A stretch of 64,000 nt of DNA, taken from contig CAMNXF010000002.1 of assembly GCA_946567425.1 (NCBI GenBank), positions 62,001 through 126,000 on the forward strand. Direction: 5' to 3'. Below are positions 1-64,000 of this stretch, piece after piece (the stretch's first letter is position 1; the number at the start of each line of letters is the position of its first letter). The position numbers and the translations under genes were made by a program. A model generated the notes under the pieces. The model was not told the origin of the DNA. It saw nothing but the letters and a program-made list of their open reading frames with translations, and did no database searches. This stretch comes from an uncultured Clostridia bacterium. Its GTDB lineage: Bacteria; Bacillota; Clostridia; Oscillospirales; Ruminococcaceae.

Positions 1-222
1 CCAGACCGCGCGCGCCTTGATGTGCGCGTTCTCCTCGAACGTATCGCCGTCCTCGACGATATCACCGTCAAAGCCCGCGTCGCGCATAGACACGACCTCG
101 AACCCGAACGGCGACAGAAACTCCTTGAATTCGCGTATTTTCCCCGCGTTGTTGGACGCGATTATCAGCCGTTTTCGTTCGGGAACAGTACCTTGCTCTT
201 CACTCGATCGTTGATGTTCCAT
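1..222 (-). CDS. rdgB: RdgB/HAM1-type XTP/dITP pyrophosphatase (partial, C-terminus off window)
   Basis: Hydrolyses non-canonical purine triphosphates (XTP, dITP) to monophosphates, cleaning the nucleotide pool. Only the first 74 codons are visible. They show the family's N-terminal substrate loop ASNNAGK (residues 22-28) followed by EFKEFL, and the later VEDGDTFEENA block with KARA. The ATG at 222 has an AAAGGA site 9 nt upstream. About 17 residues precede the usual start of the fold, so this protein carries a short polar N-terminal extension. It is transcribed from a consensus promoter just upstream. Family assignment is firm; the rest of the protein is not seen. Confidence 0.9.
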   Translation of the reverse strand, partial: MEHQRSSEEQGTVPERKRLIIASNNAGKIREFKEFLSPFGFEVVSMRDAGFDGDIVEDGDTFEENAHIKARAVW

Positions 223-256
223 AAAAATGATCCTTTCGCAAAAATTGTTATCTTTT

Positions 257-285
257 ATTATAGCACAAAAGTTTCGTGATGTCAA
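257..285 (-). promoter_or_regulatory. Sigma-A promoter for rdgB
   Basis: On the minus strand TTGACA (280-285), 17-nt spacer, TATAAT (257-262): a perfect housekeeping promoter. It lies just after the stop codon of the upstream membrane protein (291), so rdgB can be transcribed independently of the ftsY/smc block. Confidence 0.85.
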
Positions 286-290
286 GACCT

Positions 291-1607
291 TCAGGCGCTT
301 TCCGCGCCGTCAGTGCCGCCCGTGTCGACGATCGTAAATTCTTCGACATAATACGGCATAACGAACACCGCGTAGTCTCCGATAACCTCCGCTTTTTGAG
401 TGCCAAAAGCGTTATTGCTGCCCGCGCTGTCGCTTATCCAAGCCGCCTCGATATTCTCCACAGAAATGCCGCCAAGCGTTTCAAGCGGATAGTAAATTAA
501 AAACGAACTGCTGCCGCCATTCTCCCGTTTATATACTTTGGTGACAGGCTTGCCGAGCGCGGTATCAGAGTATTTCGCAAATCTTTGTTCCATTTTCTCC
601 GCGCCCTTTTCGTTCTCAGCAATATCCCTCAATGCGTAGTCAAAATTGCCGTTGGACTGAATGTTATAGCTTTTGCGGATAATCTCGCCCTTGTTGCTTT
701 CTTTGTTATAATCATATTCCACGCAGTCGGTTATGTGGAGCGCGTATCTCGCGTATTGTTCGTCCCGTGCATAAGCGGATAGGGGTTCCTCTTTCCCGAC
801 AAACTCCTCAAGGTGCGCCGCCGTGTCAAACGAGGTGAAGTACGGTTGTACACCCCACTTGTTCAGCTTTTCAAACAGCGGGTTCTCCAAATCGAATTTC
901 GTGTCGGCATAGTCTACTGTAATACCGCCCCTTTGACCGTCCAAAACCTCGTCAAGGTTCGTTCCGTCAAAATACTTTTCGACAACCCCGATGCCGAGAA
1001 AATCATCTCTGTAAATCCCAACACTGCGCAATATTCCGCCCGGGTAGACGCGGCTCACTTCGTCGAAAACCGCCTGCTCTATCTCGTCAATCTGATAATC
1101 GTCGGCAAATTTCGTGAGGTCGTTGATATCCTTGAAACAGCCCACGATAAAATCTTTGCCGTCCGCCGTCATTTTAACGATAGTCAACTTATCACCGTCG
1201 CTAAATGTATTAGTTTTTTGGTATTCCGCCTCCGCGTCTATCCCGTACTTGTCCTTGACGAAAAGAACCGCGCTGTTTTCGGCGTTCCGTCTGTCGTTCA
1301 AATCCTTGACGGCTGATACGCACATCCAAATCTCTGCGACGCAAAGCAGTAAAGTCAGCACAACGCTTATAACGCTGCGTTTCTTTTCGTCCAGCTTCCT
1401 ATAGTTTCTAATAATCGAAATCAAGGCGATCACCGCAAAAACTACAGTAATTCCACACAAAGCAATCGACAGCGGCATAATGTTTGAAAACTTCTCTTGC
1501 CTTGTAAAAACAAACGAGGCGTTAGTAAGAAACAGCGCCGATAACGCAATATACAAAAACAGAGAAGTCCGCTTTTGCTCTTTTGAAAACGTTTTCTTTT
1601 CGTCCAT
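291..1607 (-). CDS. Unrecognised membrane-anchored protein, three N-terminal TM segments
   Basis: I do not recognise this 438-residue protein. After a charged N-terminus there are three hydrophobic segments (about residues 15-34, 43-66 and 78-99). A polar domain of roughly 330 residues follows with no motif I can name, and it is probably exposed on one side of the membrane. The ATG at 1607 is preceded by GGGAGG at 5-nt spacing, so the start is well supported. It lies 12 nt downstream of ftsY and probably ends that transcript. Nothing in the context fixes a role; insertion of membrane proteins by the neighbouring FtsY pathway is only proximity. Confidence 0.7.
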   Translation of the reverse strand: MDEKKTFSKEQKRTSLFLYIALSALFLTNASFVFTRQEKFSNIMPLSIALCGITVVFAVIALISIIRNYRKLDEKKRSVISVVLTLLLCVAEIWMCVSAVKDLNDRRNAENSAVLFVKDKYGIDAEAEYQKTNTFSDGDKLTIVKMTADGKDFIVGCFKDINDLTKFADDYQIDEIEQAVFDEVSRVYPGGILRSVGIYRDDFLGIGVVEKYFDGTNLDEVLDGQRGGITVDYADTKFDLENPLFEKLNKWGVQPYFTSFDTAAHLEEFVGKEEPLSAYARDEQYARYALHITDCVEYDYNKESNKGEIIRKSYNIQSNGNFDYALRDIAENEKGAEKMEQRFAKYSDTALGKPVTKVYKRENGGSSSFLIYYPLETLGGISVENIEAAWISDSAGSNNAFGTQKAEVIGDYAVFVMPYYVEEFTIVDTGGTDGAESA

Positions 1608-1619
1608 TCCGACCTCCCG

Positions 1620-2726
1620 TCAGTCAAACAGCGCGTTTACGTAATCTTCGGGGATAAACTCCTGCAAATCCTCTATCTTCTCGCCCACGCCGACCAGCTT
1701 TACGGGCAAGCCCAGCTCGTTCTTTATGGGAATGATTATGCCACCCTTTGCCGTGCCGTCCAGCTTCGTAAGGACTATTCCCGTAATGTCGGCGGTCTCG
1801 TTGAACAGCCGCGCCTGATTTACCGCGTTCTGACCCGTCGTCGCGTCAAGGACGAGGAGCGTTTCCACGCTCGCCTCGGGGAGCTCGCGCGAAATTATCC
1901 TCGCGATCTTTTTCAGTTCCTCCATGAGGTTTTTCTTGTTATGCAGACGTCCTGCGGTATCGCACAACACGATATCCGCGCCGCGCGCCTTTGCCGCCGA
2001 GATAGCGTCGAACACGACAGCCGCGGGGTCGCTGCCCTCGCCGTGCTTGACGATCTCCACGCCCGCGCGCTCCGTCCAGACGTTGAGCTGGTCAATAGCC
2101 GCCGCGCGGAACGTGTCCGCCGCCGCGACGATAACCTTGTTGCCGCCAGCCTTGAACCTCGCAGCCATTTTGCCGATAGTCGTGGTTTTTCCCGCGCCGT
2201 TCACTCCAATGACCATTATCACCGACGGCTTGGTCTCGAGCTTCATCCCGTTGCCGCCCGTTAGTATCTCCGAAATGATGTTCTTCAACATCTGCTTTAC
2301 ATCCGCGGGCTCGGTAGTTCCCGTGCGCTTGACCTCGGCGCGAAGCTTATCGCAGATATCCGCGCTCGTTTCCGCACCTATATCCGAAAGTATCAGCGTT
2401 TCCTCCAGCTCGTCAAAGAAGTCCTCGTCTATCTTCGTGAACGAATTTATCAACAGCTCGACCTTATTGACAAAACCGTCCTTGGTCTTTTTCAAGCCCT
2501 CGCGCAGCCTGTACAGGCTCTCTTCCTTTTGCTGAGCCTCATACTCCTCCATATACTCGATATCCGACTCGTGGTCGGTGAATATGGGAGTACCGCCCTG
2601 CAAACGCTCCAGCAGCGACGAACGCCCGCCGTTGTCCCCGCTTTCCGTGTTTTCTGCGCTTTGAGCGTTCTCCTCCTCGGGAACATCAACTATCTTTTTC
2701 CTCTTGAATTTATCAAATAATCCCAT
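1620..2726 (-). CDS. ftsY: Signal recognition particle receptor FtsY
   Basis: SRP-receptor GTPase that docks ribosome-SRP complexes at the membrane for co-translational insertion. 368 residues: an acidic N-terminal region (about 1-75), the four-helix N domain, then the G domain with GVNGAGKT (174-181), DTAGR (256-260) and [10 protein letters not shown] (320-329), the SRP-GTPase signature. SD AAGGAG precedes the ATG. It follows smc by 12 nt, a common Clostridia order (rnc-smc-ftsY). Length and all GTPase motifs are normal. Confidence 0.97.
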
Positions 2727-2738
2727 TATCGGTACTCC

Positions 2739-5700
2739 TTAATTCGTAACTCCGTCCAACTCGTCGGTAAGCTCCTGTCTCAACAGCCGCGACACGCCCT
2801 TTTCCTGCATAAACACACCGTACAGCACCGAGCAGCCCTCGATAGTGCCGCGGCGGTGCGAGATTATCATAAGCTGCGTGCGGCGGCTGAAGCGGTTCAG
2901 ATAGCCGATGTACTTCTCGACATTCACAACGTCAAGCGCCGCGTCAACCTCGTCCAGCATACAGAACGGCGTGGGACGGTGCATAAGTATCGCGAAATAG
3001 ATCGTGATAGCGACCATCGTCTGCTCGCCGCCCGACAGCGAAATAAGGTTCTTGATGACCTTTCCCGGAGGCGCGGCGTTTATTTCGATGCCCGAACTGA
3101 GCACGTCGTCGGGATTGGTAAGCTCCAGCTCCGCGTGCGCGCCCGGACCGAAAATCTGCACAAATATCTCCTTGAAGTGCTTGTTGATATCGTAAAAACT
3201 CTCCAGAAACTGCTTTTTGATGTCGCCCGTAAGCTGCTCTATCAGCTTTTCAAGCTCGCGCTTAGCGTTCTCAATATCGCGCAGCTGCGCCGACTGGAAC
3301 TCGTACCGCTGCGAAACTATCTCATACTCCTCGATACTCTCCATATTGACGATACCCATGGCACTTATACGCTTGGAAAGCTCTGTAAGCTCGTTCTCGG
3401 CAGCGAGCAGATTTTCCGGAAGCTCTGCCTGCTCCGCAGCCTGCGAAACGGTAAGCTCGTAGCTGTCGAAAAGCAGCGCGACGATCTTGTCGTATTCCTT
3501 TTGCAGCGCCACTTGACGTTCGTCAAGCCTTGCGACCTCGCGCGTAAATTTTTCCTTATTGCGGTTAGCTTCGGCGATCTCCTGATGCAGTTCATTGATA
3601 CGCTTGTCGAACGCGTTTATCTCGCCTGTGAGCGCAGTGATCTCTTCGCTTTTCTCGGAGATCTCACCGCTGCCCGCTTCGATCTCGCGCTTAACGCGCT
3701 CTATTTTCTCGCGGATAACGCGGTCGCTCTCGTCAAGCTCTTTCATCGCCTGCTGATAGCCGCCGCTGCTTTCGATGAGCGTTCTGCGGTTGTCCTCGAT
3801 ATTCTTTATCTGCTGGCGCATAAGGTCTATCTCGTGAAGCGCGTCCAGTCTGTCGTTGTTGAATTTCAGTATTTTTTCGGATATTTCGGCGATCTTGTTT
3901 TCCGCCTCGGTGCGCTCGCCGCTCTGCTCCTCGTGCTTCTTTTCGAGTTCGTCTATTTTCACCGACAGCGCCGAAATTTCCTTTTCGGCAGCGGCGATTA
4001 TGTCGATCTGCTGCTTCAGCTGAGCGTCGAAGCGCAGCAGCGTCTGGCGCGAGCTTTCACCCTGATTTTCAAGCTGATCGATTAGGCTCGTCAATCTGGA
4101 AATATCCGCGCTCGTGCGTATATCCTCCTGCTCCAGCTCGCGTATCCTGTCCGCCATTCCCTCGGTCTCGATATTGAACTTTGCGACTTCGGCTCTGTAG
4201 CGCTCAAACTCCTCGTTTTTCCCCTTTGCGCTCTCGCGGAGCTTTGTTATCTCTCCGTAAAGCGCATCAAGCTCCTGCTTGCGCGAAATAATGCTGTTCT
4301 TGTTCACGCGAGAACCGCCCGTAAACGAACCGCCCGCGTTGACTATCTGACCGTCCAAAGTAACGATACGGAATTTATACCCGAATTTCTTGCCGATAAC
4401 GGTCGCTGTGTCGATATCGTCAACGACCGCCGTAAGCCCGAGAAGATTGCCGATAATCTGCGCGTATTCGTCTCCGCACTCCACAAGTTCACTGGCAATG
4501 CCCTCAAAACCCGCCTCGTTCTGCAAACGCGGCTCATTAAGATGTCTGCCCTTCATCGAGGTTAGCGGATAAAACGTCGCGCGCCCCGCGTTTGTTTCCT
4601 TTAAAAAGCGGATACAGCGATTCGCGGTCTCCTCGTTGTCGACAATAACGTTCTGCATGACCGACTGCAAAGCCGTTTCTATCGCGACGACGTACTTTTC
4701 GGGAACTGTGATAACGTCTGCCACTATGCCGTGAATACCTGTAAGTCTGCCCTGTTCGCCCGCCGTGATTATCTCCTTTACGGCACGGGAATAGCCCTCC
4801 TTGCTCTTCTCGATATCGGAGAGCACCTTGTAGCGCTGCTGCTTCTCGCCGAGCTTGGAATTAACCTCCTCGAGAGCCGTCCGCGCCTCGTTAAGACGCT
4901 TTCTCTTACCCTCGGCAAGGCGTTCCATACCCGAGGCTCTGTTCTGCGCCGCCGCCTTTTCCTCAGCGTTTTTTTCGGCGGTTTTCCGAACCTCGGCAAG
5001 CTCGTTTTTGTAGCTGTTTATCTTATTCTCGCCCTCGGACAGATCCGCGAGAAAGTTATTTTTCTGTTCGGTTATGCCGTCCGAGGTGCGTCTTGCCTGC
5101 GACGCGGCGAGCTCCTGTTTTGTCTGCTCGGCACGCGCCGCGGCTATTTCGCTTTCAAGCGCCGAATACTCCGCACCGGCCTTGGTGTTCCGCTTGGAAA
5201 TCTCATCCAGTCTGTTCTGCAACTCGCGCGACTGCTTTTCAAATTCATCCGCGCTTGAATGCTTTTCGGCGATCTCCGAGTTTATCCGCTCTATCTGCGT
5301 ATCGAACGTGCGGCTGTTCTGCTCCGCGTTCTTCAACTGCTCCGTAAGCTCCTCGCGGCGCTGAACGTTGTGCTTAAGGTCGTTCTCCGCGACCGAGATA
5401 GCCGAGCGCTTCTCTGCAAGCTCGTCGTTAGCGCTCTGTATACTCGAACGCACGCGCTCAAGCCGTCCCTGCGCGGACAGCTTATCGTCGCCGAATTTTT
5501 CTATCTGCTCCTCCGCCTTTTCGATATCTCGCTCAAAATGCTCACACTCGCCCTTGTTGAGCAGCAAGTCGTCATTCAGTTTGGCGAGTTCACCGCGCTT
5601 TTCGTTAAGTCGCGCGACGGAGACTGATATCTCAAGTTCCTTTTTCTGCGCCAGCAATTCCGACGCGAGTATTGCCTTTTCCGACTGCTTTTTCAGTATC

Positions 5701-6308
5701 GGCAGGCGCTCCTCATCAACGCGGATAAGATCGCGCTGGCGGATAATATTCTCCTCCGCTTGGACGAGCTGCTTTTCCGCGTCGGCTTTCTTGTGGAGGA
5801 ACAGCGAAACTCCCGCAGCCTCCTCGAAAATTTCGCGGCGCTGAGTGTCGCGCGCGTTGATTATCTCGGCAACTCTGCCCTGTCCGATTATAGAGTAGCC
5901 GTCACGTCCGAGACCCGTGCCCATAAGCAGCTCCTGAATATCGCGCAGACGCGATTTCTTGCCGTTTATAAGATACTCGCTTTCGCCCGAACGGTACAGC
6001 TTTCGCGAAATGACGACCTCGTCCTCGGCAACGGACAGCGCTCTGTCGGAGTTGTCAATGGTAAGCGCCACCCTCGCGAAGCCCATGGGCTTGCGCTCGA
6101 CAGTGCCGTGGAAGATAACATCCTCCATTTTCTCACCACGCAGAGTTTTAGCGCCCTGCTCGCCCATGACCCACCGCAGCGCGTCCGAAATATTACTTTT
6201 TCCGTTGCCGTTCGAGCCGACAACCGCCGTGGTCTTCGTGTCGAACGTCAGCACAGTCTTGTCGGCAAACGACTTAAAGCCTTGAATTTCCAAAGTTTTA
6301 AAAAGCAT
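2739..6308 (-). CDS. smc: Chromosome partition protein Smc
   Basis: Condensin ATPase that compacts and segregates the chromosome. The 1189 residues show the canonical plan: N-terminal Walker A GSNGNGKS (31-38), a long coiled coil, a hinge near residues 510-670, a second coiled coil, then the C-terminal ATPase half with signature LSGGEQ and Walker B FCMLDEVDAALD. The signature continues TMVAITIYFAI rather than the more usual ALTALALLFAI, a variant I regard as tolerated. The start codon overlaps the stop of the upstream radical SAM gene by one base (TAATG), implying translational coupling. Confidence 0.97.
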   Translation of the reverse strand: MLFKTLEIQGFKSFADKTVLTFDTKTTAVVGSNGNGKSNISDALRWVMGEQGAKTLRGEKMEDVIFHGTVERKPMGFARVALTIDNSDRALSVAEDEVVISRKLYRSGESEYLINGKKSRLRDIQELLMGTGLGRDGYSIIGQGRVAEIINARDTQRREIFEEAAGVSLFLHKKADAEKQLVQAEENIIRQRDLIRVDEERLPILKKQSEKAILASELLAQKKELEISVSVARLNEKRGELAKLNDDLLLNKGECEHFERDIEKAEEQIEKFGDDKLSAQGRLERVRSSIQSANDELAEKRSAISVAENDLKHNVQRREELTEQLKNAEQNSRTFDTQIERINSEIAEKHSSADEFEKQSRELQNRLDEISKRNTKAGAEYSALESEIAAARAEQTKQELAASQARRTSDGITEQKNNFLADLSEGENKINSYKNELAEVRKTAEKNAEEKAAAQNRASGMERLAEGKRKRLNEARTALEEVNSKLGEKQQRYKVLSDIEKSKEGYSRAVKEIITAGEQGRLTGIHGIVADVITVPEKYVVAIETALQSVMQNVIVDNEETANRCIRFLKETNAGRATFYPLTSMKGRHLNEPRLQNEAGFEGIASELVECGDEYAQIIGNLLGLTAVVDDIDTATVIGKKFGYKFRIVTLDGQIVNAGGSFTGGSRVNKNSIISRKQELDALYGEITKLRESAKGKNEEFERYRAEVAKFNIETEGMADRIRELEQEDIRTSADISRLTSLIDQLENQGESSRQTLLRFDAQLKQQIDIIAAAEKEISALSVKIDELEKKHEEQSGERTEAENKIAEISEKILKFNNDRLDALHEIDLMRQQIKNIEDNRRTLIESSGGYQQAMKELDESDRVIREKIERVKREIEAGSGEISEKSEEITALTGEINAFDKRINELHQEIAEANRNKEKFTREVARLDERQVALQKEYDKIVALLFDSYELTVSQAAEQAELPENLLAAENELTELSKRISAMGIVNMESIEEYEIVSQRYEFQSAQLRDIENAKRELEKLIEQLTGDIKKQFLESFYDINKHFKEIFVQIFGPGAHAELELTNPDDVLSSGIEINAAPPGKVIKNLISLSGGEQTMVAITIYFAILMHRPTPFCMLDEVDAALDVVNVEKYIGYLNRFSRRTQLMIISHRRGTIEGCSVLYGVFMQEKGVSRLLRQELTDELDGVTN

Positions 6309-7309
6309 TAACTCTCCTTTTTCGGAACGATCTCAAGCACCGCGCCCTCACGCTCCCGTACCTCTATATTATAGCCGAACGAGGACATTCTGCGGACATT
6401 TTCGCGTTTCTGCCCTATCGTGCGGCTGATGTTTTTCTTATCCGTAAAAATCGTGTAATCGCCTTTCGGAAACGCGTTCAGGCGCTCCGTAAGCTCCGAA
6501 AGCAATATCCTGCTTTCGACTATCTCGCGCAGCGCGGGGTGATAAACGCCGCCGAGCATTTCGCGCTCAACGCCGGGACTTGCGTGCAATCCGAGACGTA
6601 TTACGCGGATGTCGTTTTCCGCGAATTTCTTCAGCAGCTCCGCACATAGATCCACCGTTTCATCAAACGAAAACGACCCGTATCCGCCGCGCTTGAAAAG
6701 CTCCCCGAGACGAGTATTTTTCAGTATCACGGTCGGGTAGACACGCACGGTTTTCGGTGTGAGCTTTATAAACTCGTCAGCCGTTTCAAGACAACGCTCG
6801 GGCGTGTCCATATACAGTCCCGTCATCATCTGCAAGCCTAACTCCATACCGCTTTGCTTTATCAGCACGGCGGCTCTGCGAACGTCCTCGGCGGTATGTC
6901 CGCGTTCGTTCGCAAGAAGAACCTCGTCGTTCATCGACTGCGCGCCAAGCTCGACCGACGTTACGCCGTAACGCCTGAGAATATCGGCGATCTCCCCGTC
7001 AACGCAGTCTGGGCGCGTCGAGCATCGAATTCCCGTATAGCACGGAAACCGCTCCACAGCTGCCATTGCGGTATCAAGGAGCTCCAGCATATAACCTCGC
7101 GGAACAGCCGTAAAGCTGCCGCCGAAAAACGCGATCTCCGCCGCCATTCCGCGCTCCGCGAGATGCTCCGCCTGATCCTCCAGAACGTTCCCGACCTGCT
7201 CCGCGGTCGGCGCGGAAAGCTCTCCCGTAATGCTTCGCTGGTCGCAGAAGCTGCATTTATGAGGACAGCCGATATGCGGGATAAAAAACGAAATATTAGT
7301 CTGTTTCAT
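6308..7309 (-). CDS. Radical SAM protein, Elp3/YhcC-like
   Basis: 333 residues. The radical-SAM cluster motif CxxxCxxC lies near the N-terminus (C15, C19, C22 in GCPHKCSFC), preceded by IPHIGC as in Elp3-like proteins. GGSFTAVP, GIRCSTRPD and SVELGAQS are the usual barrel elements around the SAM site. A 4Fe-4S/SAM-dependent radical reaction is therefore expected. The substrate is unknown; the Elp3-type N-terminus makes tRNA a guess only, and I see no acetyltransferase domain. It sits between rnc and smc, with its start inside the last codons of rnc. Confidence 0.85.
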   Translation of the reverse strand: MKQTNISFFIPHIGCPHKCSFCDQRSITGELSAPTAEQVGNVLEDQAEHLAERGMAAEIAFFGGSFTAVPRGYMLELLDTAMAAVERFPCYTGIRCSTRPDCVDGEIADILRRYGVTSVELGAQSMNDEVLLANERGHTAEDVRRAAVLIKQSGMELGLQMMTGLYMDTPERCLETADEFIKLTPKTVRVYPTVILKNTRLGELFKRGGYGSFSFDETVDLCAELLKKFAENDIRVIRLGLHASPGVEREMLGGVYHPALREIVESRILLSELTERLNAFPKGDYTIFTDKKNISRTIGQKRENVRRMSSFGYNIEVREREGAVLEIVPKKES

Positions 7310-7994
7310 AGCCCATAAGCTTTACAGCTTCCTTTGCGGCGGCTTGCTCGGCCTCCTTTTTGGACTGCCCGCTGCCGCTGCCGATAGTTTGTCCGTTGAG
7401 CAGAACGTCCGCGAAAAACGTTTTGTGGTGTGACTGCTCCTCGTTTTCCGTGACGTTGTAGGAGATGTGTTCTTCCGGGTTCTGCTGGATTATCTCCTGC
7501 AATATCGTCTTGTAGTCGCCGAGCCGCACCTTGCCCGACTTCAGCGCCTCAACGCTCGGCACAAACGACATTATCATTTTCGTTGACTCCTCCGAACCGC
7601 CGTCAAGGTAAACCGCCGCGATAAGCGCCTCAAACGCGTCCGCGAGTATTGAGCGCCTGTCGCGCCCGCCCGTCATTTCCTCTCCCTTGCCTAGATAAAT
7701 GTACTTTCCGAGGTCGATGCGCTTTGCGAAATTGTACAGCGAATTTTCGCAGACGATAGACGCGCGGAGCCTTGTCAGACCGCCCTCGGGAACGGTCGTC
7801 ATATTCGTGAACAGATACTGAGAAACGGTTATCTGCAGCACCGCGTCGCCCAGGAACTCCAAACGCTCGTTGCTTCCGTTGTTTTTTCCGCCAGAATAAC
7901 TGGAATGTGTCAGCGCGCGTTTCAGATAGCTTCGTTCGCTGAACTTGTAGCCGATCTTCTCTTCAAGCTCGTCAAGCGCGCTGATATCAGCCAT
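7296..7994 (-). CDS. rnc: Ribonuclease III
   Basis: Double-strand-specific endonuclease for rRNA and mRNA processing. The signature NERLEFLGDAVL (about 42-53) and the downstream acidic site (ILADAFEALIAAVYLD) form the catalytic domain. A double-stranded-RNA-binding domain fills about 155-230. I use the ATG at 7994 (232 aa) because GGAGG lies 9 nt upstream. A TTG at 8003 would add MRK but abuts the SD. The ATG overlaps the stop of plsX (ATGGCTGA), so the two are coupled. Confidence 0.96.
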   Translation of the reverse strand: MADISALDELEEKIGYKFSERSYLKRALTHSSYSGGKNNGSNERLEFLGDAVLQITVSQYLFTNMTTVPEGGLTRLRASIVCENSLYNFAKRIDLGKYIYLGKGEEMTGGRDRRSILADAFEALIAAVYLDGGSEESTKMIMSFVPSVEALKSGKVRLGDYKTILQEIIQQNPEEHISYNVTENEEQSHHKTFFADVLLNGQTIGSGSGQSKKEAEQAAAKEAVKLMGYETD

Positions 7995-9000
7995 TTTCCG
8001 CAACCTCCTCCAGTGCCGCGACCGCCTTGGTCATTTCCTCGATAGCGTTGTTCTCAACAAACATTTTCGCCTGTCTGAACGCCCCGAAAAACGCCTTTGC
8101 GTCGCTGCTGCCGTGCGCCTTGAAAACGGGCTTTGCCGTGCCGAGCAGCGGCGAGCCGCCTATCTCCTTGTAATCCATTTGCTTGGTAAACTCGGTCAGT
8201 CTCGACTTCACGCACAGCGCGCCGAGCTTGGTAAAGATATTCGCGAAGAACATCGACTTCAGCGCGTCCTTCATAAGTACGCCCATGCCCTCGCAGGCCT
8301 TGAGGAAAACGTTCCCCGTAAATCCGTCCGTTATCAGCACGTCCACCGCACCGAGCGGCACCTCGCGCGCCTCGACGTATCCCACGAAGTTGACGGGCGT
8401 TTTCTCGAGCAGCGCCTTTGTTTCGTGCTCCAGCTCGCGCCCCTTTTCCTCCTCCGTGCCGTTGTTGAGCAAGCCCACGCGCGGATTTTCAACGCCCATG
8501 GTCGTTTTCATGAAGCAGCTGCCGAGTATTGCGAAAAGCCGCAGCATTTCAGGCGTGCAGTTGATGTTCGCGCCGCCGTCCAGCACGCAGAAACGCTTTC
8601 CGCCCGAACACGGCATGAGCGGCACGAGCGCCGCCTTTTTTACGCCGTTTATCCGTTTCGCGTAGGTGCGTCCGCCGACCACGATAGCCGCCGTGCTGCC
8701 CGCCGATATGAACGCGTCCGCTTCTCCGTCCGCGAGCATTTTGAACGCCACGCCCATTGACGTGCCGCTTTTCTGCTTTGCAACCGACATGGGGTTGTCC
8801 TCTGTTGTGATAACGCCCTCTGCGGGAACTAATTCGATACCGTTTTCTGAAATCTTCAGCGCCGCCATACGACTTTTAAGCACATCGACCTCGCCCGTTA
8901 CGGCAACGTCAATCCCCAGCACCTTGACCGCGAGAGCCGCGCCCTTTAAAATTTCGTCGGGAGCGTTATCACCGCCGAAACCGTCTATTACTATTTTCAT
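7987..9000 (-). CDS. plsX: Phosphate acyltransferase PlsX
   Basis: Converts acyl-ACP to acyl-phosphate, the first committed step of PlsX/PlsY phospholipid synthesis at the membrane. 337 residues starting MKIVIDGFGGDNAP, close to the family's DxxGGDxAP opening. FISAGSTAA, SGGKRFCVLDGGAN and TDGFTGNVFLK are other family blocks. SD AAGGAG is 5 nt before the ATG. Its 5' leader carries copy A of the dispersed palindromic element (9020-9130). rnc follows with an overlap. Confidence 0.96.
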   Translation of the reverse strand: MKIVIDGFGGDNAPDEILKGAALAVKVLGIDVAVTGEVDVLKSRMAALKISENGIELVPAEGVITTEDNPMSVAKQKSGTSMGVAFKMLADGEADAFISAGSTAAIVVGGRTYAKRINGVKKAALVPLMPCSGGKRFCVLDGGANINCTPEMLRLFAILGSCFMKTTMGVENPRVGLLNNGTEEEKGRELEHETKALLEKTPVNFVGYVEAREVPLGAVDVLITDGFTGNVFLKACEGMGVLMKDALKSMFFANIFTKLGALCVKSRLTEFTKQMDYKEIGGSPLLGTAKPVFKAHGSSDAKAFFGAFRQAKMFVENNAIEEMTKAVAALEEVAENG

Positions 9001-9019
9001 AATTACTCCTTATTTGAAA

Positions 9020-9130
9020 GGCAAAAACTCGCACCGGACGGCTTCGCCGTCCTAGCCGAGCAGTATTGTCTCCGCTCCGCTCGCTTTGCTCGCTTCTCTG
9101 CGACAATACTGCTCACTTGCGATTTTTGCC
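9020..9130. repeat. Dispersed palindromic element, copy A (upstream of plsX)
   Basis: One of five related intergenic elements. Outer arms GGCAAAAACTCGCA / TTGCGATTTTTGCC pair imperfectly. Inside are a small hairpin (ACGGC/GCCGT) and a perfect 13-bp stem, 9058-9070 with 9102-9114 (GAGCAGTATTGTC / GACAATACTGCTC). It ends 19 nt before the plsX ATG, just upstream of the SD. TTATTTG occurs on both flanks, like a short target duplication. Confidence 0.75.
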
Positions 9131-9197
9131 GCTGCAACATTTATTTGCCGCATTTTTTTGCAGGAACTTTTGCCGCTGCATCTGTTGAAAGAGCGAT

Positions 9198-10517
9198 TTA
9201 TCGCTTCAGAGCCTTATCCAGATCGCCGAGCGCTCTTTCGGCAAGCGCCGCATACTTTCTCTGTTTGCCGTCCTTACCTCGGAATTCCTCGTCAAGCGGC
9301 GGCAGTATTCCCATATTGCTGCCCATAGGCTGAAAATTGCACTCCCAAGCGTGCGCCACATAATCGCTCAGCGCACCGAGCATTGTCGTCCTCGGGAACG
9401 TCAGCGGCTCTTTTCCGTCCAGGATATCCGCGAGCGCTCTGCCCGCCATAATCCCGCTTGCCGCGCTCTCGACGTAGCCCTCGACGCCTGTTATCTGTCC
9501 GCCGAAGAACACGTTCTCTGAGCCTTTGAGCATAAAATGCTCGTCCAGCAGACGCGGACTGTTTAAAAACGTGTTGCGGTGCATAACGCCGTACCGCGCG
9601 AACTCCGCGTTTTGCAGTCCGGGGATAAGCGAAAACACGCGCTTCTGCTCACTAAATCTGAGATTTGTCTGAAATCCCACGATATTATACAGCGTGCCCT
9701 CGGCGTTCTCCCTGCGGAGTTGAACCGCCGCAAACGGACGCGTTCCCGTGCGCGGGTCGGTAAGTCCGACGGGCTTCATACAGCCGTAGCGGACGCTGTC
9801 GTAACCGCGCTTCGCAAGCACCTCAACGGGCATACAGCCCTCGTAAACCTTTAATCCCTTAGCCTCGGACGGCACGTCAAACTCGTGAAGCGGCGCGGTC
9901 TCCGCGTTTACAAGCGCGTTGTAAAATATCTCGTACTCCTCGCGGTTCATCGGGCAGTTGACGTAATCCGCGCCGCCGTGGTCATACCGTGACTGCTCGA
10001 ACGCTATCGAAAAATCAATGCTCTCGGCGGTCACGATAGGCGCCGCCGCGTCGTAAAAGCTGAGATAGTCACCGCAGCGTCCGCGTATTTTGTCTGCTAA
10101 GCCGTCGCTCGTAAGCGGTCCCGTGCAGATTATCGCATTTTTGTCGGGAAATTCCGTGACTTCCACATACCTTACCGTAATTTTGGGGTGAGATCTCACG
10201 ACGCGCGTCACCTCGTCTGAGAATGCTGTTCGGTTCACCGCGAGCGCACCGCCGGCGGGCACGGAAGTTTTTTCGGCAGCCGCGCAGATCACCGAGCCGA
10301 GCCGCCGCATTTCCTCTTTCAGCAGACCGCACGCGCTGTCCGCTCTAGACGATTTCAGCGAATTTGAGCAGACCAGCTCCGCGAAGCCCTCGTATTTATG
10401 CGCGGGTGAATATTTATTCGGCTTCATCTCGTACAGCTCAACCGAAAAACCGCGTTGTGCAAGCTGCATTGCCGCCTCGCAGCCCGCAAGCCCCGCGCCT
10501 ATAACCTTAACCTTCAT
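9198..10517 (-). CDS. trmFO: tRNA (uracil-5-)-methyltransferase TrmFO
   Basis: FAD- and methylene-tetrahydrofolate-dependent enzyme making ribothymidine at tRNA position 54. 439 residues from the ATG at 10517. It opens MKVKVIGAGLAGCEAA (dinucleotide-binding GAGLAG), followed by YEMKPNKYSPAHK and ELVCSNSLKS, diagnostic for TrmFO. The frame stays open further upstream but would only duplicate the end of topA; the ATG overlaps the topA stop (ATGAAGGTTAA). Length matches the family (about 435-440). Confidence 0.96.
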   Translation of the reverse strand: MKVKVIGAGLAGCEAAMQLAQRGFSVELYEMKPNKYSPAHKYEGFAELVCSNSLKSSRADSACGLLKEEMRRLGSVICAAAEKTSVPAGGALAVNRTAFSDEVTRVVRSHPKITVRYVEVTEFPDKNAIICTGPLTSDGLADKIRGRCGDYLSFYDAAAPIVTAESIDFSIAFEQSRYDHGGADYVNCPMNREEYEIFYNALVNAETAPLHEFDVPSEAKGLKVYEGCMPVEVLAKRGYDSVRYGCMKPVGLTDPRTGTRPFAAVQLRRENAEGTLYNIVGFQTNLRFSEQKRVFSLIPGLQNAEFARYGVMHRNTFLNSPRLLDEHFMLKGSENVFFGGQITGVEGYVESAASGIMAGRALADILDGKEPLTFPRTTMLGALSDYVAHAWECNFQPMGSNMGILPPLDEEFRGKDGKQRKYAALAERALGDLDKALKR

Positions 10518-12609
10518 TGTTATCCTTTGCGTTGTCCAAAGGACGCTCGTATCCGCAGCCGTCCTTCTGGCAATATATCTTGCCGAGCCTGCCCGTTTTC
10601 TTGAACAAGCTCGAGCCGCACTGCGGACATTTTTCCTCAAGCGGCATATCCCATGTCATAAAGTTACAGTCCTTGAAATTCTCGCAGCCGTAGAACGGCT
10701 TGCCTTTCTTGGACTTTTTCAGCAGCATTTTCGCGCCGCACTTCGGGCACAAGCCCTTTGTCTCGGTGACTATCTTCTTCGTGAACTTGCACTCGGGGAA
10801 ACCCGAGCACCCGAGGAATTTTCCGTAAGGACCGATCTTGATGACCATATTTTTTCCGCACTGCTCGCAGATAATATCGGTAGGCTCGTCGGGCACCTTC
10901 AGGTGCTTGCCCTCCATGTCCTGCTCCGCTTTTTCGAGCGACTTCGCGAAGCCCTTGTAGAAGCCGTCGAGCGTCTCCACCCAATTCTTCGTGCCCTTTT
11001 CGATGTTGTCAAGGCTGGTCTCCATTTTTGCGGTGAACTTCACGTCAACGATATTGTTGAACTTCTCCTTAAGCAGCCCCGTAATTACTTCGCCAAGCGG
11101 CGTGGGCTTGAGCTGATTGCCGTTTTCGCGCTCAACATAATGCCTGTCGAGGATGGTAGATATCGTCGGCGCGTAGGTGGACGGACGTCCTATCCCGTTC
11201 TCCTCGAGTGCCTTTATCAGCGACGCCTCGTTGTACCTCGCGGGAGGCTGCGTAAAGTGCTGATTGCCGAGAACCTCTTTTGCATTCAGTTTCTCGCCCT
11301 TTTCAATCTTCGGCAGCGCGCCGCCCTGCTCCTCGTTGTCCTTGGACTCCTCGTAAAGCTTAGTAAAACCGTCAAATCTCACGGAATACCCGCTCGACTT
11401 GAACAGATAAGACTTCGCCGAAATATCGACCGATACCGTATCCATGATCGCGTTCGCCATCTGGCTCGCCATAAAGCGCTCCCAGATGAGCCTATACAGC
11501 TTATACTGATCGTTCGTGAGCGATTTTTTCACCTTTGCGGGCGTAAGCTCTACGTTCGCGGGGCGTATAGCCTCGTGAGCGTCCTGCGCGTTGCTCTTCG
11601 ACTTGAACGTCCTCGGCTTTTCGGGAAGATATTCCGCGCCGTATTCGTTCTTGATGACCTCGGCGGCGGCAGTTTTCGCCTCGTCCGAAATACGAAGACT
11701 GTCCGTTCTCATATAGGTGATAAGACCGACAGCGCCCATTCCCTCAACGTCAACACCCTCATACAGTTCCTGCGCGGTTTTCATCGTTCTCCGCGCCTGA
11801 AACGACAGCTTGCGGCTCGCCTCCTGCTGTAACGTCGAGGTCGTAAACGGCGGCGCGGGCTGCTTTTTGCGCTGCGATTTTTTCAGGTTCGTAACGATAA
11901 AATCAGCGTCCTTGAGGTCGTCCAGTATTTTGTCGGCTTGCTCCTTGTTGTCGATCTGCGCCTTTTGCCCGTTTATCTCCGTGAGCTTCGCCGCGAACAG
12001 CTTCTTCGACGATGCCGCCGAGAGCTTCGCGTCAATACTCCAGTATTCTGTGGACTTGAACGCGCGTATTTCCTCCTCGCGGTCGACGATAATCCTCACC
12101 GCAACCGACTGCACGCGCCCCGCCGAAAGCCCTCTGCGCACCTTCTTCCACAAAAACGGCGAGAGCTTATAGCCCACGATCCTGTCAAGGATACGCCGCG
12201 TCTGCTGCGCGTTTACAACGTCCGTGTCGATAGTGCGCGGGTGGCTCATACCGTACTGTACACCCGTTTTTGTTATCTCGTTGAACGTAACGCGGATCTT
12301 CGCCTTTTCGTCGATATTCAGCAAATGCGACAAATGCCACGCGATAGCCTCTCCCTCGCGGTCCGGGTCGGTCGCGAGATAGATAATGTCGCTCTCCTTA
12401 GCGCGCTTTTTCAGCTCCTTGATAACATCCGACTTGTCTTTCATATTAACGTACTGCGGCTCGAAATTATTGTCCACGTCAACACCGAATTTCGACTTCG
12501 GAAGATCGATTATATGTCCCGTGGACGCCATTACTTCATAACCGGCGCCCAGGTATTTTTTAACGGTTTTCGCCTTTGACGGCGACTCGAGAATAACCAG
12601 ATTTGCCAA
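10507..12609 (-). CDS. topA: DNA topoisomerase I (type IA)
   Basis: Relaxes negative supercoils through a 5'-phosphotyrosine intermediate. 700 residues: N-terminal TOPRIM domain (LVILESPSKAKTVKKYLG, then TDPDREGEAIAWHL), the catalytic-Tyr block GLITYMRTDS, and three C-terminal Cys4 zinc ribbons. I choose the TTG at 12609, which has GGAGG 9 nt upstream and begins exactly at the conserved N-terminus. An upstream TTG (12648) would add 13 residues that cover the SD. It is followed directly by trmFO, with an 11-nt overlap. Confidence 0.96.
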   Translation of the reverse strand: MANLVILESPSKAKTVKKYLGAGYEVMASTGHIIDLPKSKFGVDVDNNFEPQYVNMKDKSDVIKELKKRAKESDIIYLATDPDREGEAIAWHLSHLLNIDEKAKIRVTFNEITKTGVQYGMSHPRTIDTDVVNAQQTRRILDRIVGYKLSPFLWKKVRRGLSAGRVQSVAVRIIVDREEEIRAFKSTEYWSIDAKLSAASSKKLFAAKLTEINGQKAQIDNKEQADKILDDLKDADFIVTNLKKSQRKKQPAPPFTTSTLQQEASRKLSFQARRTMKTAQELYEGVDVEGMGAVGLITYMRTDSLRISDEAKTAAAEVIKNEYGAEYLPEKPRTFKSKSNAQDAHEAIRPANVELTPAKVKKSLTNDQYKLYRLIWERFMASQMANAIMDTVSVDISAKSYLFKSSGYSVRFDGFTKLYEESKDNEEQGGALPKIEKGEKLNAKEVLGNQHFTQPPARYNEASLIKALEENGIGRPSTYAPTISTILDRHYVERENGNQLKPTPLGEVITGLLKEKFNNIVDVKFTAKMETSLDNIEKGTKNWVETLDGFYKGFAKSLEKAEQDMEGKHLKVPDEPTDIICEQCGKNMVIKIGPYGKFLGCSGFPECKFTKKIVTETKGLCPKCGAKMLLKKSKKGKPFYGCENFKDCNFMTWDMPLEEKCPQCGSSLFKKTGRLGKIYCQKDGCGYERPLDNAKDNNEG

Positions 12610-12682
12610 AGGTATCTCCTCCAATTTGTATTTTATTTGGTACTGCAAAACCGAAAGTTTTCTTATGGTTTTGAACTGCCAA

Positions 12683-13447
12683 TTATTTTGATAACTCCCA
12701 AAGCAGCACGGACGCAGCTATTGCGGCGTTGAGCGATTCCGCGCCCTTTATGGGAATGTAGATCTTTTCATCGCATACTGCGGCAACCTCGGGCGATATT
12801 CCCCCGCCCTCGCTGCCGATGACTATCGCGGTCTTTTCGGGGAATTTCACCTCGCCGAGCCGTTTTGCGGTATCGTCGAGCATTGCGCTGTACACCGTGA
12901 AACCGTTCAGAACCCCCCGAAGCTCCGCCGCCGCGCAATTTACGAATGGTAGCCGAAACATGCTCCCCATTGACGCCCGAAGCGATTTCGGCGACCAGAC
13001 GTCCGCGCAGCCCGAAAGCAGCACCGCGCCGTCAATTCCGAAAGCCTCTGCCGTGCGTATAACCGTGCCGACATTGCCGGGATCCTGAACTCCGTCCAGA
13101 ACGACAATTCTCCGCGCGTCTTCCGCCAGATCCTCCGCGCGTTTCTCCACGACCGCAAACAACCCCTGAGGCGACTTCGTATCGGATATATATTCGGCTA
13201 ATTCATCGGTTATGCAAATTGACGAATCTGCCGCTTCAATAAGCAGCCCGAATGTTCGCGGATATTTTGCGGCAGCCTTTTGCGTGTACGCGGCGAACGT
13301 CGCTTTCAGCCCCGAGCAGAACAGTTCACCACAGAGATGATCTCCCTCGACCACAAAAACGCCGCGCTCGTCACGCATATTTTTTTCTCTGATTAGACTT
13401 CTGATCATCCGAACGTTCGCGTTCTTTCTCGACGATACTGTCTCCAT
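12683..13447 (-). CDS. TrmH/SpoU-family RNA 2'-O-methyltransferase
   Basis: 254 residues with the N-terminal substrate-binding domain (RMIRSLIREKNMRDERGVFVVEG) and a C-terminal knotted SPOUT methyltransferase. Motifs 1-3 are visible as LDGVQDPGNVGTVIRTAEAFG, IVIGSEGGGIS and SLNAAIAASVLLWEL. Family members methylate ribose 2'-OH in 23S rRNA or tRNA; which base is modified cannot be told here (RlmB-like is plausible). Such genes often lie near pheST and infC-rplT in Bacillota. It follows the rplT terminator, so it is probably a separate transcript. Confidence 0.9.
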   Translation of the reverse strand: METVSSRKNANVRMIRSLIREKNMRDERGVFVVEGDHLCGELFCSGLKATFAAYTQKAAAKYPRTFGLLIEAADSSICITDELAEYISDTKSPQGLFAVVEKRAEDLAEDARRIVVLDGVQDPGNVGTVIRTAEAFGIDGAVLLSGCADVWSPKSLRASMGSMFRLPFVNCAAAELRGVLNGFTVYSAMLDDTAKRLGEVKFPEKTAIVIGSEGGGISPEVAAVCDEKIYIPIKGAESLNAAIAASVLLWELSK

Positions 13448-13490
13448 ATTTCCGCTCCTTATCCGTTTTGCTCAACCGCCATATAATAGC

Positions 13491-13524
13491 GAAAATCTCA
13501 CGCCCTGAAACTCAAGGCGTGAGA
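13491..13524 (-). terminator. Terminator of the infC-rpmI-rplT operon
   Basis: Minus-strand hairpin with a 9-bp stem (13516-13524 with 13496-13504, TCTCACGCC / GGCGTGAGA), followed by TTTTC. It lies 10 nt after the rplT stop. Confidence 0.75.
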
Positions 13525-13533
13525 AACAAATCA

Positions 13534-13887
13534 TTACAGCGCCGCCTTAGCCTTTTCGGTAAGAGCGGTAAAGCCTGCCGCGTCATTGATAGCGATCTCG
13601 GAAAGCATCTTTCTGTTAAGCGTAACATTTGCTTTCTTCAAACCGTTCATAAACGTGGAATAATTCATACCGTTTGCCTTGCAGGCAGCGGAAATTCTTG
13701 TGATCCAAAGACGTCTGAAGTCTCTCTTTTTGAGCTTTCTGCCAACGTATGCGTACTGACCGGACTTCATTACCGCTTCCTTAGCGGTCTTGAACAGTCT
13801 GCTTTTGCCGCCCCAATAGCCCTTTGCGAGCTTTAAGGTTTTATTTCTTCTCTTGCGTGTAGCAAGCGCGCCCTTAATTCTTGCCAT
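13534..13887 (-). CDS. rplT: 50S ribosomal protein L20
   Basis: Assembly-initiating protein of the large subunit, and in Bacillota the repressor of its own operon through the infC leader. 117 residues, with the conserved opening [16 protein letters not shown] and [24 protein letters not shown] precedes the ATG. It is the last gene of infC-rpmI-rplT; a leader that could be its RNA target lies upstream of infC (14709-14904). Confidence 0.99.
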
Positions 13888-13922
13888 TTCAGTTTCCTCC
13901 TATATCTTCTTAGCGTTCTCCA

Positions 13923-14120
13923 TTATTTGTACGGAATAAGGCTCTTTACCTGAGCGATATTTGTATCGTCCGCATATGCACCCATACGGAGACCTCTTTT
14001 ACGCTTGGTGGACTTCTTGGTAAGTATGTGACGCTTGTTGCAGTGCTGCATCTTTACCTTGCCGGTTCCTGTCAGCTTAAAGCGCTTTTTCGCGCCGCTG
14101 TGTGTTTTGATCTTAGGCAT
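13923..14120 (-). CDS. rpmI: 50S ribosomal protein L35
   Basis: Small basic large-subunit protein of 65 residues. [20 protein letters not shown] is the textbook L35 N-terminus. SD AGGAGG is present. It lies between infC and rplT as in nearly all bacteria. Confidence 0.99.
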
Positions 14121-14168
14121 TTCAAATTCCTCCTTAATACTCTTAAAGTGCGCCGATAACGCTTAAAA

Positions 14169-14684
14169 TCACTTCTTCGGACTTAAAACGACCGCGTAAT
14201 TCCTGCCCTCGAGCTTTGAGGGCTTATCCGAGCTGCCGTACTCCGAAACGGCGTCCATGAACTTTTTCATCAATTCCTCGCCGAGATTGACGTGCGTCAG
14301 CTCGCGCATACGGCGGAAACGCACCGTAACCTTTACCTTGTCACCGTTTTGCAAGAACTTTATGGCGTTCTTCACCTTGATGTTAAAGTCGTTGGTGTCG
14401 ATGTTAAGGGACATCTTGATTTCCTTAACGTCTGCGGTTTTCTGGTTTTTCTTGGCTTCCTTTTCCCGTTTTGTCTGCTCGAAACGGTATTTTCCGTAGT
14501 CCATGATACGGCATACCGGAGGTTTTGCAGTCGGAGAGATCATTACAAGGTCGAGATCTGCGTCAAACGCCTTTTGTAAGGCATCCGCCGAGGACATAAT
14601 GCCCAGCTGCTCGCCGTCCGTACCGATGACCCGAATTTCCTTTTCGCGAATATCCTCATTGATGAGCTGTTCTTTCGTGCCGAT
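14169..14684 (-). CDS. infC: Translation initiation factor IF-3 with a non-AUG start (AUC or AUU)
   Basis: Prevents premature subunit joining and proofreads the start codon. From the internal ATG at 14597 the protein would lack the conserved beginning QLINEDIREKEIRVIG. That stretch is encoded in frame up to a stop codon (TAA at about 14714), but no ATG, GTG or TTG lies in it. The start must therefore be AUC at 14684 (171 aa, with AGGCGG about 10 nt upstream) or AUU at 14708 (179 aa). AUU/AUC starts are known for infC and let IF-3 repress its own translation. Both IF-3 domains are complete. Confidence 0.93.
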   Translation of the reverse strand: MGTKEQLINEDIREKEIRVIGTDGEQLGIMSSADALQKAFDADLDLVMISPTAKPPVCRIMDYGKYRFEQTKREKEAKKNQKTADVKEIKMSLNIDTNDFNIKVKNAIKFLQNGDKVKVTVRFRRMRELTHVNLGEELMKKFMDAVSEYGSSDKPSKLEGRNYAVVLSPKK

Positions 14685-14708
14685 TTTGAAGCACCGCCTT
14701 TCCGTAAT

Positions 14709-14904
14709 TACCTTTTATCTGAAAGAAATAAATTAAGCGTGAGCACACAACTCACGCTTAACATAAAAAACCTGTACGGTATATTCACATTAAACAACCG
14801 CGCCCGACTGTCCGTCCTCGGTTCGTTCGGCTTTCTTAACGACTGCCGTACAAACGCGCTCCGCGTCGGCGGGTGAGAGTGTGGTGGCTCTGCTTTACCG
14901 TAAC
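14709..14904 (-). promoter_or_regulatory. infC leader, probable L20-binding autoregulatory leader with attenuator
   Basis: About 200 nt of 5' leader. A 7-nt long-range pairing (TGTACGG and CCGTACA, + strand 14846-14852 with 14773-14779) is followed by a strong hairpin (11-bp stem, 14751-14761 with 14733-14743) and TTTATTTCTTT, a terminator. This architecture (long-range stem, then terminator before infC) matches known Bacillota L20 leaders, where L20 promotes termination. The family match is by architecture, not by alignment. Confidence 0.65.
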
Positions 14905-14933
14905 ATTATACACCATTCATTTTCATTTGTCAA
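14905..14933 (-). promoter_or_regulatory. Sigma-A promoter for infC-rpmI-rplT
   Basis: TTGACA (14928-14933 on the minus strand), 17-nt spacer, TATAAT (14905-14910): perfect consensus, as expected for a strong ribosomal-protein promoter controlled downstream by attenuation. Confidence 0.9.
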
Positions 14934-14960
14934 GGGGTTTTCCGAAAAAAATTAAAAATT

Positions 14961-16313
<1,353 letters not shown>

Positions 16314-16328
16314 TTACGGGCTTGACAT

Positions 16329-16357
16329 TTGAGATATTTTATCGTACAAAATATAAT
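16329..16357 (+). promoter_or_regulatory. Probable promoter for the small zinc-ribbon gene
   Basis: TTGAGA (16329-16334), 17-nt spacer, TATAAT (16352-16357). A better -35 (TTGACA at 16322) has an impossible 24-nt spacer. GGAGG (16376-16380) then stands 9 nt before the ATG at 16390. Confidence 0.6.
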
Positions 16358-16389
16358 CAAGAAACATTTTACAGCGGAGGTATCAAAAT

Positions 16390-16619
16390 ATGAAATGTCC
16401 TTTTTGTAATGAAGAAATGCAGTCGAGTTGCATAAAGGGCGACGGCAGAAGCAGCGTACTGTGGATCAAAAAAGACTCAAAAAAGACTTTTGGGATAAAC
16501 TGATAGGCAGATATCTGATAACATCCGCCAAACATACATTATGGAGCTTCACGATAGAGGCGGATTATTGCCCCAAATGCAAAAAAACGATTTTTGATAC
16601 CGATATTGTAAATCATTAA
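16390..16619 (+). pseudogene. Small zinc-ribbon protein, two frames joined only by a -1 shift
   Basis: The ATG at 16390 opens with MKCPFCNEEM but stops at 16503. The -1 frame then continues smoothly as DFWDKLIGRYL to YCPKCKKTIFD and stops at 16619. The joined product (about 76 aa) has one CxxC at each end, as in small DUF6487-type zinc-ribbon proteins. The frames meet at A-AAA-AAG (16479-16485), a classical bacterial -1 slippery heptamer. It may be a programmed frameshift, a one-base loss in an A6 run, or a base-calling error; sequence alone cannot tell. Function unknown. Confidence 0.6.
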
Positions 16620-16654
16620 ATTCCAGCAAGCGCATTTACATCAATGAACAATAA

Positions 16655-16690
16655 ACCGCGCGAGCCGAACAGCCCGCGCGGTATTTTTTA
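16655..16690 (+). terminator. Terminator after the small zinc-ribbon gene
   Basis: Perfect 8-bp GC stem ACCGCGCG/CGCGCGGT (16655-16662 with 16675-16682) followed by ATTTTTTAT. It separates this gene from the convergent pheT and may serve both strands. Confidence 0.85.
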
Positions 16691-19093
16691 TCTTCTCGCC
16701 GCTCCCAGCTTTTCGCCGAGCGCCGCAACGATATTTTCCATTTCCTTGTCAGCAGTCTCGTCGGTAACGTCAACGCCGTCCGCGAACGTTATCGCGAACG
16801 TGAGCGACTTCTTGCCGAAGCCGAGTTTTTCGCTCTCGAAATGGTCGAACAGACGAACCTCTTTTGCAAGCGCGCTCGCCCTTGCAATCTCGTCCTCGAT
16901 CTCCACACAGAGCGTATTCCTGTCGCAGACGAGCGACAGATCGCGCTTTACCGTTGCCTTTCCGTTGTCCGGCGCGAAACGTATCTCGCGCTTGTACAAC
17001 TCCTCAACAGCCGAGTAATTCAGCTCCGCGAGAATAATGTTGAGGTCGTTTTTCTTGCCCTCGGCGACGCTCAGCCCCTCGACTATCTCATAACGCAGCT
17101 TGCCGAGAATGCCTATTTTCACACCATTGCAGAAGATATCCGCGCAGATACCGGGGTGCAGCCATGCCTCTCTGCCGCGCTCAAAGCGGAACTTCAAGCC
17201 GTTCGCCGCCGCGAAGCTTTCCAGCGTTTCCTTGACGGTGAAGAAGCTCTCGTCCGCGCCGTAAGCGCCTATGCAGAGCGTTTTTCGCTCCTCGGGCTGC
17301 TCGATGAGCGGCAGCGACTTCGGCAAATAAACATTCGCAAGCTCGAAGAAACGCCCCGCTGCGTGGTCTGTCTTAACATTGTCCGCGATAACGTTTATCA
17401 TGCACGGCGACATGACCGTGCGCATTATCGAGAGATTGTCGGTTATCGGGTTCAGCAGCTCGATAACGGTGCGCCTTTGGTCGTTCTCGGGGAGCATTAT
17501 CATATCCAGCTCGCGTTTTGAGTACATTGCGAGCGTCTGCACCTCGTAATAGCCCTCGCCGCAGAGGAATTTCTTCGCGGCAAGCTCCTTGCTCTGGAGG
17601 AACGAAAGCCCGCCGTTCGTCACCTTTGCGCTGTCGAGGAACGTCGGCACGACATGCGAATAGCCGTACTCGCGGATAACCTCTTCGGCGATGTCCTGAT
17701 AATGCTCGACGTCGGTCCTCCAGCGCGGCACGGTAACGGTAAGCGTTTCGCCGTTCTCCGCAACGCCGAATTGCAGCGATTTCAGTATGCGGACTATCTC
17801 GGCTTGGGGAACTTCAATTCCGAGCACGGAATTTATCTTGCTCACGGTAACGTCGAACACGGTGTTTCCCTTGTCCTCGCCTGCGTTCACATCGATATGC
17901 GTTGCGCCTATATCCGCAATACCGAGCTTCTGCACGAGATGGAGCGCCCTCGCCATTCCGCGCTCCACGCCGTACTCGTCGACGCCCTTTTCGTAACGCG
18001 CGGCAGCATCGGTGTGCATACCGAGCGCACGCGCGGTCTTGCGGACGTTGTCGCGGCGGAATTTCGCGCACTCAAACAGCACCTCGGAGGTGGTCGGCTT
18101 TATCTCGGAGTTGAGACCGCCCATTACTCCCGCCAGACCTACTGCCTTTGCCTTGTCGCAAATCAGCAGATTGTCGGATGTGAGCACACGTTCTTTCTCG
18201 TCGAGCGTGGTGAGCTTCTCGCCGTCCTTTGCGCGGCGCACGATTATAGACCTGCCGTCGAGCGTGTCCATATCGAACGCGTGCATGGGCTGCCCTATCT
18301 CCAGCAGCACATAGTTAGTAATGTCAACAATAGCGTCTATCGACGAAAAACCACACACGGAAAGCCTGCGCTTCATCACCTGCGGGCTCTCGAAGTGACG
18401 CACATTATAGATGTAGTGACCGAGATAGCGCGGACAAAGGTCGGGGGCTTCAACGGTTATCGTCGTCTCGAGAGCGGTCTTGTCGGTGCATTCGTAGCTG
18501 TAATCGGGCTCTTTGAGCGGTCTGCCGAGGAACGCCGCGACCTCGCGCGCAATTCCCAGAACGCTCTGGCAGTCGGGACGGTTCGCGGTTATCGAAATAT
18601 CGAAAACGTAATCGTCCAGACCGAGCATCGTTTTGATGTCCTCGCCGACCTTAGCGTCCTCGGGAAGTATCAGTATACCGTGAACGTCCGCGCCCTTTAT
18701 CCAGTTTTCGTCAACGCCGAGTTCTCCGCCCGAGCACAGCATACCGTAGCTCATCATATCCGCCATTTTTCGCGGCGCAATCTCGATACCGCCCGGCAGC
18801 TTCGCGCCGACTACGGCAGCGGGCACCTTCGCGCCCTTGAACACATTGTCCGCGCCCGTCAAGATAACGTTGTCCGCACCGTATTCGCCGCAGTTGACGT
18901 GACAAATGTACAAATGAGTTCCCTCATACTTCTCGATAGAAGCGACCTCGCCGACGACTACCTTTTCAATGTCCTTGCCGAGATAGATAGTTTCCTCGAC
19001 CTCAAAACCGCTCCCGAACAGCTTGCCAACAAGCACGGAGGGCTGCTCCGTTATATCCACATAGTCTTTCAGCCAACTAAATAATATCTTCAT
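16688..19093 (-). CDS. pheT: Phenylalanyl-tRNA synthetase beta subunit
   Basis: Large subunit of the (alpha-beta)2 enzyme; it binds tRNA and carries the editing site. 801 residues from the ATG at 19093 (SD AAGGA), opening MKILFSWLKDYVDI. In order: the tRNA-binding OB domain (about 40-150), B3/B4 editing, B5, the catalytic-like core and the C-terminal FDX-ACB anticodon domain. In most Bacillota pheT directly follows pheS. Here about 1.3 kb of AT-rich restriction-modification DNA separates them, so pheT expression must cross that cassette or use another promoter. Confidence 0.97.
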   Translation of the reverse strand: MKILFSWLKDYVDITEQPSVLVGKLFGSGFEVEETIYLGKDIEKVVVGEVASIEKYEGTHLYICHVNCGEYGADNVILTGADNVFKGAKVPAAVVGAKLPGGIEIAPRKMADMMSYGMLCSGGELGVDENWIKGADVHGILILPEDAKVGEDIKTMLGLDDYVFDISITANRPDCQSVLGIAREVAAFLGRPLKEPDYSYECTDKTALETTITVEAPDLCPRYLGHYIYNVRHFESPQVMKRRLSVCGFSSIDAIVDITNYVLLEIGQPMHAFDMDTLDGRSIIVRRAKDGEKLTTLDEKERVLTSDNLLICDKAKAVGLAGVMGGLNSEIKPTTSEVLFECAKFRRDNVRKTARALGMHTDAAARYEKGVDEYGVERGMARALHLVQKLGIADIGATHIDVNAGEDKGNTVFDVTVSKINSVLGIEVPQAEIVRILKSLQFGVAENGETLTVTVPRWRTDVEHYQDIAEEVIREYGYSHVVPTFLDSAKVTNGGLSFLQSKELAAKKFLCGEGYYEVQTLAMYSKRELDMIMLPENDQRRTVIELLNPITDNLSIMRTVMSPCMINVIADNVKTDHAAGRFFELANVYLPKSLPLIEQPEERKTLCIGAYGADESFFTVKETLESFAAANGLKFRFERGREAWLHPGICADIFCNGVKIGILGKLRYEIVEGLSVAEGKKNDLNIILAELNYSAVEELYKREIRFAPDNGKATVKRDLSLVCDRNTLCVEIEDEIARASALAKEVRLFDHFESEKLGFGKKSLTFAITFADGVDVTDETADKEMENIVAALGEKLGAARR

Positions 19094-19132
19094 ATTATAA
19101 CCGTTCCTTTCCGTAGAAAACCTTGACACAAA

Positions 19133-19333
19133 TCAGGTTTTTAATTTAAGCTGATTTAATATCTCCTCTTTAACGGCGGGGATATTCAGCAATTCCGACA
19201 CGAAATACTTAAAATTGTCGTCAGCGTCGGATTTACGTTCGTTAATTACTTCCTCAAAACAGACACTTAAGACGGTTGGCGATAGCAAAGCGCAGTATTG
19301 CAGCGACTTAAACACAAGCCCCGAATTCAGCAT
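19133..19333 (-). CDS. Unrecognised 66-residue protein downstream of the HNH gene
   Basis: Not recognised. The ATG at 19333 stands 4 nt after the HNH stop, so the two are probably co-translated. The product is mixed hydrophobic and charged with no Cys motif. It may be the remnant of a larger protein from the same restriction cassette, or an accessory product. Base composition is AT-rich like the cassette and unlike pheT and pheS on either side. Confidence 0.45.
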   Translation of the reverse strand: MLNSGLVFKSLQYCALLSPTVLSVCFEEVINERKSDADDNFKYFVSELLNIPAVKEEILNQLKLKT

Positions 19334-19336
19334 TCC

Positions 19337-19975
19337 CTATTCAATAAATATTTTCTCATTATGAAACGCAAGATATTTTTCCCTGTTTGCAACGGGAAGA
19401 TTTTCGCAATAATCATTTTCAGCCCTAATTATTGAAAGCGTTCTTTCAGATAACGTCGAAGAATAGAGTACCCTTTTTTCAGTTGTAAAAGTGATTAAAC
19501 CTTGGTCAAACAATTTATCATAAAGCGGTGATAAAATAAAGCCATTAAAAACATCCAGCCTTTCTTCAGCCGAAGATAAACACCATGGTTTAATGTGACT
19601 TGCGACCAACAACCTTTTATCCATAATACCCGTAATCGGACATTTTTTTAGAAGATGCAACAGATTTTTCCTGTATTTATTCTGGCATATTCTAACCTTT
19701 GAGAGAATTTCCATTTCAGTTACTGCTACATCATATCCGCAATTTATAGGCAGAAGATTCCTTACATCATAATCAATTGTAGCATACACCGCGATGTCAA
19801 TTTTTTTAAACCGTTTATTTATGTCCCGATATAAAACACCTCTAATTCCCGCTTGCCATTCTATGGACGATTTAAAGTCCGGATAGTACTTCCCAATGTC
19901 AGAGTATATTATATTTAACGTTGCGATGCCACCGTAATCACGCATAACTCTTTCAATAGCTTCAGATTTAGTCAT
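19337..19975 (-). CDS. HNH restriction endonuclease-like protein
   Basis: 212 residues. The C-terminal half carries [20 protein letters not shown] followed by [20 protein letters not shown]: the HNH nuclease of many type II restriction enzymes, with H127 and N144 as likely metal/catalytic residues. The N-terminal part (about 1-90) may be DNA-binding. The ATG overlaps the end of the upstream methyltransferase frame by 8 nt, so this is the R partner of that M gene. It appears intact although the M gene is broken, so I expect it to be inactive, silent or rescued. Confidence 0.8.
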
Positions 19976-20407
19976 ACATGCACCTCATTAAACAACTATA
20001 CGTATTTAATTGCATAAGCCGCGTTCCTATAAACCATGATTTAACGCCCTCAACCAAATGAAATTTATCAACCCATAAAAATAAATATCCTGTCGGACGC
20101 AATACGCGGTCAATGTTCAGCAGAAAATTTTCGATAATTTCCGGTGACATCTGAACAAGAGCAGCCCTCGCCTGCCCCCTCTGTTTGCCCTCGTTTCCAT
20201 ACTTTAATTTATCCAACACTCCACGATATTGAGGGTCAAAAAAACAATCTTCAGCGAATTATCGCTTATCTGTTTCAAAAAATCAATGCCATCACACTTG
20301 TTTTTGAAATTCTCTTTCAAATGCGAGCTGTTTATATACCGTCTGTCACAGATAACTTGTCCTTTCCGTTTATAGAAATAGCAAAACATTTGTACGCGAG
20401 CCGTCAC
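19968..20407 (-). pseudogene. DNA methyltransferase of a restriction-modification cassette, frameshifted and truncated
   Basis: Two adjoining frames make one methyltransferase. The upstream frame ends ...[19 protein letters not shown], and the next frame continues [17 protein letters not shown] (a motif IV of DPPY type), then [12 protein letters not shown]. The break falls in a T7 run (+ strand A7, 20238-20244); T8 would restore [10 protein letters not shown]. The C-terminus also stops soon after WFIGT, without the final block expected in such enzymes. It starts at the pheS stop codon. Inference: inactive, or switchable if the T tract slips. Confidence 0.75.
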
Positions 20408-21420
20408 TTAAACTGCCGCAGCATATCGAGATTATTCTCGAAAAACAGCCCCATGTTGGAAATGCCGTATTTCAGCATAGTAATGCGCTCCACGCCTATC
20501 CCGAACGCCAACCCCGAATACACCTCGGGGTCAATATTGCAGTTTTCAAGAACCTTTTTGTTGACGACGCCGCCGCCGAGAACCTCTATCCAACCCGTTC
20601 CCTTGCAGAGCGGACAGCCCTTGCCGCCACATTCAAAGCAGCTCACATCGACCTCGACCGACGGCTCGGTGAACGGAAAGTAAGACGGACGCAGACGGGT
20701 TTTTGTGCCGCTGCCGAACATTTGCTGCACGAACTTGTCGAGCATTCCCTGCAAATCGCACAGCGTAATGCCCTTGTCCACGACCAGACCCTCCATTTGC
20801 ATAAACATCGGAGAATGCGTCGCGTCGCTGTCCGAGCGGAAAACCTTGCCGGGAACGAGCACCTTTATCGGCGGTCTTTCCGCGTCCATGGTGCGGATCT
20901 GCCCGGGGGAGGTGTGCGTTCTCAAAAGCAAGTCCTCGGTGAGCCAGAACGTGTCCTGCATATCGCGCGAGGGGTGATCCTTGAGAACGTTCAGCCGCGT
21001 GAAGTTGTGGTCGTCGTCCTCTATCTCGGGGTACTCGGCAATCTCGAAGCCCATTCCCGCGAACACCTCGATCATCTCCTGCTTGATGAGCGTTATCGGG
21101 TGCAGATTGCCCGGAGCGCGTTTCAGCGCCGGCATAGTAACGTCCACGGTCTCACGCTCGTAGCGGCGTTCAAGCTCACGCGCCTTTATTTCCGCCTGCT
21201 TCGTCTGATACATCTCCTGCGCCCACACGCGCACGTCGTTCACTGCCTTACCGAACAGCGGCTTTTCCTCGGGCGGCACGGTTTTCATCTCTTTCATAAG
21301 CCCTGAAATTACGCCCGTTTTGCCGAGATAATTCTGCCAGAACTCCGAAAGCTGCGCGCCGTCCTTGACCTCGGCGATCTTTGATTTTACCTGCTCTTTG
21401 ATCTCACTAAAATCTTTCAT
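20404..21420 (-). CDS. pheS: Phenylalanyl-tRNA synthetase alpha subunit
   Basis: Catalytic class II subunit charging tRNA-Phe. 338 residues, with N-terminal coiled coil then motifs such as HPITLIKQEMIEVFAGMGF, DTFWLTEDLLLRTHTSPGQIR and SYFPFTEPSVEVDVSC, and motif 3 GLAFGIGVERITMLKYGI. Two ATGs are adjacent (21423, 21420); the second is 5 nt after GGAGG and is preferred. It is controlled by the upstream T-box and carries copy B of the palindromic element in its leader. Confidence 0.97.
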   Translation of the reverse strand: MKDFSEIKEQVKSKIAEVKDGAQLSEFWQNYLGKTGVISGLMKEMKTVPPEEKPLFGKAVNDVRVWAQEMYQTKQAEIKARELERRYERETVDVTMPALKRAPGNLHPITLIKQEMIEVFAGMGFEIAEYPEIEDDDHNFTRLNVLKDHPSRDMQDTFWLTEDLLLRTHTSPGQIRTMDAERPPIKVLVPGKVFRSDSDATHSPMFMQMEGLVVDKGITLCDLQGMLDKFVQQMFGSGTKTRLRPSYFPFTEPSVEVDVSCFECGGKGCPLCKGTGWIEVLGGGVVNKKVLENCNIDPEVYSGLAFGIGVERITMLKYGISNMGLFFENNLDMLRQFK

Positions 21421-21440
21421 CATATCCTCCTGATTTAAAA

Positions 21441-21552
21441 GGCAAAAGCTCGCACCGGGCGGCTTTCGCCGCCCTAGCCGAGCAGCATTGTCTCCGCTCC
21501 GCTCGCTTTGCTCGCTGCACTGCGGCAATACTGCTCGCTTGCGACTTTTGCC
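21441..21552. repeat. Dispersed palindromic element, copy B (upstream of pheS)
   Basis: Closely matches copy A over its whole length: outer arms GGCAAAAGCTCGCA / TTGCGACTTTTGCC, a GGGCGGC...GCCGCCC mini-hairpin and the inner stem GAGCAGCATTGTC / GGCAATACTGCTC. It lies between the T-box terminator and the pheS SD, ending about 11 nt before the GGAGG. Confidence 0.75.
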
Positions 21553-21642
21553 GCTACGTATTTTGTTTGTTGCTCTTGGCTGTTATTTTAAAGTGCACCT
21601 TTAAAATGCTGACGATTTGCTGTTATTTTTGTGTTCCCGCAA

Positions 21643-21888
21643 ACAAAAAATCCCAAAGTCTAACGACTTCGGGACGGAATTTATCCGCGGTACCACCCAA
21701 ATTCGGAGCAAGCGCTCCGCTCTTTTAAACCTTAACGCAGTAAATACGGCTCTGTTTAGTTTCTCACAAGCAACTCCCATGCTGAAATTCGCGTTCCGAC
21801 CGACAGAGCGCTTTCAGCCCATAGACGCTCATTCTCTGAGATCGGTTTCCCGAAACGTTACTTACACATATTCACAGTCATTATTAAA
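21643..21888 (-). promoter_or_regulatory. T-box leader, tRNA-Phe responsive
   Basis: The minus-strand leader contains the T-box core GGGTGGTACCGCG (+ strand 21686-21698). A terminator follows: stem TCCCGAAGTC/GACTTTGGGA (21665-21674 with 21651-21660) and TTTTTT. The specifier-side sequence CGCGAATTTCAGC offers UUC (Phe) followed by A, consistent with pheS downstream. Uncharged tRNA-Phe should favour the antiterminator. Confidence 0.93.
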
Positions 21889-21917
21889 ATTATACCACGA
21901 TTTAATGTTATTGTCAA
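21889..21917 (-). promoter_or_regulatory. Sigma-A promoter for pheST
   Basis: TTGACA (21912-21917, minus), 17-nt spacer, TATAAT (21889-21894). It is divergent from, and about 20 bp from, the recombinase -10. Confidence 0.88.
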
Positions 21918-21935
21918 GTGGTAATTTGGAAATCT

Positions 21936-21966
21936 GCTATAATTTTTATGCTCTTTAATTAAGAGC
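21936..21966 (+). promoter_or_regulatory. Extended -10 promoter and leader hairpin for the recombinase
   Basis: TGCTATAAT (21935-21943) is an extended -10 element; no good -35 lies at 16-18 nt. A small hairpin GCTCTT/AAGAGC (21950-21955 with 21961-21966) follows, then GGAGG before the ATG at 21996. This suggests modest expression. Confidence 0.5.
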
Positions 21967-21995
21967 AAAAATTAAAACATCGGAGGATAATCATA

Positions 21996-22838
21996 ATGTC
22001 GACCACCATAACCACACGCAGCATAGAGCGCTTTGCCGCTTTGCTGACCGCCACCGAACACCGCCCCTGCACCGTAAGGAAATACTCCCGCGACGTGCTT
22101 CGGCTGCTCGATTACGCGGGCGGCTCGCCGCTCACCAAAGAGACGCTTATTGGGTTTAAGTCCGAGCTTTCCCTAAACCTCTCCCCCGCGAGCGTCAACA
22201 CCGTCATCGCCGCAGTAAACAGCTACCTCGATTTCGTTCAGAACCCTGCATTAAAGCTGAAAAGCGTGAAAATACAGCAGTCTCACAGCGGAGAACGCGA
22301 ACTCACCCTCAACGAATACCACCGTCTTATCGAGACCGCTGACGCACTCGGCGACAGGCAGACCTCGCTGATTATGCAGACGATCTGCTCAACGGGAATA
22401 CGCGTCTCTGAACTGCCGTTCATAACCGCCGAAGCCGTCCGCGCGGGCAGCGCTTGGGTATCATGCAAGGGAAAATGCCGCACAGTTTACCTCCCCGAAA
22501 AGCTCCGTGCAAGGCTTATACCCTACATAAGCGCTCTCGGAATAACCACAGGCGCGGTGTTTGTGACGAAAAACAACAAGCCCCTCGACCGCTCCAACAT
22601 CTACAAAAGTATGCAGAAGCTCGGCATGGCGGCGGGGATAGCGCCCGAGAAACTTTTTCCGCATAATCTGCGGCACTTGTTCGCGCGAACTTACTATTCC
22701 GCGCAAAAGGACATCGTGCGGCTCGCGGACATTCTCGGACACTCCAACCTCGCGACCACTCGCATTTATATCCGCGAGGACAAGGAGACCTGTGCCGAAC
22801 AGATAAACGCCCTTGATCTGGTGCTCGGCACGGAATAA
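21996..22838 (+). CDS. Tyrosine recombinase (Xer/integrase family), probable DNA invertase
   Basis: 280 residues with a SAM-like N-terminal core-binding domain (about 5-85) and a catalytic domain (about 100-270). All signature residues are present: R136 in STGIRVSEL, a lysine near 158-160 (CKGK), H223-x-x-R226 in PHNLRHLFA, H249 in LGHSN and nucleophile Y258 in TTRIYIR. Unlike a phage integrase it has no long arm-binding N-terminus. It stands alone, with no dif site recognised, immediately upstream of two inverted crossover-like sites (22872-22894, 23040-23062). I infer that it inverts the promoter segment between them. SD GGAGG is present. Confidence 0.9.
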   Translation: MSTTITTRSIERFAALLTATEHRPCTVRKYSRDVLRLLDYAGGSPLTKETLIGFKSELSLNLSPASVNTVIAAVNSYLDFVQNPALKLKSVKIQQSHSGERELTLNEYHRLIETADALGDRQTSLIMQTICSTGIRVSELPFITAEAVRAGSAWVSCKGKCRTVYLPEKLRARLIPYISALGITTGAVFVTKNNKPLDRSNIYKSMQKLGMAAGIAPEKLFPHNLRHLFARTYYSAQKDIVRLADILGHSNLATTRIYIREDKETCAEQINALDLVLGTE

Positions 22839-22841
22839 ATT

Positions 22842-22866
22842 CAGCCCCTCCGTCGCAGAGGGGCTG
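22842..22866. terminator. Hairpin between the recombinase and the invertible segment
   Basis: Perfect 9-bp stem CAGCCCCTC/GAGGGGCTG (22842-22850 with 22858-22866). It follows the recombinase stop by 3 nt. On the minus strand it is followed by AATTTATT, so it could also stop transcripts leaving the invertible promoter in its present orientation before they run antisense into the recombinase. Confidence 0.65.
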
Positions 22867-22871
22867 TAAAG

Positions 22872-23062
22872 CAACATAATAACCATTATGTTGTAAAAGT
22901 TATGATAGTTTTTGTTCTTGAATGTATTTTATCACAGCTTTAACAATTTGTCAATAGTTTTTTTGAAAAATTTTGTATAAATTTAACACTGGCGTTTTGT
23001 GCAAAATACTCTGTTTTGTGATTTTACCGCCTTTATTTCACAACATAATGGTTATTATGTTG
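22872..23062. other. Putative invertible promoter element (phase switch)
   Basis: A perfect 23-bp inverted repeat (22872-22894 and 23040-23062) flanks 145 bp. Each copy is internally symmetric: CAACATAAT / ATTATGTTG arms around an asymmetric AACC centre (22881-22884), which reads GGTT (23050-23053) in the other copy. Opposed sites with an asymmetric core are what a tyrosine recombinase needs for inversion rather than excision. The segment is very AT-rich and contains a promoter pointing left, away from the prepilin gene. Confidence 0.8.
22926..22954 (-). promoter_or_regulatory. Promoter inside the invertible segment, currently pointing away from the pilin
   Basis: Minus-strand TTGACA (22949-22954), 17-nt spacer, TAAAAT (22926-22931). 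I found no comparable promoter on the plus strand between 22895 and 23189. Inversion would aim this promoter at the prepilin gene, with a start about 35-40 nt before the crossover site. Confidence 0.8.
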
Positions 23063-23176
23063 TAAGCCCGCGGCAAACCGTGCTGCAATGCGGTTTTACT
23101 TACGAATATAGCCCCGTCGGGGTTATAGAATAATCCGCTCCGAAATCCCTCGGACGGGTAATAAAATTTTTTTACA
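23062..23176 (+). promoter_or_regulatory. Structured leader between the switch and the prepilin gene
   Basis: Three potential hairpins in tandem: GTAAG/CTTAC (23062-23066 with 23099-23103) enclosing AAACCG/CGGTTT (23075-23080 with 23091-23096); ATAGCCCC/GGGGTTAT (23108-23126); and CCGCTCCGA/TCGGACGG (23135-23157). A run of T (23165-23172) and then AGGAGG follow. It could stabilise the mRNA or act as an attenuator. No known riboswitch class matched by eye. Confidence 0.5.
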
Positions 23177-23189
23177 GGAGGTCTTTACT

Positions 23190-23768
23190 ATGATAAAGAA
23201 ACTTCAGGCTCTTAGAGCCAAAAAGGGCTTTACGCTTGTTGAGTTGATCGTTGTTATCGCGATCATCGGCGTACTTGCCGCTATCCTCGTTCCCACCATG
23301 ATGGGCATGGTAACCAAGTCCAGAGTTACCTCTGTTGACTCCACAGCAAAGTCTCTCGCAGACACCGTTGTTACATGGATGTCTGAAGTTGAGGCAAACG
23401 GCGGCAAGATCCCGGGTGGTGCCGGCACAGTTTATACGATTACAATTTCTAATACCGGCGCAACGAACTCCGATTTCGACGCAGCTGACGTTGCAAAGCT
23501 GACGCAGAGAATCACAGATGATTACAGCCTCACTGCTAACTCTCACGGTACAGTTTATATTAAGGACAGAAAAGTTCTTGGCGCGGTTTATTATGATTCG
23601 GCAAGTGCTTCGACTGCTGCGCCTAGCAATACTGATTTCGACGCCAAAACTTTTGCGTGGGACGGTAAAACCGACGGTTTGACTACTGACGGCATTATCT
23701 GCGGCACATCTCCTAAACTCAAAATGGCTGGTGGCGCTTCTTCTACTACCACTACCAGTACACCCTGA
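23190..23768 (+). CDS. Type IV prepilin-like surface protein
   Basis: 192 residues with a class III (prepilin) leader: basic MIKKLQALRAKKG, cleavage after G13, F14 as +1, E18 as +5, then the hydrophobic helix LIVVIAIIGVLAAILVP. The rest is a Ser/Thr/Ala-rich globular domain ending GGASSTTTTSTP. A prepilin peptidase and assembly ATPase would be needed; none is in the window. SD GGAGG is 8 nt before the ATG. Its only apparent promoter lies in the invertible element and faces away. It may be a major pilin or a pseudopilin; the Thr-rich tail suggests surface exposure. Confidence 0.88.
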   Translation: MIKKLQALRAKKGFTLVELIVVIAIIGVLAAILVPTMMGMVTKSRVTSVDSTAKSLADTVVTWMSEVEANGGKIPGGAGTVYTITISNTGATNSDFDAADVAKLTQRITDDYSLTANSHGTVYIKDRKVLGAVYYDSASASTAAPSNTDFDAKTFAWDGKTDGLTTDGIICGTSPKLKMAGGASSTTTTSTP

Positions 23769-23805
23769 TGAGAAGAACAGTTGTTGATTAAAGAGGTGCA
23801 TTACA

Positions 23806-24021
23806 ATGCAAAAGAAAAGACACAAGTTCAGCTTTAAGCGCTTGAAGTCAAAGGCTGCTCTTATCGGGCACGACGCGATTGAATGCATCAAGGAATACCC
23901 CACCGTAAAAAGAGAAACGCCCACATCTATCGTGGACATAATCTCAATGGTTTGCGCGTTAGGTATAAGCGTCATAACGATAATCTGCGTATTATCCGCT
24001 GACGTAAGACCATGGCCTTAA
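23806..24021 (+). CDS. Small single-pass membrane protein downstream of the prepilin
   Basis: Not recognised. 71 residues: very basic N-terminus (MQKKRHKFSFKRLKSK), then one hydrophobic segment (about 43-63, IVDIISMVCALGISVITIICVL) and a short tail. GAGGTG precedes the ATG. It lies 37 nt after the prepilin and shares its terminator, so it should be switched with it. An accessory role in pilin export or anchoring is conceivable but unproven. Confidence 0.7.
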   Translation: MQKKRHKFSFKRLKSKAALIGHDAIECIKEYPTVKRETPTSIVDIISMVCALGISVITIICVLSADVRPWP

Positions 24022-24026
24022 AAATC

Positions 24027-24060
24027 GAGAGCCTGCGGTTTAGCAGGCTCTCTTTTTATT
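24027..24060 (+). terminator. Terminator of the prepilin unit
   Basis: Perfect 10-bp stem GAGAGCCTGC/GCAGGCTCTC (24027-24036 with 24043-24052) with a 6-nt loop and TTTTTATT. It separates the pilin unit from the convergent purine phosphorylase gene. Confidence 0.93.
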
Positions 24061-24893
24061 TATTTCGCCGCGTGAATATCGGCGATAGCGCGCGTTACCA
24101 GCTTTCGGAACAGCGGAGCGACGCGGTCCGCCGTCTCCTGTACTTCCTTGTGCGACAGCGGGTTCGCCGAAATGCCCGACGCGAGATTTGAGATACACGA
24201 AATACCGCAGACCTCCATTCCGCAATGCCGTGCCGCCATTGCCTCAACGGCGGTGGACATTCCCACGGCGTCCGCGCCGAGCCGCCCGTAAGCGCGTATC
24301 TCGGCGGGCGTTTCATAGTTCGGACCGGTGGTCTGGATATACACGCCGCGTTGGAGCGGAACGCCCTCGGCAGCCGCAGAATTTTCGATTATCGTGCGCA
24401 GACGGCGGCTGTACACCTCGCTCATATCGGGAAAACGCGTTCCCAGCTCGTCGATATTCGCGCCGATAAGCGGCGACGGAACGAGCGAGCATATATGGTC
24501 GCATATCAGCATAAAATCGCCCGCGCGGAACGACGGATTGATACCCCCCGCCGCGTTCGTGAGAAAGAGCGTTTTCGCGCCCATAAGGTGCATAAGGCGC
24601 GTAGGCAGCACGACGTCCTGTACGGAATAGCCCTCGTAATAGTGCACTCTGCCCTGCATTGCGACGATCGGCACGCCGCCCGAATACCCGAACACAAACT
24701 GCCCCTTATGCCCTGCGACGGTGCTTTTCGGAAAGCCCTCGATCTCGCTGTACGGCAGCGTTTCCTTAACGTCCATGGTGTCGCAGAAATCGCCCAGTCC
24801 GCTGCCCAGGATAAGCGCCAGCTCGGGCTTGAATGTGATTTTCTCCGTGACCGCTTCGCGGCATTTTTTCAGTTTTTCGTAAACCTCGTTCAT
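24060..24893 (-). CDS. Purine nucleoside phosphorylase
   Basis: Phosphorolysis of (deoxy)inosine and guanosine to base plus ribose-1-phosphate in purine salvage. 277 residues of the trimeric PNP/MTAP type: GSGLGDF phosphate loop, GHKGQFVFG, VHYYEGY, TNAAGGIN, TTGPNYETPAEIRA, VGMSTAVEA and CISNLASG. The ATG at 24893 has GGAGG 8 nt upstream; a TTG five codons earlier overlaps the SD. It follows the Tam-like gene by 15 nt. Confidence 0.95.
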   Translation of the reverse strand: MNEVYEKLKKCREAVTEKITFKPELALILGSGLGDFCDTMDVKETLPYSEIEGFPKSTVAGHKGQFVFGYSGGVPIVAMQGRVHYYEGYSVQDVVLPTRLMHLMGAKTLFLTNAAGGINPSFRAGDFMLICDHICSLVPSPLIGANIDELGTRFPDMSEVYSRRLRTIIENSAAAEGVPLQRGVYIQTTGPNYETPAEIRAYGRLGADAVGMSTAVEAMAARHCGMEVCGISCISNLASGISANPLSHKEVQETADRVAPLFRKLVTRAIADIHAAK

Positions 24894-24908
24894 TGTAAAT
24901 TCCTCCAA

Positions 24909-25676
24909 TCATTTTTTCGCGATAAAGAAAAACCGCGGAAATCTGAAAATAATCTCGCCGTTTTTCTGTTTTGGGTACTCCTTTTCAAGCTCGGCGGTTA
25001 TGTCCGCGATAAATTCCGCGCCGTCCTCCTCGGAGAGCGCCGCGAGATACGTTCGCAGCCCCGTCGAGCGATACCACTCGATAATGCTTTCAATGCTCGG
25101 CATTCGGTGACAATAGGTCGTCTGCCATATCTCAAAATCATCGGTCATTCCGCTTAAAATATCAAAATACTCCGACTGCGTAAGCGTGCCGAATATCCGC
25201 TTTTCGGGGAATTTCGCGCTCCATTTTTCGCTCTCGGAGATACGAGCGATTATTTTGTGTATAGGCTCGTCGTAGTTCATCGGTATCTGTGCCGCGAGCG
25301 CTCCGCCTTTTTTCACAAGCGCGAATATCCTCGGCAGAAGTTCCGCGTGGTTCGGCAGCCATTGCAGACACGCGTTCGAAAAAACCATGTCAAACATATC
25401 ATTCAATTCGCTGAAGTCGTCGTTGAGATCCAACTTGATAAAATCAAGCGCGGGAGCGTTCGACCGAGCCATGGCGAGCATATTTTCGCTGCTGTCCGCG
25501 CCAATCACGCTCGCCTCGGGGAAACGCTGCACAAGCACGCGCGTGCTGTTCCCCGGACCGCAGCCGAGGTCGATTATCTCGCTCGGACAACCGTCCAGCC
25601 GCGCCGCCAAGTCGATAGCGGGCTGCGTGCGCTGCTCCTTGAATTTAAGATACAGTTCGCTGTTCCAATCAGCCAT
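24909..25676 (-). CDS. Trans-aconitate 2-methyltransferase-like SAM methyltransferase
   Basis: 255 residues. Class I SAM-binding motif DLGCGPGNST (about 37-46), acidic ADSSENML, LNDMFDMVFSNACLQWLPNH, and a C-terminal lid with TYCHRM and YRSTGLRTYLAALSE, closely resembling Tam. Tam methyl-esterifies trans-aconitate, a leak product of aconitase; the substrate here is inferred from family resemblance only. The start overlaps the end of the histidine kinase gene by 8 nt. Confidence 0.85.
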   Translation of the reverse strand: MADWNSELYLKFKEQRTQPAIDLAARLDGCPSEIIDLGCGPGNSTRVLVQRFPEASVIGADSSENMLAMARSNAPALDFIKLDLNDDFSELNDMFDMVFSNACLQWLPNHAELLPRIFALVKKGGALAAQIPMNYDEPIHKIIARISESEKWSAKFPEKRIFGTLTQSEYFDILSGMTDDFEIWQTTYCHRMPSIESIIEWYRSTGLRTYLAALSEEDGAEFIADITAELEKEYPKQKNGEIIFRFPRFFFIAKK

Positions 25677-26766
25677 TTCGATTGCTCCTTTCGGTTTTTT
25701 TTGGTCTCTCTTTCAGCGTCACGGTGAACTCCGTGCCCTTTCCGAGCTGCGAGCTTACCTCGACAGTTCCTCCGCAAAGCTCGACGATCCTTTTAACAAG
25801 CGGGAGCCCCAAGCCGTTGCCCTTGGTTGCGTGGGAACTGTCCGCCTGATAGAACTTCTCGAAAATATGCGGCAGCGCGTCCTCTGCGATACCACAGCCG
25901 CTGTCCGCGATAACGACCGCGATCATATCGTTTTGCCGCTTGCATGACGTACGTATCGTTCCACCCTCGGGCGTGAACTTCACCGCGTTGTCGAACAGAT
26001 TGTTCCAGACGTGCGCCAGAAGCTGCTCGTTCCAGTAGAACCGCACCTCCTCCAGCTCCCCCATGTCAATCTCGATGTTCTTCGACGACCACTGCGGCTC
26101 TAGGCGTATCATACAGCCGCGAAGCTGCTCGTCAAGCGAAAAACTTGTTTTCTCGGTAATGATGTCCTTATTTTCAAGGCTCGTCATAAGCAGCGTATTT
26201 TGCGACAAAACCGACAGATATTCAGTTTCGTCAAGTATTATTTTCGAGAACTCGCGCTGCTGCTCGGGCGTGAGGTCGCCCTCGTAGAGCTGCCGCGCAA
26301 AGCCGCGTATCGACACAAGCGGCGTTTTAAACTCGTGCGAGAACGATGAAATAAAATCCTTGCGGAAAAGCTCGGTGTTGCGAAGCTCCTCGGTCATTTC
26401 GTTAAAGTCGCGGATAAGCTCGCGCAGTTCGCGGACGGTATGCTTTTCTATCCAGCCCATTTCGAGCTTCACCGTGTAATCGCCGCCCATAACACGCTTT
26501 GTCGCCTTAATAAGCTCGGACAGCGGCTTCAGCACCGTGTTTCCGATTATGAACGACAGCAGCGTTCCGATAAAGATCGACGCGATAACGGACGCTATGA
26601 CCTGCGTGGTGTCGTTCGTGCCGCCCGTCACAAATCCGATAACGATCGCCGCCGTAAACGTAAGTATGTCCGCCGCGAGGATTATCAGCAGCGTGAGAAT
26701 CGTAAGCTTCATTCCGAGCCTGTTCACAACGCCGAACAGGCGGTTTTTGTCTATCTTTTTCTTCAA
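25669..26766 (-). CDS. Membrane sensor histidine kinase
   Basis: 365 residues: two N-terminal TM segments (about 20-47 and 56-80) with almost no extracellular loop, a HAMP linker, HisKA with H144 in SSFSHEFKTPL, and HATPase_c (N box NLFDNAVKF, G boxes DSGCGIAEDALPHIFEKF and GNGLGLPLVK). With so short a loop it probably senses the membrane or an internal signal. The start is TTG with GGGAGG 11 nt upstream. Its likely partner regulator (28434-29108) lies upstream, separated by two AT-rich genes. Confidence 0.93.
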   Translation of the reverse strand: MKKKIDKNRLFGVVNRLGMKLTILTLLIILAADILTFTAAIVIGFVTGGTNDTTQVIASVIASIFIGTLLSFIIGNTVLKPLSELIKATKRVMGGDYTVKLEMGWIEKHTVRELRELIRDFNEMTEELRNTELFRKDFISSFSHEFKTPLVSIRGFARQLYEGDLTPEQQREFSKIILDETEYLSVLSQNTLLMTSLENKDIITEKTSFSLDEQLRGCMIRLEPQWSSKNIEIDMGELEEVRFYWNEQLLAHVWNNLFDNAVKFTPEGGTIRTSCKRQNDMIAVVIADSGCGIAEDALPHIFEKFYQADSSHATKGNGLGLPLVKRIVELCGGTVEVSSQLGKGTEFTVTLKERPKKTERSNRNG

Positions 26767-26848
26767 CTATGAAATAACCTCCCGTTGTCGGCGATTTTTC
26801 TGCCTATATTTATCCGCCCGATAAAACGAAATTTGTTCGATCATTCTT

Positions 26849-27430
26849 TTAATTACGAAAATTGAAGTCCCGTAAAAAACGGCGAAACATCTGTTCTCTG
26901 TCTTTTGCGGTTTCAAAATACGGCAGTCCGTATTTTTTACATTGCTTTTTCATATAAACGCTTTGCTCCACAATATACACTGCGCCCTCTTTAAGTTCTT
27001 CATCAGATTTGTAAAAGGTATAATCCTTTTCCGTGTCATATCTCTTTTGAATTGCAAAACGCTCTTCCGGCGTCACGTCCGACGTAATAAAATATGCGAT
27101 CTCACAGTTCGCACCATGTATATGTTTCATGTAGTCATTCGGCAAAAGCTGATAAATATCCAATACCATACCCGGTGTAAATTTATCGTATTCGCCGCTG
27201 TCCAGCATTGCCCGAATAAAAGGAGCCAATTTACCGCTGATCAATCTTAATGTATCCATAGAGGACAAACCGGCATAAGTATTTACGCCTGTTTCGGGAA
27301 AACATTTCTCAAATCCAGATATTATTGAATCCATGCTGATATGCCGATATCCGAACTGTTTTGCCAAGAGGTGGGAAACAGTGGTTTTTCCTGCTCTCGG
27401 AACTCCTGCAATAATAATATTATTCTTCAT
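26849..27430 (-). CDS. P-loop kinase-like protein
   Basis: 193 residues starting MKNNIIIAGVPRAGKTTVSH, with a Walker A loop (GVPRAGKT). HISMDSIISGFEKCF resembles small-molecule or nucleoside kinase folds, and ITSDVTPEERF suggests a mobile lid. No specific substrate is recognised. The ATG at 27430 has AGAGG upstream. The gene is visibly more AT-rich than the flanking kinase and regulator genes, and with the next gene it looks inserted into a two-component operon. Confidence 0.7.
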   Translation of the reverse strand: MKNNIIIAGVPRAGKTTVSHLLAKQFGYRHISMDSIISGFEKCFPETGVNTYAGLSSMDTLRLISGKLAPFIRAMLDSGEYDKFTPGMVLDIYQLLPNDYMKHIHGANCEIAYFITSDVTPEERFAIQKRYDTEKDYTFYKSDEELKEGAVYIVEQSVYMKKQCKKYGLPYFETAKDREQMFRRFLRDFNFRN

Positions 27431-27545
27431 TTTATAACCTCTAAACGCCGACAATATCATAATGCAATACTCGGCACACACTATCGTGAAATATGGATAA
27501 ATCTACGCATTTCACAAAATCCGTCCTGCAAACTTTGTAATGAAC

Positions 27546-28409
27546 TTAATCACTCATAAATTTTTGATAAGCGTCCACAAAATCCACAAATCCGCCAAAC
27601 GGATTATCGGCTTTTTCCGCATTGTATATCTCACTTTCCGTCCTATGTTTTTCAGATGGTATATATGTAGAATTAGGCAGATTACCGTGCAGGTCTGCCG
27701 CCAATCTTTCGGGGTGATAGTCGTCGGAACAAGGAAATATCAACACAGGAATTTCAATTTTCCTCAGTTCATCGTCACTTAAACAGGCTCTGTAAAATAG
27801 CGGATCTCCCATCCACTTTCCCCAGCACGCCATTATTTCCGAAAATTCGTTATTATTTATTGAAAGTATTTCCTTGTCATCCTTGAAAAACAACTCCGCA
27901 AGCCATCGTGTAACACTTCCGAACCTCGTCTGTGGAGGCTTTTTTGATAACTCAACCGCATCGCGCATTGAATGCCTTGCAGCTTTGGCAAGGTCAAAAT
28001 AACGCGCTCGAATAATTTCTTGTTCAAGCTCGCACGAAGTATCCGTTGGACGGTACATGGCAAGACTTTTTACTTTTTGGGGATACAGATGCGCAAATAG
28101 AAGTCCCATTTCACCGCCGCCGGAACACCCTGCGATGTGTACCGCATTTTCTCCCAGAAGATTCAAAAGCCCTTCCAGATATTCACAATGCAAATGATAT
28201 TCGCTTGGCACCGCCTTAATTGTCGTTCCCGATTGCCCGCAGTTAGGTCCGTCCCAAATGAGCACCCTGAACTTCTCCGATAGTCTTCCTGCGAAATAAT
28301 ACGCTCCCGGGTTTATTCCCCCGAGCACTGACTGCAAATATACGATAGTATCGCCTTTGCCATAAGCTTCATACCAAATATTTACATCTTTTACAAAACA
28401 CTTAGGCAT
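27546..28409 (-). CDS. Alpha/beta hydrolase
   Basis: 287 residues. Nucleophile elbow GCSGGGE (the G-x-S-x-G type) after a strand, acid in FPCSDDYHPE and a candidate catalytic His in SEKHRTES; the oxyanion region is near LQSVLGG. Substrate unknown. I use the ATG at 28409; a TTG at 28430 lying next to the regulator stop is possible. Composition is AT-rich like the neighbouring P-loop gene, supporting common acquisition. Confidence 0.8.
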   Translation of the reverse strand: MPKCFVKDVNIWYEAYGKGDTIVYLQSVLGGINPGAYYFAGRLSEKFRVLIWDGPNCGQSGTTIKAVPSEYHLHCEYLEGLLNLLGENAVHIAGCSGGGEMGLLFAHLYPQKVKSLAMYRPTDTSCELEQEIIRARYFDLAKAARHSMRDAVELSKKPPQTRFGSVTRWLAELFFKDDKEILSINNNEFSEIMACWGKWMGDPLFYRACLSDDELRKIEIPVLIFPCSDDYHPERLAADLHGNLPNSTYIPSEKHRTESEIYNAEKADNPFGGFVDFVDAYQKFMSD

Positions 28410-28433
28410 AGTCACATCTTCAATCGGCAAAAA

Positions 28434-29108
28434 TCAGTCGCTTCTCACCGCCTTATAACCCAATCCGCGCACGGTCACTATCTTGAAGTCGGGGTTATCC
28501 TTGAAACGCTCGCGCAAACGGTTGATATGCACGTCGACGGTACGCGCCTCGCTGTCGGAATCCATGCTCCAGAACTCCTCCATTAAATTCTGCCGCGTAA
28601 ACGTCTTTCCCGGGAACGACAACAGCTTGAAAAGTATCTGGAACTCCTTGCGCGGCAGAACCGTCGCCGTGCCGTCGCGTATCACGGAAAACGAGTCGTA
28701 AACCAACTCCGTGCCGCCTGCGGAAATGCGCTGCTCCTCGCTTATCTTGCTGCGGCGGAGGAGCGCTTTTATGCGCAGAAGCATTTCGATCTCGTCGACG
28801 GGCTTTACCATAAAGTCGTCCGTGCCGAGCATAAACGATTTGCGGACATCCTCGGCGGAATCCCTTGCCGTAATGATGAGCACGGGCACGCTGCTGCCGC
28901 CGTCGCGGAGCGTTTTTAAGCAGCCGTAGCCGTCAAGTACGGGCATCATCACGTCCAGTATAACAAGGTCGATATGCTGTTTGTCGATAACGTCAAGCGC
29001 CTCCTCGCCGTTGGCGGCAGTAAACGGACGATAGCCGTTCTTTTCGAGAGTATACTCGTACAGCCGCCGTATATTCGGCTGATCGTCGACTATAAGTATA
29101 TTGAACAA
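28434..29108 (-). CDS. OmpR-family response regulator
   Basis: 224 residues: receiver domain with phosphoacceptor D52 in LVILDVMMPVLDG, acidic DD at 8-9 and K at VKPVDE, then a winged-helix DNA-binding domain (about 125-222). The start is TTG with GGGGGAG upstream and lies inside the last 19 nt of the HAD gene, so translation is coupled to it. The presumed partner kinase is at 25669-26766. Targets unknown. Confidence 0.93.
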   Translation of the reverse strand: MFNILIVDDQPNIRRLYEYTLEKNGYRPFTAANGEEALDVIDKQHIDLVILDVMMPVLDGYGCLKTLRDGGSSVPVLIITARDSAEDVRKSFMLGTDDFMVKPVDEIEMLLRIKALLRRSKISEEQRISAGGTELVYDSFSVIRDGTATVLPRKEFQILFKLLSFPGKTFTRQNLMEEFWSMDSDSEARTVDVHINRLRERFKDNPDFKIVTVRGLGYKAVRSD

Positions 29109-29875
29109 AATCTCACTCCCCCAACGTTAAGGTCACGCGCAAATTCTGTGACAAACTCCGTAAAACCGTTTTGCGGACGGATAATTTTATTTTCGGCGGC
29201 GACTTTTTTTTCGTCGATGTTGTCCGTGAATATTGCGGTGTTCGCGGCGTTCAGCATTGACACGTCCATAAGACTGTCGCCCGCGCAGAAAATATTTTCG
29301 CGTGCGATACCGAGACGCTCCGCGAGACGTTCCACCGCAAAGCCCTTATTGAGCGCTTTCGGAATAACATACACCTTTTCGCCCGTCGCGTAACAATCGC
29401 AGCGCTTGCCGACGCCCAACCGCGCGAGCGTGATATTCGGGTTCGCGCTCTTGGTGAACAGGAAAAAGCCGTCAACGAACCGCACCTCAAAGCGCCTGTC
29501 GGGGTCGCGCTCGAGAATAGCCCGAAACCGCGCTATCTCCTCCATTGCCTCCGCAAGTATTCCGGCGGAGCGCTCAAGCCACAGACCATCCGGCTCACCG
29601 TTTATCAACAGCGTGCTGCCGTTGTCGCAAAGCGCGTATTCGGGCGCGTAGCCCTCGGGAAACTCAATTCGCCGATACTGCTCCACGCTGCGCGTCGTAA
29701 CGGGGATAATATTCCGTATTTTCGGCAAAAGCTCAGCTTGCCTTGCAGTAATGCAGGATATTTCCTCGCCGTCCTTATATTCCACAATAATATCTCCGAC
29801 CTTTTTGCGGCTCGCCGAAAAAATGAGCGTACCGTCAAGGTCGGAGAACAGAACGTTAAACCTCCCAGCTTCCAA
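29090..29875 (-). CDS. HAD-superfamily phosphatase
   Basis: 261 residues with HAD motif I FSDLDGTL, motif II near IPVTTRS, K in ALNKGF and motif III/IV AGDSLMDVSML, with a Cof/sucrose-phosphatase-like cap. Substrate unknown. The likely TTG start at 29875 is inside the 3' end of ahcY (20-nt overlap), with AGGAAA upstream. Its end overlaps the response regulator by 19 nt. Tight coupling with S-adenosylhomocysteinase suggests co-regulation, not necessarily shared chemistry. Confidence 0.85.
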   Translation of the reverse strand: MEAGRFNVLFSDLDGTLIFSASRKKVGDIIVEYKDGEEISCITARQAELLPKIRNIIPVTTRSVEQYRRIEFPEGYAPEYALCDNGSTLLINGEPDGLWLERSAGILAEAMEEIARFRAILERDPDRRFEVRFVDGFFLFTKSANPNITLARLGVGKRCDCYATGEKVYVIPKALNKGFAVERLAERLGIARENIFCAGDSLMDVSMLNAANTAIFTDNIDEKKVAAENKIIRPQNGFTEFVTEFARDLNVGGVRFCSIYL

Positions 29876-31109
29876 GGTACTTTTCCTGTTCGGACGTGAG
29901 CCTGTCGATCTCGAAGCCCCACGCGTTCAGCTTACGCTCGGCAACCTTGCGGTCGATCTCCTTGGGAACATTGACCGTCATACGCTCGCTGCCGCGGAGC
30001 TTGTCCTTGTTCTTCGCGAGATACTCAGCCGACAGCGCCTGTATCGCGAAACTCATATCCATTATCTCTGCGGGGTGACCATCGCCCGCCGCGAGGTTGA
30101 CAAGTCTGCCCTCGGCGATGACGAACACGGTGTTCCCATTCTTTAATTTGTAGCCCATAATATTGTTTCTCGCAACATAGCTGTCAACCGCGATCTCGCG
30201 CAGTTTAGCCATATTCACCTCAACGTCGAAGTGACCCGCGTTGCAACAGATTGCGCCGTCCTGCATATTCACGAACGCCTCCTCGCCAATAACGTCTGCG
30301 CAGCCCGTCACGGTTACAAAGAAGTCACCGATTTTGGCCGCCTCGCGCATGGGCATAACCTTGAAGCCGTCCATTACCGCCTCCATAGCCTTTATGGGGT
30401 CGATCTCGGTGACAATGACCTTAGCACCGAGACCCTTAGCGCGCATGGCAACGCCCTTGCCGCACCAGCCATAGCCCGCGACAACGACGTTCTTACCAGC
30501 GACGATAAGGTTTGTCGTGCGGTTGATGCCGTCCCAGACGGACTGTCCTGTGCCATAGCGATTATCGAAAAGGTGCTTGCAGTCCGCGTCGTTGACGAGC
30601 ACCATGGGGAATTTAAGAGCCTTTGCCTTATCCATGGCGAGCAGACGGATAATGCCCGTGGTGGTCTCCTCACAGCCGCCGATAACATTCGGGATAAGGT
30701 CGGTGCGCTCGTTGTGAATAAGGTTTACAAGGTCGCCGCCGTCGTCAATGATGATATTCGGTCCGCAGTCGATGACCGCCGAGATATGGCGGTGGTATTC
30801 CTCGTCCGTGGAATTATACCACGCGAACACGTTCAGTCCGTCGTGAACAAGCGCCGCCGCTACGTCGTCCTGCGTCGACAGCGGATTGCTACCAGTGACG
30901 TACATCTCCGCGCCGCCCGCCGCAAGCACCTTGCACAGGTACGCGGTCTTTGCCTCCAAGTGCACCGACAGCGCGACCTTTAAGCCCTTGAACGGCTGCT
31001 CCGCCGCGAACTCCTTTTCAATGCCGTTAAGCAGCGGCATATTGCGTTTTACCCACTCGATCTTGCGCTCGCCGCTCTCCCATAAATTAACGTCTCTTAT
31101 TTCGCTCAT
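29856..31109 (-). CDS. ahcY: S-adenosylhomocysteinase
   Basis: NAD-dependent hydrolysis of S-adenosylhomocysteine to homocysteine and adenosine, recycling the product of methyltransferases. 417 residues: AKTAYLCKVLAAGGAEMYVTGSNPLSTQDD, GGCEETTTGI, NRYGTGQSVWDGI, the NAD loop VVAGYGWCGKG, and CNAGHFDVEV. The length is typical of the shorter bacterial/archaeal type. SD GGAGGG precedes the ATG. The downstream purine phosphorylase could recycle adenosine-derived purines, though its preference is for 6-oxopurines. Confidence 0.96.
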   Translation of the reverse strand: MSEIRDVNLWESGERKIEWVKRNMPLLNGIEKEFAAEQPFKGLKVALSVHLEAKTAYLCKVLAAGGAEMYVTGSNPLSTQDDVAAALVHDGLNVFAWYNSTDEEYHRHISAVIDCGPNIIIDDGGDLVNLIHNERTDLIPNVIGGCEETTTGIIRLLAMDKAKALKFPMVLVNDADCKHLFDNRYGTGQSVWDGINRTTNLIVAGKNVVVAGYGWCGKGVAMRAKGLGAKVIVTEIDPIKAMEAVMDGFKVMPMREAAKIGDFFVTVTGCADVIGEEAFVNMQDGAICCNAGHFDVEVNMAKLREIAVDSYVARNNIMGYKLKNGNTVFVIAEGRLVNLAAGDGHPAEIMDMSFAIQALSAEYLAKNKDKLRGSERMTVNVPKEIDRKVAERKLNAWGFEIDRLTSEQEKYLGSWEV

Positions 31110-31145
31110 AGCTTAACCCTCCGTTTTTTTCAACTTAATTTTATT

Positions 31146-31553
31146 TTACAATACCCTGTTGAGTATTCCGCACGCGATAGTAATACTGTCCTTGCCTTCC
31201 GCGTCCTTGATATGCAGCACAATAGGCTTTCCCGCAATCTGTGTCGAAGTCGCGCGGTCAAGGTATATCTGCATTGACGACTTTCCGTTTCTGTCGGAGT
31301 ACATATCCGGCAGCGGCAGCAGCTTTTCGCCCGGAGCCTCGCAAATCAAGCCCTCATGAACGTGAAACCCGAATTCGTTATGCTCGGGCAGCTTGTCAAA
31401 ATCCGCTTGCAAATATATTCCGTCCGGAAGAAAATAGACATACGCCTCCCCCCTGATATCGGGATATTCTGCGCCGCCGAGTATCTCCGCTTCGAGCACG
31501 GGGCGCTCCTGTTCCATAAAGGAAAATGTTTTTACATTGTCGTTTGCTTGCAT
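31146..31553 (-). CDS. Cu/Zn superoxide dismutase-fold protein lacking the zinc loop
   Basis: 135 residues. YPDIRGEAYVYFLPDGIYLQADFDKLP followed by FGFHVHEG matches Clostridial SodC-like proteins, which read FGFHIHEG. H64 and H66 match two copper ligands, H114 (IVLHIKDA) the third, and C71/C128 the usual disulfide pair. The loop that normally carries the bridging His and the zinc ligands (GHYNP..HPHHAGD) is deleted: only EAPGEKL joins C71 to LPLPDMYS. No signal peptide. It may be a copper-only variant or a binding protein. SD AGAGG is present; copy C of the palindrome is upstream. Confidence 0.75.
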   Translation of the reverse strand: MQANDNVKTFSFMEQERPVLEAEILGGAEYPDIRGEAYVYFLPDGIYLQADFDKLPEHNEFGFHVHEGLICEAPGEKLLPLPDMYSDRNGKSSMQIYLDRATSTQIAGKPIVLHIKDAEGKDSITIACGILNRVL

Positions 31554-31575
31554 AAAATCACCTCTTAATTTAAAT

Positions 31576-31650
31576 GCAAAAGCCGCCTTGCTCTGCTTCG
31601 GTCGCTTCACGCCCTCCGCTGCACAAGGCAGCTTGCTTGCGACTTTTGCC
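31576..31650. repeat. Dispersed palindromic element, copy C (upstream of the SOD-like gene)
   Basis: Shorter family member: arms GCAAAAGCCGCCTTG / CAAGG...GCGACTTTTGC with inner GCCTTG/CAAGGC. It ends about 15 nt before the SD (AGAGG). The rest of 31651-31847 holds only a hairpin GTTTCAGC/GCCGAAAC near 31781-31799 that may end degV; I see no gene there. Confidence 0.6.
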
Positions 31651-31847
31651 CCTGCAACCCGACCGTAGATTTTAATTACGTTCCAAGACAAACAAAAAGT
31701 TCACACGCGGATTTAGCGTATTTTGCGAGGCAAAATCAAAATTCCATTAGGGCATTTTGAGCCAAAAAACACAGAGAGTTTCAGCAAAGCCGAAACTTAG
31801 GCGGCTTTTTGCTATAAGAGATTATATGCTGCAACAACTCGTACCTA

Positions 31848-32687
31848 TTACTTTCGGATAAACAAAATACCCAGCGTATCCTCGCCGCAGTGACAAGCCA
31901 CCGTGCAGCCCGCGTCCGTCACGGCGATCTCTTTAAAGTTCTTGTACTTCTTGATCTCCTCGGCGGTAAGCACGGTATTTTCCGCCTCAGCCGTGTGTGT
32001 TATGAAGATCAAATCGTCGTCGACCTCCGCGCCATCCAGCCTGTCCTTGACGTAATCCTTTATCGTCTTTTCAATGCTGCCGCGGTATTTTTTGATAACC
32101 TTCATTTTACCGTCCTGTACCGCGATACAAGGCTTGAGCTTAAGTAGATTTGCACCCAAAGCCGCTATTGACGAGCAGCGTCCGCCCTTGTGAAGATACT
32201 CCACGTTTGCCACGAAAAACGTCGCGTCGACCTTTGGGATTATCCCGCCGAGTCTCTCGACAATCTCGTCCGCGGAAAGCCCACTTGCTGCCAGCTTCGC
32301 CGCAGAAACCGCTACAAGACCCTCGCCCGTTGACAGATTTCGCGAATCGACAACGCGCACGTTCGGGAAATCGTCGGCAGCGATATTTGCGTTCTGAAAA
32401 CACGCCGAAAAATCGGAGCTTATCGTTATGATTATCAGTTCGTTATAACCGGCAAGCTGCTCCTTGTAGAAATTCGTGAAATCATCAACGCTCACTGCCG
32501 AGGTCTTACACAGCTTTCCCGTACTGCGGTAGTAGGCAAAAACGTCCTTCTGACCGATCTCCGAACCGTCCTTGAGCGTTTCGTCGCCCTTGTTTACATA
32601 CAGCGGAACAACGCTTATATCATACCGCTCCTTAAGCTCCTCGGACAGATCGCATACGCTGTCCGCGCATATCTTTACTTTACTCAT
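31848..32687 (-). CDS. DegV-family fatty-acid-binding protein
   Basis: 279 residues from the ATG at 32687 (GGAGG 6 nt upstream). It opens VKICADSVCDLSEEL (the DegV SxxDL start) and has KTSAVSVDDF, ITISSDFSACFQNA, VVDSRNLSTGEGLV and a C-terminal half with KGGRCSSI. DegV/FakB proteins bind a fatty acid and present it to FakA kinase for phosphorylation. Many genomes have several paralogues, so the ligand is unknown. It overlaps no gene but directly follows the 209-residue protein. Confidence 0.9.
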   Translation of the reverse strand: MSKVKICADSVCDLSEELKERYDISVVPLYVNKGDETLKDGSEIGQKDVFAYYRSTGKLCKTSAVSVDDFTNFYKEQLAGYNELIIITISSDFSACFQNANIAADDFPNVRVVDSRNLSTGEGLVAVSAAKLAASGLSADEIVERLGGIIPKVDATFFVANVEYLHKGGRCSSIAALGANLLKLKPCIAVQDGKMKVIKKYRGSIEKTIKDYVKDRLDGAEVDDDLIFITHTAEAENTVLTAEEIKKYKNFKEIAVTDAGCTVACHCGEDTLGILFIRK

Positions 32688-32706
32688 AGAAAACCTCCCG
32701 AAAATT

Positions 32707-33336
32707 TTATGCTTGCGCGGCAAGCGAATTCAGCACGCGCTCCAGCTCGTCCTCAAGCGCGCTGTAGAACAGCGTGAACAGAATATCGCAACTTCCCAGC
32801 AAGAACAAATTCTTGTTGTTGACCGTGGCAAGCGCGGGAACGTAGCCGTAAACGTACCCCTTGAACCACTCCGCGTCGTAAGCGGGAACGGGTTTTCCGA
32901 GCTTGACCATACGGCGTATCTCCTCGAAATCGTCCGAGATCGCGTTCTCATAGTTTCCCGCACCCTTTGCGATGACCATATCGTATACTGTCTTGATCTG
33001 CTTGTCGTTGAGCGCTCCGCCCTTGGTCTTGACGTTTTTAAGCTCCGGCAGTCTTACCGCGAACGAATACACCATAAGCGACAGCACACGCTCGTACTCC
33101 GGGGAATTCATTTCCTTGCAGCGTTCCTTGTCAAGTTTCAGACCCGTGTTGTACAGACAGGTCGTGTCGGTAATATTTTTCAGAGCAATCTTGAAGATGT
33201 CCTTAACGTTGATATTGTAGAAATCCTTATCGGCAATCATGTAGATGTACTTTACAGCGTTAAACAAAGAAACGCCCGCTTTTACGACGGTATCCGATAT
33301 CATAGTGTAGGCGGTGCGCTCACTTATAAATTCCAT
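32707..33336 (-). CDS. Unrecognised soluble protein upstream of degV
   Basis: 209 residues with no signal peptide, TM segment or motif that I recognise. Predicted largely helical with many Lys/Glu and aromatic residues. The ATG at 33336 has GGAGG upstream. It is 19 nt from degV and clearly in the same operon, so a link to fatty-acid handling is possible but only contextual. Confidence 0.65.
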   Translation of the reverse strand: MEFISERTAYTMISDTVVKAGVSLFNAVKYIYMIADKDFYNINVKDIFKIALKNITDTTCLYNTGLKLDKERCKEMNSPEYERVLSLMVYSFAVRLPELKNVKTKGGALNDKQIKTVYDMVIAKGAGNYENAISDDFEEIRRMVKLGKPVPAYDAEWFKGYVYGYVPALATVNNKNLFLLGSCDILFTLFYSALEDELERVLNSLAAQA

Positions 33337-33568
33337 ATTTTTCCTCCGTTATATTTTTTTCGAATAACAAATCCCATTACTATTATACAATTATTTGAAG
33401 AATATTTCAAGAGTTTTTTACATATTTAAACATATTTTCCTGATTTCGCTCGAAAACATACCACAAATGCTTCTTTTTTTAATTATTTCACACTTCGCTG
33501 TTTTTTTGGTGATTTAGCTAAAAAACACAAAATTCATAAAAAAACATAACGATTTAACAAAAAGCCTA

Positions 33569-33597
33569 TTGATTTTCAAGTGCAAATGATGTATAAT
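33569..33597 (+). promoter_or_regulatory. Promoter for the PocR-type chemoreceptor
   Basis: TTGATT (33569-33574), 17-nt spacer, TATAAT (33592-33597). The AT-rich stretch 33337-33568 holds nothing else I can identify. Confidence 0.75.
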
Positions 33598-33607
33598 AGT
33601 GAAAAAA

Positions 33608-33670
33608 GGGACGGGCGTCATCACGAGTTGAAGGCTTGCGTGCCCGATAAATGAAAATTCCGACTCGTCC
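33608..33670 (+). promoter_or_regulatory. Structured, possibly bistable leader of the chemoreceptor
   Basis: GGACG (33609-33613) pairs with CGTCC (33666-33670), enclosing GGGC..CACG / CGTGCCC (33613-33616, 33622-33625 with 33639-33645). An alternative pairing ACGAGT/ACTCGT (33623-33628 with 33663-33668) would break the inner stem. It ends 1-2 nt before GGGGGAG, the SD. It does not match a riboswitch I know. Confidence 0.45.
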
Positions 33671-33686
33671 GGGGGAGAGTGCAAAA

Positions 33687-34709
33687 ATGGATATAGAACA
33701 GCTATCATTGATGAAATTGATCGACAGCGGGTCGTTACAGTCGTTTCAGGATTCTTTTTCGGCAGCTACGGGAATGTCGATAGCGGCTGTAGACAAAGGC
33801 AGTTTGCCTGCCGAAGCTCATTGGTGCGGAGAAACGAACTTCTGCAAAAACTGCATAAAAAAGTCCGCCGATGGCGCGGAACGCTGTAAAAAACACGCTG
33901 CAGAATGTATTGACGAAGCGGCATCGTCCACTCACCCCGTTATAAAAGTTTGTCCTGCGGGCGTTACGGAATTTGCCGTTCCCGTTATTGTTAAAGGCGT
34001 ACATATGGGAACTCTGTTGGGCGGTCAGGTAATTGTCGAGAAACCCGCCGAGAACAAACTGACGAAGCTCGCACACGATTTGAAAATTGACTCGGCGGAT
34101 ATCATTGCGGAAATCAAGAAACTCGAATCCGTATCTAACGACCGCGTTGAATCGGCTGCCAAACTTCTTATGGAAGTTGTTACCTCGCTCGCGGAACAGG
34201 GTTACGAACATCTGATCTCCTCGGAGCGCGGTCAGCAAGCGCGCGACAGCTTGTCCAACTCACAAAATATTGATCACGCGGTAAAGCAGAAAATAGACAC
34301 TACCGTTGATTTTGTGAAGAAAGTAGAACATGGGTGCAGCATGATCAAGGACGCGGTGGCGAATTCAGCGAGAGCGGTCGAAAACACCGACAGCATTGTC
34401 AAGACTATCGAAAATGCGTCCACGCAGCTTACGCTGATAGGTTTCAACGCTTCTATCGAGGCAAAAAGAGCGGGTGCGGCGGGTCAAGGGTTTAACGTTA
34501 TCGCGCAGGAGGTTCGCACACTCGCGGACAAGAACTCCAAACAGGCGGTCGAGATCGAGCATACGCTCAACAGCATCAAAAAGACCATGGTCGACATAAA
34601 CAATCAGATTCGCGGACTGTATGCCGACATTGAGAAAATCGTCGATTCGATAAACGACTTGTCATGTGTAATAGTGGAATCGGGAAACAAATCAGACGGA
34701 AATACTTAA
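33687..34709 (+). CDS. Soluble chemoreceptor: PocR sensory domain plus MCP signalling domain
   Basis: 340 residues, no TM segment. Residues about 1-170 form a PocR-type domain, Cys-rich (C47, C53, C56, C67, C74, C89), with FCKNCIKKSADGAERCKKHAAE and FAVPVIVKGVHMGTLLGGQV. A predicted coiled coil and a short MCP signalling hairpin follow (IGFNASIEAKRAGAAGQGF then VIAQEVRTLADKN). PocR domains bind small organic ligands. The partner would be CheA/CheW, not in the window. The start at 33687 follows GGGGGAG; an in-frame ATG at 33651 has no SD. Confidence 0.88.
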   Translation: MDIEQLSLMKLIDSGSLQSFQDSFSAATGMSIAAVDKGSLPAEAHWCGETNFCKNCIKKSADGAERCKKHAAECIDEAASSTHPVIKVCPAGVTEFAVPVIVKGVHMGTLLGGQVIVEKPAENKLTKLAHDLKIDSADIIAEIKKLESVSNDRVESAAKLLMEVVTSLAEQGYEHLISSERGQQARDSLSNSQNIDHAVKQKIDTTVDFVKKVEHGCSMIKDAVANSARAVENTDSIVKTIENASTQLTLIGFNASIEAKRAGAAGQGFNVIAQEVRTLADKNSKQAVEIEHTLNSIKKTMVDINNQIRGLYADIEKIVDSINDLSCVIVESGNKSDGNT

Positions 34710-34716
34710 ATCGCAA

Positions 34717-34748
34717 AACCGCCCTTATATCGGGGCGGTTTTTAATTA
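34717..34748 (+). terminator. Terminator of the chemoreceptor gene
   Basis: Stem AACCGCCC/GGGCGGTT (34717-34724 with 34733-34740) followed by TTTAATTA, just past the end of the convergent dehydrogenase gene. Confidence 0.9.
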
Positions 34749-35729
34749 GTCCTTTGCCTTGACTTCGTTGGCAAGCGGCTTTCCTTGCAAGTAAGCGTCA
34801 AAATTCTCCAGCGTGACTTCGGCGATATTCCGCAGCGCCTCCTCGGTAAGAAACGCCTGATGCGAGGTTACAAGCACGTTCGGACGGGAGACCAGCAGCG
34901 AAATGACCTCGTCGGTGACTATCTTGTCCGAATTGTCCTCGAAAAACAATCCGCTCTCCTCCTCGTAAACGTCCAGTGCCGCGCCGCCGATACGTTTCTC
35001 ATTCAACGCGGAAAGCAGCGCCTCGGAGTCGATGAGTTGCCCGCGCGAGGTATTTACAATCAGTACGCTTTTCTTCATTAACGCAATAGCGCTTTCATCT
35101 ATGATATACCGCGTTTCATGCGTAAGCGGACAATGAAGCGAAATGATGTCGGAGCGTTTGAACAGCTCGTCCTTTTCGACATATTCAATATCGGAATTAT
35201 CGGACGGGTGCGGATCATAGGCAATAACGTTCATTCCGAAGCCCTTGCAGATGTCAATAAACACGCGCCCTATTCTGCCTGTGCCGATCACACCCGCAGT
35301 CTTTCCGTGAAGATCAAAGCCCGTAAGTCCGACAAGGCTGAAATTAAAGTCTCGGGTTCGGATATAGGCACGCGGTATTTTTCGGTTAAGCGCGAGTATC
35401 ATTCCCATTGTATGCTCCGCGACAGCGTATGGGGAATACGCGGGCACGCGGAGAATTTTCAGCTTGTCCTTGGCGGCGTTCAGGGCGATATTGTTATATC
35501 CCGCACACCGCATCAATATAACTTCAACCTTAAGTTCCACAAGCCGTTCTATCGTTTTTGCGCCGATAACATCGTTCACAAACGCGCAGACGGCTCGGCA
35601 GCCCTCTGCAAGCCCCGCGCTCTCAGGGCGAAGTCTGCCCTCAAAATAACGTATCTCGTAGTTCTTGTTGATTTTATCGAACCATTCCTTGTCATATGGC
35701 TTGGCATCAAAAAAAGCAATCTTTTCCAT
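34746..35729 (-). CDS. D-lactate dehydrogenase-type 2-hydroxyacid dehydrogenase
   Basis: 327 residues. NAD(H)-binding GTGRIG near residue 150, then the catalytic triad: Arg in NTSRGQLID, Glu in LDVYEEE and His in TSHQAFLTEEA. The N-terminal part (FFDAKPYDKEWF) and the R-C-A-G-Y-N-N block fit fermentative LdhA-like enzymes reducing pyruvate to D-lactate. Related 2-oxoacid reductases cannot be excluded. SD GAGGTG. It is convergent with the chemoreceptor and monocistronic. Confidence 0.9.
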   Translation of the reverse strand: MEKIAFFDAKPYDKEWFDKINKNYEIRYFEGRLRPESAGLAEGCRAVCAFVNDVIGAKTIERLVELKVEVILMRCAGYNNIALNAAKDKLKILRVPAYSPYAVAEHTMGMILALNRKIPRAYIRTRDFNFSLVGLTGFDLHGKTAGVIGTGRIGRVFIDICKGFGMNVIAYDPHPSDNSDIEYVEKDELFKRSDIISLHCPLTHETRYIIDESAIALMKKSVLIVNTSRGQLIDSEALLSALNEKRIGGAALDVYEEESGLFFEDNSDKIVTDEVISLLVSRPNVLVTSHQAFLTEEALRNIAEVTLENFDAYLQGKPLANEVKAKD

Positions 35730-35965
35730 AATTGTATCACCTCAAAAAGTATTTGATATGTGCAAAAATTTACATTGTACTTGGCTTATTATTCTTTTGC
35801 TCCCTGTGATTTCGTTTATTTTTGATGACATCTCACGGTTGCGAGAAGTCGCCTGTGCGTCAACACATTAACAATAAAAAGAAACAATGGCGAGCGGCAA
35901 AAAACTTAATATGTCAAACACGGCGTTAACCGATATTATTTTGCTCGAAAAAAATATCATTATGC

Positions 35966-35994
35966 TTGACAAACGGGGATTTTGGAATTATAAT
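35966..35994 (+). promoter_or_regulatory. Sigma-A promoter for the pyridoxal kinase-exporter pair
   Basis: TTGACA (35966-35971), 17-nt spacer, TATAAT (35989-35994), perfect consensus. The remaining gap 35730-35965 between the divergent genes shows no other clear feature. Confidence 0.85.
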
Positions 35995-36038
35995 TGTAGT
36001 GGTGCATTCGAATCGAAAAGAAAAAAGAAAGGCGACAA

Positions 36039-36881
36039 ATGAAAAGAATAGCGACAATTCAAGATTTCTCCTGCGTGGGAAAGTGCAGCCTGACCGTAGC
36101 GCTGCCAATAATTTCCGCAATGGGGATCGAGTGCTGCGGCATACCGACCGCCGTGCTTTCAAATCACACGGGATTTCCCGGCTTTTACTCGCACGATCTG
36201 ACCGACGATATACCGAAGATATCCGAGCAGTTCAACGCGCATAAAATAACGTTTGACGCGATCTCAACGGGTTACATAGCGTCGATTGAGCAAATGGCTC
36301 TGATAGAGGAATTTGTCCAAGAGTTTCGCCGCGATGATACACTGGTTTTTGTTGACCCCGTAATGGGCGACTACGGCAGACTGTATTCGCAGATAACCGA
36401 GGAATACGCCGAGAAAATGCGGAGACTGTGCACTCACGCGGACGTTATAACGCCGAACCTCACTGAAGCGTTTATGCTGCTCGGCGAGGAATATAACGCA
36501 CACGCGGACCGCGGCGTTATCCGCAGTTTGCTCGAACGGCTTGTCGCGCTCGGCGCGGAGAATGCGGTCATAACGGGAGTTCAGTGCGGCAACGAGATCG
36601 TGTGCACGGGCTTTGACGGGAAAAAATTCTACGAACAGAGCAATATTATGTACAACGTTTCGTGCAGCGGAACGGGCGACCTTTTCTCGGCAGTAATGCT
36701 TGGCGCGATGATGAACGGTCGGAGCTTTGCGGGAGGGCTCGACCTTGCTGTGAAGATCTCGGGCGAGGCGGCGCGTCTAACATCGCTTGACCCCGATCGA
36801 CCCTCCTACGGCGTAAATTTCGAGCAGACAATACCGTACCTTATTGAGCAGATGGAGAAATGCAATGGAAAACCGCAGTAA
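36039..36881 (+). CDS. Pyridoxine/pyridoxal kinase
   Basis: 280 residues of the ribokinase-like PdxY/PdxK group: IQDFSCVGKCSLTVALPI, GIPTAVLSNHTGF, DPVMGDYGRLY, ADVITPNLTEAFMLLG and the anion hole with catalytic Asp NVSCSGTGDLFSAV. It phosphorylates B6 vitamers to feed PLP salvage. SD AAAGG. It overlaps the following exporter gene by 17 nt, so the two are co-expressed. Confidence 0.92.
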   Translation: MKRIATIQDFSCVGKCSLTVALPIISAMGIECCGIPTAVLSNHTGFPGFYSHDLTDDIPKISEQFNAHKITFDAISTGYIASIEQMALIEEFVQEFRRDDTLVFVDPVMGDYGRLYSQITEEYAEKMRRLCTHADVITPNLTEAFMLLGEEYNAHADRGVIRSLLERLVALGAENAVITGVQCGNEIVCTGFDGKKFYEQSNIMYNVSCSGTGDLFSAVMLGAMMNGRSFAGGLDLAVKISGEAARLTSLDPDRPSYGVNFEQTIPYLIEQMEKCNGKPQ

Positions 36882-37740
36882 CAAGCGGCGCGGCAAAGGA
36901 ATTCTGTTTATAGTGCTTTCGGCGTTTTGCTTTGCGGTGATGAATATGTTTGTGTCGCTTTCGGGAGACATTCCCGTCGTTCAGAAAACGTTCTTCCGAA
37001 ACCTCTTCGCAATGCTTATCGCGAGCGTTACAATGATAAAAAACCGCCACTACATTCTTCCGAAAAAGGGCGAATGCGCAGAGATCTTGCTGCGCTCCGC
37101 GTTCGGGCTGCTGGGTATGTTCGGAAATTTTTACGCGCTCTCGCGGCTTGCGGTCGCCGACGCGTCTTTGCTCAACAAAATGTCGCCTTTTTTCGCAATA
37201 ATCTTTTCGGCTGTTCTGCTTAGGGAACGTCCTGACAAGGTGCAGATCGCCTGTATTCTGACCGCATTCTTCGGGGCAATGTTCGTGCTGAAGCCGAGCT
37301 TTCAGAACGCCGACCTTTTGCCGTCGATCGCAGGTTTTCTCGGCGGAGCGTGCGCGGGGCTTGCGTATACGTTCGTAAGGAAACTCACAAGCGGCGGCAC
37401 TAAAGGCTATTATATCGTGTTCTTTTTCAGCGCGTTTTCTACCGTATGTACGCTGCCCGCGCTGCTTTTCGGATACTCGCCGATGACGTGGGCGCAGCTT
37501 TTCTGCCTGCTCGGAGCGGGCGCGGCCGCTGCGGGAGGGCAATTCGCGATAACCGCCGCTTACGCATACGCGCCCGCGCGCGAGGTTTCGATCTACGACT
37601 ACTCACAGATAATCTTCGCGGGGCTGCTCGGTTTTTTCGTTATGAACCAGATACCCGATATATGGAGCGTTATAGGCTATGTGATCATTATCGGCGCGGC
37701 TTTTCTGATGTTTAAGTACAACAATAGAAAAGCGAAATAG
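36865..37740 (+). CDS. EamA/DMT-superfamily transporter
   Basis: 291 residues with about ten hydrophobic segments arranged as two EamA repeats (about 10-140 and 155-285). NKMSPFFAIIFSAVLLRERP in the first repeat is typical. Members export amino acids or metabolites, or import nucleotides; the substrate is unknown. The ATG at 36865 follows GGAG by 7 nt; a TTG 21 nt earlier is less likely. Overlap with the kinase suggests a B6-related role, purely by context. Confidence 0.85.
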   Translation: MENRSNKRRGKGILFIVLSAFCFAVMNMFVSLSGDIPVVQKTFFRNLFAMLIASVTMIKNRHYILPKKGECAEILLRSAFGLLGMFGNFYALSRLAVADASLLNKMSPFFAIIFSAVLLRERPDKVQIACILTAFFGAMFVLKPSFQNADLLPSIAGFLGGACAGLAYTFVRKLTSGGTKGYYIVFFFSAFSTVCTLPALLFGYSPMTWAQLFCLLGAGAAAAGGQFAITAAYAYAPAREVSIYDYSQIIFAGLLGFFVMNQIPDIWSVIGYVIIIGAAFLMFKYNNRKAK

Positions 37741-37751
37741 CGAATAAAAAA

Positions 37752-37785
37752 CAGCGGCAGAAAAAACCGCTGCTGTTTTTTATTC
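37752..37785. terminator. Bidirectional terminator between convergent genes
   Basis: CAGCGG/CCGCTG stem (37752-37757 with 37767-37772) with T-rich tracts on both strands (CTGTTTTTTATT rightward, GTTTTTTATT leftward). It serves the exporter and the lipoprotein gene. Confidence 0.7.
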
Positions 37786-39798
37786 GTTAAGATATGTCTC
37801 CAGCCGTCTGTCGGCTTCGGAAATAAATTCTTCAAGCGTGATGTCGCTGCTGCAATAGCACTCAAAACTACTTTGGTAAATCTCGGGAGGAACGCTGAAA
37901 AAAATCTCGGAGCTTGAATAGACACCGTACAGGCTCTGCGCGTATTCACCACCGCCGTAAAGCGTTCTGTCGGCGAGCATAAAACCGTCCTTGCTCTCGC
38001 TCAGCCGCTCGGCGAAACGCGAAATAAATTCAAGAGTTTCGTCAAGCCGCTCCGAAAACGGATTTACGCATAAAAACGCGCAGACGGCGTTTCCGTTTGC
38101 GCTGTCCAATACGGGCAGCGGCGCAGCTCTCAGATCGTCGTTCCCGACAAGCCCCTGTTCGACTTGAAAGCGGCGGTAGAACACCAGCGAAAACAGATAG
38201 TTATCGTAAATTTTCTTGTATTTAGCGTCGTTTGTTCCCCATTGATGTTCAAGGAGCGACTGCTGAAGCTCGAGGTCTCCCTCGAAAACGCCGCCCGAAC
38301 AGTCACGCCTTATCAGCTCCGCGACCGTGCGGAATTCGGAAGTATCGAAGCCTTTGCGGCTTGCGGTATACTGCGAGAAAAAGCTCTGCACCAAACGGTA
38401 ACGCGGACACCCACAATACTCCGAGCGCTCACCCGCGCTCTTCACCGTGCCGATAAATCCCGCCCAATCTGTCGGGAACTCAACGCCCGCGTTCGCGCAG
38501 TTCTCCGCGTTATACACTATCAACGGAACTTCAATTTCTATCGGCAGCATCCAAATTTCACCGTCCGCTGTCAGGGCGGCGTTTTTTATGTACGGGTGGC
38601 ATTTATCGAGATATTCCCGAACGCCCTCCACATCGTTCAGCGGAAAAAAGCTGCCCTTACTCATCACGTCGTGAGCGTAAATGTCCTCGCTCGACAAAAG
38701 CGCACAGTCGAACGATCTATCGAGCGACAGCACGGTCAGCGCGAACTCCTCCTCGGTCAGCCTCACAAGCTCTGTTTCCATACCCGTCACAAGCGGAGTG
38801 CTTAGGTCGGAATGCGTGGTGATAAATATCACGGGTTTTCCCGACGGCTCGACCCCGCCGACGTTAAAGCGTTTCACGCACTTTCTGTTTCTGTCTTTTT
38901 CGTCGGTAACGACAACGTAGGCGTACTCTCCGTCAACGCTGAAGCTTTTCGCGAACACCGCATCGACGTTCTCCGCACTCGCGATAACGCCGCCGTCAAA
39001 CGAACTCACCGCCAACTGCCCGCTGAATTTCGGCGAACCGATAAACGCGTACCTCGAGCCGTCGATCATCTCAAATGCCTGTATTTCGCCTATGCGCTCG
39101 GTGTAGCGCCTGTCGTCGAGAGCGTTCGCCTCGGCGAAATAAAAGCCGCCGACATTGTCAAAACCGTATACCCGAACGCCGTCCGCGCCTGCCGACAACG
39201 CCGACGGGAACTCTATCGGAAGCACGCCGACGCTCCCGTTCGTTAGATCGACGCTGCCGAGAATATTGCCGACGTCGTTATAGTAAAGCAGTTCTCCGCT
39301 TTTGCAGCGGAACGGCTCGGTATAACGCGAATTGTAAGGGTCATTCCCGAGCCAGTACAAATGGTCTCCCGAGACGGAGAGCTTGCGCATACCGCTCACA
39401 TTTTCAAGCTCGGCGAGCGTTTTCAGCTCCGCGCTCCCGAACGCCCACTCGCACAGCCGAATTTCGCCGTCCTCGTCGACCGCGAAATAAAGCGTTCCTC
39501 CGTTTGCGCACATTGCTTTTATGTTGTACGGCTCGATCTCGGGAACGACCGCTTCGGCGGTGATATCCCCGTCTGGAGAATACGCCGAGATATATGCCAA
39601 AATATAGCCGCTTTCGGGGTCTGCGCTGCTTGACATAACGTAAAGCTCTCCGTTATTACAGGCGATCATCTGAATATAGCCCATGCTTTCGTAAGTCACA
39701 GGAGCCTCACCGCCGCCCGAACGCCCGCCCGTTTTACCCGCGCAGCCGCACAGCAGTGCGCCGCATAAGATTACCGACAAAAACCGCAGCAATTTCAT
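37780..39798 (-). CDS. Lipoprotein: propeller-like domain fused to an ABC solute-binding domain
   Basis: 672 residues from the ATG at 39798. Type II signal peptide with lipobox LCGC, then a Gly/Ser linker. The first half (about 40-320) has repeating GxLY and GxxLYW strands like a beta-propeller. The second half (about 330-670) resembles family 1 extracellular solute-binding proteins (FFPLNDVEGVREYLDKCHPYIK, then WMLPIEIEVPLIVYNAENCANAG). No permease genes are near. It sits 11 nt downstream of an anti-sigma gene with a similar propeller region, so it may sense surface ligands rather than import them. Confidence 0.75.
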   Translation of the reverse strand: MKLLRFLSVILCGALLCGCAGKTGGRSGGGEAPVTYESMGYIQMIACNNGELYVMSSSADPESGYILAYISAYSPDGDITAEAVVPEIEPYNIKAMCANGGTLYFAVDEDGEIRLCEWAFGSAELKTLAELENVSGMRKLSVSGDHLYWLGNDPYNSRYTEPFRCKSGELLYYNDVGNILGSVDLTNGSVGVLPIEFPSALSAGADGVRVYGFDNVGGFYFAEANALDDRRYTERIGEIQAFEMIDGSRYAFIGSPKFSGQLAVSSFDGGVIASAENVDAVFAKSFSVDGEYAYVVVTDEKDRNRKCVKRFNVGGVEPSGKPVIFITTHSDLSTPLVTGMETELVRLTEEEFALTVLSLDRSFDCALLSSEDIYAHDVMSKGSFFPLNDVEGVREYLDKCHPYIKNAALTADGEIWMLPIEIEVPLIVYNAENCANAGVEFPTDWAGFIGTVKSAGERSEYCGCPRYRLVQSFFSQYTASRKGFDTSEFRTVAELIRRDCSGGVFEGDLELQQSLLEHQWGTNDAKYKKIYDNYLFSLVFYRRFQVEQGLVGNDDLRAAPLPVLDSANGNAVCAFLCVNPFSERLDETLEFISRFAERLSESKDGFMLADRTLYGGGEYAQSLYGVYSSSEIFFSVPPEIYQSSFECYCSSDITLEEFISEADRRLETYLNE

Positions 39799-39808
39799 AA
39801 ACTCACCC

Positions 39809-41209
39809 CTATGGCAGATCAATTATATGCAGCTCAAGACCGTTTCCGCTCTTTTCGATACGCGCGAACCGCGGCTCGTCGTAGCCGCCCGGACCGCTCG
39901 TTTTACCCGTTACCGCGTAAATGCTTTCACCGTCGGTGTAAAGATAACGCAGAGAAACGGTTTCGGCTCCTTTATTTCCAGATGTTATAAATTCAAATCT
40001 CTCGCTCTCGCCGCTTTCCTCGTTGTAACGGCACAGCGTACCCGTTCTGTCAATATAGCAGATATCGCCGTCAAGCACCGTATAATCGTCGCAGACAAGC
40101 CACTTTATGCCGTTTTCGTCCGTTTCGTCGAATATCTCGGCGGTTATCTCCCCCGTGAGCATATTCATACGGCTGAGAGCGTGCCCCGTATTCGCGATAA
40201 AGTAATAATCATCGCCGCAGATACAATCCCTGTTCGGAAAAAATCCCTCGGGCATAACGTATTGAACGTCGTCCTTTTCAAACACGAACGGGCTTGGCTC
40301 GTCGTCCGAAGCGTCCTTATAAACGGACCATTTCAGCCTGTAGCCGCCGTATTCGATATAGGAGAAATTCGAGTACAGCCGCACGCACTCTCCCGTCTCC
40401 TCGTCAAGGGTGAACATATGGATATACCCCTGCTTATTGCCGTCAACGCTGAAATAATCGGTGTAAACGAAATATATCCCGTCGTCCGTTACGACAAGGT
40501 TTGAAACGTCGAAATCGGTGAGCTGCGACGTTTCTTTGGTTGCCGTATCATAACGGAACAGCCGCCCCGTCGGACTTTTTATATCGCGTGAATTAAATTT
40601 GTATTCGGGGTCGGAAACGTAATACAGCATACCGTCTCTGTAATTCAGATCGTAGGCTGTTCCAACAAACAGCCGCACAACGGTTTTTTCAGAGGTATCG
40701 TACTCATAAACGCCGCCGTTCAGCGAGAAATACACCATACCGCCGCCGTAACAAAATACGCTCGGATTATTGTCCTTATTGTTCACCGTACATATCGGCG
40801 TATCGTCCTTTTCCAAACCTTTAAACGGCTTTGCGTCCGCGTTCGGTTCATCGTAAAAATCGGTGTTGTAATCGAAATCGTCAAGCTGCTTCGGGTAACT
40901 TCCTGTCCGCTTTATTTCCGTGAACACTGCGCTGTCGTTACTGCTGTCTACGACCTCGGAAACGCTGTCCGCCACGCCGTTTCCCGAAAGCGGCGGCACG
41001 GGAACGCCACCCGACCTGCTCCTGACGTATATAACGATCGCGCCGACCGCGATCAGCGTAAAACACGCCGCCGCAAGACATACCTTTCTCCAGACCGACA
41101 TACCTATTCCCTCCCCGTAAAAAAAGCCGCCATCAAAATCTTCAACCGTCTCCTCGACAAAGCGCCCGTCTATTTCGCCGAACGCGCGGAAAAAGTCCTC
41201 ACTTGTCAT
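39809..41209 (-). CDS. Membrane-anchored anti-sigma-like protein with extracytoplasmic propeller
   Basis: 466 residues: a short cytoplasmic N-terminus (MTSEDFFRAFGEIDGRFVEE) of the kind that binds ECF sigma factors, one TM segment (about 42-62), a linker, then a long exported domain with repeated YD/FRYDT and GxLYYV strands (DUF5050-like propeller). Its start overlaps the sigma gene stop by 4 nt (ATGA). Inference: it holds the sigma factor at the membrane until an outside signal releases it. Confidence 0.8.
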   Translation of the reverse strand: MTSEDFFRAFGEIDGRFVEETVEDFDGGFFYGEGIGMSVWRKVCLAAACFTLIAVGAIVIYVRSRSGGVPVPPLSGNGVADSVSEVVDSSNDSAVFTEIKRTGSYPKQLDDFDYNTDFYDEPNADAKPFKGLEKDDTPICTVNNKDNNPSVFCYGGGMVYFSLNGGVYEYDTSEKTVVRLFVGTAYDLNYRDGMLYYVSDPEYKFNSRDIKSPTGRLFRYDTATKETSQLTDFDVSNLVVTDDGIYFVYTDYFSVDGNKQGYIHMFTLDEETGECVRLYSNFSYIEYGGYRLKWSVYKDASDDEPSPFVFEKDDVQYVMPEGFFPNRDCICGDDYYFIANTGHALSRMNMLTGEITAEIFDETDENGIKWLVCDDYTVLDGDICYIDRTGTLCRYNEESGESERFEFITSGNKGAETVSLRYLYTDGESIYAVTGKTSGPGGYDEPRFARIEKSGNGLELHIIDLP

Positions 41210-41766
41210 ATTTCAAACCCCCTTTTCTCAAGATATTCCCTCAGCTTTTTACGCATACGGTTGAGCGTGACCGAAATGCTGCTTTCGCTTATACCGTAAC
41301 ACGCGGAGATCTCGGGAACGCTCTTACACAGGAAATACCGCGCTATAAATATCCTTCGCTTTTTCAAGGGATTTTTCGCAAGGAAATCGCTTATCGCGCC
41401 GACAAGTTCTTTGTGCTCCGCCTCCTGCTCAATCGAACGCGAATCGGAAACTATGTCGCCTATCTCGTCGAGCAGCAGTTCCGTTTCACCGCCGCCGCGT
41501 TTTTCGGCGTGCATCAGCTTGTATCTGTCGAGCGCAGTGTTGCGCGTAATTCTTCCTAGAAACGCACACAGGCTTTTCGGGCGGCTCGGCGGAATGCTGC
41601 TCCACAGCCTGAAATACGCGTCGTTTACGCATTCCTCCACGTCAAGACGGTCGCGCAGAATGTTTGCGGCTATCGCGGTACAGTAGCCGCCGTACTTTTT
41701 CGCGGTCTCCGCGATAGCTCTTTCGTCGCGTTCCCGGTACAAAGCTATTATCCCGCTGTCCTCCAT
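41206..41766 (-). CDS. ECF-type RNA polymerase sigma factor
   Basis: 186 residues with region 2 (ECVNDAYFRLWSSIPPSRP, LCAFLGRITRNTALDRYK) and region 4 (IFIARYFLCKSVPEISACYGISESSISVTLNRMRKKLREYL). The ATG at 41766 has GGGGTG upstream. It forms an operon with the anti-sigma gene and the lipoprotein. Target promoters are unknown; autoregulation is likely but I could not recognise an ECF promoter upstream. Confidence 0.93.
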   Translation of the reverse strand: MEDSGIIALYRERDERAIAETAKKYGGYCTAIAANILRDRLDVEECVNDAYFRLWSSIPPSRPKSLCAFLGRITRNTALDRYKLMHAEKRGGGETELLLDEIGDIVSDSRSIEQEAEHKELVGAISDFLAKNPLKKRRIFIARYFLCKSVPEISACYGISESSISVTLNRMRKKLREYLEKRGFEI

Positions 41767-41834
41767 TTTGTCACCCCGCTTTTTATTCTCTACAATTAAA
41801 GACGAATTTAAAACGCCCCACCTTACACTTTTTC

Positions 41835-41870
41835 CAAAAAAATTTGCGTAATTTTTTAAACTACGCAAAT
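41835..41870 (-). terminator. Terminator of mutS2
   Basis: Minus-strand stem ATTTGCGTA/TACGCAAAT (41862-41870 with 41842-41850), followed by TTTTTTTGG, directly after the mutS2 stop. Confidence 0.85.
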
Positions 41871-41880
41871 CTCTTTTAAA

Positions 41881-44256
41881 TCACTTCAAATCTACGACGG
41901 TAACACCCGCTTCGCCCTCACCGTAAGCTCCCAGACGAAAGCTCTTTATCGGCATTCTCCGCAGCGCGGAATGCACCGCCTCGCGAAGCGCGCCCGTGCC
42001 CTTGCCGTGGATTATCACCACCTGCGACAGCCCCGACATTATCGCACCGTCAATAAAGCGCTCGACCTCCATAACGCCGTCGTCGCCCATATAGCCGCGG
42101 ATATCGAGCTCCATTCCGCCGCGTCGGTTCATATTCGATGTGACGGACTTCTTCACCTTGCCGCCCTGTTTCGGCTGCTCCTTGGGCTTTTTCTCGACGA
42201 GCCGCAGATTTTTCGCGTTGGTCTTGACCCTCATCGAGCCGACTTGCACATAGCACTCCCCGCGAACGTTCGGCACGGTAAGCAGACTGCCCTCGCGCCC
42301 CGTGTCGGCGAGCTTCACTGTATCGCCCTGTTTGAACGGACGCGGCGGCACGTAGTTTTCGAGTTTTTTTTCAATAACGGGATTTGCCTCGTCCTGCAAT
42401 TTGTTCAGTCGGCTGCCGACCTTGGATTTTGCGTCGGAAAGCCCCTTGCGGAGTTCCTCCTTGTCCTTTGCCTTTTTCAATTCCTCAAGCTCGTTAAGCA
42501 ACATATTCGACTGCGTTCTCGTCTGCTCGATTATCGCCATTGCACGCTGCCGCGCGTTTTCAAGCTCCTTTTCTTTTTGCGCTTCAAGCTCGGAGAGCTT
42601 CTGTTTTAATTCGCTCTCGGTGAGCTTTGCGTTGCGCTCCGAGACAGCTATGCTCTCGCGGAGCTGTTCAAGCTCCTTTCGCGATTGTTCCAGTTGGTCG
42701 ATTATCTTCTCGAAACGGCGGTTTTCGGTGCTTACAAGCTCCTCCGCGTGTGAGATTACATAGTCGCTCATTCCGAGCTTTTTCGTTATCGCGAACGCGT
42801 TTGATTTTCCGGGAACGCCTATGATAAGCCGATACGTAGGCTTAAGCGTTTCCACGTCGAACTCACACGAAGCGTTCTCCACGCCGTCCGTTTCGAGCGC
42901 GAACATCTTGACCTCCTGATAATGCGTAGTAGCCAATACCTTCGCGCGAAAACTCTTTAACTGCGTCAATATCGAAACGGCGAGCGCTGCGCCCTCGACG
43001 GGGTCTGTTCCGCTGCCGAGCTCGTCTATCAGCACGAGCGAATTTTCGTCAGCTGCGTCGATTATTTTGATTACGTTCGTCATATGCGAGGAGAACGTCG
43101 ACAAGCTCTGCTCGATGCTTTGCTCATCGCCGATATCGACGTAGATGCGGTCAAAGCAGCCTATGACTGAGCCGTCGCCTGCCGGTATCATCAGTCCGCA
43201 CTGCGTCATCAGCGTAAGCAAGCCGACCGTCTTTATAGCGACGGTCTTGCCGCCCGTGTTCGGTCCCGTGATGATAAGGCAGTCATACTTCCCGCCTATT
43301 TCCACGGAAATAGGCACGGCGAGATCGCGGTCGAGCAAGGGGTGACGCGCGTTGTTGAGTATCACCTTGGGCTGCTGGACGATTTTCGGCGTTACCGCGC
43401 GCATTTTCGCGCCGAGGTTCGCCTTGGCGAAGTACAGCTCGAGTATCTGCGAGAGCCTGAAATTCTCCGCGATTGCCGCCGCGTTTTCGCCGACCTCCGC
43501 CGACATCTCGCGCGTTATGCGCTCAATCTCCGCCTGTTCGCGCGCTTTCAGAACGCGTATCTCGTTGTTCGCCTCAACGACGCTCATCGGCTCGATAAAG
43601 AACGTCTGCCCTGTTGCCGAGGTGTCGTGCACCAGACCCGGAACGTCGTTCTTGTGCTCGCTGCGGACAGGCACTACATACCGCCCGTCGCGTATTGTAA
43701 CGACCGCGTCCTGCAAATAGGAGCGCGTGTTCTTGTTCTTTATCATGCCGTCGAGCTGCTCGCGGATATTCAAGCCCTGTCGGGTAATGCGCTTGCGAAT
43801 CGCGGCAAGCTCAGCGCTCGCCGCGTCGGACATCTCCTCCTCGGAGAGAATGCTCTCGGAAATGCGCCGCTCCAACGCCTTTACGGGCACGAGACCGCGA
43901 AAATATTCCGCGATAGAGCTTTCCATATTCTCGCACTGCGAGAACCAGTCGCAAAGCGCCGCCGTCTCGCGCAGAACCGCCGCCGTGTCGAGCAGCTCAC
44001 GGAACGAGAGCATACTGCCTGTCTCCGCGCGTTTCAGACTGCCCGAGATGTCCTTTATCTTACGGAACGCGGGCGTGCCGAATTTCGCGGACAGTGTGAA
44101 CGCGTCGTCCGTTTTTTTCAGCTCCTCGGTTATTTTCGCGAAGTCCGTGACGGGCTTCAGCTTCAGCGCGTTCTCGCGGCAGCCGACGCTTACCGTCTGC
44201 TCCGCGAGAAGCTCCAGAATTTTATCAAGTTCAAGTTTTTTGTAATATTTATTCAT
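41881..44256 (-). CDS. mutS2: MutS2 (Smr-domain ATPase)
   Basis: 791 residues: MutS-like lever and ATPase core with Walker A GPNTGGKT and Walker B LVLIDELGSGTDP, STFSSHM, a long coiled coil (about 510-630), a KOW-like segment and a C-terminal Smr nuclease domain (ELDIRGYMGDDGVMEVERF, HGKGTGALR). It has no mismatch-binding domain. MutS2 suppresses homologous recombination and, in Bacillus, splits collided ribosomes. It starts 15 nt after the zinc-ribbon membrane gene. Confidence 0.97.
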   Translation of the reverse strand: MNKYYKKLELDKILELLAEQTVSVGCRENALKLKPVTDFAKITEELKKTDDAFTLSAKFGTPAFRKIKDISGSLKRAETGSMLSFRELLDTAAVLRETAALCDWFSQCENMESSIAEYFRGLVPVKALERRISESILSEEEMSDAASAELAAIRKRITRQGLNIREQLDGMIKNKNTRSYLQDAVVTIRDGRYVVPVRSEHKNDVPGLVHDTSATGQTFFIEPMSVVEANNEIRVLKAREQAEIERITREMSAEVGENAAAIAENFRLSQILELYFAKANLGAKMRAVTPKIVQQPKVILNNARHPLLDRDLAVPISVEIGGKYDCLIITGPNTGGKTVAIKTVGLLTLMTQCGLMIPAGDGSVIGCFDRIYVDIGDEQSIEQSLSTFSSHMTNVIKIIDAADENSLVLIDELGSGTDPVEGAALAVSILTQLKSFRAKVLATTHYQEVKMFALETDGVENASCEFDVETLKPTYRLIIGVPGKSNAFAITKKLGMSDYVISHAEELVSTENRRFEKIIDQLEQSRKELEQLRESIAVSERNAKLTESELKQKLSELEAQKEKELENARQRAMAIIEQTRTQSNMLLNELEELKKAKDKEELRKGLSDAKSKVGSRLNKLQDEANPVIEKKLENYVPPRPFKQGDTVKLADTGREGSLLTVPNVRGECYVQVGSMRVKTNAKNLRLVEKKPKEQPKQGGKVKKSVTSNMNRRGGMELDIRGYMGDDGVMEVERFIDGAIMSGLSQVVIIHGKGTGALREAVHSALRRMPIKSFRLGAYGEGEAGVTVVDLK

Positions 44257-44271
44257 AGTTAATACCTCAAA

Positions 44272-45186
44272 TTATTTGTACTTACCGCAGGACTTGCACT
44301 CGCTTGCGGTCTTTACGTTTATGTAGCCGCAGTGGCGGCAGCACCATTCGCCTGTGTTCATTATCGGATTTTTCGCGCGTTTTATCCTCCACAGCCGCGA
44401 ACGGTTGTACTTGCCGCCACCAAGCCGTTCGTTCAAAACCATGATAAGATACGCGACATATATCAATATCGCGACGCTGAAAAAGTTCAGAGAAAACAAA
44501 TATACATCCGCCGAATAAGCCGCGGCTCCCTGTAACGCGCCGAGCGAGTTATCGCGCTCCAGCAGCACCATTGCGCACGCGAAAAGCCCCAAGACCGAGA
44601 CCACCGCTGCCACGCTCATATAAACGCACCAGATTATTTTTCCGAAATCGAATGTTTCATTTGTTTTCTTTTGCGGGAGCGAATCTGTCGGTACTTGGCT
44701 TTGCTGACTGTCAATGTACTTTATCAGCCCCGCGTTGTTCCAGACACGAGTATAATAATCAATATCATGAGTAAGCGGACTGCATACCTCGATAAACTCC
44801 TTCCAACTGTCGCATTTCAATGCCTTATCGCGATAATATCTTTCTATCTCAATTTCATGAAGCTCCTCCTCGGTATAGCTGGTCAGCATAAAATCAGACC
44901 CTACACTCTTGTGAGTATCGAAAACCCCTGCCGAAAACAGCAATACGATAACCGCGTATACAAGCTGCACAACATACGCCGCACCCGCCAGCAGTGCGCA
45001 GAAGCGCGGCGTTGTGCGGATTTTTTCACTCTGCTCGCTGTCGGCTTTCAGACGCTTTATCAGGTTTAGCGGAGTGGTCTTCTGTCCGCACGACGGGCAG
45101 ACCGCGCCCGAAAAATCCGCGCCGAGCGGCTCTGAACACAGAGAGCAGTACTTCATATCAATATAATTTATAATTTCGCCGTTCAC
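44272..45186 (-). CDS. Zinc-ribbon membrane protein between recO and mutS2
   Basis: 304 residues. CSLCSEPL...CPSCG zinc ribbon at the N-terminus and a RanBP2-like WCCRHCGYINVKTASECKSCG ribbon at the C-terminus. Between them are hydrophobic segments around 65-88, 183-210 and 228-250, plus a charged extracytoplasmic loop. Function unknown; double-ribbon membrane proteins may recruit other proteins. GTG start at 45186 with GGGGG 7 nt upstream, overlapping the recO stop. Confidence 0.75.
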   Translation of the reverse strand: MNGEIINYIDMKYCSLCSEPLGADFSGAVCPSCGQKTTPLNLIKRLKADSEQSEKIRTTPRFCALLAGAAYVVQLVYAVIVLLFSAGVFDTHKSVGSDFMLTSYTEEELHEIEIERYYRDKALKCDSWKEFIEVCSPLTHDIDYYTRVWNNAGLIKYIDSQQSQVPTDSLPQKKTNETFDFGKIIWCVYMSVAAVVSVLGLFACAMVLLERDNSLGALQGAAAYSADVYLFSLNFFSVAILIYVAYLIMVLNERLGGGKYNRSRLWRIKRAKNPIMNTGEWCCRHCGYINVKTASECKSCGKYK

Positions 45187-45974
45187 AGTTGATCCCCCTT
45201 AATCAGACCCTTATAATACTCCAGCGCGGTAAACGTCCTCTCCGTTCTGTACAGGAAATAGTCCTCGGTTATTGCTGAGAGCTGCTTCTCAGCGTCGCCG
45301 CCTATCGTGAATTTAAAGCAGCGCTCGAGCGGCGAAAACGTCGCGCACCGCATAGCGTAGAGCGTTTCGGGGAACAATCGGATACTGTCGCCGCCGTATT
45401 CGGGGTTAAGGCAGTCCTTGCAGAGCAGCATCGCTTTTCGCGGAAGAAAGTACATTCCTCGCTCGCACTCGTATTGTCCGCAGTTATCACAAGCGACTAG
45501 GTTCGGCGCGAAACCGAGCATTGCGCTGTAACGCAGCTCGAACGCGCTTTTGACCGCATTCAGCGAGCGTTCGTTCTCCCCCGCGTGAAGTATCTCGAAC
45601 AGTGCGATCGCGAAAAAACGCACTAAACTGTCGCACGTGTTTTCCGACTGTACCTGTTCGCTCGGCGTGCAGTACTTCACCGCCTGCGCAAAATACGACG
45701 CGAGCGCGAGCTTCTCAATGTCGCTCCCCAGCTCGTGGAACCCGAATTTCGGTTTCGCCGAGTTTACCGTGTAGCGAAGCTTGTTCTTGTTCAGGCAGAA
45801 CGTTGAGTACGAAAATAGCGCCGCGGACGACAGCAGATTGCTGTTTATCTTCTTCGCGCCGTGAGCGGTCGCTTCGACAATGCCCTGCTCGTCCGTAAGA
45901 ATGTCGATAAAGCAGCTGTTTTCGCCGATCTCGCGCCGTCCTATCACTATGCCGTCGTAGGTAACAAGCAACAA
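45183..45974 (-). CDS. recO: DNA repair protein RecO
   Basis: RecF-pathway mediator that loads RecA onto SSB-coated single strands. About 263 residues: N-terminal OB fold (TYDGIVIGRREIGENSCFIDILT), a helical domain and a Cys4 zinc site (CDNCGQYEC...CKDC). Start uncertain: GTG at 45980 lies inside the SD AAGGGG, so TTG at 45974 or 45971 is preferred. Copy D of the palindrome is in its leader. Confidence 0.93.
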   Translation of the reverse strand: MLLVTYDGIVIGRREIGENSCFIDILTDEQGIVEATAHGAKKINSNLLSSAALFSYSTFCLNKNKLRYTVNSAKPKFGFHELGSDIEKLALASYFAQAVKYCTPSEQVQSENTCDSLVRFFAIALFEILHAGENERSLNAVKSAFELRYSAMLGFAPNLVACDNCGQYECERGMYFLPRKAMLLCKDCLNPEYGGDSIRLFPETLYAMRCATFSPLERCFKFTIGGDAEKQLSAITEDYFLYRTERTFTALEYYKGLIKGDQL

Positions 45975-45994
45975 ACTCACCCCTTATTTTAAAA

Positions 45995-46061
45995 GCAAAA
46001 GCCCGCACCGCTCACTTTGTTCGTTCCGCAGTGACAATACTGATCGCTTGCGGTTTTTGCC
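45995..46061. repeat. Dispersed palindromic element, copy D (upstream of recO)
   Basis: Shortened member: GCAAAAGCCCGCACCGCTCA / CGCTTGCGGTTTTTGC outer arms with CAGTGACAATACTGATC inside, recalling the inner arm of copies A and B. It lies about 10 nt upstream of the recO SD. Confidence 0.6.
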
Positions 46062-46083
46062 GCTGCTGCCCTAAAGGCCGCAT

Positions 46084-46860
46084 TTAATTTAACAGTTTAT
46101 TTAAATAAACGGCAACACCGTCGTTGTCGTTGGTATCGGTGACAAATTCCGCCGCCGACTTGACCTCCTCCAAAGCGTTGCCCATTGCCACGCCCGTACA
46201 GTATTCCAACATTTCAAGGTCGTTGCGGTCGTCGCCGAACGCGAGTATCTCCTTCGGCTGAATTTCCAGACAACCGCAGATATGCTCGAGAGCGCTGCGC
46301 TTTGTCGCCTCGATATGCGCAAACCTGCGCCATATCTCGCCGCGGAACGAGAGCGTTCCGCAGTCGGGTATCTCGGCGGCGATCTTCAGCGCGTCCTCCT
46401 CGCGTTCCACCTCGGCAGTCACCTTGTAAGCGGAATAGTTGAAGTCCGTAAAGTCATTGTGCTGTACGTTTTCGGGAGTTTCATAGCGTGAAAAATCGCA
46501 GTCGGGCTTGTAGTTCCAGAAGTAGCCGAAGTCGGTCTCGATAGTTATCTCACACCCGCCGCCGGACAGCTCAAAGCAGCGCTTGATGATATGCCGCACG
46601 CTATCCGCAGAAAGCTGTCTGCTGAATATGACCTCACCGTTACGCTCGACCAGCGCGCCGCCGTTCGATATTAGAATATCGGGCTGCACGGAGGCTATGT
46701 ACTCCCTCATTGCGCCCGCCGACCGCGCCGTCGAAAACGCAATAAGCGCGCCGTTTTCACGAGCCCTTTTCAGCGCCGCGAGATTACCCTCGGATATCTC
46801 CTTTCGGGAGTTCAGCAGAGTACCATCCAGATCGAGTACTATCAGTTTATAAGAAAACAT
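46084..46860 (-). CDS. Cof-type HAD phosphatase
   Basis: 258 residues: VLDLDGTLLNSRKEIS (motif I), FSTARS (motif II), a C2 cap (about 85-185), K in ATKRSALEH and FGDDRNDLEMLEYCTGVAMGNA (motif III). Cof-like phosphatases act on sugar phosphates, flavin or PLP; substrate unassigned. SD AAAGGA. Transcription seems independent of recO, since repeat D and about 20 nt separate them. Confidence 0.92.
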   Translation of the reverse strand: MFSYKLIVLDLDGTLLNSRKEISEGNLAALKRARENGALIAFSTARSAGAMREYIASVQPDILISNGGALVERNGEVIFSRQLSADSVRHIIKRCFELSGGGCEITIETDFGYFWNYKPDCDFSRYETPENVQHNDFTDFNYSAYKVTAEVEREEDALKIAAEIPDCGTLSFRGEIWRRFAHIEATKRSALEHICGCLEIQPKEILAFGDDRNDLEMLEYCTGVAMGNALEEVKSAAEFVTDTNDNDGVAVYLNKLLN

Positions 46861-46948
46861 AAAAAGTCCTTTCGCAGCATTTACAGTATATTAGTTTATT
46901 GTACCACAAATTTCACAAAAGGTCAAGCGTTTTATTCGCGCAATAATG

Positions 46949-46977
46949 AAAAAAGGGGCTGCCGAAACGACAGCCCC
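46949..46977 (-). terminator. Terminator of glnN
   Basis: Minus-strand stem GGGGCTG/CAGCCCC (46971-46977 with 46955-46961) followed by TTTTTT. It lies about 60 nt past the glnN stop. Confidence 0.9.
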
Positions 46978-47038
46978 ATAGAAAAGGGAGCGGGATATTG
47001 CGGTCGGAATCGACAGCCGAAGCCGCCCCTTGACCGCC

Positions 47039-49138
47039 TTATACGTTGAACAGCAGCTCGTCGTAGGTCGGGTACGGCCAGTACTCCTCGCCGACGATAG
47101 TTTCCAGTTCGTCCGCGACCGCGCGCAGGCTCTGCATATCCGCAAATACCTCGTCGTGATAGTAGCGCGCCTTAGCTTCCTCGCCCTCAATAGCCTGTGC
47201 CTTTATGACCGCGTCGGACAGCGCGTGAGCCTTGTCGCTGAGTGCGATAGTAAGCTCGTTGACCTTCTTCGCCATTTCGGTCTCAACGGTCGGTTCAACG
47301 CCAGCAGCCTTCTTGCTTGCTGCGATATCGCAGACATCCTTCGCGAACTTCATAACGGCAGGAAGAATTTCGGTTTTAGCCATATCCGCGGCGGTGAGCG
47401 CCTCAATGTTGATGACCTTGGAGTAATTCTCGAGCAGTATCTCCTCGCGGGCGTGCAGCTCTATCTCACTGTACACGCCGAACTTCTTGAACAGGTCGAT
47501 ATTCTTCTGCGCGGTAACGCACGGGATAGCGTCAACAGTGGACTTGAGGTTCAGCAAACCGCGCTTTTCCGCTTCTAAAGGCCACTCGTCGCCGTAACCG
47601 TTGCCGTTAAATATAACGCGCTTGTGCTCCTTTATCGTCTTTACAAGCAGATCGTGAAGCGATTCGTTAAACTTCTCGGGAGCGACCTTTTCCAGCTCGT
47701 CGGCAAACTCAGTGAGAGAATTTGCGACAATGGTGTTAAGTATCGTGTTCGGACCCGCGATATTGAGGTTAGAACCGACCATTCTGAACTCGAACTTGTT
47801 GCCCGTAAATGCGAACGGCGACGTTCTGTTTCTGTCAGTGCTATCCTTGGGGAACTCGGGGAGCGACGACACGCCGACGTTAAACATCTGCTTGCCCGCG
47901 CCCGTGTACTCCTTGCCCTCGACAAGTGCGTCAACGACCGCTTGCAGCTCCTCGCCAAGGAATATCGAGATGATAGCGGGAGGGGCTTCGTTCGCACCAA
48001 GACGGTGATCGTTTCCGGGGCTTGCCACGGACATTCTCAGCAAATCGGAATACTCGTCGACAGCCTTGATTATCGCCGCGAGGAACGTCAAAAACTGTGC
48101 ATTCTGCATGGGCGAACGTCCGGGATTGAGCAGGTTCTGCCCGTCGTCGGTCGACAAGCTCCAGTTATCGTGCTTGCCTGAGCCGTTTATACCCGCGAAA
48201 GGCTTCTCGTGCAACAGGCAGACAAGTCCGTGCTCGAGAGCGATCTTCTTCATAAGCTCCATAGTGAGCTGGTTCTGATCGGTCGCGAGGTTTGCAGGCG
48301 CGAAAATCGGCGCATTCTCGTGCTGCGACGGCGCAACCTCGTTATGCTTAGTCTTGGAGGTAATGCCGAGCTTCCAGAGATGCTCATCAAGATCTTTCAT
48401 ATACTCGGCAACGCGCTCCTTGATAGAGCCAAAATAGTGATCGTCCAGCTCCTGACCCTTGGGAGCGGGAGCGCCGAACAGCGTTCTGCCCGTGAAAATA
48501 AGGTCTTTTCTCTTGTCGTAGGTCGCCTTGTCAACAAGAAAGTACTCCTGCTCCGCGCCGACGGTAGCCACAACGCGCTTTGTCGTCTCGTTGCCGAACA
48601 GACGGAGAATACGCAGTGCCGCATCTGAAACTACGTCCATAGAGCGCAGCAGCGGAGTTTTCTTGTCAAGCGCCTCACCCGAATACGAATAGAACGCAGT
48701 GGGAATGTACAGCGAACCCTCCTTTACGAACGCGTAGGAGGTCGGATCCCAAGCCGTGTAACCGCGAGCCTCAAACGTTGCTCTGATACCGCCCGACGGG
48801 AAACTCGACGCGTCCGGCTCGCCCTTGATAAGCTCCTTGCCCGAGAACTCCATAATTACCGTGCCGTCGCCCATAGGCGAGATAAAGCTGTCGTGCTTCT
48901 CGGCGGTAATGCCCGTCATAGGCTGGAACCAGTGCGTGTAGTGGGTCGCACCCTTTTCTATCGCCCAGTCCTTCATCGCCGCCGCAACCACATCGGCGAT
49001 AGAGCTGTCAAGCTCCTTGCCCTCCGCTATAGTTTTCTTCAGCGTTTTGAAAACGTTTTTCGGCAAGCGCTGCTTCATCGTTTCCTCGTTGAACACATCA
49101 ATGCCGAACTGATCTACCACATTAAATTTCTCTTCCAT
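47039..49138 (-). CDS. glnN: Glutamine synthetase type III (GlnN)
   Basis: Ammonia assimilation: ATP-dependent glutamate to glutamine. 699 residues, matching the large GSIII dodecamer rather than the 450-residue [46 protein letters not shown] and [13 protein letters not shown] (the ATP/glutamate site) are diagnostic. The ATG at 49138 has AAAGGGA upstream. Its 80-nt leader carries a terminator-like hairpin. No glnR/glnB gene is nearby. Confidence 0.97.
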
Positions 49139-49159
49139 TGTCCCTTTCCTCCAAAACAA

Positions 49160-49218
49160 AAATAAAACGGCATTTTGAGCGCGGTAATCCCGCACACGAA
49201 ACGCCGTTGTTTCTTACA
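49160..49218 (-). promoter_or_regulatory. glnN leader with attenuator-like hairpin
   Basis: The minus-strand RNA folds as GTTGT/ACAAC near its 5' end, or alternatively as AACGGC/GCCGTT (49203-49208 with 49166-49171) enclosing TGCGG/CCGCG, followed by TTTTATTTTTG. The first hairpin overlaps the AACGGC arm, so the two compete. This is suggestive of transcription attenuation. Confidence 0.5.
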
Positions 49219-49224
49219 ACTATT

Positions 49225-49253
49225 ATTATATCCGAAATCCAGTCATTTGTCTA
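49225..49253 (-). promoter_or_regulatory. Promoter for glnN
   Basis: TAGACA (49248-49253, minus), 17-nt spacer, TATAAT (49225-49230). Confidence 0.75.
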
Positions 49254-49350
49254 TTGCTTTATTGCACAAAATAAAAAAATATTTTACGCGCATTTTATGC
49301 ATTTCGCGCAAACCTATGCAACTTCCTGTCCGAAATTATTCTTTTATCGT

Positions 49351-49401
49351 TTAATCCGCACCCAAATCGACGGATTTCTGCAAGTTATCCGTGCCGAGCA
49401 T
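49351..49401 (-). CDS. Possible 16-residue peptide after dnaJ
   Basis: A perfect AGGAGG 7 nt before an ATG at 49401 begins a 16-codon frame (MLGTDNLQKSVDLGAD) ending in TAA, 34 nt downstream of the dnaJ stop. Too short to assign by composition. It may be a chance SD or a real small peptide. A GC-rich hairpin and T run (about 49264-49310) follow it and may terminate the operon. Confidence 0.25.
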   Translation of the reverse strand: MLGTDNLQKSVDLGAD

Positions 49402-49435
49402 TCAAAACCTCCTAATCAAACAAGACACTTTGAAT

Positions 49436-50590
49436 TTATTTCGCAAACATATCCTTTATCTTGTCGAAGAACGACTTCCGTCTCTCGTAGTTCTTTTCCT
49501 CGAGCGTATCCTCAAAGGCTTGCAGAGCCTCTTTCTGCTTTTTGTTGAGGTTTTTCGGCACTTCGACGCTTATTCTCACCATCTGGTCTCCACGGTCGCC
49601 ATCGGAACGTTGGAGCTTCTGAACGCCCTTGCCGCGCAGTCTGAACACCGTTCCGGGCTGAGTTCCGGCGGGAACGTTGTAGCTGACCTTGCCGTCAATA
49701 GTCGGCACCTCGATCTCCGCTCCGAGCGCCGCCTGCGAGTAAGTAATCGGAAAGTCGATCCAGATATTATAATCCTCACGCTCGAAAACGGGGTCTTTGC
49801 GCACCGCTATGCGAACCTTAAGGTCGCCGCGCTGACCGCCGTTCGTGCCGACGCTGCCCTGTCCGCGGACGTTTAAGGTCATTCCGTCGTCGATACCCGC
49901 GGGAACCTTTACGGAAACGGTTTTCTTCATTGTCGTCTTTCCCGAACCGCCGCACTTCGAGCACGGATTTTCGATTATCTTTCCCTTGCCGCCGCACTTC
50001 GAGCATGGTCTCTGCGACTGCATCATACCGAACATACTGCGCTGCTGAACCGTAACGTAGCCTCTGCCTTTACAATCGGGACAGGTCTTTGTGCTTGTAC
50101 CCGCCTTTGCGCCCGTGCCGTTACATTCGGGACAATCCTCGGTACGGTTTATCGTTATATCGTGCGAAACTCCCTTGCACGCCTCCATAAAGCCGATCTC
50201 GAGCTGCACCGCGATATCAGCGCCACGTCTCGGAGCGTTCGGGTTCGCGGAACGTCCTCCGCCGAAGCCGCCCATTCCGCCGCCGAAAATATCTGCGAAA
50301 ATATCACCCAGATCCACGCCGTCAAAGCCGCCCGTAAAGTTCGCGCCGCCGCCATAGCTCGGGTCAACGCCCGCGTGCCCGAACTGATCGTATTTCGCCC
50401 TTTTCTCGGGATCGCTCAGCACCTGATTAGCCTCGTTGACCTCCTTGAATTTAGCCTCCGCCTCGGGGTTATCGGGGTTCAGATCCGGGTGGTACTGCTT
50501 TGCGAGCTTACGGTACGCCTTCTTTATTTCCGCGTCCGAAGCACCCTTTTGCAGCCCCAACACCTCATAATAGTCTCTTTTCTCTGCCAT
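49436..50590 (-). CDS. dnaJ: Chaperone protein DnaJ
   Basis: Hsp40 co-chaperone that stimulates DnaK ATPase. 384 residues: J domain with HPD at 34-36, a Gly/Phe-rich region, four CxxCxGxG-type zinc repeats ([32 protein letters not shown]), and C-terminal substrate-binding domains. SD AAGGAG. Last gene of the hrcA operon, separated from dnaK by a DUF4241 gene and repeat copy E. Confidence 0.97.
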
Positions 50591-50609
50591 ACTCTACTCC
50601 TTATTTAAA

Positions 50610-50708
50610 GGCAAAAGCTCGCACCGCTCACTTCGTTCGCTAGCCAACGGCAATTCCTCCGCTTCACTTTGTTCCGCTCCGTCATTGCCGTTGCTTGCGA
50701 CTTTTGCC
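50610..50708. repeat. Dispersed palindromic element, copy E (upstream of dnaJ)
   Basis: Outer arms GGCAAAAGCTCGCA / TTGCGACTTTTGCC and inner AACGGCAAT/ATTGCCGTT. TTATTTAAA occurs on both sides (ending at 50608 and again near 50715-50723), like a 9-bp target duplication. It ends about 8 nt from the dnaJ SD. Confidence 0.75.
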
Positions 50709-50719
50709 GCTGCTTATTT

Positions 50720-50812
50720 AAAATGTTCCACTCTTTGCAGAACCTTTAATATGTCGCCTTTTGGCTGTTATTTAAAAGCGCTTTGCTGCGCCTTTTATAT
50801 GCCGCTTTTCAG
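50720..50812. repeat. Second shared intergenic motif (also near 21570-21640)
   Basis: TTGGCTGTTATTTAAAAG with a hairpin AAAAGCGC/GCGCCTTTT (about 50775-50797). The same motif, TTGGCTGTTATTTTAAAG, followed by a GTGCAC palindrome, stands next to copy B at about 21576-21610. It may belong to the same repeat family. Confidence 0.4.
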
Positions 50813-50815
50813 CCG

Positions 50816-51871
50816 TTAATCATCAAAAATATCGGGATCGACCATAGGCACAATAAGCTCGCAGACCTCGCCGCTCTCGTCAAAGCCCCAGAAGCTTTGA
50901 TAAAATCCGTCGCCGAACCCCGAGCTTATCTGCACCATACGCTCGCCGCTGTCGGGATTTGTCCACGCTATAAAGTCCCCGCCCTCGCGCTGATACGCGG
51001 GCAGCGCCTTATCACTTTCTGCGAAGAACGCCGCGAAATAATCGTCGTAATGGTTCTTCTTTGGATTTTCCTTATGCCACTTGTCAAGAAATTCTGCGTA
51101 ATTCTTCGCCGCACCCGCATCGATAAAGCACATCATTCCCGCATCTACCGGGAAACCGTGCATAATGCCGTCGCTCGCCTTGAATGCCGCCGTCTCCTCC
51201 TCGGACTTTGCAAGCTCATACCGCAACGCCGCCGTATCCTTTATCTTCAGCCGCGCCGTGCACATTCTTATGCCAACGTTCCGATTGCGGCAGATAGCGA
51301 CCTCGGCGGGATAGCTCCCTTTCGGTATCTCGCGCTCCAGAACGGGCGCGATAATGTGCTCGCCCGACAAATAAGCCAAAGGATCGGCAACAACGACCTT
51401 TCCACTCGGAACGTCAACCGTGCCCACTGTGAGAAAAAAGCGCGTTTCCGTTTTGACGAACTGCCGCGCGATCTTCTCCGCGTCGACCTCGGTCTTGCTG
51501 ATGTACTTTAAATTTCGCTCAAACGCCGCCTGAACCTTTTCTCTGTTGTTGAAATTAAGGATAAAATCAATCATTCTGAATGCCAGCCCGACAGCCTCGT
51601 CCTTATCGGCGGGGAACTCGTCAAATCCGCTGAATACCGCATTGCAATCGGCGCTTTCCTCGTCGGGGAAACCTCCCGCGATACCGATAAGATACTTCCC
51701 TATCGCGCTCTTCTTAAACTTAAACACGAAAAAAATCATATTATCGTGTTCATCATCCTTTAGGGCGAACGCGAACTCGACCTTCTTCGGTGGCTTTCCG
51801 TCCATTTCCTCGCGTCCTGTGAGCCACTCGCACAGCGCATTCTGCGCGATTTCCTTTTGCTTTTCGTTCAT
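50816..51871 (-). CDS. DUF4241-domain protein inside the heat-shock operon
   Basis: 351 residues from the ATG at 51871 (AAAGGG upstream). The C-terminal half (about 150-345) matches the DUF4241 pattern: VGTVDVPSGKVVVADPLAYL, FPVDAGMMCFIDA, FIAWTNPDSGERMVQISSGFGDGFYQSFWGFDESG. The N-terminal 130 residues are a separate alpha/beta-looking domain. Function unknown; DUF4241 is seen in toxin-immunity and stress settings. It lies between dnaK and dnaJ and should be heat-induced. Confidence 0.75.
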   Translation of the reverse strand: MNEKQKEIAQNALCEWLTGREEMDGKPPKKVEFAFALKDDEHDNMIFFVFKFKKSAIGKYLIGIAGGFPDEESADCNAVFSGFDEFPADKDEAVGLAFRMIDFILNFNNREKVQAAFERNLKYISKTEVDAEKIARQFVKTETRFFLTVGTVDVPSGKVVVADPLAYLSGEHIIAPVLEREIPKGSYPAEVAICRNRNVGIRMCTARLKIKDTAALRYELAKSEEETAAFKASDGIMHGFPVDAGMMCFIDAGAAKNYAEFLDKWHKENPKKNHYDDYFAAFFAESDKALPAYQREGGDFIAWTNPDSGERMVQISSGFGDGFYQSFWGFDESGEVCELIVPMVDPDIFDD

Positions 51872-51981
51872 AAAATATACCCTTTCAAAATCCGCCAAAC
51901 AACGGAACAGACTTTTGTCATTCCTCTCCAAAATCGGCAAATACACCGCGCGAATTCACGCGGTGTACAAGCCCAAAATAA

Positions 51982-53823
51982 TTATTTCTCGGTGAATTCC
52001 ACGTCAACCGCGCCGTCGTCGCTTCCGCCGTTATCCTCGGGAGCCGCACCCGCTGCGCCTGCCGCGCCCGCCATATCCTCGGGATTTCCGCCGTTTGCCT
52101 GATAAATCTTGCCGGCGACCTCGTAGAACGCAGTCTGGAGTTCCTCCTTGGCTTTCTTTATCGCCTCAATATCCGTGCCCTTGAGAGCTTCCTCAAGAGC
52201 CGCGATTTTCGGCTCAACCTTTTCCTTGTCCTCAGCGGTCACCTTATCGCCGAAATCCGTCATGGACTTCTTCATCTGGTAAACCATGGAGTCCGCCTCG
52301 TTGCGCGTATCAACGTCCTCCTTGCGCTTCTTGTCCTCGGCAGCGAACGCCTCCGCTTCCTTGACCGCCTTGTCGATGTCGTCCTTGCTCATATTCGTGG
52401 ACGCGGTAATGGAGATGTGCTGCTCCTTACCCGTGCCGAGATCCTTTGCGGATACGTTTACAATACCGTTCGCGTCGATGTCGAACGTTACCTCGATCTG
52501 CGGAATACCGCGCGGTGCGGGAGCGATACCGTCCAGACGGAAGTTTCCGATAGACTTGTTGTCCTTTGCGAACTCGCGCTCACCCTGAAGTACGTTTACA
52601 TCAACAGACGGCTGATTATCCGCATATGTGGTAAACACCTGCGAATGCTTTGTAGGAATAGTGGTATTGCGCTCTATCATTCTAGTGCAAACGCCGCCCG
52701 CAGTCTCGATACCGAGCGACAACGGAGTAACGTCGAGCAGTACGATACCGCCGACCTCCTTATTCAGAACGCCGCCCTGAATGGACGCGCCGATAGCAAC
52801 GCACTCGTCGGGGTTAATGCCCTTGAACGGGTCTTTGCCGAGGAAGTTCTTGACAGCGTCCTGAACGGCGGGTATTCTCGTCGAACCGCCGACCAACAGT
52901 ATCTTGTGAATTTCATTCTTCTCCAGCCCCGAATCGGATATCGCCTGTTTGAGCGGACCCATTGTCGCCTCGACAAGGTCTGCGGTCAGGTCGTTGAACT
53001 TCGCTCTCGAAAGCGTAACGTTCAGGTGCTTGGGGCCGTTCGCATCTGCGGTGATATACGGAATGGAGATGTTGACGGTGGTGGAGTTGGATAGCGCGAT
53101 CTTCGCCTTTTCCGCCTCGTCCTTAAGTCTCTGCATAGCAAACTTATCGTTGATAAGGTCAATGCCGTCGGACTTCTTGAATTCCTCTCTCAAAAAGTCG
53201 ATAATTCTCTGGTCGAAATCGTCGCCGCCGAGGTGGTTGTTACCCGCAGTCGCGAGAACCTCCTGTACACCGTCGCCGATATTGATAACGGAAACGTCGA
53301 ACGTACCGCCGCCGAGGTCGTAAACCACGATATTCTGATCCTCTTCCTTGTCGACGCCATAAGCGAGAGCTGCCGCTGTCGGCTCGTTGATGATACGCTG
53401 AACGTTCAATCCCGCGATCTGACCTGCGTCCTTGGTCGCCTGTCTCTGGCTGTCGGTGAAGTACGCGGGAACGGTGATAACAGCATCCGTTACCTTCTCG
53501 CCGAGATAGCCCTCCGCGTCCGCCTTGAGCTTTTGAAGTATCATCGCGGAAATTTCCTGGGGAGTGTACTTTTTGCCGTCAATGTCGACCTTATAGTCCG
53601 AACCCATGTGACGCTTGATCGAAATAACCGTCTTGTCGGGGTTCTGTACAGCCTGATTCTTCGCGAGCTGACCCACAAGACGCTCGCCGTCCTTTGTGAA
53701 CGCAACTACCGACGGGGTCGTTCTGCTGCCCTCGGAATTCGTGATAACCACGGGCTCGCCGCCCTCAATAACGGATACGCAGCTGTTAGTCGTACCCAAG
53801 TCGATACCGATGATCTTTGCCAT
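51982..53823 (-). CDS. dnaK: Chaperone protein DnaK (Hsp70)
   Basis: ATP-dependent chaperone. 613 residues: [12 protein letters not shown] phosphate loop, [26 protein letters not shown], the [22 protein letters not shown] linker, a substrate-binding domain and a helical lid ending [10 protein letters not shown]. Normal length for Bacillota. SD GGAGGA. Third gene of hrcA-grpE-dnaK. Confidence 0.99.
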
Positions 53824-53888
53824 AATATATTCCTCCTAAAGATATTCTTTAATAATTTATGTTAAAAGTTCAACGCCAAAACGTCAAA

Positions 53889-54413
53889 CTAATTAGCAAC
53901 GCTTACCATTGCAAATCTGATGACCTTTTCGCCGATCTTGTAGCCCTTCGCGAATGTCTGAACGACCATTCCGCTCTCCGTCTCGGAATTTTCAACGCGC
54001 TGTACCGCCTGATGATAATTCGGATCGAACGCCGCGCCGTCGCTTGCAATCTCCTCAACGCCCAGACCCTTCAGCGTTTCCATAAAGCTGTCGTAGATCA
54101 TCTGAACGCCGTTCTTGTAATTCTCATCGGAGCATTCTGCCGTAAGCGCACGCTCCAGATTGTCCATAACAGGCAGAAATTTTGATGTCACATTGGTGAT
54201 TATCTCGGCTCTCAGCGCGTCCTTTTCGCGCGCGGAACGCTTACGGAAGTTGTCATACTCAGCCATTGTCCGCACAAGCTGATCCTTTACCGCCGCAAGC
54301 TCCTCTGAGACCTTGTCGCCCTCCGTTTCAGCTTCGGGCTGCTCGACCTCAATGTCGGTTTCCTCCGTCGTTTCCCCGTTCAGCTCCTGCTCAAGTTCTT
54401 CGTCATTTATCAT
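53889..54413 (-). CDS. grpE: Nucleotide exchange factor GrpE
   Basis: 174 residues: an acidic N-terminus rich in Glu/Thr, a long coiled coil (about 40-85), then DNLERAL, GVQMIYDSFMETLKGLGVEEI and the C-terminal beta domain TETESGMVVQTFAKGYKIGEKVIRFA-type region with GYKIGEKVIR. It exchanges ADP for ATP on DnaK. Its start overlaps the end of hrcA by 11 nt. Confidence 0.98.
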   Translation of the reverse strand: MINDEELEQELNGETTEETDIEVEQPEAETEGDKVSEELAAVKDQLVRTMAEYDNFRKRSAREKDALRAEIITNVTSKFLPVMDNLERALTAECSDENYKNGVQMIYDSFMETLKGLGVEEIASDGAAFDPNYHQAVQRVENSETESGMVVQTFAKGYKIGEKVIRFAMVSVAN

Positions 54414-55452
54414 TATTGCTGTCGTCCTCGCTTTCTATCTCCGGTATGCTTTCGTTTGAAAGCATACGCGTTACCTTTCGGCTTAAATATTCTATATAAG
54501 GGATAACCTTGCGGTAATCCAATCTTATCGGTCCTATTATCCCAAGCGAACCCGCGGGCTTGCCGTCCTTGTAGTAGCTTGCGCTCACCATTGCGCCGTT
54601 TGATATCGCGAAAGTACCGTTCTCCTCGCCGAACATAATATTGATACCCGAAAGCGCATCGCCAAGCAGATCTGACAGCTCGCTCTTGCGCTCGATGAAC
54701 TTTATAACGTCCTCCATGGGAAATTCGGTACATGCCAGCAGATTAGCCTCGCCCTTGACCTCCACGGAATCCCTCATCATCTCCTCAGACAGCTCGTACA
54801 CTGCGTGCAGCAGCGGCGCAAGCGACAGCATATAGCCGCCGAGCGCAGCCGTAAGACCGCTGATGTATTCCTCAGACATATTTTCGAGATTAACACCGCG
54901 CAAGTGCTCGTTCAGGAAACGCGTGAAATCCGCCGTCTGCTCGTTGGTCATGTCGAATTCCATTCGGCAGACCTTGTTCTTGATTGCGCCGTTTGAGGCT
55001 ATCAGCAGCAGAACATACATACGCTTTCCTGTCGGTATCACGTCGACCTTTGTAATAACGGAGAATTTGGACGCGTGATTTGTGGATATTGCCGCGCATT
55101 TAGTTATCTCGGCGAGCGCGGTGGACGCGTTCTGGATTATAGCATCGTCGGTGACTGCGCCCTCGTCCAACAGCTTGTCGATCTCGCTTATCTTGTCGGG
55201 ATTTATCGGCTCGGGCGACATAAGGTTCTCGATGTAGTAGCGAAAGCCCTTGTAGGTCGGGACACGCCCCGCGCTTGTATGCGGGTGGTCGAGGTAGCCC
55301 TCCTGCTCAAGAGCCGCCATGGTGTTGCGGATAGTCGCGGAGGAGACCCCGATCTCGGGCTTTTCGGCAAGCGCCTTAGACCCGACGGGCTCACCCGAAC
55401 GGACGTAATCGTCAATGATCGCAGACAATATTTTCGCAGCCCTTTTATCCAC
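54403..55452 (-). CDS. hrcA: Heat-shock repressor HrcA
   Basis: Represses the class I heat-shock genes by binding CIRCE. 349 residues: a winged-helix N-terminus (KILSAIIDDYVRSGEPVGSK, VSSATIRNTMAALEQEGYL, PHTSAGRVPTYKGFRYYI) and a GAF-like dimerisation domain. GTG start with AAGGG upstream. First gene of its operon, preceded by a perfect CIRCE site, so it is self-regulated. Confidence 0.98.
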   Translation of the reverse strand: MDKRAAKILSAIIDDYVRSGEPVGSKALAEKPEIGVSSATIRNTMAALEQEGYLDHPHTSAGRVPTYKGFRYYIENLMSPEPINPDKISEIDKLLDEGAVTDDAIIQNASTALAEITKCAAISTNHASKFSVITKVDVIPTGKRMYVLLLIASNGAIKNKVCRMEFDMTNEQTADFTRFLNEHLRGVNLENMSEEYISGLTAALGGYMLSLAPLLHAVYELSEEMMRDSVEVKGEANLLACTEFPMEDVIKFIERKSELSDLLGDALSGINIMFGEENGTFAISNGAMVSASYYKDGKPAGSLGIIGPIRLDYRKVIPYIEYLSRKVTRMLSNESIPEIESEDDSNNDK

Positions 55453-55498
55453 GCAATCAACCCTTTCCGCCGAGCGTTCCTTAATCGCTTTTAATTGA

Positions 55499-55525
55499 TT
55501 AGCACTCTATCTCCCCGAGTGCTAA
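55499..55525 (-). promoter_or_regulatory. CIRCE operator
   Basis: Perfect TTAGCACTC-9 nt-GAGTGCTAA (55499-55507 and 55517-55525), just downstream of the -10 of the hrcA promoter: the HrcA binding site. Confidence 0.97.
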
Positions 55526-55529
55526 TTAT

Positions 55530-55558
55530 AATTTAACACATTTCTAACGATTTGTCAA
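55530..55558 (-). promoter_or_regulatory. Sigma-A promoter of the hrcA operon
   Basis: TTGACA (55553-55558, minus), 17-nt spacer, TAAATT (55530-55535). The operator begins within the start-site region, giving simple repression. Confidence 0.88.
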
Positions 55559-55727
55559 GGGTTTTTGGAAAAAAACATCACAAACTCGTTATATTTTTTT
55601 AATAATCCATTGTGCAATATTACTACTTTTGCCGAAAAAGGTCAATTTTATACAAAATATCACCCGACTGACAGGCACGAAAACCTCTGTCATTTAATTG
55701 TCCCCGCAGATTTTTTTCGCCGAACGA

Positions 55728-55756
55728 TTGACAAACGAACAAATATATGATATAAT
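55728..55756 (+). promoter_or_regulatory. Sigma-A promoter for the SPL-like radical SAM gene
   Basis: TTGACA (55728-55733), 17-nt spacer, TATAAT (55751-55756). The gap 55559-55727 shows nothing else I can name. Confidence 0.88.
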
Positions 55757-55791
55757 ATTCACATAAATATTTTTAATGAACGGAGAGCGTT

Positions 55792-56655
55792 ATGCACAAG
55801 GTACAGGCAAAGGGAATACTAGGCGCCAAAAACGGAATGAACGTTTACCGCGGCTGCACTCACGGGTGCATTTACTGTGACGCGCGGAGCGACTGCTACA
55901 ATTTCGGGCACGCTTTCGAGGATATCGAAGTCAAGGAGAACGCTCCCGAGCTGCTCGAAAAGGCGCTGAAAGCAAAACGGCGGCGCTGTATGATCGGCAC
56001 GGGCGCGATGTGCGACCCGTACCTCCACGCGGAACGGGAGCTGAGGATAACGCGGCTTTGTCTGGAGATTATTGACAAATACGGATTCGGGGTGACGGTG
56101 CTAACCAAGTCCGATCTGATAATGCGCGATATTGACCTGCTGGAGAAGATCAACCGCGAAACAAAAGCGGTCGTTCAGATGACACTCACGACCGCCGACG
56201 AGGGTCTTTGCCGAATAGTCGAGCCGAACGTCTGCACGACGGCGCGTCGGCTGGAGGTTCTGCTCGAGATGAAAAAGCGAGGCATACCGACCGTTATCTG
56301 GTTCACGCCGCAGCTTCCCTATATAAATGACACCGTTGAGAACGTACATTCAATAGTCGAAATGGGCGCAAAAGCGGACGTGCGCGGGATAATTACGTTC
56401 GGAATGGGACTTACGCTACGAAGCGGTGACCGCGAGCATTATTACGCGCAGCTCGATAGGCATTTTCCGGGGCTGAAAGAGCGCTATATCCGCGAATTCG
56501 GCGACCGCTACGAGATACCCTGCCCCAATGGGAGGGAGCTTTGGGAAGCGTTTGTCGTTGGATGCGAACGACACGGCATAGAGTGGCGGCAAGAGCGGAT
56601 ATTCGCCTATCTGAACGAATTCCCCGAACCCGAGCAGCTTACATTGGAATTTTAA
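55792..56655 (+). CDS. SPL-family radical SAM protein
   Basis: 287 residues of the SplB/Rv2578c-like group: NVYRGCTHGCIYCDARSDCY with CxxxCxxC (C23, C27, C30), IGTGAMCDPY, TVLTKSDLIMRD and VQMTLTTADEGLCRIVEPN. SplB repairs spore photoproduct, but this subgroup is broad and lacks evidence for that substrate, so only a 4Fe-4S/SAM radical enzyme can be claimed. GGAG upstream of the ATG. Monocistronic. Confidence 0.88.
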   Translation: MHKVQAKGILGAKNGMNVYRGCTHGCIYCDARSDCYNFGHAFEDIEVKENAPELLEKALKAKRRRCMIGTGAMCDPYLHAERELRITRLCLEIIDKYGFGVTVLTKSDLIMRDIDLLEKINRETKAVVQMTLTTADEGLCRIVEPNVCTTARRLEVLLEMKKRGIPTVIWFTPQLPYINDTVENVHSIVEMGAKADVRGIITFGMGLTLRSGDREHYYAQLDRHFPGLKERYIREFGDRYEIPCPNGRELWEAFVVGCERHGIEWRQERIFAYLNEFPEPEQLTLEF

Positions 56656-56716
56656 GGAAAAGATATCACAAAAACTTTAAAACAAATTACAATTAGTTAC
56701 AATTCAACAAATTCAC

Positions 56717-56745
56717 TTGACAAACGAAAAAAAATGACATATAAT
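56717..56745 (+). promoter_or_regulatory. Sigma-A promoter for the amidase-fold lipoprotein
   Basis: TTGACA (56717-56722), 17-nt spacer, TATAAT (56740-56745). Confidence 0.85.
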
Positions 56746-56791
56746 TATTATGTTAAGTTATTAACTAATGACATCACAGGAGGACGACGGT

Positions 56792-58180
56792 TTGAAAAAA
56801 TTTTTTGCAATATTTTTACTCATTATTTATATTATAAGTTCTACCGCGTGCGACACTGCTGATTTTCCAAGCGCTACCGTTGGTTCCGCAGACGATTATG
56901 TCAATTCCGTGGGCGTTCCCGACGATTACTTTAATTTGCCCGATGATTCCACGGCAGAGCCGGACGAAACGTCAAAGGTCTCGTCCGAAAGCACGGACAT
57001 TTCGGTAGGCTCCGATGCGCCGACGGCAAACGCCGCGGCCGACCCCAACAGCAGCTTCGAATTTGTTGACGATACTCACGAATGGAAAGGTGACAACTTC
57101 ATCTATAATCCTAACTCTGTTGACACGACCTTTTATCAGCGCTACTACGGCGATTTCTCGTGGTCGGACGAGGCAAGGACGCTCTGGACGGGAATAAGCA
57201 GCGTACAGCCCAAGGAGAAATATGACCCCGACGCTGCCGTGGCATACGGAAAAAAATACTGGAACGACCATGTGGGGCTGTGTGCTGAATTTATTTCAAG
57301 ATGCCTTACTGCGGGCGGCATTACCGAATTCACCACCAGTTCAACGTCAATTACCATGCAGCTGCTGAATTCGCGGCTGGGCTTCGGGCAGTTCATTACA
57401 TACGACAAAAGCGATCACACCATAATAATGCCCGAATACGCCCGCCCCGGCGACGTTGTGCAGATATTCTGCTCATACGAGGGAACGCTGATACATTCGC
57501 TGCTTATGGTCGGTACAAGCGAGCGCGGCAGACTTAAGGCAGTGTGTCACAACTTTGCAAACGACGGAGTATACGAATTCAAGATTGACTACATGAACGA
57601 CCCTTGCTATGACTGCTATACCGAGACCGTGGAGGTGTTTTTCTACCATTTCTACCGCGACGATGACGAGGGACTTCCCGACGAGGTTGTCAACAACAGG
57701 GATATTCTGCTGTGGGAGGATCGCGGCTATAACATCGCGGGCGAAGAATACGACCGCGTCGCGGCACTGAAGTACGCTATTGACCACCCCAAGGACGGCG
57801 TCGGCGCAAACGGCGCGGAACACACCTCGGCTATACTGCAGGAGGGCGGTCTTTCTATCGGTTATCCCATTCAATCGGCGATGTTTTTGCAGCTCCTGAA
57901 ATCGCACCTCGGCTCGGCACAATCGCTGCCCATAAACCCGAACAGGACTGTCACGCTCCCCGACTGCGCCGTTGCGGGCGATATATGCTTTGTCTACTGC
58001 CCCGACGACGGGGTAATGTTCAGTTCGTTCGCCGTCGCGGGAAAGGACGAATACGGACGTATGATCGCTCATTCCTACGATCTTGTGAACGACGGAGCGT
58101 CGGCATTCAAGATCGAGAGTCTCTGCCCCGGCTGCGGCTGCGAAATCGGCGAAGTCGTGCTTTATCATTTCGACGATTAA
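56792..58180 (+). CDS. Secreted lipoprotein with tandem amidase-like domains, the second degenerate
   Basis: 463 residues from a TTG with AGGAGG 8 nt upstream (an in-frame ATG at 56768 would include the SD). The signal peptide ends STAC, a lipobox-like site with C20. After an acidic Ser/Thr linker, repeat 1 (about 147-286) is amidase_6-like: AAVAYGKKYWNDHVGLCAEF with candidate nucleophile C164 and H235 in TLIHSLLMVG. Repeat 2 (about 320-460) keeps the fold pattern and the YHF end but has N or G in place of Cys and Ser in place of His. Probably acts on cell wall or binds it. Confidence 0.75.
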   Translation: MKKFFAIFLLIIYIISSTACDTADFPSATVGSADDYVNSVGVPDDYFNLPDDSTAEPDETSKVSSESTDISVGSDAPTANAAADPNSSFEFVDDTHEWKGDNFIYNPNSVDTTFYQRYYGDFSWSDEARTLWTGISSVQPKEKYDPDAAVAYGKKYWNDHVGLCAEFISRCLTAGGITEFTTSSTSITMQLLNSRLGFGQFITYDKSDHTIIMPEYARPGDVVQIFCSYEGTLIHSLLMVGTSERGRLKAVCHNFANDGVYEFKIDYMNDPCYDCYTETVEVFFYHFYRDDDEGLPDEVVNNRDILLWEDRGYNIAGEEYDRVAALKYAIDHPKDGVGANGAEHTSAILQEGGLSIGYPIQSAMFLQLLKSHLGSAQSLPINPNRTVTLPDCAVAGDICFVYCPDDGVMFSSFAVAGKDEYGRMIAHSYDLVNDGASAFKIESLCPGCGCEIGEVVLYHFDD

Positions 58181-58184
58181 AAAA

Positions 58185-58222
58185 TCCGCTGTTCCATTTC
58201 GGAGCAGCGGACTTCTTTATTT
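58185..58222 (+). terminator. Terminator after the amidase-fold lipoprotein
   Basis: TCCGCTG/CAGCGGA stem (58185-58191 with 58205-58211) then CTTCTTTATTTAA. Convergent gpmI ends at 58232 and may use the same hairpin in reverse (TTTTTTAA follows on the minus strand). Confidence 0.75.
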
Positions 58223-58231
58223 AATTAAGCC

Positions 58232-59803
58232 TTATATCATTGACGGCTGCCAGCAATCGGGAGCGGTCAGCCCGAACATCTTTACAACGGTAGGCGCGAC
58301 GTTGGACAAGCCGTAATTGCCGTCCTTGATAGTGTACTTCACGTCCTTGTCGTAGATGATGAACGGAACGGGATTGAGCGAGTGCGCAGTGCGCACCTGA
58401 ATGTCACCCTTCTTGTTTTTCTCAAGCATCTCGTCTGCGTTGCCGTGGTCGGCAGTCACGAGCATGGTAACGCCCTCCTCGTCGCAGACTTTCTTTAAAC
58501 GCGCGAGACCGATATCGACGCTCTCCACGCCGATGATCGTAGCCTCCATAGAACCCGTATGTCCGACCATATCGCCGTTCGGGAAGTTACAGCGCAGGAA
58601 GTCGTACTTCCTGGACTTGATAGCTTCGATAAGGTCGTCAACGATGTCGGCGGACTTCATCCACGGGCGCTCGTCAAAGCTCACCTTGTCAGAGGGTATT
58701 TCCTTGAACGTCTCCAGCTCCTCGGAGAATTTGCCGCTACGGTTGCCGTTCCAGAAATAGGTAACGTGACCGTACTTCTGCGTTTCCGAAACCGCGTACT
58801 GCCGCAGACCCGCCGCCACAAGCACCTCGGAGAGCGTGTCGTGTATCTCGGGCGGAGCAACGAGAAAACGCGCGGGGAGCTTCAAATCGCCGTCGTATTG
58901 CAGCATACCGGCATAGCAAACGTCGGGCTTCTTTCCTCTGTTAAAGTAATCGAACTCGTCCATATCGAACGCCATAGACAGCTCGATAGCGCGGTCGCCG
59001 CGGAAGTTGTACAGCACAACGCTGTCGCCGTCAATGATTTTGCCTACGGGCACGCCGTTCTCGGCTATAACAAACCCCGGGAGGTTCTGGTCGTCAGCCT
59101 TGCCAAGCTCTGTACGGTAGGTCTGAACAGCCTCAGTCGCGGAGGCAAACTGTCTGCCCTCGCCCTTAACGTGGATATTCCAGCCGCGCTCGACCATAGC
59201 CCAATCCGCCTGATAGCGATCCATTGTGATAGTCATACGTCCGCCGCCCGAAGCGATCCTGCCGTCAAACGAGCCGTCGTTCAGTTCCTTAAGAACATCC
59301 TCAAGCTGCCCGATATAGTTCAGCGCGGAATCGGACGGAACATCGCGCCCGTCAAGCAGAACATGAACGCGAGCCTTCTTTGCGCCGTCAGCCTTAGCCT
59401 TTTTCAGCATATTGAACAGGTGGGAAATATTCGAGTGAACGTTGCCGTCGGAGAGCAAGCCGATAAAGTGCAGCGTGCTGTCCTTTGCGTTAACGTTCCC
59501 GACGATCTCTTTCCAAGCGGACGAATCGTACATCTTGCCGCTCTCAATGCTCTCGTTGACGAGCTTTGCGCCCTGAGAGTATATCTGTCCGCAGCCGAGC
59601 GCGTTGTGTCCGACCTCGGAGTTGCCCATATCGTCGTCGGTCGGCAATCCTACCGCGTCGCCGTGCGCCTTAAGGCGCGTGTTCGGGCAGTTGGCGAGCA
59701 GCCAGTCAAAAGTGGGCGTGTTCGCCTCGGTAACGGCGTCGCCAAGCCCCGTCTTGGAGTAGCCAACGCCATCCATTACAACCAATAAAACAGGTTTAGC
59801 CAT
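58232..59803 (-). CDS. gpmI: 2,3-bisphosphoglycerate-independent phosphoglycerate mutase
   Basis: Interconverts 3- and 2-phosphoglycerate using two Mn ions and a phosphoserine. 523 residues from the ATG at 59803 (GAAAGGA upstream); the longer open frame upstream overlaps the membrane gene. PVLLVVMDGVGYS metal site, DDMGNSEVGHNALGCG with the catalytic Ser, LLSDGNVHS, HVLLDGRDVPSDSAL, CNFPNGDMVGHTG and VTADHGNADEM. Last gene of the glycolytic cluster, supplying enolase. Confidence 0.97.
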   Translation of the reverse strand: MAKPVLLVVMDGVGYSKTGLGDAVTEANTPTFDWLLANCPNTRLKAHGDAVGLPTDDDMGNSEVGHNALGCGQIYSQGAKLVNESIESGKMYDSSAWKEIVGNVNAKDSTLHFIGLLSDGNVHSNISHLFNMLKKAKADGAKKARVHVLLDGRDVPSDSALNYIGQLEDVLKELNDGSFDGRIASGGGRMTITMDRYQADWAMVERGWNIHVKGEGRQFASATEAVQTYRTELGKADDQNLPGFVIAENGVPVGKIIDGDSVVLYNFRGDRAIELSMAFDMDEFDYFNRGKKPDVCYAGMLQYDGDLKLPARFLVAPPEIHDTLSEVLVAAGLRQYAVSETQKYGHVTYFWNGNRSGKFSEELETFKEIPSDKVSFDERPWMKSADIVDDLIEAIKSRKYDFLRCNFPNGDMVGHTGSMEATIIGVESVDIGLARLKKVCDEEGVTMLVTADHGNADEMLEKNKKGDIQVRTAHSLNPVPFIIYDKDVKYTIKDGNYGLSNVAPTVVKMFGLTAPDCWQPSMI

Positions 59804-60311
59804 TATAATTTTCCTTTCGAATTGATATAACGCGCTTATTATAGCAAACGCATGCCATAAGCGCGAGAGAAACCGCGAATAACGGGAGCAGCAACATATC
59901 GAGAAAACGCACCGTGTGTTCATGATAGCCCGCCAAAGCAACGCCATGTCCCCCCTCCGCGGCAGCCATTAACCGCGCGCAAACGGTCGGGACGATACCC
60001 TTGACAAGTCTGTCCGTCACGAACGCACACACCGCGAAAGCCGCCGTGCCTATGCACAGTCCGCTGTCCGAGCGCTTTTTCAGCAAGTTATCCAGCACTA
60101 TCACCGCCGTCGAAAAAATCAGCGTTGACAAGATAATAACGGGCGAGTATATGCGCGGAACCTCAGTTGGAAAGCTCATACTCATATCCGAATATCCGCG
60201 TATCCAATATTCGTACTGCATAAAATATCCCGCAAGGAACAGCACACAGTATGCCGCCATAAGCCACAGAGATATATTCAGCATTACGGCCGAGCGTTTT
60301 TCATCATTCAT
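59796..60311 (-). CDS. Unrecognised four-helix membrane protein in the glycolytic cluster
   Basis: 171 residues with four hydrophobic segments (about 10-30, 55-75, 85-105, 135-158). No motif recognised. GGGGGCTGCA precedes the ATG. It overlaps gpmI by 8 nt and lies 17 nt after tpiA, so it is translated from the same mRNA. A role in sugar metabolism is not implied by sequence. Confidence 0.65.
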   Translation of the reverse strand: MNDEKRSAVMLNISLWLMAAYCVLFLAGYFMQYEYWIRGYSDMSMSFPTEVPRIYSPVIILSTLIFSTAVIVLDNLLKKRSDSGLCIGTAAFAVCAFVTDRLVKGIVPTVCARLMAAAEGGHGVALAGYHEHTVRFLDMLLLPLFAVSLALMACVCYNKRVISIRKENYNG

Positions 60312-60328
60312 TGCAGCCCCCTATAAAA

Positions 60329-61102
60329 TCAACCGTTCTCCGCTGCCTTGATGATTACGGTGAAGTCCTGAGCCTTAAGCGACGCGCCGCCGATAAGACC
60401 ACCGTCAACGTTGGTCTTGGAGACAAGCTCCTCGGCGTTCTTCGCGTTCATCGAGCCGCCGTACTGAATGGTAACAGCCTCGGCAACGTCCTCGCTGTAC
60501 AACTTCGCGAGCTGAGCACGGATAAACGCGCAGACCTCCTCCGCCTGCTCCGCGGTCGCGGTCTTGCCCGTGCCGATAGCCCAGACGGGCTCATACGCGA
60601 TAACGCACTTCTTTACGTCCTCTGCGGAGACCGCGAAGAAATCAAGCTTGATCTGGCGCGCGATGACCTCCTCGGTGATGTTGCATTCGCGCTCCCAGAG
60701 CAGTTCACCGACGCATACTATCGGCTTCAAGCCCGCAGCCAGCGCCGCCTTGGTGCGCTTGTTGACGGTCTCGTCGGTCTCGTTGAAATACTGACGGCGC
60801 TCGGAGTGACCGAGAACGACGTACTCAACGCCCATTTCCGCGAGCATATCCGCCGAGATCTCACCCGTGAACGCGCCGCTCTTCTCAAAGTGGCAGTTCT
60901 CCGCGCCGATCTTGATGTTCGTGCCCTCGGTCGCGGCAAGCGCGGTCTCAAGGTTCGTAAACGGTACGCACGCCACTATCTCAACGCTCTTGACATCCGC
61001 AACGAGGGGCTTCAGCTCCTCAAGCAGAGCCTTTGCCTCGGGACGGGTCTTGTTCATCTTCCAGTTGCCCGCGATAATTGCTTTTCTTGCGTTCTTCTTC
61101 AT
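60329..61102 (-). CDS. tpiA: Triose-phosphate isomerase
   Basis: 257 residues from the ATG at 61102 (AAGGAG 10 nt upstream): IIAGNWKMNK, GHSERRQYF with catalytic His, VIAYEPVWAIGTGKTA with catalytic Glu and QYGGSMNAKNA near the phosphate loop. It interconverts dihydroxyacetone phosphate and glyceraldehyde-3-phosphate. It follows the pentapeptide gene so closely that their ends almost touch (stop at 61104). Confidence 0.98.
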   Translation of the reverse strand: MKKNARKAIIAGNWKMNKTRPEAKALLEELKPLVADVKSVEIVACVPFTNLETALAATEGTNIKIGAENCHFEKSGAFTGEISADMLAEMGVEYVVLGHSERRQYFNETDETVNKRTKAALAAGLKPIVCVGELLWERECNITEEVIARQIKLDFFAVSAEDVKKCVIAYEPVWAIGTGKTATAEQAEEVCAFIRAQLAKLYSEDVAEAVTIQYGGSMNAKNAEELVSKTNVDGGLIGGASLKAQDFTVIIKAAENG

Positions 61103-61103
61103 A

Positions 61104-61511
61104 TTACCCATTCTCCTTATGATTGTTTTTGTAAAATTCAATAAGCTCCGAAATATCATAGCCGTTGACCATCATTCCGTCAAGCTTGCAGTCGTTGACT
61201 TCCATGCCCGAAAGGTCGCAGCCCTCAAAAGCGGCTCCACGCAATTTTACACCCTCAAACGCCGCGCCGCATAAGCTCGAACGCTCGAAAGCCGCGCCCG
61301 ACAGGTTGACCTCTTCAAAGTGACAGCCGCTCATATCGGAGCTTGCGAAATTATTTCCCGTAAGATTGGTCTGCTCAAAGCAACAGCCTTCAAAGTCGCA
61401 CTCCGAAACAACGGCGCAGACCTTGGAGGTCTTTATCTCCGCGTTGCCGTCGGTAAGTTTCATTACGGTGCAGTCGGTCATACGCTCTATTTTCTCATTG
61501 CTTATATTCAT
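61104..61511 (-). CDS. Pentapeptide-repeat protein between pgk and tpiA
   Basis: 135 residues from the ATG at 61511 (AAAGGA upstream). Residues about 38-115 read as A(D/N)LxG-type pentapeptides (FEGCC FEQTN LTGNN FASSD MSGCH FEEVN LSGAA), which fold as a right-handed beta-helix. Such proteins can mimic DNA (gyrase protection) or scaffold other proteins; here the role is unknown. Many Cys residues (about 8) are notable for so short a protein. Co-transcribed with pgk and tpiA. Confidence 0.85.
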   Translation of the reverse strand: MNISNEKIERMTDCTVMKLTDGNAEIKTSKVCAVVSECDFEGCCFEQTNLTGNNFASSDMSGCHFEEVNLSGAAFERSSLCGAAFEGVKLRGAAFEGCDLSGMEVNDCKLDGMMVNGYDISELIEFYKNNHKENG

Positions 61512-61565
61512 CTGATTTCCTTTCAACAGGTGAATAGGGCGAATTACTCCGCCCTATTGCTTTGA

Positions 61566-62786
61566 TTACTTATCCTGAATAGCGTCGATGCCGGGCAGAC
61601 CCTTGCCCTCGAGGTACTCCAGAGAAGCGCCGCCGCCCGTGGAAATGTGGCTCATCTTGTCGGAGAAGCCGAGCTGTACGACAGCCGCAGCGGAGTCGCC
61701 GCCGCCAATGATTGTGGTAGCGTCAGCCTCTGCCATACCCTTAGCGACTGCGATAGTACCCTTTGCGAGTATCGGGTTCTCGAATACGCCCATCGGGCCG
61801 TTCCATACTACGGTCTTAGCGGACTTGACCTCGTTCGCGAACAGCTCCATAGTCTTGGGACCGATGTCAAGGCCCTCCATATCGGCGGGTATCTTGTCGC
61901 TGTCAACAGTGGAAACCTCGATCGGAGCGTCAATCGGGTCGGGGAAGCCTGCCGCGATCGTGGTATCAATCGGGAGCAGCAGCTTCTTGCCGTTCTTCTC
62001 AGCCTTTGCGATCATCTCTTTGCAGTAGTCGATCTTCTCGTCGTCAACCAGAGACTTGCCGACTTCCTTGCCCTGTGCCTTGAGGAACGTGTAAGCCATA
62101 CCGCCGCCGATAATGAGCGTATCGCACTTTTCAAGCAGATTGGAAATAACGTTCAGCTTATCCGCTACCTTTGCGCCGCCGAGTACGGCAACGAACGGTC
62201 TCTCGGGGCTCTCAACAGCGTTGCCGAGGAACTCGATCTCCTTGTTCATCAGGTAACCGACAGCGGTCTCCTTGACAAACTTGGTAACGCCCACCGTGGA
62301 AGCGTGCGCTCTGTGAGAAGAACCGAAAGCGTCCATAACGAAGATCTCGCCGTTTACGAGGTCTGCAAGCTCCTTTGAGAAGCCCTCGCCGTTCTTGGTC
62401 TCGTCCGCACCGCGGAAACGCGTGTTCTCCAGAACTACGATGTCACCGTCGTTCATTTCAGCAACAGCCTTCTTTGCATTTTCGCCGACAACGGTATCGT
62501 CGGGAGCAAAGGTAACCTTCGCCTTAACCAGCTCCGCCAGTCTGTCGGCAGCGGGCTTGAGGGAGAACTTAGCCTCGGGACCGTTCTTCGGCTTGCCGAG
62601 GTGCGAGCAAAGAACGACCTTAGCGCCGTTCTCAGTCAGCTTGTTAATGGTGGGCAGAGCCGCCGTAATTCTGTTGTCGTTGGTGATCTTGCCGTCCTTG
62701 AGCGGAACGTTGAAATCAACGCGTACAAGGACAAACTTGCCCTTGACATTCAAATCTTCCACATTCTTCTTGTTGAGCTTAGCCAT
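61566..62786 (-). CDS. pgk: Phosphoglycerate kinase
   Basis: 406 residues: [21 protein letters not shown] (substrate site), [43 protein letters not shown] and the ATP loop [11 protein letters not shown] near the end. It makes ATP from 1,3-bisphosphoglycerate. SD GAAAGGA. First gene of pgk-(pentapeptide)-tpiA-(membrane)-gpmI; no gap gene is visible upstream. Confidence 0.99.
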
Positions 62787-62859
62787 AATAATTATTTCCT
62801 TTCATAAATGAAATTTGCCAAAATTTGCCAAATGACAAAACTTTGACTATCTACTATAT

Positions 62860-62888
62860 ATTGTACAATATTTGGTTAAAATTTTCAA
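62860..62888 (-). promoter_or_regulatory. Promoter of the glycolytic cluster
   Basis: TTGAAA (62883-62888, minus), 17-nt spacer, TACAAT (62860-62865). The leader contains a short direct repeat (TTTGGCAAAT twice, about 62806-62832), possibly a regulator site. Confidence 0.7.
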
Positions 62889-62933
62889 GTATTTTTTAGC
62901 GATTATATAGAAATATTTTCAAAAAGCATAGCA

Positions 62934-62960
62934 AAAGCGCCGAACCCTCGGGCTCGGCGC
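62934..62960 (-). terminator. Terminator of the terminal membrane-protein pair
   Basis: Minus-strand stem GCGCCGA/TCGGCGC (62954-62960 with 62937-62943) followed by TTTTGC, just beyond the stop at 62966. Confidence 0.8.
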
Positions 62961-62965
62961 AATTT

Positions 62966-63439
62966 TCACGATTTCTTTTTTTCGTGGGTGAACAAAGCCC
63001 CGACCGTCAAGGTAACGCCCAAAGCTATCAGCAGCATAGGCGCGGTATATCTGAGCAGTTCGCCGATATAGTAGGACAATTCCTCGAGGGTACTTACGTA
63101 CAAAGTAGTGTATACTCCGAGGAACGTTACAACGCCCCACGTCAGAACCGCCGCAGCTGACGCGCCCGTAACGAATTTCCAACGCTTAAAACTGCCGACG
63201 CTCGAAACCAGAACGCCGCCGCAGTACGTTATCACTGCGAAAAGCAGCACTGTGAGCAAATAAGAAAACCAAGTATTTTCAAGCATATACCAGCCCGAAT
63301 GCAGTTCTCTTATACACAACATCGCAGCGGGTATCATAATAAGGCTCGCTATTACACGGATATGCTTTTTTTCAAAAGCCTTGCGTACCGCGGCTGTAAA
63401 CAACTCTCCCACCCTGTTATTTTCAAAATTGCTTGTCAT
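62966..63439 (-). CDS. Unrecognised membrane protein
   Basis: 157 residues from the ATG at 63439 (a TTG six codons earlier is possible). Four hydrophobic segments (about 28-42, 57-77, 86-110, 129-150). No motif recognised. It overlaps the end of the next upstream gene by 17 nt. The two resemble each other in layout (short basic N-terminus, four helices), which suggests a paired membrane complex. Confidence 0.65.
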   Translation of the reverse strand: MTSNFENNRVGELFTAAVRKAFEKKHIRVIASLIMIPAAMLCIRELHSGWYMLENTWFSYLLTVLLFAVITYCGGVLVSSVGSFKRWKFVTGASAAAVLTWGVVTFLGVYTTLYVSTLEELSYYIGELLRYTAPMLLIALGVTLTVGALFTHEKKKS

Positions 63440-63911
63440 GATGTCTTCTTTTTCCAACCGTAAAATATGCTAAAAGAACCGTCAAAGCTGTAGAGGTCGC
63501 GCATATCGGTAAGCCCATGATAACAAGCCCCAGCCAACTCGCGACCGCAGGCTCTATCTGCGTTAAATCCATACCCGAAAGAACGCCCATTGTTATCACC
63601 GCCAAATGCAGCGCAACCGACCATACGGCAACCGCGACCGCGTATTTCTTCATGGAAAACGCGTTGATATTCGCAAAAAACGCTCCGACCGCTATCAGCT
63701 CAATAAATCCAAGAATTGCAAGAATCACGTTTTTTTCGCTACAAATATCGGGCGTTAAACGGTATATGGGATAGAGCAAAGCCGTCGCCGTCACGCCGCT
63801 TACGATAAGCCTGTGCGATTTCTTCTTAAAAAAGCCCTTGACGCGCCCAATGAGTTTTTGCTCTTTGGGCATTGCCTTTTCCGCTACATTTCTGATTTTT
63901 TCTGAGATCAT
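63423..63911 (-). CDS. Unrecognised membrane protein, partner of the preceding
   Basis: 162 residues: a basic N-terminal 30 residues (EKAMPKEQKLIGRVKGFFKKKSHR region), then four hydrophobic segments (about 35-52, 62-80, 90-112, 125-150) and a basic tail KRRHHDKQF. AAAGGATGG precedes the ATG at 63911. Function unknown. 63912-64000 contains no gene that I can see. Confidence 0.65.
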   Translation of the reverse strand: MISEKIRNVAEKAMPKEQKLIGRVKGFFKKKSHRLIVSGVTATALLYPIYRLTPDICSEKNVILAILGFIELIAVGAFFANINAFSMKKYAVAVAVWSVALHLAVITMGVLSGMDLTQIEPAVASWLGLVIMGLPICATSTALTVLLAYFTVGKRRHHDKQF

Positions 63912-64000
63912 ACATTACCATCCTTTCAAAATAGCGTAATGCAGCAATATGGTTTAAACAAACGATTTGACCCGCCTTGGCAAGTCTTACCTTACGCTTT

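Follow-up and report, generated by a model that had tools for sequence, protein, structure and literature searches.

Phase variation of fimbriae is a classic phenomenon in Proteobacteria. In the type 1 fimbriae switch of Escherichia coli, the invertible element fimS is served by FimB and FimE: a tyrosine recombinase inverts a promoter, and the target is a chaperone-usher fimbria. In Clostridioides difficile, the RecV recombinase acts at several distant sites. The dif site of the XerC/XerD system is two-armed, with a short centre. Inverton group 139, a read-based group linked to invertase group 35, comprises 33 invertible segments (32 of them in Clostridia) located near a tyrosine-type recombinase, and the available part of the same source describes cultures of Clostridium sp. 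D5 and Intestinimonas butyriciproducens in which invertons shifted their orientation (PMC11892184).

The locus described here lies in a window of 64,000 nucleotides, the whole stretch of DNA that was analysed, and belongs to a known kind of switch, although its target, a type IV pilin, is unusual. It resembles fimS in pairing a tyrosine recombinase with a putatively invertible promoter before a fimbrial subunit gene, but differs from it in having a single XerC-like recombinase, self-palindromic 23-base sites and a type IV pilin. Like the RecV switches, it appears to be recombinase-controlled invertible regulatory DNA in Clostridia; unlike them, each module of the present family has its own adjacent recombinase and its own site centre. 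XerC and XerD are among the nearest curated profiles and structures of the window recombinase, yet its gene lies beside opposed sites and not one dif site. Host (Clostridia) and tyrosine-type recombinase within 5 kb both fit inverton group 139 and invertase group 35 as given in the available part of PMC11892184, and the window switch probably belongs to this class, the likeness being one of host and recombinase description. To that class the window adds a type IV prepilin target, the word 'pilin' being absent from the main text of PMC11892184 as available. The first-pass annotation had presented the pairing of such a recombinase with a Clostridial prepilin as undescribed. This stands for the target, as no promoter switch of this kind for a pilin or for an extracellular contractile injection system (eCIS) was found in the open-access literature searched, and the available part of PMC10598620 mentions no promoter switch; it does not stand for the class, since a Clostridia inverton class has been published (PMC11892184, available part).

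The recombinase gene (21996–22838, plus strand) encodes an intact XerC-like protein of 280 aa. It had been annotated as complete, and both Pfam domains are indeed present (the phage integrase domain PF00589, E = 2.7e-24, and the SAM-like domain PF02899). R136, K160, H223, R226, H249 and Y258, which we take to be the catalytic residues of a tyrosine recombinase, are conserved across an alignment of 11 members. Among curated families, Xer types come nearest, although all cut-offs are missed by far (91.7 of 335.15 bits for the XerC profile, 84.9 of 329.6 for XerD). Weak NCBIfam matches, also below cut-off, are obtained with PRK09871 (24.1 of 222 bits) and PRK09870 (22.9 of 221), models of short, Fim-like tyrosine-type DNA invertases. 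The nearest solved structures are those of XerC-like 4a8e, XerA 5hxy and XerD 1a0p.

Thirty-three bases after the end of the recombinase gene begins the left copy (22872–22894, plus strand) of an inverted repeat, CAACATAATAACCATTATGTTGT, whose right copy (23040–23062, minus strand) lies 145 bases further on. The repeat is perfect over 23 bp, as the first-pass annotation had it, with coordinates that proved correct. Each copy, a putative crossover site, is a near-palindrome with an asymmetric centre that reads AACC on the left and GGTT on the right. The 22-base site has two copies in the window against 0.00 expected from 100 shuffles, and no further copy with up to three mismatches was found in the 2.9-Mb assembly of the genome itself (~92% complete). 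The 145-bp segment between the copies (22895–23039), predicted to be invertible from the recombinase family, contains on its minus strand the promoter-like consensus match TTGACA-17-TAAAAT (22954–22926, 11/12 matches), with TG ahead of the second hexamer. Because this promoter points leftward, away from the prepilin, the window was assembled in the OFF orientation, in line with the earlier description of the locus as captured OFF. The sole rightward candidate (22983–23010, 9/12) also lies within the segment and is at chance level, since the stretch 22780–23200 holds two promoter-like sites where shuffles give 1.2. The prepilin leader (23063–23189, plus strand) carries a hairpin of 9 pairs (23107–23127) and a GGAGG motif (23177–23181); a consensus scan of it returned no promoter-like site, in agreement with the earlier statement that the prepilin has no rightward promoter of its own. 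Terminator-like sites number two in the scanned stretch against 0.4 expected, and a hairpin of 11 pairs (22842–22866, minus strand; terminator-like by consensus match only) occupies the gap that separates the recombinase from the left site, where a leftward transcript would run into it. The Rfam search of 21500–24100 gave only the T-box of the neighbouring pheS. As in described invertons, identical opposed sites surround a short segment, a promoter recognised by consensus match lies inside it, and a recombinase that we infer to act on these sites lies alongside.

The gene downstream (23190–23768, plus strand) encodes a type IV prepilin of 192 aa with the N-terminal motif KGFTLVEL, matching PF07963 with 34.3 bits (cut-off 21.2) and TIGR02532 with 34.4 bits (cut-off 16.3). 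It is followed by a gene for a 71-aa protein with a single hydrophobic stretch, judged by eye (23806–24021, plus strand), and by an inverted repeat ending in a T run, the likely terminator of the pilin cassette (24022–24057, plus strand). The 71-aa protein has no Pfam or NCBIfam match. It is encoded beside a prepilin at eight of its nine places, in 8 of the 43 genomes of the genus; at the ninth place it starts at base 137 of its contig.

The first-pass annotation had called the prepilin 'lone', which the rest of the genome contradicts. Another contig (C1) carries a probable type IV pilus cluster in which PilD, PilB and PilT were recognised by eye beside pilins, and one pilin of this cluster is 80% identical to the window prepilin over the first 95 residues. 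A further contig (C7) carries a second cassette, composed of a prepilin and a 71-aa protein that is 82% identical to the partner in the window; by eye, it stands behind a fixed TTGACA-17-TATAAT promoter and also behind the gene of a divergent Xre-type regulator. The DNA similarity of the window prepilin to both paralogues begins at about 23100–23102, past the right site, which indicates that the switch of the window copy occupies the position of the promoter in the C7 cassette. A paralogue in the pilus cluster and a sister cassette point to an alternative pilin and not to a lone one, and the best reading is that of a phase-variable alternative pilin served by shared machinery, which it would presumably enter to be built into pili.

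The module is located between pheS, which has a T-box leader, and a gene that by eye encodes a purine nucleoside phosphorylase. A pheS match was obtained in 37 of the 43 genus genomes, and of the 30 pheS loci fetched, the recombinase adjoins pheS in two, in the window's own genome and in G028; it is absent from the other 28, with flanks of up to 1.5 kb on each side. The module was therefore probably gained at this place. The G028 contig ends inside the switch. Joining this pheS-side switch to the prepilin contig C172 of the same genome was considered and rejected: there, the 71-aa homologue is followed by a mutS2-like gene (by eye), unlike the neighbour in the window.

Recombinase homologues are found in 10 of 43 genus genomes and in 72 of 297 sampled family genomes, the window's own included in both counts, the best genus relatives being 55% identical. 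In named genomes, a single-protein query gave 44 pattern stretches and no confirmed relative, and an alignment query gave 596, of which at least 590 were confirmed as recombinase relatives, mostly in Clostridia groups; the best 80 of these matches were used. Relatives are also present in viral contigs (the best 13 of 80 were used) and in 20 plasmid records, each with less than 60% identity. In all, 133 loci were examined: the window, 10 from the genus, 80 from named genomes, 29 from the family sample and 13 viral. Three of the 14 places given by the genus search, the weak L010 and L012 and the truncated second recombinase L016, were left out of the site analysis, and L139 repeats L019.

Site pairs were picked by the score of their arms against ACATAATNNNNATTATGT, ignoring the centre. 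Of the 112 loci that offer at least 350 bases downstream, 103 have such a pair, which in most cases encloses a promoter-like site, so that the phase-switch reading of the first-pass annotation holds on comparison; L074, with 323 bases, brings the pairs to 104. The left site starts between −3 and 95 bases from the end of the recombinase match (median 17.5), and the two 18-mers of a pair are separated by a median of 233.5 bases. In 103 of 104 pairs, the left and right centres are reverse complements over their whole four bases, and in the remaining pair over three; when partners are taken from different loci, full agreement occurs in 1.8% of cases. The 104 pairs include 61 different left centres, none of which is a palindrome. 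With near-duplicates removed, the centre matches in 99 of 100 pairs, and palindromic centres number zero against 4.9 expected (P(0) = 0.007). Such inverted agreement and the lack of palindromes are what conservative recombination between opposed sites would require and maintain. The one mismatched centre belongs to L026, whose recombinase is split over two frames (an assembly error is possible). The centre of the window, AACC, is absent from all other pairs, and L019, a second module of the same genome, has CCCG; with different centres in one genome, several modules could flip independently in a cell. The arm template yielded no pair in nine of the loci with 350 or more bases downstream: six have inverted repeats with other arms (L025, L067, L072, L080, L084 and L124), no inverted repeat was detected at L120, and L155 and L179 were outside the inverted-repeat scan.

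Evidence for inversion itself comes from comparing related loci. In L152, the recombinase and segment are identical to those of L093 (Fournierella massiliensis). L153 comes from a genome of that family; with their parts in the same order, L152 and L153 are 88.5% identical in the recombinase, 88.1% upstream and 87.7% downstream. Their segments are 72% identical when one is reversed against 47% unreversed, and both carry the same promoter hexamers, but on opposite strands. Both directions also occur among more distant homologous segments with unlike downstream DNA. The promoter stretch of the window itself aligns with L159 when reversed (82% over 45 bases) and with L090 when left as it is (80% over 46 bases). 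The comparison of related genomes for flipped alleles, proposed in the first-pass annotation, thus revealed a reversed segment for L152/L153 and none for the window locus, where no flipped allele was seen among the genus relatives and viral contigs gave no exact match to a 30-base stretch of the segment. No flip was seen within a species, the near-identical groups L108/L118/L119 and L172/L173 each having a single orientation, or between L158 and L166, which have conserved flanks and one orientation.

As assembled, 70 of the 104 loci are OFF and 12 are ON, 22 having no clear promoter direction; without near-duplicates, the counts are 67, 12 and 21 (P = 2e-10 for 67 against 12). L025, with its other site arms, is a further ON case. 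Of the 104 segments, 91 have a promoter score of at least 9, compared with 304 of 1040 single-base shuffles (29%). Contig ends are in excess on the downstream side: an end lies within 350 bases of the recombinase match downstream in 16 of 115 loci and upstream in 4 of 115 (one-sided P = 0.006), and within 250 bases in 14 and 4, respectively (P = 0.015), the window, the viral loci and five duplicates being left out. This excess is consistent with mixed orientations in the assembled populations, to which local repeats could contribute. Altogether, these sequence comparisons suggest that the window segment is very probably inverted by the neighbouring recombinase.

Several other explanations deserve consideration. 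The locus might be a former switch, now frozen, in which recent descent has kept the repeat and recombinase intact and the prepilin is silent. One orientation is known at the window locus, and L026, with its split recombinase frame and mismatched centre, provides a family member of that appearance. However, no part and no catalytic residue is missing from the window recombinase, and its sites are identical over 23 bases around a centre that recurs in no other of the 104 pairs; identical sites with a private centre point to maintenance by recombination, which makes a frozen switch unlikely. It could also be argued that the palindromes do not recombine and serve a DNA-binding regulator as operators, or act as bidirectional terminators, given that each is near-palindromic, as operators often are, and close to a promoter. 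Operators, though, need no inverted asymmetric centre of the sort that 103 of the 104 loci have, in a family with 61 centres, and an orthologous segment is reversed between conserved flanks, all of which renders this explanation highly improbable.

The recombinase and its sites might instead form mainly a small mobile module, an integrase with attachment sites, whose effect on gene control is incidental. The presence of the recombinase at pheS in 2 of 30 genus loci and its absence from 28, the many unrelated genes preceded by switches, and the relatives in viral contigs and plasmid records all speak for mobility. Yet the sites lie downstream of the recombinase and flank a promoter-like site instead of the recombinase gene, so recombination between them cannot excise the recombinase; moreover, a promoter score of 9 is far more frequent in the segments than in shuffles (91/104 against 29%), and a rightward frame of at least 90 aa starts within 700 bases of the right site in 95 of 104 loci. 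We consider an essentially mobile module to be quite unlikely. It is similarly improbable, at the level of the frozen switch, that the segment inverts while the prepilin is also transcribed from elsewhere, its orientation then mattering little for pili. The weak rightward 9/12 site within the segment or read-through from the recombinase gene, possible in principle, could supply such transcription, but the former is no better than chance would give and, upon inversion, would point away from the prepilin, and the leader is devoid of any promoter-like site.

The favoured reading, which we hold with high confidence, is that of a recombinase-operated invertible promoter whose product is an alternative pilin in phase-variable supply. 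In this model, the recombinase would bind each site at its two palindromic arms (CAACATAAT / ATTATGTTG) and exchange strands within the asymmetric centre (AACC / GGTT); as the sites are opposed, recombination would turn the 145-bp segment around. In the orientation found, the promoter would fire to the left, leaving the prepilin OFF, and the leftward transcript would be stopped at the terminator-like hairpin before the recombinase gene. After inversion, the hexamers would lie at 22980–22985 and 23003–23008, and the transcript would cross the right site and the leader into the genes of the prepilin and its 71-aa partner. The alternative pilin would thus duplicate the pilin type of the type IV pilus cluster. 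Inversion in this strain, the ensuing transcription and the incorporation into pili are predicted steps of this model.

The switch family is widespread, and relatives of the window module precede many further genes for surface, signalling and secretion functions. A frequent link between switches and prepilins was considered and dismissed, as the prepilin motif follows within 2.5 kb of the switch in just 2 of 104 loci (several of which offer less DNA), the window and L018. The latter, from genome G026, comprises a recombinase, a 26-bp repeat around 236 bases with the centre GTTG and a promoter in the OFF orientation, followed by a prepilin that is cut by the contig end and is 79% identical to that of the window over the first 56 residues; its upstream gene is other than pheS. 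An eCIS-type motif occurs within 6 kb after the switch in 4 of 104 loci (again, several with less DNA). In these four genus genomes (L020–L023), the switch stands ahead of an operon and is OFF in all cases. The L020 operon encodes an AAA ATPase, an eCIS core protein and a Pvc16-type protein; L021–L023 have the same eCIS-type motif, in operons that look alike by eye. The L019 switch precedes a UDP-galactopyranose mutase gene, and the L025 switch a truncated recombinase gene, with NeuB further on.

The 95 loci with a rightward frame of at least 90 aa were counted mechanically, and the first long rightward frame was scanned in 93 of them, the viral locus copies L172 and L173 being left out. Among the 25 commonest of 117 Pfam families in this census are GGDEF (7), the Listeria-Bacteroides repeat (5), collagen-like (4), SPFH (4), response regulator (4), TetR (4), the BspA-type repeat (3) and SLH (2). 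We tentatively propose that self-contained switches, mostly resting OFF, have in this genus been placed at least twice before pilin genes and also before a contractile injection operon, such that cells of the same clone may differ in the pilin that is fed to the shared pilus machine and in whether injection particles are built. The injection-system switches may be a more surprising result than the pilin switch.

For the family as a whole, the sites belonging to a given recombinase can be told simply by the four-base centre common to both. If the reading of the window locus is true, metagenome data could show the exchange of a pilus subunit in Clostridia directly, in the proportion of one orientation to the other. 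Should the injection-system switches prove real, research on eCIS would gain a measurable ON/OFF control that is heritable.

The leader of the window prepilin carries a 9-pair hairpin of the form TATAGCCCCG..CGGGGTTATA (window 23107-23127), a copy at which Rfam gives no match. The same hairpin was counted by eye in 32 of 46 pilin leaders, where it lies about 50-85 bases upstream of the start codon; the leaders in which it recurs include those at loci L029-L058, L249, L250 and others. Among 15 hand-picked variants, seven of the nine pairs are altered on both sides, a count biased towards pairing because paired forms were picked. The prepilin of L018, which also stands beside a recombinase and a switch, has a leader without this hairpin. 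One of the loci with the hairpin, L250 (contig G000:C7 of the same genome, about 6827-8070), is a second cassette encoding a prepilin and a 71-aa protein, served by a fixed promoter that lies close to ACTACATAAAAGTAGT-like repeats and, as judged by eye, accompanied by a divergent Xre-type regulator gene. Another leader in the window, upstream of pheS on the minus strand (21667-21884), is a T-box (Rfam RF00230, 98.5 bits).

Recombinases of the window family also accompany other kinds of genes. In four genus genomes (L020:9004-13369, L021, L022 and L023), a switch with GTCG-centred sites lies upstream of an extracellular contractile injection system (eCIS) operon, and its promoter is OFF in all four. 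The L020 operon encodes an AAA ATPase, the eCIS core and Pvc16 (Pfam), and the other three share its eCIS-type motif; these operons are possibly phase-variable. At L025:9885-11622 (G036), a switch in the ON orientation points at a second recombinase gene whose product lacks the C-terminal catalytic part and might act as a regulator; NeuB and a cytidylyltransferase are encoded further downstream.

The sites themselves also vary. A third site with an identical centre is present in 12 of the 104 switches (L060, L066, L076, L077, L088, L096, L099, L104, L123, L127, L150 and L170). It lies 33 to 187 bases from one of the two paired sites and, except in L123, has the same orientation as that site. 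In the recombinase sub-group of L067, L072, L080 and L084, the site arms resemble CCACGGAAT..ATTCCGTGG rather than ACATAAT..ATTATGT, a difference that is an aid to mapping recombinase specificity.
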